Assembly (NCBI GenBank): GCA_046760705.1
Contig: JBHIER010000203.1
Coordinates: 1 to 6,356, forward strand
From: JBHIER01 sp046760705 [NCBI: bacterium]
GTDB taxonomy: Bacteria; JBHIER01; G020348925
DNA length: 6,356 nt
Reading direction: 5' to 3'
In this document: positions 1-6,356 of the stretch, one piece after another
Layout: each line of letters starts with the position of its first letter
Position numbering within the stretch: the stretch's first letter is position 1
Notes under the pieces: generated by a model
What the model saw: the letters and a program-made list of their open reading frames with translations, nothing else
Told to the model about the DNA's origin: nothing
The model's database searches: none
Made by a program: the position numbers and the translations under genes

Positions 1-7
1 GCAGTCT

Positions 8-40
8 ATCGCTCCCCGGAGGCAAGGCAATTCAAGGAGG
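8..40 (+). promoter_or_regulatory. Conserved leader box with SD (copy 1, left arm outside window)
   Basis: ATCGCTCCCC at 8-17 followed by GGAGGCAAGG is the same 20-base block, with one difference, as 719-738 in front of the gene at 752. In that second copy ATCGCTCCCC is the right arm of a perfect hairpin; here the left arm would lie before base 1. The block runs into a strong SD (AAGGAGGTGG, about 35-44) for the ATG at 49. I read it as a shared 5'-leader element of this gene family; whether it is regulatory is inference. Confidence 0.5.
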
Positions 41-48
41 TGGAGGCG

Positions 49-253
49 ATGCAAGATGTTGTAGTCAAGGGCTTTGTGGCTGACTGTTGCAGGTGCCACC
101 TGCTGATGTTGGCATCATAATCCCAGGGAGGATATTGACTTCACCTGTCCGGTGTGTGGCAGGCGGTGTTTTCTGCTCTACTGCCGGCGGTGTGGTTGCT
201 GGCATGAGCAGAGCGAGTTAGCTGGAGATAATGGGGTTGTGAGTTTAGCTTAG
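49..253 (+). pseudogene. Frameshifted small CXXC-rich (zinc-ribbon-like) protein
   Basis: An ATG at 49 with an excellent SD (AAGGAGG, about 35-41) opens a frame of only 23 codons, ending TCA-TAA at 115-120, with the first cysteine knuckle (DCCRCH). The next frame, open from 107 to the TAG at 251-253, carries two more pairs, CPVC and CRRCGC. Skipping one base near 118 joins them into a protein of about 67 residues with three CXXC knuckles, the look of a small zinc-binding protein. The downstream half has no usual start codon, although GGGAGG stands before an ATT at 134. The likeliest reading is a one-base insertion (mutation or assembly error) in a real gene; a programmed shift at the stop is possible but less likely. 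It ends 14 bases before the next gene, so an operon with 268-618 is probable. Exact family not recognised. Confidence 0.5.
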
Positions 254-267
254 GAGGTGAACAGGTG

Positions 268-618
268 ATGAAAGAGATCCACTTAGGAGAGCTGGGCCTG
301 GATGTGTATGTCGGCGTCAGCGAAATTGACCGCCATCGGCTTGTGATTAAAAAGCCTTCTGGCCAGGCCGATATTCCGATTGACGAGATCGACTACTTGC
401 CATCGGAGGAGAAAGAGGGAAAATGGAGTCAACTGATTGCGGGCAAGGAGACAGAGTTTCTCTCGATATGCTCGCTCTGGCATGAGGGGGCATACGATGC
501 TGCTGAGGCGGTTGAGGAAATAAAGGCCCTTTGCCCACAGGTATCGGCCGAAGAGGCGGAGGATATGATGCGGACGGCTGTGCTGGCTGCGATCATGCGG
601 GGAGATGTAATGGGTTAA
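268..618 (+). CDS. Small acidic hypothetical protein (116 aa)
   Basis: I do not recognise this protein. The SD AGGAGG at 252-257 lies 10 bases before ATG 268 and 7 before GTG 265, so either start is possible; I prefer the ATG. The first 50 residues look like beta strands (GLDVYVGV, HRLVIKK, ADIPIDEIDYL). The second half is helical and acidic (AYDAAEAVEEIKALC, SAEEAEDMMRTAVLAAIM). There is no signal peptide, membrane segment or catalytic motif. It follows the cysteine-knuckle gene closely and precedes 752-1090 by 133 bases, in the same direction, as in an operon of small accessory genes. Gene reality is well supported by the SD and spacing; function is unknown. Confidence 0.7.
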   Translation: MKEIHLGELGLDVYVGVSEIDRHRLVIKKPSGQADIPIDEIDYLPSEEKEGKWSQLIAGKETEFLSICSLWHEGAYDAAEAVEEIKALCPQVSAEEAEDMMRTAVLAAIMRGDVMG

Positions 619-701
619 AACATAAGGGACGACTAAGGATCACAAAGGTCGGTCGGAGCTGCATCTGTTCTTAGAAGACAGGTAATTTGACACTTGCTGA
701 A

Positions 702-740
702 GGGGAGCGATGGGGTTTATCGCTCCCCAGAGGCAAGGAG
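702..740 (+). promoter_or_regulatory. Perfect 10-bp hairpin leader box with SD (copy 2)
   Basis: GGGGAGCGAT (702-711), a 7-base loop (712-718) and ATCGCTCCCC (719-728) form a perfect 10-bp stem. It is followed by AGAGGCAAGG and the SD of the gene at 752. No T-run follows, so it is not a terminator. The right arm and the ten bases after it recur at 8-27 before another small gene. Its place just above the SD would suit a translational or RNA-stability element, or a binding site; this is inference. Confidence 0.6.
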
Positions 741-751
741 GAGGATCAGCT

Positions 752-1090
752 ATGAAGATAGCCTATACCAAACTGGAGGACCTTCTGGAGGAGGCTCAGA
801 GCCAGGGAGTCGGAGAGCTCCGGGTGGATCTGATGGAAAGGTCAGTCCCGACAAAGCACTCTCCGCTGGTCAAGTTCCTCGTCCGTGTGACCGCGGACTT
901 TGGTGGGAAGATAGCTGAGTGCGCCATCCTGGTGGGTCAAGACTGGGAGATCTGGAGGGAGAAGCTGGCCGAGATCGGAAAGAAGTCAGAGGCCAGGGTC
1001 GAGGAGGTGAGGGAGGAGCTCCGGGGTCGAGGATTCCAGGTCCTCAAAGGTGTGCTAATGGACGAGGATGAAATGATCGAGGTGATTTAG
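752..1090 (+). CDS. Small hypothetical protein (112 aa)
   Basis: I do not recognise the family. The ATG at 752 is chosen because AAGGAGGAGG (735-744) gives an ideal SD 7 bases upstream; a longer frame from 710 would run through the perfect hairpin and is unlikely. The protein opens with a short helix (residues 6-18). Predicted strands follow around 22-30 and 40-48 (ELRVDLMER, VKFLVRVTADF), then IAECAILVGQ and a long charged helix (about 64-93, EIWREKLAEIGKKSEARVEEVREEL). It ends in an acidic tail (DEDEMIEVI). No signal peptide or membrane segment is visible. It is third in the plus-strand run of small genes and shares its leader box with the first. No clear terminator follows. Confidence 0.7.
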   Translation: MKIAYTKLEDLLEEAQSQGVGELRVDLMERSVPTKHSPLVKFLVRVTADFGGKIAECAILVGQDWEIWREKLAEIGKKSEARVEEVREELRGRGFQVLKGVLMDEDEMIEVI

Positions 1091-1217
1091 ACACTGGAGT
1101 CAAGGAAGGTGCTCAAAATAGTCTCTATTTTCCCGCAGAACGGACGATCTCGGAGAAGGTGGGGGGAAATATACCTCCAACCGAGAAAGGGGTCTTAGAA
1201 GCGATTTCTGGAGGTCA

Positions 1218-1242
1218 AACCTGTTCCTGACAGGTTCAGGAA
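1218..1242 (+). repeat. Two overlapping, mutually exclusive hairpins
   Basis: AACCTGT (1218-1224) pairs with ACAGGTT (1230-1236). The overlapping TTCCTGA (1224-1230) pairs equally with TCAGGAA (1236-1242). Both are perfect 7-bp stems with 5-base loops and cannot form together. Switching structures of this form occur in RNA regulators, but overlapping palindromes may also just be DNA-level repeats. Confidence 0.5.
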
Positions 1243-1243
1243 A

Positions 1244-1280
1244 AGGGGGGGAGATCTCCAGGCCGGGGATCTCCCTCCCC
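1244..1280 (+). repeat. G-rich hairpin without T-tract
   Basis: A run of seven G and AGATC (1244-1255) pairs with GATCTCCCTCCCC (1268-1280), leaving one bulged base and a loop of about 12 bases. It is a very stable stem but is followed by CGGGAGGTGAG rather than a T-run, so it does not fit a rho-independent terminator. Confidence 0.5.
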
Positions 1281-1316
1281 CGGGAGGTGAGAAGTAAAGT
1301 GGAAGAGCAGCTCAAA

Positions 1317-1393
1317 GTCGTGACTCGTGCTCGTTGCTCGTGCTCGTAAAAACCGCTCCAATCACGAACACGAATCACCAACACCAGCACGAC
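1317..1393. repeat. Degenerate TCGTG-rich inverted repeat
   Basis: The left arm (1317-1348) is built from CTCGTG/CTCGT units. The right arm (1361-1393) is built from CACGA/CACCA units that mirror it, both arms ending in GTCGTG/CACGAC, around an A-rich centre. Pairing is imperfect. Simple-looking TCGTG strings of this kind occur as dispersed intergenic repeats in several uncultured bacterial groups (recollection, not checked). Confidence 0.55.
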
Positions 1394-1498
1394 AGGGAAA
1401 GATCAGGTGATTGTCAGGTCGCTGGCCACCGGAAACGATGTGGCCCCCGTCTCTTGATTACCGTTTGAAGCCTACTGGCATTGTCCAAAACAAAATGA

Positions 1499-1583
1499 AA
1501 ACCACGGGATTAACACAGATTAACACTGGATTTTCACGGGGGGAATCCAAATTTCTTTTAATCTCGTGAAAATCTCGTGGTTT
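1499..1583. repeat. Nested AT-rich inverted repeat next to recombinase
   Basis: Outer arms AAACCACG (1499-1506) and CGTGGTTT (1576-1583) are perfect. Inner arms GATTTTCACG (1529-1538) and CGTGAAAATC (1565-1574) are perfect over 10 bases. Between the left arms lie two tandem GATTAACAC units (about 1508-1526). The structure ends 37 bases before the recombinase start codon. It could be a dispersed intergenic repeat, a small non-autonomous element, or a recombination site; the sequence alone does not decide. Confidence 0.6.
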
Positions 1584-1620
1584 CTTGACAGTGTCAGCCT
1601 ACTACAGGAGGGTAGGAAAG

Positions 1621-2205
1621 ATGAAAGGATCACGACCATTAACGCTGGAGGAGATTCAGGAGATCTCCCAAAGCTTCTTTGGCAAGTATGAGGTAAGAGA
1701 TCGGTGTCTGTTTACCATAGGGATCAACACCGGTGCCAGGATCTCAGAGCTTGTCAACCTGAACGTCGGCGATGTCTGGCAGCACGGCCGGCCTGTTGAT
1801 CTTCTGGCATTGAGGAAGTCTACAACAAAGGGCAAAAAGGCCCGGGTTATACCTCTAAACGATGCTGCAAAGGAAGCTGTGGAAGAGCTGGTGGAATGGA
1901 AGAGAACTCAGGAGGAGTTCCTGGATCCGGGAGCTGCCCTTTTCGTGTCCAGGAAGGGGGGAAGGCTCACAAGGCAGCAAACCCATAACATCCTGAAGGG
2001 AGCCTTTGAGGGCAACGAGCTTCAGGGGAAGGTCACGACCCACAGCCTGAGAAAGACCGTCGCGACAACCCTTCACTCCAGGGGCATACCTTTGGGAGTG
2101 ATCCAGGAGGTCCTGGGGCATGAGTCGGTCGCCACCACCCGAAAATATATCGCTGTGAGTCTCTCAGAGCTTACAGAAGCGATGGGGAGACTTGCTTATG
2201 GGTAA
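1621..2205 (+). CDS. Tyrosine recombinase, catalytic domain only (194 aa)
   Basis: This is a phage-integrase-family tyrosine recombinase, which cuts and rejoins DNA through a covalent 3'-phosphotyrosine. All catalytic positions are visible: R40 (NTGARISEL), the beta-hairpin lysine around K70-K73 (TKGKKARVIPL), H141 and R144 (HSLRKT), H167 (LGHES) and nucleophile Y176 (TTRKYI). The ATG at 1621 is chosen because AGGAGG at 1606-1611 is ideally spaced; an in-frame TTG at 1585 lies in the inverted repeat and has no SD. The usual 80-100 residue N-terminal SAM-like core-binding domain of XerC/XerD-type enzymes is absent, so the protein is about two thirds of normal length yet has a proper start. It may be a genuine short form, may need a partner, or may have lost its N-terminus. 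A nested inverted repeat lies upstream and a terminator downstream. Confidence 0.9.
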   Translation: MKGSRPLTLEEIQEISQSFFGKYEVRDRCLFTIGINTGARISELVNLNVGDVWQHGRPVDLLALRKSTTKGKKARVIPLNDAAKEAVEELVEWKRTQEEFLDPGAALFVSRKGGRLTRQQTHNILKGAFEGNELQGKVTTHSLRKTVATTLHSRGIPLGVIQEVLGHESVATTRKYIAVSLSELTEAMGRLAYG

Positions 2206-2249
2206 AAAAGTAGGACAGGGGAGAGAAGGGGCCTTAGAAGGGGATTTGA

Positions 2250-2280
2250 ATTTGACGAAAGGCCTTTTTTTTCGTCAAAT
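2250..2280. repeat. Perfect 11-bp palindrome after recombinase
   Basis: ATTTGACGAAA (2250-2260) and TTTCGTCAAAT (2270-2280) are perfect inverted repeats around GGCCTTTTT. The loop holds the T-run rather than the 3' flank, so it is not a classic terminator by itself. It sits 45 bases after the recombinase stop, directly before a proper terminator. It could be a recombinase or regulator binding site or part of a double terminator. Confidence 0.55.
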
Positions 2281-2283
2281 AAG

Positions 2284-2325
2284 AAAGCCGTCGCCGGCTG
2301 TTGATGCTGGCGGCGGTCTTTTTTA
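2284..2325 (+). terminator. Rho-independent terminator of the recombinase
   Basis: AAAGCCGTCGCCGGC pairs with GCTGGCGGCGGTCTTT through a long GC stem with G-U pairs and one bulge, loop about 2299-2305, followed by a run of six T (2319-2324). It lies between the convergent recombinase and NYN genes. On the minus strand the stem is followed by CTTTCTT, so it may also stop the NYN transcript. Confidence 0.8.
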
Positions 2326-2358
2326 TATGCAGAAGGGATGTCCCCACACCGGGGAGCA

Positions 2359-3003
2359 CTACCAAACAGAGGGTTTGTAGATTTTCCGCCCATCGGCCAA
2401 TACTACGGGATCGGGAAACTGATGCTGGAGATATTTCCGGGGATTGATATTGAAGGATATGTCAGCCAGCTTGGCCAGTTCTTTATTTTTCCGTTTGTAG
2501 GGAAATGCAAAGCAGATGCCTTTGGAGGGAAACAGCTTCTTGGCGGTCCTTACAGCCGGTGCGAGGTCAGTATCTCCGGTAACTAAAACGACTGTATCAC
2601 ACTCATCGGTTATGAATATCTCGAATAACTTCGCGGAGATCGCCACATCGGTTTCCTTTTCTTCGTGTCGCTTTAGTGTAACCCAGCAGGTATCGCTACG
2701 ATACCTAATTGTGACTTCCTTGAATTGGGCAAGCTCAACGATGACCCCCGTAGACTCTAAGGCCTCTATGAGGGTCTTGTGTCGCTTCACCTTGTCCGGA
2801 TCGGACGCAATGAGATGCTTGGCGAGAGCAGAAAAGTAGTATGCGCTTTGGGTCTGCGCGTTGTTACCTATCACATGCAGGTAGGAGTCGCACAAAGAGC
2901 GGATGTTGAGCCATTTAGTTGTAGTCCCGCCAAGTGCCCTGCTCGCATCCCGAACTGAGTGGTAAAGGTTGAATCCGTCAATTAAGAACGTTGTTCTATT
3001 CAT
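2359..3003 (-). CDS. NYN-domain (PIN-like, LabA/DUF88 type) protein, 214 aa
   Basis: This is a NYN-domain protein, a PIN-like fold whose clustered acidic residues bind a metal; several family members are RNases. Visible motifs are D9 and N12 in FLIDGFNLYH, E117/D119 in KETDVAISAKL, and D144/D146 in LVTGDTDLAPAV, so the active site looks complete. A basic C-terminal part (FPYKRKNKEL, then NPRKY) could contact nucleic acid. The ATG at 3003 is chosen because translation from the upstream GTG (3054) would run through two hairpins, and FLIDGFNLYH normally lies at the very N-terminus. There is no good SD; a terminator hairpin ends 7 bases before the ATG. The gene stands alone between its own promoter and a terminator. 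The substrate is unknown; RNA cleavage is inferred from the family. Confidence 0.88.
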   Translation of the reverse strand: MNRTTFLIDGFNLYHSVRDASRALGGTTTKWLNIRSLCDSYLHVIGNNAQTQSAYYFSALAKHLIASDPDKVKRHKTLIEALESTGVIVELAQFKEVTIRYRSDTCWVTLKRHEEKETDVAISAKLFEIFITDECDTVVLVTGDTDLAPAVRTAKKLFPSKGICFAFPYKRKNKELAKLADISFNINPRKYLQHQFPDPVVLADGRKIYKPSVW

Positions 3004-3010
3004 AGTAAAT

Positions 3011-3039
3011 AAAAACCCTACGGATCGCAACCCGTAGGG
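3011..3039 (-). terminator. Attenuator-like terminator just before NYN start codon
   Basis: On the minus strand CCCTACGG, an 8-base loop and CCGTAGGG form a perfect 8-bp stem, followed at once by TTTTTATTTACT and the ATG at 3003. By form this is an intrinsic terminator inside the 5' leader, between promoter and gene, so some or all transcripts should stop before the coding region. Read-through or an alternative fold would be needed for expression. Confidence 0.75.
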
Positions 3040-3041
3040 GG

Positions 3042-3069
3042 CCGGGAGAACCACAAAGGTTCTTCCCGG
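3042..3069 (-). promoter_or_regulatory. Leader hairpin upstream of NYN attenuator
   Basis: On the minus strand CCGGGAAGAACC (3069-3058) pairs with GGTTCTCCCGG (3052-3042), with a 5-base loop and one bulged base. It is a stable GC stem without a T-run and lies 2 bases before the terminator stem. It may sense a ligand or protein, be the target of NYN cleavage, or protect the short terminated RNA. All of these are inference. Confidence 0.65.
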
Positions 3070-3115
3070 GGGAGATGTTTAATTCGATGACATGTTAATA
3101 CAATAACATAAATAC

Positions 3116-3144
3116 AGTATACTAATTATTCGTCTGGGTGTCAA
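3116..3144 (-). promoter_or_regulatory. Consensus sigma-70-type promoter of NYN leader
   Basis: On the minus strand TTGACA (3144-3139), a 17-base spacer and TATACT (3121-3116). The -35 is perfect, the spacing optimal and the -10 differs from TATAAT at one position. Transcription should start near 3109, giving a leader of about 105 bases before the ATG at 3003. It is among the strongest-looking promoters in the window. Confidence 0.8.
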
Positions 3145-3477
3145 GTAAAATTCGAACTCCACCGAAATTTGTTCAATTGATTTTGTCAAGTTGGGAAGTT
3201 ACGGCTTTTTTCGTCGTTTGGCAAGTTTTTTCTCCCTCACCCTCCTTGAAACCCCCATCAAACCTCAAAGTCCCCTGCAACGGGGTCCATCAAAGAGCAG
3301 CGACGCCTTTCTTGTTTTACGAATTTAACAGCCCTAAACGCCCGAATTAGGTTCTCACCCAAAACAATTTAGAGTTGGGTTCAAGACCATGACCCCTCTC
3401 AAAAATGCCCTCAGAGCTTCGTACAAGCCTGTAGAAGGGGGGTTAATACCAAAAAGGTAAAATATTTTGGCCAAAAC
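3145..3477. other. Intergenic stretch with no supported gene
   Basis: A 70-codon plus-strand frame (3138-3350) overlaps the NYN promoter, has no SD and a low-complexity composition, and I do not accept it. A second TTGACA on the minus strand (3189-3184) lacks a good -10. Beyond some AT-rich inverted fragments around 3168-3190 I see nothing here. Confidence 0.6.
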
Positions 3478-3509
3478 AAAAAACCCTCGCCAGCACCAAA
3501 GGGACGAGG
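3478..3509 (-). terminator. Terminator of the monooxygenase-like gene
   Basis: On the minus strand CCCTCG-T-CC (3509-3501) pairs with GGCGAGGG (3490-3483), with one bulged T and a 10-base loop, followed by TTTTTGTTTT. It lies about 50 bases after the stop codon at 3559, the right place to end that transcript. Confidence 0.75.
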
Positions 3510-3558
3510 GCTTGGTTAGACATCACACGAATTCTAAGCTCAGTCGTTCTGACTCATG

Positions 3559-3852
3559 CTACGCATCAATTCTTTCAAAATATCGAATGCTTGGCGGTCC
3601 AGCAGTCATCGCGCCTATCTTATCCAATACCCCAGTTTCTGTGCGCCAGGCAAGATATTTCTCATAGCGGGCACGTGAGTCCCAGTGTTCAACCAGAACC
3701 ATATTACCCACATCCTCGGTGTTGAAATACGCATCTATCGCCTGGCAACCATCATATGCGCGAGTATCTGGAAGTATCTCTGCCAGGTATGACTTCATGT
3801 CAGAGACATCCTCAGATTTGATTTGTGCTTCGAGTAAAACCAATACACTCAT
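3559..3852 (-). CDS. Antibiotic biosynthesis monooxygenase (ABM)-like protein, 97 aa
   Basis: This is a small ferredoxin-like-fold protein of the ABM/YgiN (quinol monooxygenase-like) family, whose members work as dimers and oxidise quinol-type compounds without a bound metal or usual cofactor. Family features are the N-terminal strand VLVLLEAQIK, the central strand with NTEDVGNMVLVEHWDSRARYEKYLAW (residues about 51-76), where EHW-D-x-x-AR-YE-YL is the typical signature, and the C-terminal strand. The length is normal for a single ABM domain. The ATG at 3852 is chosen because AGGAGG lies 7 bases upstream; the 37 codons ahead of it in frame are leader. It is monocistronic, with its own terminator and a candidate promoter about 100 bases upstream. 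Substrate unknown. The sequence looks intact, unlike the broken elements around it. Confidence 0.8.
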   Translation of the reverse strand: MSVLVLLEAQIKSEDVSDMKSYLAEILPDTRAYDGCQAIDAYFNTEDVGNMVLVEHWDSRARYEKYLAWRTETGVLDKIGAMTAGPPSIRYFERIDA

Positions 3853-3954
3853 GTGATTTCCTCCTTTTTTGATTGGTGTGAATCGGTGTCGTGCTTGCTC
3901 GTCATCGAGCCACTGGTCGTGAGCTCTGCCGCCTAACAAGTAACAATCTTTCAG

Positions 3955-3982
3955 AAGATACAAAATCTATCTCAAATGTCAA
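3955..3982 (-). promoter_or_regulatory. Candidate promoter of the ABM gene
   Basis: On the minus strand TTGACA (3982-3977), a 16-base spacer and TATCTT (3960-3955). The -35 is perfect, the -10 weaker. A second TTGACA occurs 26 bases further up (4008-4003) within a direct repeat, so the -35 may be coincidental to that repeat. Confidence 0.4.
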
Positions 3983-4015
3983 TAAGAAAATAGACCTATC
4001 AATGTCAACAAGAAA
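3975..4015. repeat. 26-base-spaced direct repeat AATGTCAAYAAGAAA
   Basis: AATGTCAATAAGAAA at 3975-3989 and AATGTCAACAAGAAA at 4001-4015 differ at one position. The second copy runs directly into the palindrome at 4010-4047. Repeated TGTCAA-type motifs of this look remind me of the terminal repeats of IS21-like elements, but no transposase remains, so that is a tentative idea only. Confidence 0.55.
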
Positions 4016-4047
4016 TGTGCCACTTTAGTGAAAGTGGAACATTTCTT
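4010..4047. repeat. 38-base near-perfect palindrome
   Basis: Seventeen-base arms (4010-4026 and 4031-4047, beginning AAGAAATGT and ending ACATTTCTT) match at 16 of 17 positions around AGTG. It lies between the helix-turn-helix fragment and the ABM gene. No T-run flanks it. Candidates are an element end, an operator, or a weak terminator for the decayed gene upstream. Confidence 0.65.
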
Positions 4048-4205
4048 CAGCAAGGAAGCTTCCTATTTCCAATATCATCTCTTCCTTTCTCCTGCCCCAC
4101 ATACCGATGAAGAGTTGGCTTGAAGATCCCCACATCATCATTGCAGATCGTAAGGGACTGATTGATTTGCCTCCGCTCCTGATATAAAATCAGTCGTTCG
4201 GCAAA
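4047..4205 (-). pseudogene. Decayed recombinase-type helix-turn-helix fragment
   Basis: On the minus strand 52 codons are open between TGA (4208-4206) and TGA (4049-4047), with no start codon. The peptide contains RLILYQERRQINQSL, then ICNDDVGIFKPTLHRYV. The last part resembles the C-terminal helix-turn-helix of serine resolvases and invertases (pattern I-x-x-x-VGISKPTLYRYV). The match is by eye and spans about 35 residues. The catalytic domain is absent, so it is at most the 3' remnant of a recombinase or transposase gene. It lies 12 bases after the 4220-4573 gene and its stop abuts the 38-base palindrome. Confidence 0.4.
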
Positions 4206-4208
4206 TCA
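4163..4208. repeat. Nested palindrome in the HTH fragment
   Basis: TGATTTGCC (4163-4171) and GGCAAATCA (4200-4208) are perfect 9-base arms. Inside them CTGAT (4179-4183) and ATCAG (4189-4193) form a second perfect stem, separated from the outer arms by unpaired 6-7 base sides. It sits just after the recombinase operon on the minus strand, with no T-tract. Confidence 0.5.
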
Positions 4209-4219
4209 TAGGTTGACTT

Positions 4220-4573
4220 TCAAAGTTCCTCAAATTCTTCTTTTTCAATATCGCCTTGGACTAAATCAAGAGCCATAGAATGTAGCTCTATATCAAACCA
4301 TTCTTTGAATCTCTTGTATGTTCTATCCCTGGGCCAATCTTTCTCGTCCAGATGCCACCCATTGAGCTCATGCTCAAAGATCAATCTGTAGTTTTCTTTT
4401 ATGAAACTTTCCCCCTCTTGATAATCGTCAAACAAAGGGATCAAATAAGCAGTGCTATCCGCATTCAATCTCTGTAGTGTGACATCATAGTCTGGATCAG
4501 GCAGATTTCTCACCCAGTCCAGATACGGTTGTTTCTTCCTGACGATAATAATCCCTCTATCAACCAAGTCCAT
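4220..4573 (-). CDS. Uncharacterised acidic protein (117 aa), recombinase-linked
   Basis: The sequence VRKKQPYLDWVRNLPDPDYDVTLQRL, then TAYLIPLFDDYQEGESFIKENYRLIFEHELNGW and WPRDRTYKRFKEWFDIELHSMALDL, resembles a family of about 110-120 residue hypothetical proteins that I have seen in many bacteria but cannot name. Function is unknown. It has aromatic-rich conserved patches (QPYLDW, EHELNGW, EWFDIELHSM), no signal peptide and no membrane segment. The ATG at 4573 follows GGGGGAG at close spacing. It starts 15 bases after the recombinase stop, so the two genes are almost certainly cotranscribed; whether it takes part in recombination or is cargo is open. It appears complete. Confidence 0.75.
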   Translation of the reverse strand: MDLVDRGIIIVRKKQPYLDWVRNLPDPDYDVTLQRLNADSTAYLIPLFDDYQEGESFIKENYRLIFEHELNGWHLDEKDWPRDRTYKRFKEWFDIELHSMALDLVQGDIEKEEFEEL

Positions 4574-4588
4574 TTCTCCCCCTTCCTC

Positions 4589-5167
4589 TCAAAACATCTC
4601 TCCTATGAGCTTCTCATAATTCTCCTGCACCTCTTCCAAGTCCTCCGTTCCGTATTCATCCAAAGTGGTCTTGATTGAAGTGTGACCCAGGATCTTGGAG
4701 AGAGTCTCCAAAGATCCACCCTGTCTTTTCCACTCCCGGGCAAAGCTATGTCTGAAGAGATGACAGGTGATGTTCTTGTATTTGGGGTTGGGGTTCTGGA
4801 TTCCTGATTTCTCTCCTGCTTTGGCCAGGATGTGATTGATATGCCTTAAAGAAAGTCTCTCTCCCCTGGGATTGGCAAATAAAGCTCCATTCTTTTTCGG
4901 GCCGATTAAGTATCTAAGATCACTCAAAAGCTCCTCCGACACAGGAATAGTTCTTGACTTCCCACCCTTGCCTTCCCTTATGTAAATGAGCTTTCGCTCA
5001 AAGTCAATGTCCCTGACATCAAGATTAGCGGCCTCAAACCTTCTCATAGCTGTATGAGCTAAGGTCTTCAAAAGGCACCTATCCCTGAAGTTTAAGGCGG
5101 AGTTGATGATCTTTTTTATCTCCTGCCTTTTCAGGTGGTATTCCGAGTCTTTGAGTTGCTGTTTCAT
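4589..5167 (-). CDS. Tyrosine recombinase, catalytic domain only (192-196 aa)
   Basis: A second phage-integrase-family recombinase. Counting from the in-frame GTG at 5179, the catalytic residues are R46 (HTAMRRFEAANL, in place of the common TGLR), K71 or K74 (GKGGKSRTIPV), H140 and R143 (HLFRHSF), H166 (LGHTS) and Y176 (DEYGT). The start is either ATG 5167, with GGGAAAGG very close, or GTG 5179; I list the ATG. As in the plus-strand enzyme, the N-terminal core-binding domain is missing. Overall similarity to that enzyme outside the motifs is low, so they are not recent copies. A strong promoter lies 50 bases upstream and the 117-aa gene follows after 15 bases. The recombination target is unknown. 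Confidence 0.88.
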   Translation of the reverse strand: MKQQLKDSEYHLKRQEIKKIINSALNFRDRCLLKTLAHTAMRRFEAANLDVRDIDFERKLIYIREGKGGKSRTIPVSEELLSDLRYLIGPKKNGALFANPRGERLSLRHINHILAKAGEKSGIQNPNPKYKNITCHLFRHSFAREWKRQGGSLETLSKILGHTSIKTTLDEYGTEDLEEVQENYEKLIGEMF

Positions 5168-5216
5168 TGCCTTTCCCACTTGATTTTATCTGTGAAGAAG
5201 ATTTCCCATTGGGAGG

Positions 5217-5245
5217 AATATAGTCATAAAAAGAGAGTTTGTCAA
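5217..5245 (-). promoter_or_regulatory. Sigma-70-type promoter of recombinase operon
   Basis: On the minus strand TTGACA (5245-5240), 17 bases, TATATT (5222-5217). Start of transcription expected near 5210, giving a leader of about 43 bases. The -10 edge touches the TCCCATTGGGA palindrome, so a protein bound there would block the promoter. Confidence 0.75.
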
Positions 5246-5248
5246 CGA

Positions 5249-5279
5249 AAAAAATTCCCACATTTATCAAAGTGGGAAA
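5249..5279 (-). terminator. Terminator-like hairpin upstream of recombinase promoter
   Basis: On the minus strand TTTCCCAC, a 10-base loop and GTGGGAAT are followed by a run of T (5255-5248). It would insulate the recombinase promoter from leftward transcription. Because its arms match the TTCCCA motif seen nearby, it may instead be a pair of protein-binding sites. Confidence 0.5.
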
Positions 5280-5404
5280 TAAAGTCATTCAACCTACTCT
5301 CAGCAAAAAAACAAATTGAGGCCACAGTTCCTCTGCAGAATGCCTCTAAAATCCACATAGAGATCCCAGGAAGGCTTTGACTTGGAGAAAACCTTCTTTT
5401 TAGA

Positions 5405-5437
5405 AAAAAGCCCTTAGAGCAATTCTAAGGGCTTTTT
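5405..5437 (-). terminator. Terminator of the secreted-protein gene (bidirectional form)
   Basis: AAAAAGCCCTTAG (5405-5417) and CTAAGGGCTTTTT (5425-5437) form a perfect 13-bp stem with a 7-base loop. On the minus strand it gives a GC stem followed by TTTTTTCT, 24 bases after the stop at 5461. It would also work in the plus direction. Confidence 0.85.
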
Positions 5438-5451
5438 ATGAGAAAGGGCTA

Positions 5452-5495
5452 TGGGTCGGCTCACCTAAGCAGGCTCTTGATCTGCCCCCAAGTGG
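5452..5495 (-). repeat. Tail module DNA repeat, copy A
   Basis: Encodes the last residues (TWGQIKSLLR), the stop codon and about 11 bases beyond it. Aligned with copy B (5859-5903), 42 of 45 columns agree, with one gap and two substitutions. Identity covers the 3' flank, so it is more than protein-level similarity. Confidence 0.85.
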
Positions 5496-5817
5496 TAGGG
5501 GTAGCCGATCCCTTTCCAGACGAGACAAGCTTCGCCAACTTAATAACAAACTCATCTTGTGTGGAGACGTCGATATCCACCTCGGCCTTGGTGTCTCCGA
5601 CATCCAGATCGACGTCTGGGAAGTTGGAAGCGGCTTCCGGGGGGGCATCGGGGTTGACATCGACTGTCACATCCGTCACATCGTTCCTATATACAGTGAC
5701 ATCAGCGACGTTGGATTCCTCTTCTGACTGAGATTCACCAACTGCACTAACCTGAGCAGCAGAGCCGACAAGGGCAAGCGCTAAGAGGCCAGCGAGAAAA
5801 ACCTTGATCGCCTTCAT
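5461..5817 (-). CDS. Small secreted acidic protein with TWGQIKSLLR tail (118 aa)
   Basis: I do not recognise the family. Residues 1-25 form a clear Sec signal peptide (K2/K5, hydrophobic 7-18, cleavage likely after VSA at 25). The mature part is short, very acidic and rich in Asp-Val alternation (DVTVYRNDVTDVTVDV, then DVDLDVGDTKAEVDIDV), which suggests a beta-rich or calcium-binding surface protein. A Gly/Ser/Thr linker leads to the terminal TTWGQIKSLLR (108-118), shared with the protease fragment next door. The ATG at 5817 has GAGGAGGG ideally spaced. It starts 51 bases after the protease stop and has no clear promoter of its own, so it probably belonged to the protease operon. A strong terminator follows. 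A role as partner, inhibitor or co-secreted substrate of the protease is guesswork. Confidence 0.8.
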   Translation of the reverse strand: MKAIKVFLAGLLALALVGSAAQVSAVGESQSEEESNVADVTVYRNDVTDVTVDVNPDAPPEAASNFPDVDLDVGDTKAEVDIDVSTQDEFVIKLAKLVSSGKGSATPTTWGQIKSLLR

Positions 5818-5858
5818 CTTTTTCCCTCCTCATAAATTATGTTTTAGTTGGGAAGGCT

Positions 5859-5903
5859 TGGGTCAGGCTCACTTAAGCAGGCTCTTGATCTGACCCCAAG
5901 TGG
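5859..5903 (-). repeat. Tail module DNA repeat, copy B
   Basis: Second copy of the tail module, encoding TWGQIKSLLK, the stop codon (5869-5871) and about 10 bases beyond. The codons for WGQIKSLL differ from copy A at only one synonymous position. Confidence 0.85.
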
Positions 5904-6180
5904 ACGACTTTGTGGACCGAGGGGTCTCCGACGCAACCACCTTCGGGGAGGTCTGTGTCCCGGTCACGCTTTCCTCCGCATCCACTAGGCCGTAGCCGTA
6001 GTAGTCGTCCTTGCCGGCGGGCCCCAGATCATCCGCGGTGTCCTTAAGTATCGTGCGCACTTCTTCTACCAACAGTGCCGAGTTTGCAGCAAGGATCAAC
6101 GCAGCCGTCCCGGCTACGTGGGGTGCCGCCATCGAAGTTCCGGAGAGAGTCTCGTACTCCCCATCCTTGTAAGTAGGGTA
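5869..6180 (-). pseudogene. 3' fragment of a subtilisin-like (S8) serine protease
   Basis: The open stretch of 103 codons starts YPTYKDGEYETLSGTSMAAPHVAG, the hallmark block around the catalytic serine (GTSMAAPH, Ser at residue 16 of the fragment), and continues through the usual last helices to DYYGYGLVDAEES. A Ser/Thr linker then leads to STWGQIKSLLK. The Asp and His of the triad, the propeptide and the signal peptide would lie upstream but are absent: an in-frame TAA (6183-6181) precedes YPT, and the sequence beyond shows no subtilase features. The match to the family begins at about TYKDG, which puts the break near 6170-6180. There is no start codon or SD, so it is a truncated gene, by insertion or rearrangement. 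The secreted-protein gene follows after 51 bases. Confidence 0.85.
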
Positions 6181-6220
6181 TTACCCCGATTGGTGTAATG
6201 ATACACGCTAAGGAGCGGGG

Positions 6221-6355
6221 TCACTTAAGGGACTCTCCCAGCCCCTTGCACTTAACATACTCTATTGCGAGATCCAGGGTTTTCGTAGTAAGCGGACAAA
6301 GCCCGTCGATCTTCTATCACAGGGGATCTGCCTCCCGGACATAGCTGTAAAGAGT
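6221..6355 (-). pseudogene. Decayed reading-frame end, product not recognised
   Basis: One minus-strand frame reads TLYSYVREADPL, then two consecutive stops (TGA TAG, 6319-6314), then KIDGLCPLTTKTLDLAIEYV followed by KCKGLGESLK and a stop at 6223-6221. The second part looks protein-like (amphipathic helix DLAIEYVKCKG), and both halves share a frame. This suggests one decayed gene, or two unrelated stretches. The upstream part lies outside the window. I do not recognise the family; a mobile-element gene that interrupted the protease is a natural guess. Confidence 0.3.
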
Positions 6356-6356
6356 G

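What the first reader, a model, noticed from the sequence alone, without database searches (positions are those of the whole stretch)
5452..5903. Shared C-terminal TWGQIKSLL[KR] tail as a transferable module
Two neighbouring genes of different fold, a subtilase and a small acidic secreted protein, end in the same 11 residues, [ST]TWGQIKSLL[KR]. A Ser/Thr linker precedes each tail and the stop follows immediately. The DNA is 42/45 identical and includes bases beyond the stop, so the module seems to have been copied as DNA. The tail has no hydrophobic span, unlike LPXTG or PEP-CTERM signals. A short amphipathic Trp-Gly-x-Ile-Lys tail on exported proteins could be a recognition tag for secretion, anchoring or proteolytic maturation. 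I have a vague memory of similar endings on exported proteins of uncultured bacteria, so the tail may be a recurrent but uncharacterised signal.
Basis: partly seen in the sequence, partly recalled or inferred. Interest (0 to 1): 0.75.

Follow-up and report, generated by a model that had tools for sequence, protein, structure and literature searches.

The report
Shared C-terminal tag on exported proteins
The short ending TWGQIKSLL[KR] on two neighbouring genes belongs to a recurrent, apparently undescribed ten-residue C-terminal tag found on hundreds of mostly exported bacterial proteins; it probably tells the cell where to send or anchor them, and so far it is seen almost only in bacteria that own the type IX secretion machine.

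Summary
In detail: both window genes end in the same 11 residues, the DNA matches in 42 of 45 columns and the match runs past the stop. It is more than a local duplication. In one Eisenbacteria-type phylum 20 of 20 genomes hold 8-45 tails, reversed control 0; in Bacteroidota 102 of 104 pattern-positive genomes hold one. Controls are near zero.

218 tail proteins form 74 blastp families. Tails favour signal-peptide genes (9 of 10 versus 78 of 281). Without a stop requirement, 10 of 10 motif occurrences in 360 kb abut a stop. The inner lysine is specific (198 K, 3 R). All 104 pattern-positive Bacteroidota genomes have the type IX translocon SprA; 0 of 68 SprA-less ones have the pattern, but 124 SprA genomes lack it. 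Homologous bodies carry this tail or a type-A CTD, even in adjacent genes.

Best reading: a minimal C-terminal sorting tag linked to type IX secretion. No receptor is shown; the window's genome is not held; its subtilase is a remnant.

The parts
5461..5817 (-). Small acidic exported protein, 118 aa; signal peptide, acidic Asp/Val-rich body, short Ser/Gly/Thr/Pro linker, tail
   Evidence: ORF; no Pfam family at E<=0.001; one NCBIfam match far below its cut-off (E 0.068, 12.5 of 274 bits); no relative by tblastn in genome contigs or viral contigs; passes the crude signal-peptide rule
5743..5817 (-). Predicted Sec/SPI signal peptide MKAIKVFLAGLLALALVGSAAQVSA
   Evidence: read from the sequence; crude rule; the cleavage site is inference
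5461..5496 (-). Tail copy 1: TTWGQIKSLLR + stop
5869..6180 (-). 3' remnant of a tail-bearing subtilase (GTSMAAPHVAG motif kept; about three quarters of the protein missing)
   Evidence: Peptidase_S8, scanned on 5872-6132; 51% identity to L154 residues 319-424; match starts at 6180
5869..5904 (-). Tail copy 2: STWGQIKSLLK + stop
5434..5495 (-). Duplicated DNA, copy 1 (tail codons, stop and bases past the stop)
   Evidence: family D1 (79% over 62 nt ungapped); gapped alignment
5842..5903 (-). Duplicated DNA, copy 2
   Evidence: family D1
5396..5446 (.). Inverted repeat with a T-run just past the small gene, terminator-like by eye
   Evidence: pair I1 (23-nt arms, 83% complementary); not tested as a terminator

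Best explanation
The tail is a minimal, sequence-specific C-terminal sorting tag of exported proteins in the FCB group, most likely read by the type IX secretion (T9SS) pathway. COMPUTED HERE: most carriers have a predicted Sec signal peptide; the motif [ST]-W-G-x-[IV]-K-x-[LM]-[FYL]-[RK] sits directly before the stop; it is attached to many different domains; homologous bodies carry either this tag or a T9SS type-A CTD; tag-bearing genomes are, with few exceptions, a subset of genomes with the T9SS translocon. INFERRED: after Sec export the tag stands out on a flexible linker as a short helix with a free carboxylate. A T9SS component, for instance one of the PorV-type shuttles or the translocon, binds the W-G, the lysine and the terminal basic residue and delivers the protein to or across the outer membrane, mainly for small cargo, while large cargo uses the type-A CTD. 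Whether the tag is then cut off or serves as the anchor is unknown. The two window genes would be ordinary carriers whose 3' ends were copied as DNA.
For: Multi-copy: 446 pattern matches in 20 of 20 genomes of the phylum of G030, reversed control 0. Near absence in the phylum of a Reinekea (2 of 200 including the centre) and of a Chloroflexota genome (1 of 121, the centre itself). Position: without requiring a stop, 10 of 10 motif occurrences in six frames of 360 kb of G030 abut a stop. Signal peptides: 9 of 10 tail genes versus 78 of 281 others in the same DNA. 74 blastp families among 218 tail proteins. Lysine specificity: K 198, R 3 in 12 genomes. Conservation also in tail columns that the retrieval pattern left free: S 36/44 and A 36/44 in the FN3 family, K 15/15 and S 15/15 in the second family (D 9/15 at a third free column), against body means of 45% and 51%. 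T9SS link: 104/104 pattern-positive and 0/68 SprA-less Bacteroidota (Fisher 1e-15, not corrected for kinship); in one class 8/8 and 0/70; SprA in 51 and PorV family in 55 (54 over cut-off) of 57 tested genomes. Signal swap: 21 of 218 tail proteins in 9 of 74 families have a homologue with a type-A-like end; 8 of the 10 distinct homologues were scanned and 8 of 8 pass the TIGR04183 cut-off, including adjacent genes in L231 and in L197/L118. choice_anch_J and choice_anch_V domains above cut-off in two tail proteins. Size split: 619-1571 aa with type-A-like ends versus 146-416 aa with tails. Precedent: last 13 residues and motif-E lysines of type-A CTDs needed, last 22 aa of HBP35 enough for GFP (PMC10202324 section 12).
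Against: No physical or genetic link to any T9SS part is shown. The SprA association may be shared ancestry: 64 of the 68 SprA-less Bacteroidota genomes are one class. 124 of 228 SprA-positive Bacteroidota genomes lack the pattern, and 6 of 6 pattern-negative genomes of the Latescibacterota phylum that were tested have SprA. Three tail-bearing MAGs (G003, G004, G028) have no SprA hit, though all have PorV-family hits over the cut-off; incompleteness is assumed, not shown. G036 (Chloroflexota title) has one tail and neither SprA nor PorV; its locus shares a neighbour gene with three FCB-type loci, so contamination is likely but unproven. Neighbours of single-copy genes look housekeeping by eye. 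Many genomes have one tail only, odd for a general cargo tag. No Ig-like CTD is needed, unlike known T9SS signals. Ascertainment: loci were retrieved by a pattern that fixes T/S, W, G, K, most hydrophobics and the stop, so the residue table and the 92%/90% tail identities are inflated; only the free columns are unbiased.
Confidence: 0.5

Rival explanations
1. In-plane membrane anchor: the tail is an amphipathic helix that lies on a membrane face (inner leaflet of the outer membrane or outer leaflet of the inner membrane) and tethers small periplasmic proteins, like the C-terminal helix of E. coli PBP5.
For: AlphaFold2 puts the tail of the FN3 core protein in a separate C-terminal helix (residues 123-134). 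Hydrophobic residues at positions 2, 5, 8 and 9 of TWGxIKxLFR lie on one helical face; mean hydrophobic moment 0.45 versus 0.33 shuffled over 140 distinct tails, mean z 0.82. PBP5 precedent: its C-terminal 18 aa are the membrane-binding amphipathic helix (PMC2909392, passages).
Against: A generic anchor should accept Arg for Lys; Lys:Arg is 198:3. Only about 2.5 turns long. The moment is only modestly above shuffles. It does not by itself explain the restriction to T9SS genomes or the exchange with type-A CTDs. Whether W and G may vary was not tested without bias.
Confidence: 0.22
2. A dedicated receptor or processing enzyme, not part of T9SS, reads the tail; perhaps a lysine-specific reaction joins the invariant lysine to an envelope component. 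T9SS association is then only shared ancestry in the FCB group.
For: Lys not Arg, position at the stop, single-copy carriers in 102 of 104 pattern-positive Bacteroidota genomes. A frequent T-P-V-E stretch 16 to 13 residues from the end (T 67, P 72, V 98, E 80 of 213 tails) could be a processing-site context.
Against: No recurrent envelope-type neighbour was found in single-copy loci. Homologous proteins exchange this tail for a T9SS CTD, which points to T9SS or a parallel surface route.
Confidence: 0.2
3. The single-copy carrier is itself an accessory part of the T9SS or envelope that docks by its tail, and the many carriers in Eisenbacteria-like phyla are later recruits using the same docking site.
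For: One tail per genome in 102 of 104 pattern-positive Bacteroidota genomes, all with SprA.
Against: Core proteins of different phyla have different domains (FN3-like, carboxypeptidase-regulatory-like by eye, a mixed alpha/beta domain), unlike a machine part.
Confidence: 0.06
4. Local duplication only, no function in the tail.
For: The two window copies are near-identical as DNA past the stop.
Against: Hundreds of carriers with divergent codons and different bodies.
Confidence: 0.02

Closest known systems
T9SS type-A C-terminal domain (TIGR04183 / PF18962), and types B and C
   Same: Works at the extreme C-terminus of Sec-exported proteins; needs basic residues near the end; occurs in SprA/PorV genomes; sits on homologous bodies (subtilase, beta-helix, FN3-like).
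   Different: Tail is 10-15 residues and predicted helical, with no Ig-like beta-sandwich. In the tail proteins scanned singly no Pfam or NCBIfam match reached the tail. The short CTDs of Prevotella intermedia are 43-55 residues and three-stranded (PMC11969387, passages).
PEP-CTERM, LPXTG, GlyGly-CTERM, MYXO-CTERM signals (features recalled)
   Same: Short C-terminal module shared by unrelated exported proteins; basic end.
   Different: No hydrophobic transmembrane stretch in the tail.
C-terminal amphipathic in-plane anchors such as PBP5 (DacA)
   Same: Exported protein with a C-terminal amphipathic helix.
   Different: Shorter, directly at the stop, Lys-specific, on dozens of protein families.

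Membership tests
T9SS cargo (general) | Sec signal peptide | tested here: met
   window small protein passes the crude rule; 9 of 10 tail genes versus 78 of 281 others in G030 C18; 187 of 222 tail ORFs with the start limited to the first 60 residues; 210 of 224 with a lax rule that 132 of 281 non-tail genes also pass. The window subtilase remnant has lost its N-terminus.
T9SS cargo (general) | Genome encodes the SprA translocon | tested here: inconclusive
   Met in most relatives: 51 of 57 genomes and 104 of 104 pattern-positive Bacteroidota. Window genome not held.
T9SS cargo (general) | Secretion depends on T9SS genes | not testable with these tools
   needs deletion strains
T9SS type-A CTD (TIGR04183/PF18962) | Ig-like CTD domain with motifs A-E | tested here: not met
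   no TIGR04183/PF18962 match in the two window proteins; neither is among the 25 families listed, of 34 matched, for 74 tail-family representatives in each library; tail predicted helical in one family
PEP-CTERM / LPXTG / GlyGly-CTERM class | hydrophobic transmembrane helix before a basic cluster | tested here: not met
   last-20 residue table of 213 tails shows no hydrophobic run
In-plane amphipathic anchor (PBP5-like) | C-terminal amphipathic helix | tested here: inconclusive
   helix predicted at mean pLDDT about 62-75, mostly below 50 in the second core family; hydrophobic moment modestly above shuffles
In-plane amphipathic anchor (PBP5-like) | tolerates exchange of basic residues (expected, not a formal definition) | tested here: not met
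   Lys 198 versus Arg 3 at the internal position
In-plane amphipathic anchor (PBP5-like) | binds lipid | not testable with these tools
   needs liposome binding

The most novel reading that the evidence does not exclude
An undescribed fourth kind of type IX secretion signal: a ten-residue helical C-terminal tag, T-W-G-x-I-K-x-L-[FY]-[RK], used across the FCB group for small surface proteins in place of the folded CTD, with up to 45 carriers per genome in Eisenbacteria-like bacteria.
Probability: 0.42. Interest if true: 0.85.

Novelty: new variant of a known kind. Interest (0 to 1): 0.73.

Why it matters
C-terminal tags define how bacteria sort proteins to their surface. A ten-residue tag that replaces a folded T9SS domain would be the smallest such signal known to me, would let the surface proteome of many uncultured phyla be read from sequence, and would be a compact handle for asking which part of the T9SS recognises cargo. 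It is directly testable with a reporter fusion; Stygiobacter electus (locus L073) and Melioribacter are among the named carriers (that Melioribacter is in culture is recalled).

Tried and rejected
Direct relatives of the 118-aa window protein: none by tblastn in genome contigs or viral contigs. A strict tail pattern in viral contigs gave 0 and a looser one a single hit, judged chance. A dedicated neighbour gene: single-copy carriers in Ignavibacteria sit near MATE-, Maf-, YtxH- and EF-G-like genes, in Zixibacteria near Rex-, STAS- and kinase-like genes (labels by eye); nothing envelope-specific was seen to recur. PorV copy number does not follow tail number, by inspection. Papers holding tail strings: none. 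Local duplication as the whole story: rejected. Gene content was not profiled genome-wide, so a better-tracking partner may exist.

Dropped rows and caveats. L001 (viral hit) and L097 (stop inside the motif) are not carriers. L004 and L129 were removed from the type-A set because they are themselves tail proteins; one of the remaining 21 (L232 against L081) aligns over the CTD-like domain itself, so 20 is the stricter count. Three pattern hits in Bacteroidota (G040, G533, the second of G548) look like chance by their residues but were kept. The 116 titles were counted by hand: 92 FCB, 20 without a phylum name, 4 others (Reinekea, Deltaproteobacteria, Lentisphaeria, Chloroflexota). One search read 107 of the 116 loci. 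The 198 and 446 are hand sums of counts; the 104/68 split was read by hand (one search lists every SprA-positive genome but only 20 of the 68 negatives; membership follows by elimination). Phylum names of G-handle groups are taken from the title of the locus that led to the centre. A2 holds 44 of the 58-member FN3 family, A3 13 of its 14-member cluster plus L174 and L175.

Full report
What is in the window. On the minus strand, a 118-aa acidic protein (5461-5817) starts with a Sec-like signal peptide and ends TTWGQIKSLLR. Just upstream of it lies the C-terminal quarter of a subtilase (5869-6180) ending STWGQIKSLLK. The two 3' ends align as DNA with 42 of 45 identical columns and go on matching past the stop (local score 79; best of 300 shuffles 26). 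The subtilase is a remnant: a complete tail-bearing relative (L154, from G048, a genome in the phylum drawn around a Latescibacterota title) matches at 51% over 110 aa, only from its residue 319, and the match begins at window position 6180.

The tail recurs. Titles name FCB-group phyla in 92 of the 116, no phylum in 20, others in 4 (hand count). Of 107 loci read, 104 hits end an open frame of at least 55 residues. In the 40 genomes behind 40 of these loci a looser pattern gave 1 to 45 matches each; the reversed control gave 1 match in all. In the phylum of G030, which also contains G006, G008 and G010 (loci titled Candidatus Eisenbacteria), 20 of 20 genomes have 8 to 45 matches, 446 in all, control 0. 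In the phylum of G003 (Latescibacterota title) 33 of 64 have it, control 1. In Bacteroidota 104 of 296 have it, 102 of them once. In the phylum of Reinekea it is found in 2 of 200 including the centre, and in that of the Chloroflexota title in 1 of 121, the centre itself.

What carries it. From 251 distinct tails, 224 are complete frames of at least 90 aa and 210 pass a lax signal-peptide rule, which 132 of 281 ordinary genes also pass. With the start limited to the first 60 residues of the frame, 9 of 10 tail genes against 78 of 281 others in 360 kb of G030 pass (p 1e-4), and 187 of 222 of all collected tails. 218 tail proteins fall into 74 families by blastp; remote kinship between them is not excluded. 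Representatives include Kelch, NHL, subtilase, lamin-tail, phosphoesterase, beta-helix, plastocyanin-like and starch-binding domains. Two match NCBI's choice-of-anchor families J and V above cut-off; from memory, these names mark domains found in front of different anchoring signals. The last 20 residues show a frequent T-P-V-E, then [ST]-W-G-x-[IV]-K-x-[LM]-[FYL]-[RK].

How far the motif is real and not made by the search. The pattern fixes T/S, W, G, K, the hydrophobic positions and the stop. So I dropped the stop: in six frames of the same 360 kb all 10 motif occurrences abut a stop, none is internal; in 20 stretches chosen because most hold a tail, 20 abut a stop and 1 lies two residues before one. 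Of the columns the pattern left free, serine (36 of 44) and alanine (36 of 44) dominate in the FN3-like family and lysine (15 of 15) and the preceding serine (15 of 15) in the Latescibacterota family, while a third free column there is only 9 of 15; body means are 45% and 51%. The overall tail identities of 92% and 90% are inflated by retrieval. At the internal lysine, an arginine version was found 3 times in 12 genomes that hold 198 lysine tails, control 0, so charge alone is not the requirement. AlphaFold2 on 44 FN3-like members gives a signal helix, a beta-sandwich and a separate C-terminal helix made of the tail (pLDDT about 62-75); the best Foldseek matches include Fn3 domains. In the second family the tail helix has pLDDT mostly below 50.

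Link to type IX secretion. Among 57 chosen genomes SprA is found in 51 and PorV-family proteins in 55, 54 over the cut-off. The SprA-less are G003, G004 and G028 (all with PorV-family hits), G036 (Chloroflexota title), and G037 and G038, whose tail hits I judge chance. The 57 include six pattern-negative genomes of the Latescibacterota phylum, and all six have SprA. Two paired searches gave tables. In the class drawn around Thermochlorobacter, all 8 pattern-positive genomes have SprA and none of 70 SprA-less genomes has the pattern; 3 SprA genomes lack it. In Bacteroidota, 104 of 104 and 0 of 68, with 124 SprA genomes lacking the pattern. Kinship is not corrected for, and 64 of the 68 belong to that one class. 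The tail is a subset trait of T9SS bacteria, and shared ancestry remains a possible reason.

Exchange with the T9SS signal. In the same 360 kb of G030, nine frames of 619-1571 aa end in a type-A-like CTD and twelve of 146-416 aa end in the tail (p 1.4e-4); of seven long ones scanned, five pass the TIGR04183 cut-off of 23 bits and two do not (22.6 and 19.3). In the DNA fetched, 21 of 218 tail proteins in 9 of 74 families have a homologue with a type-A-like end. These are 10 distinct homologues; 8 were scanned and all 8 pass the TIGR04183 cut-off. One of the 21 aligns over the CTD-like domain itself. Two pairs are adjacent genes: L231 9-1706 (CTD) with 1801-2385 (tail), and L197 152-1747 (CTD) with L118 913-1530 (tail; both from G029 contig 28). 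The subtilase pair L154 (tail) and L092 (PKD repeats plus CTD) shows it for the window's own protein family.

Mechanism. The slot, the Sec export, the T9SS-bearing hosts and the exchange with CTDs make a T9SS-linked sorting tag the best single reading, at 0.5. There is a precedent for a short readable end: the last 13 residues and motif-E lysines of type-A CTDs are needed and the last 22 aa of HBP35 suffice for GFP (review PMC10202324, section 12 read). The same review knows types A, B and C (section 11 and passages). The short CTDs of Prevotella are 43-55 aa (PMC11969387, passages). The main rival is an in-plane helix anchor as in PBP5 (PMC2909392, passages), weakened by lysine specificity. 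A dedicated non-T9SS reader remains open; neighbours gave no candidate.

Novelty. In the tail proteins scanned singly no Pfam or NCBIfam match reached the tail; for 74 representatives only 25 of 34 matching families were shown in each library, without coordinates. Full-text searches for twelve literal or shorthand strings of the tail found no paper in the held library. Broader searches (listings of 11 of 11, 17 of 17, 20 of 49, 15 of 225 and 3 of 3 papers) listed none whose title or abstract start describes such a tail. Most subscription papers and all bioRxiv preprints were not searchable.

Noticed in passing
window 6181-6356: DNA upstream of the subtilase remnant shows no subtilase match; one minus-strand frame reads ...KIDGLCPLTTKTLDLAIEYVKCKGLGESLK*, possibly the end of an inserted or rearranged gene.
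   Followed up: partly
window 1621-2202 (+) and 4592-5179 (-): Two short tyrosine recombinases (194 and 196 aa scanned, Phage_integrase E 2.8e-34 and 1.5e-33) in convergent orientation; suggests a mobile or rearranging region beside the tail genes.
   Followed up: partly
window 4-27 and 715-738: 24-nt direct repeats (92% identical) 711 nt apart, with an inverted partner at 693-711.
   Followed up: no
window 2359-3054 (-): NYN-domain protein (E 1.4e-10).
   Followed up: no
L181 (G030 C18, about 87.6-89.7 kb) and L272 (G006 C140): Three and four tail-bearing genes close together, suggesting local growth of tail genes.
   Followed up: no
L076 (Chloroflexota bin26 chromosome, G036): A tail protein with a neighbour shared with FCB-type loci, in a genome titled Chloroflexota with no SprA or PorV hit: perhaps a chimeric assembly.
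   Followed up: partly
G030 C18, about 335,600-338,100: Three neighbouring exported-looking proteins end in weak look-alikes (TWGVLRGDYRG, SVGRLKAEFLE, SFGRIKTQSLE); perhaps decayed tails.
   Followed up: no
L310 (G006 C36): One motif copy, SWGIIKAMYR, lies two residues before its stop instead of at it.
   Followed up: no
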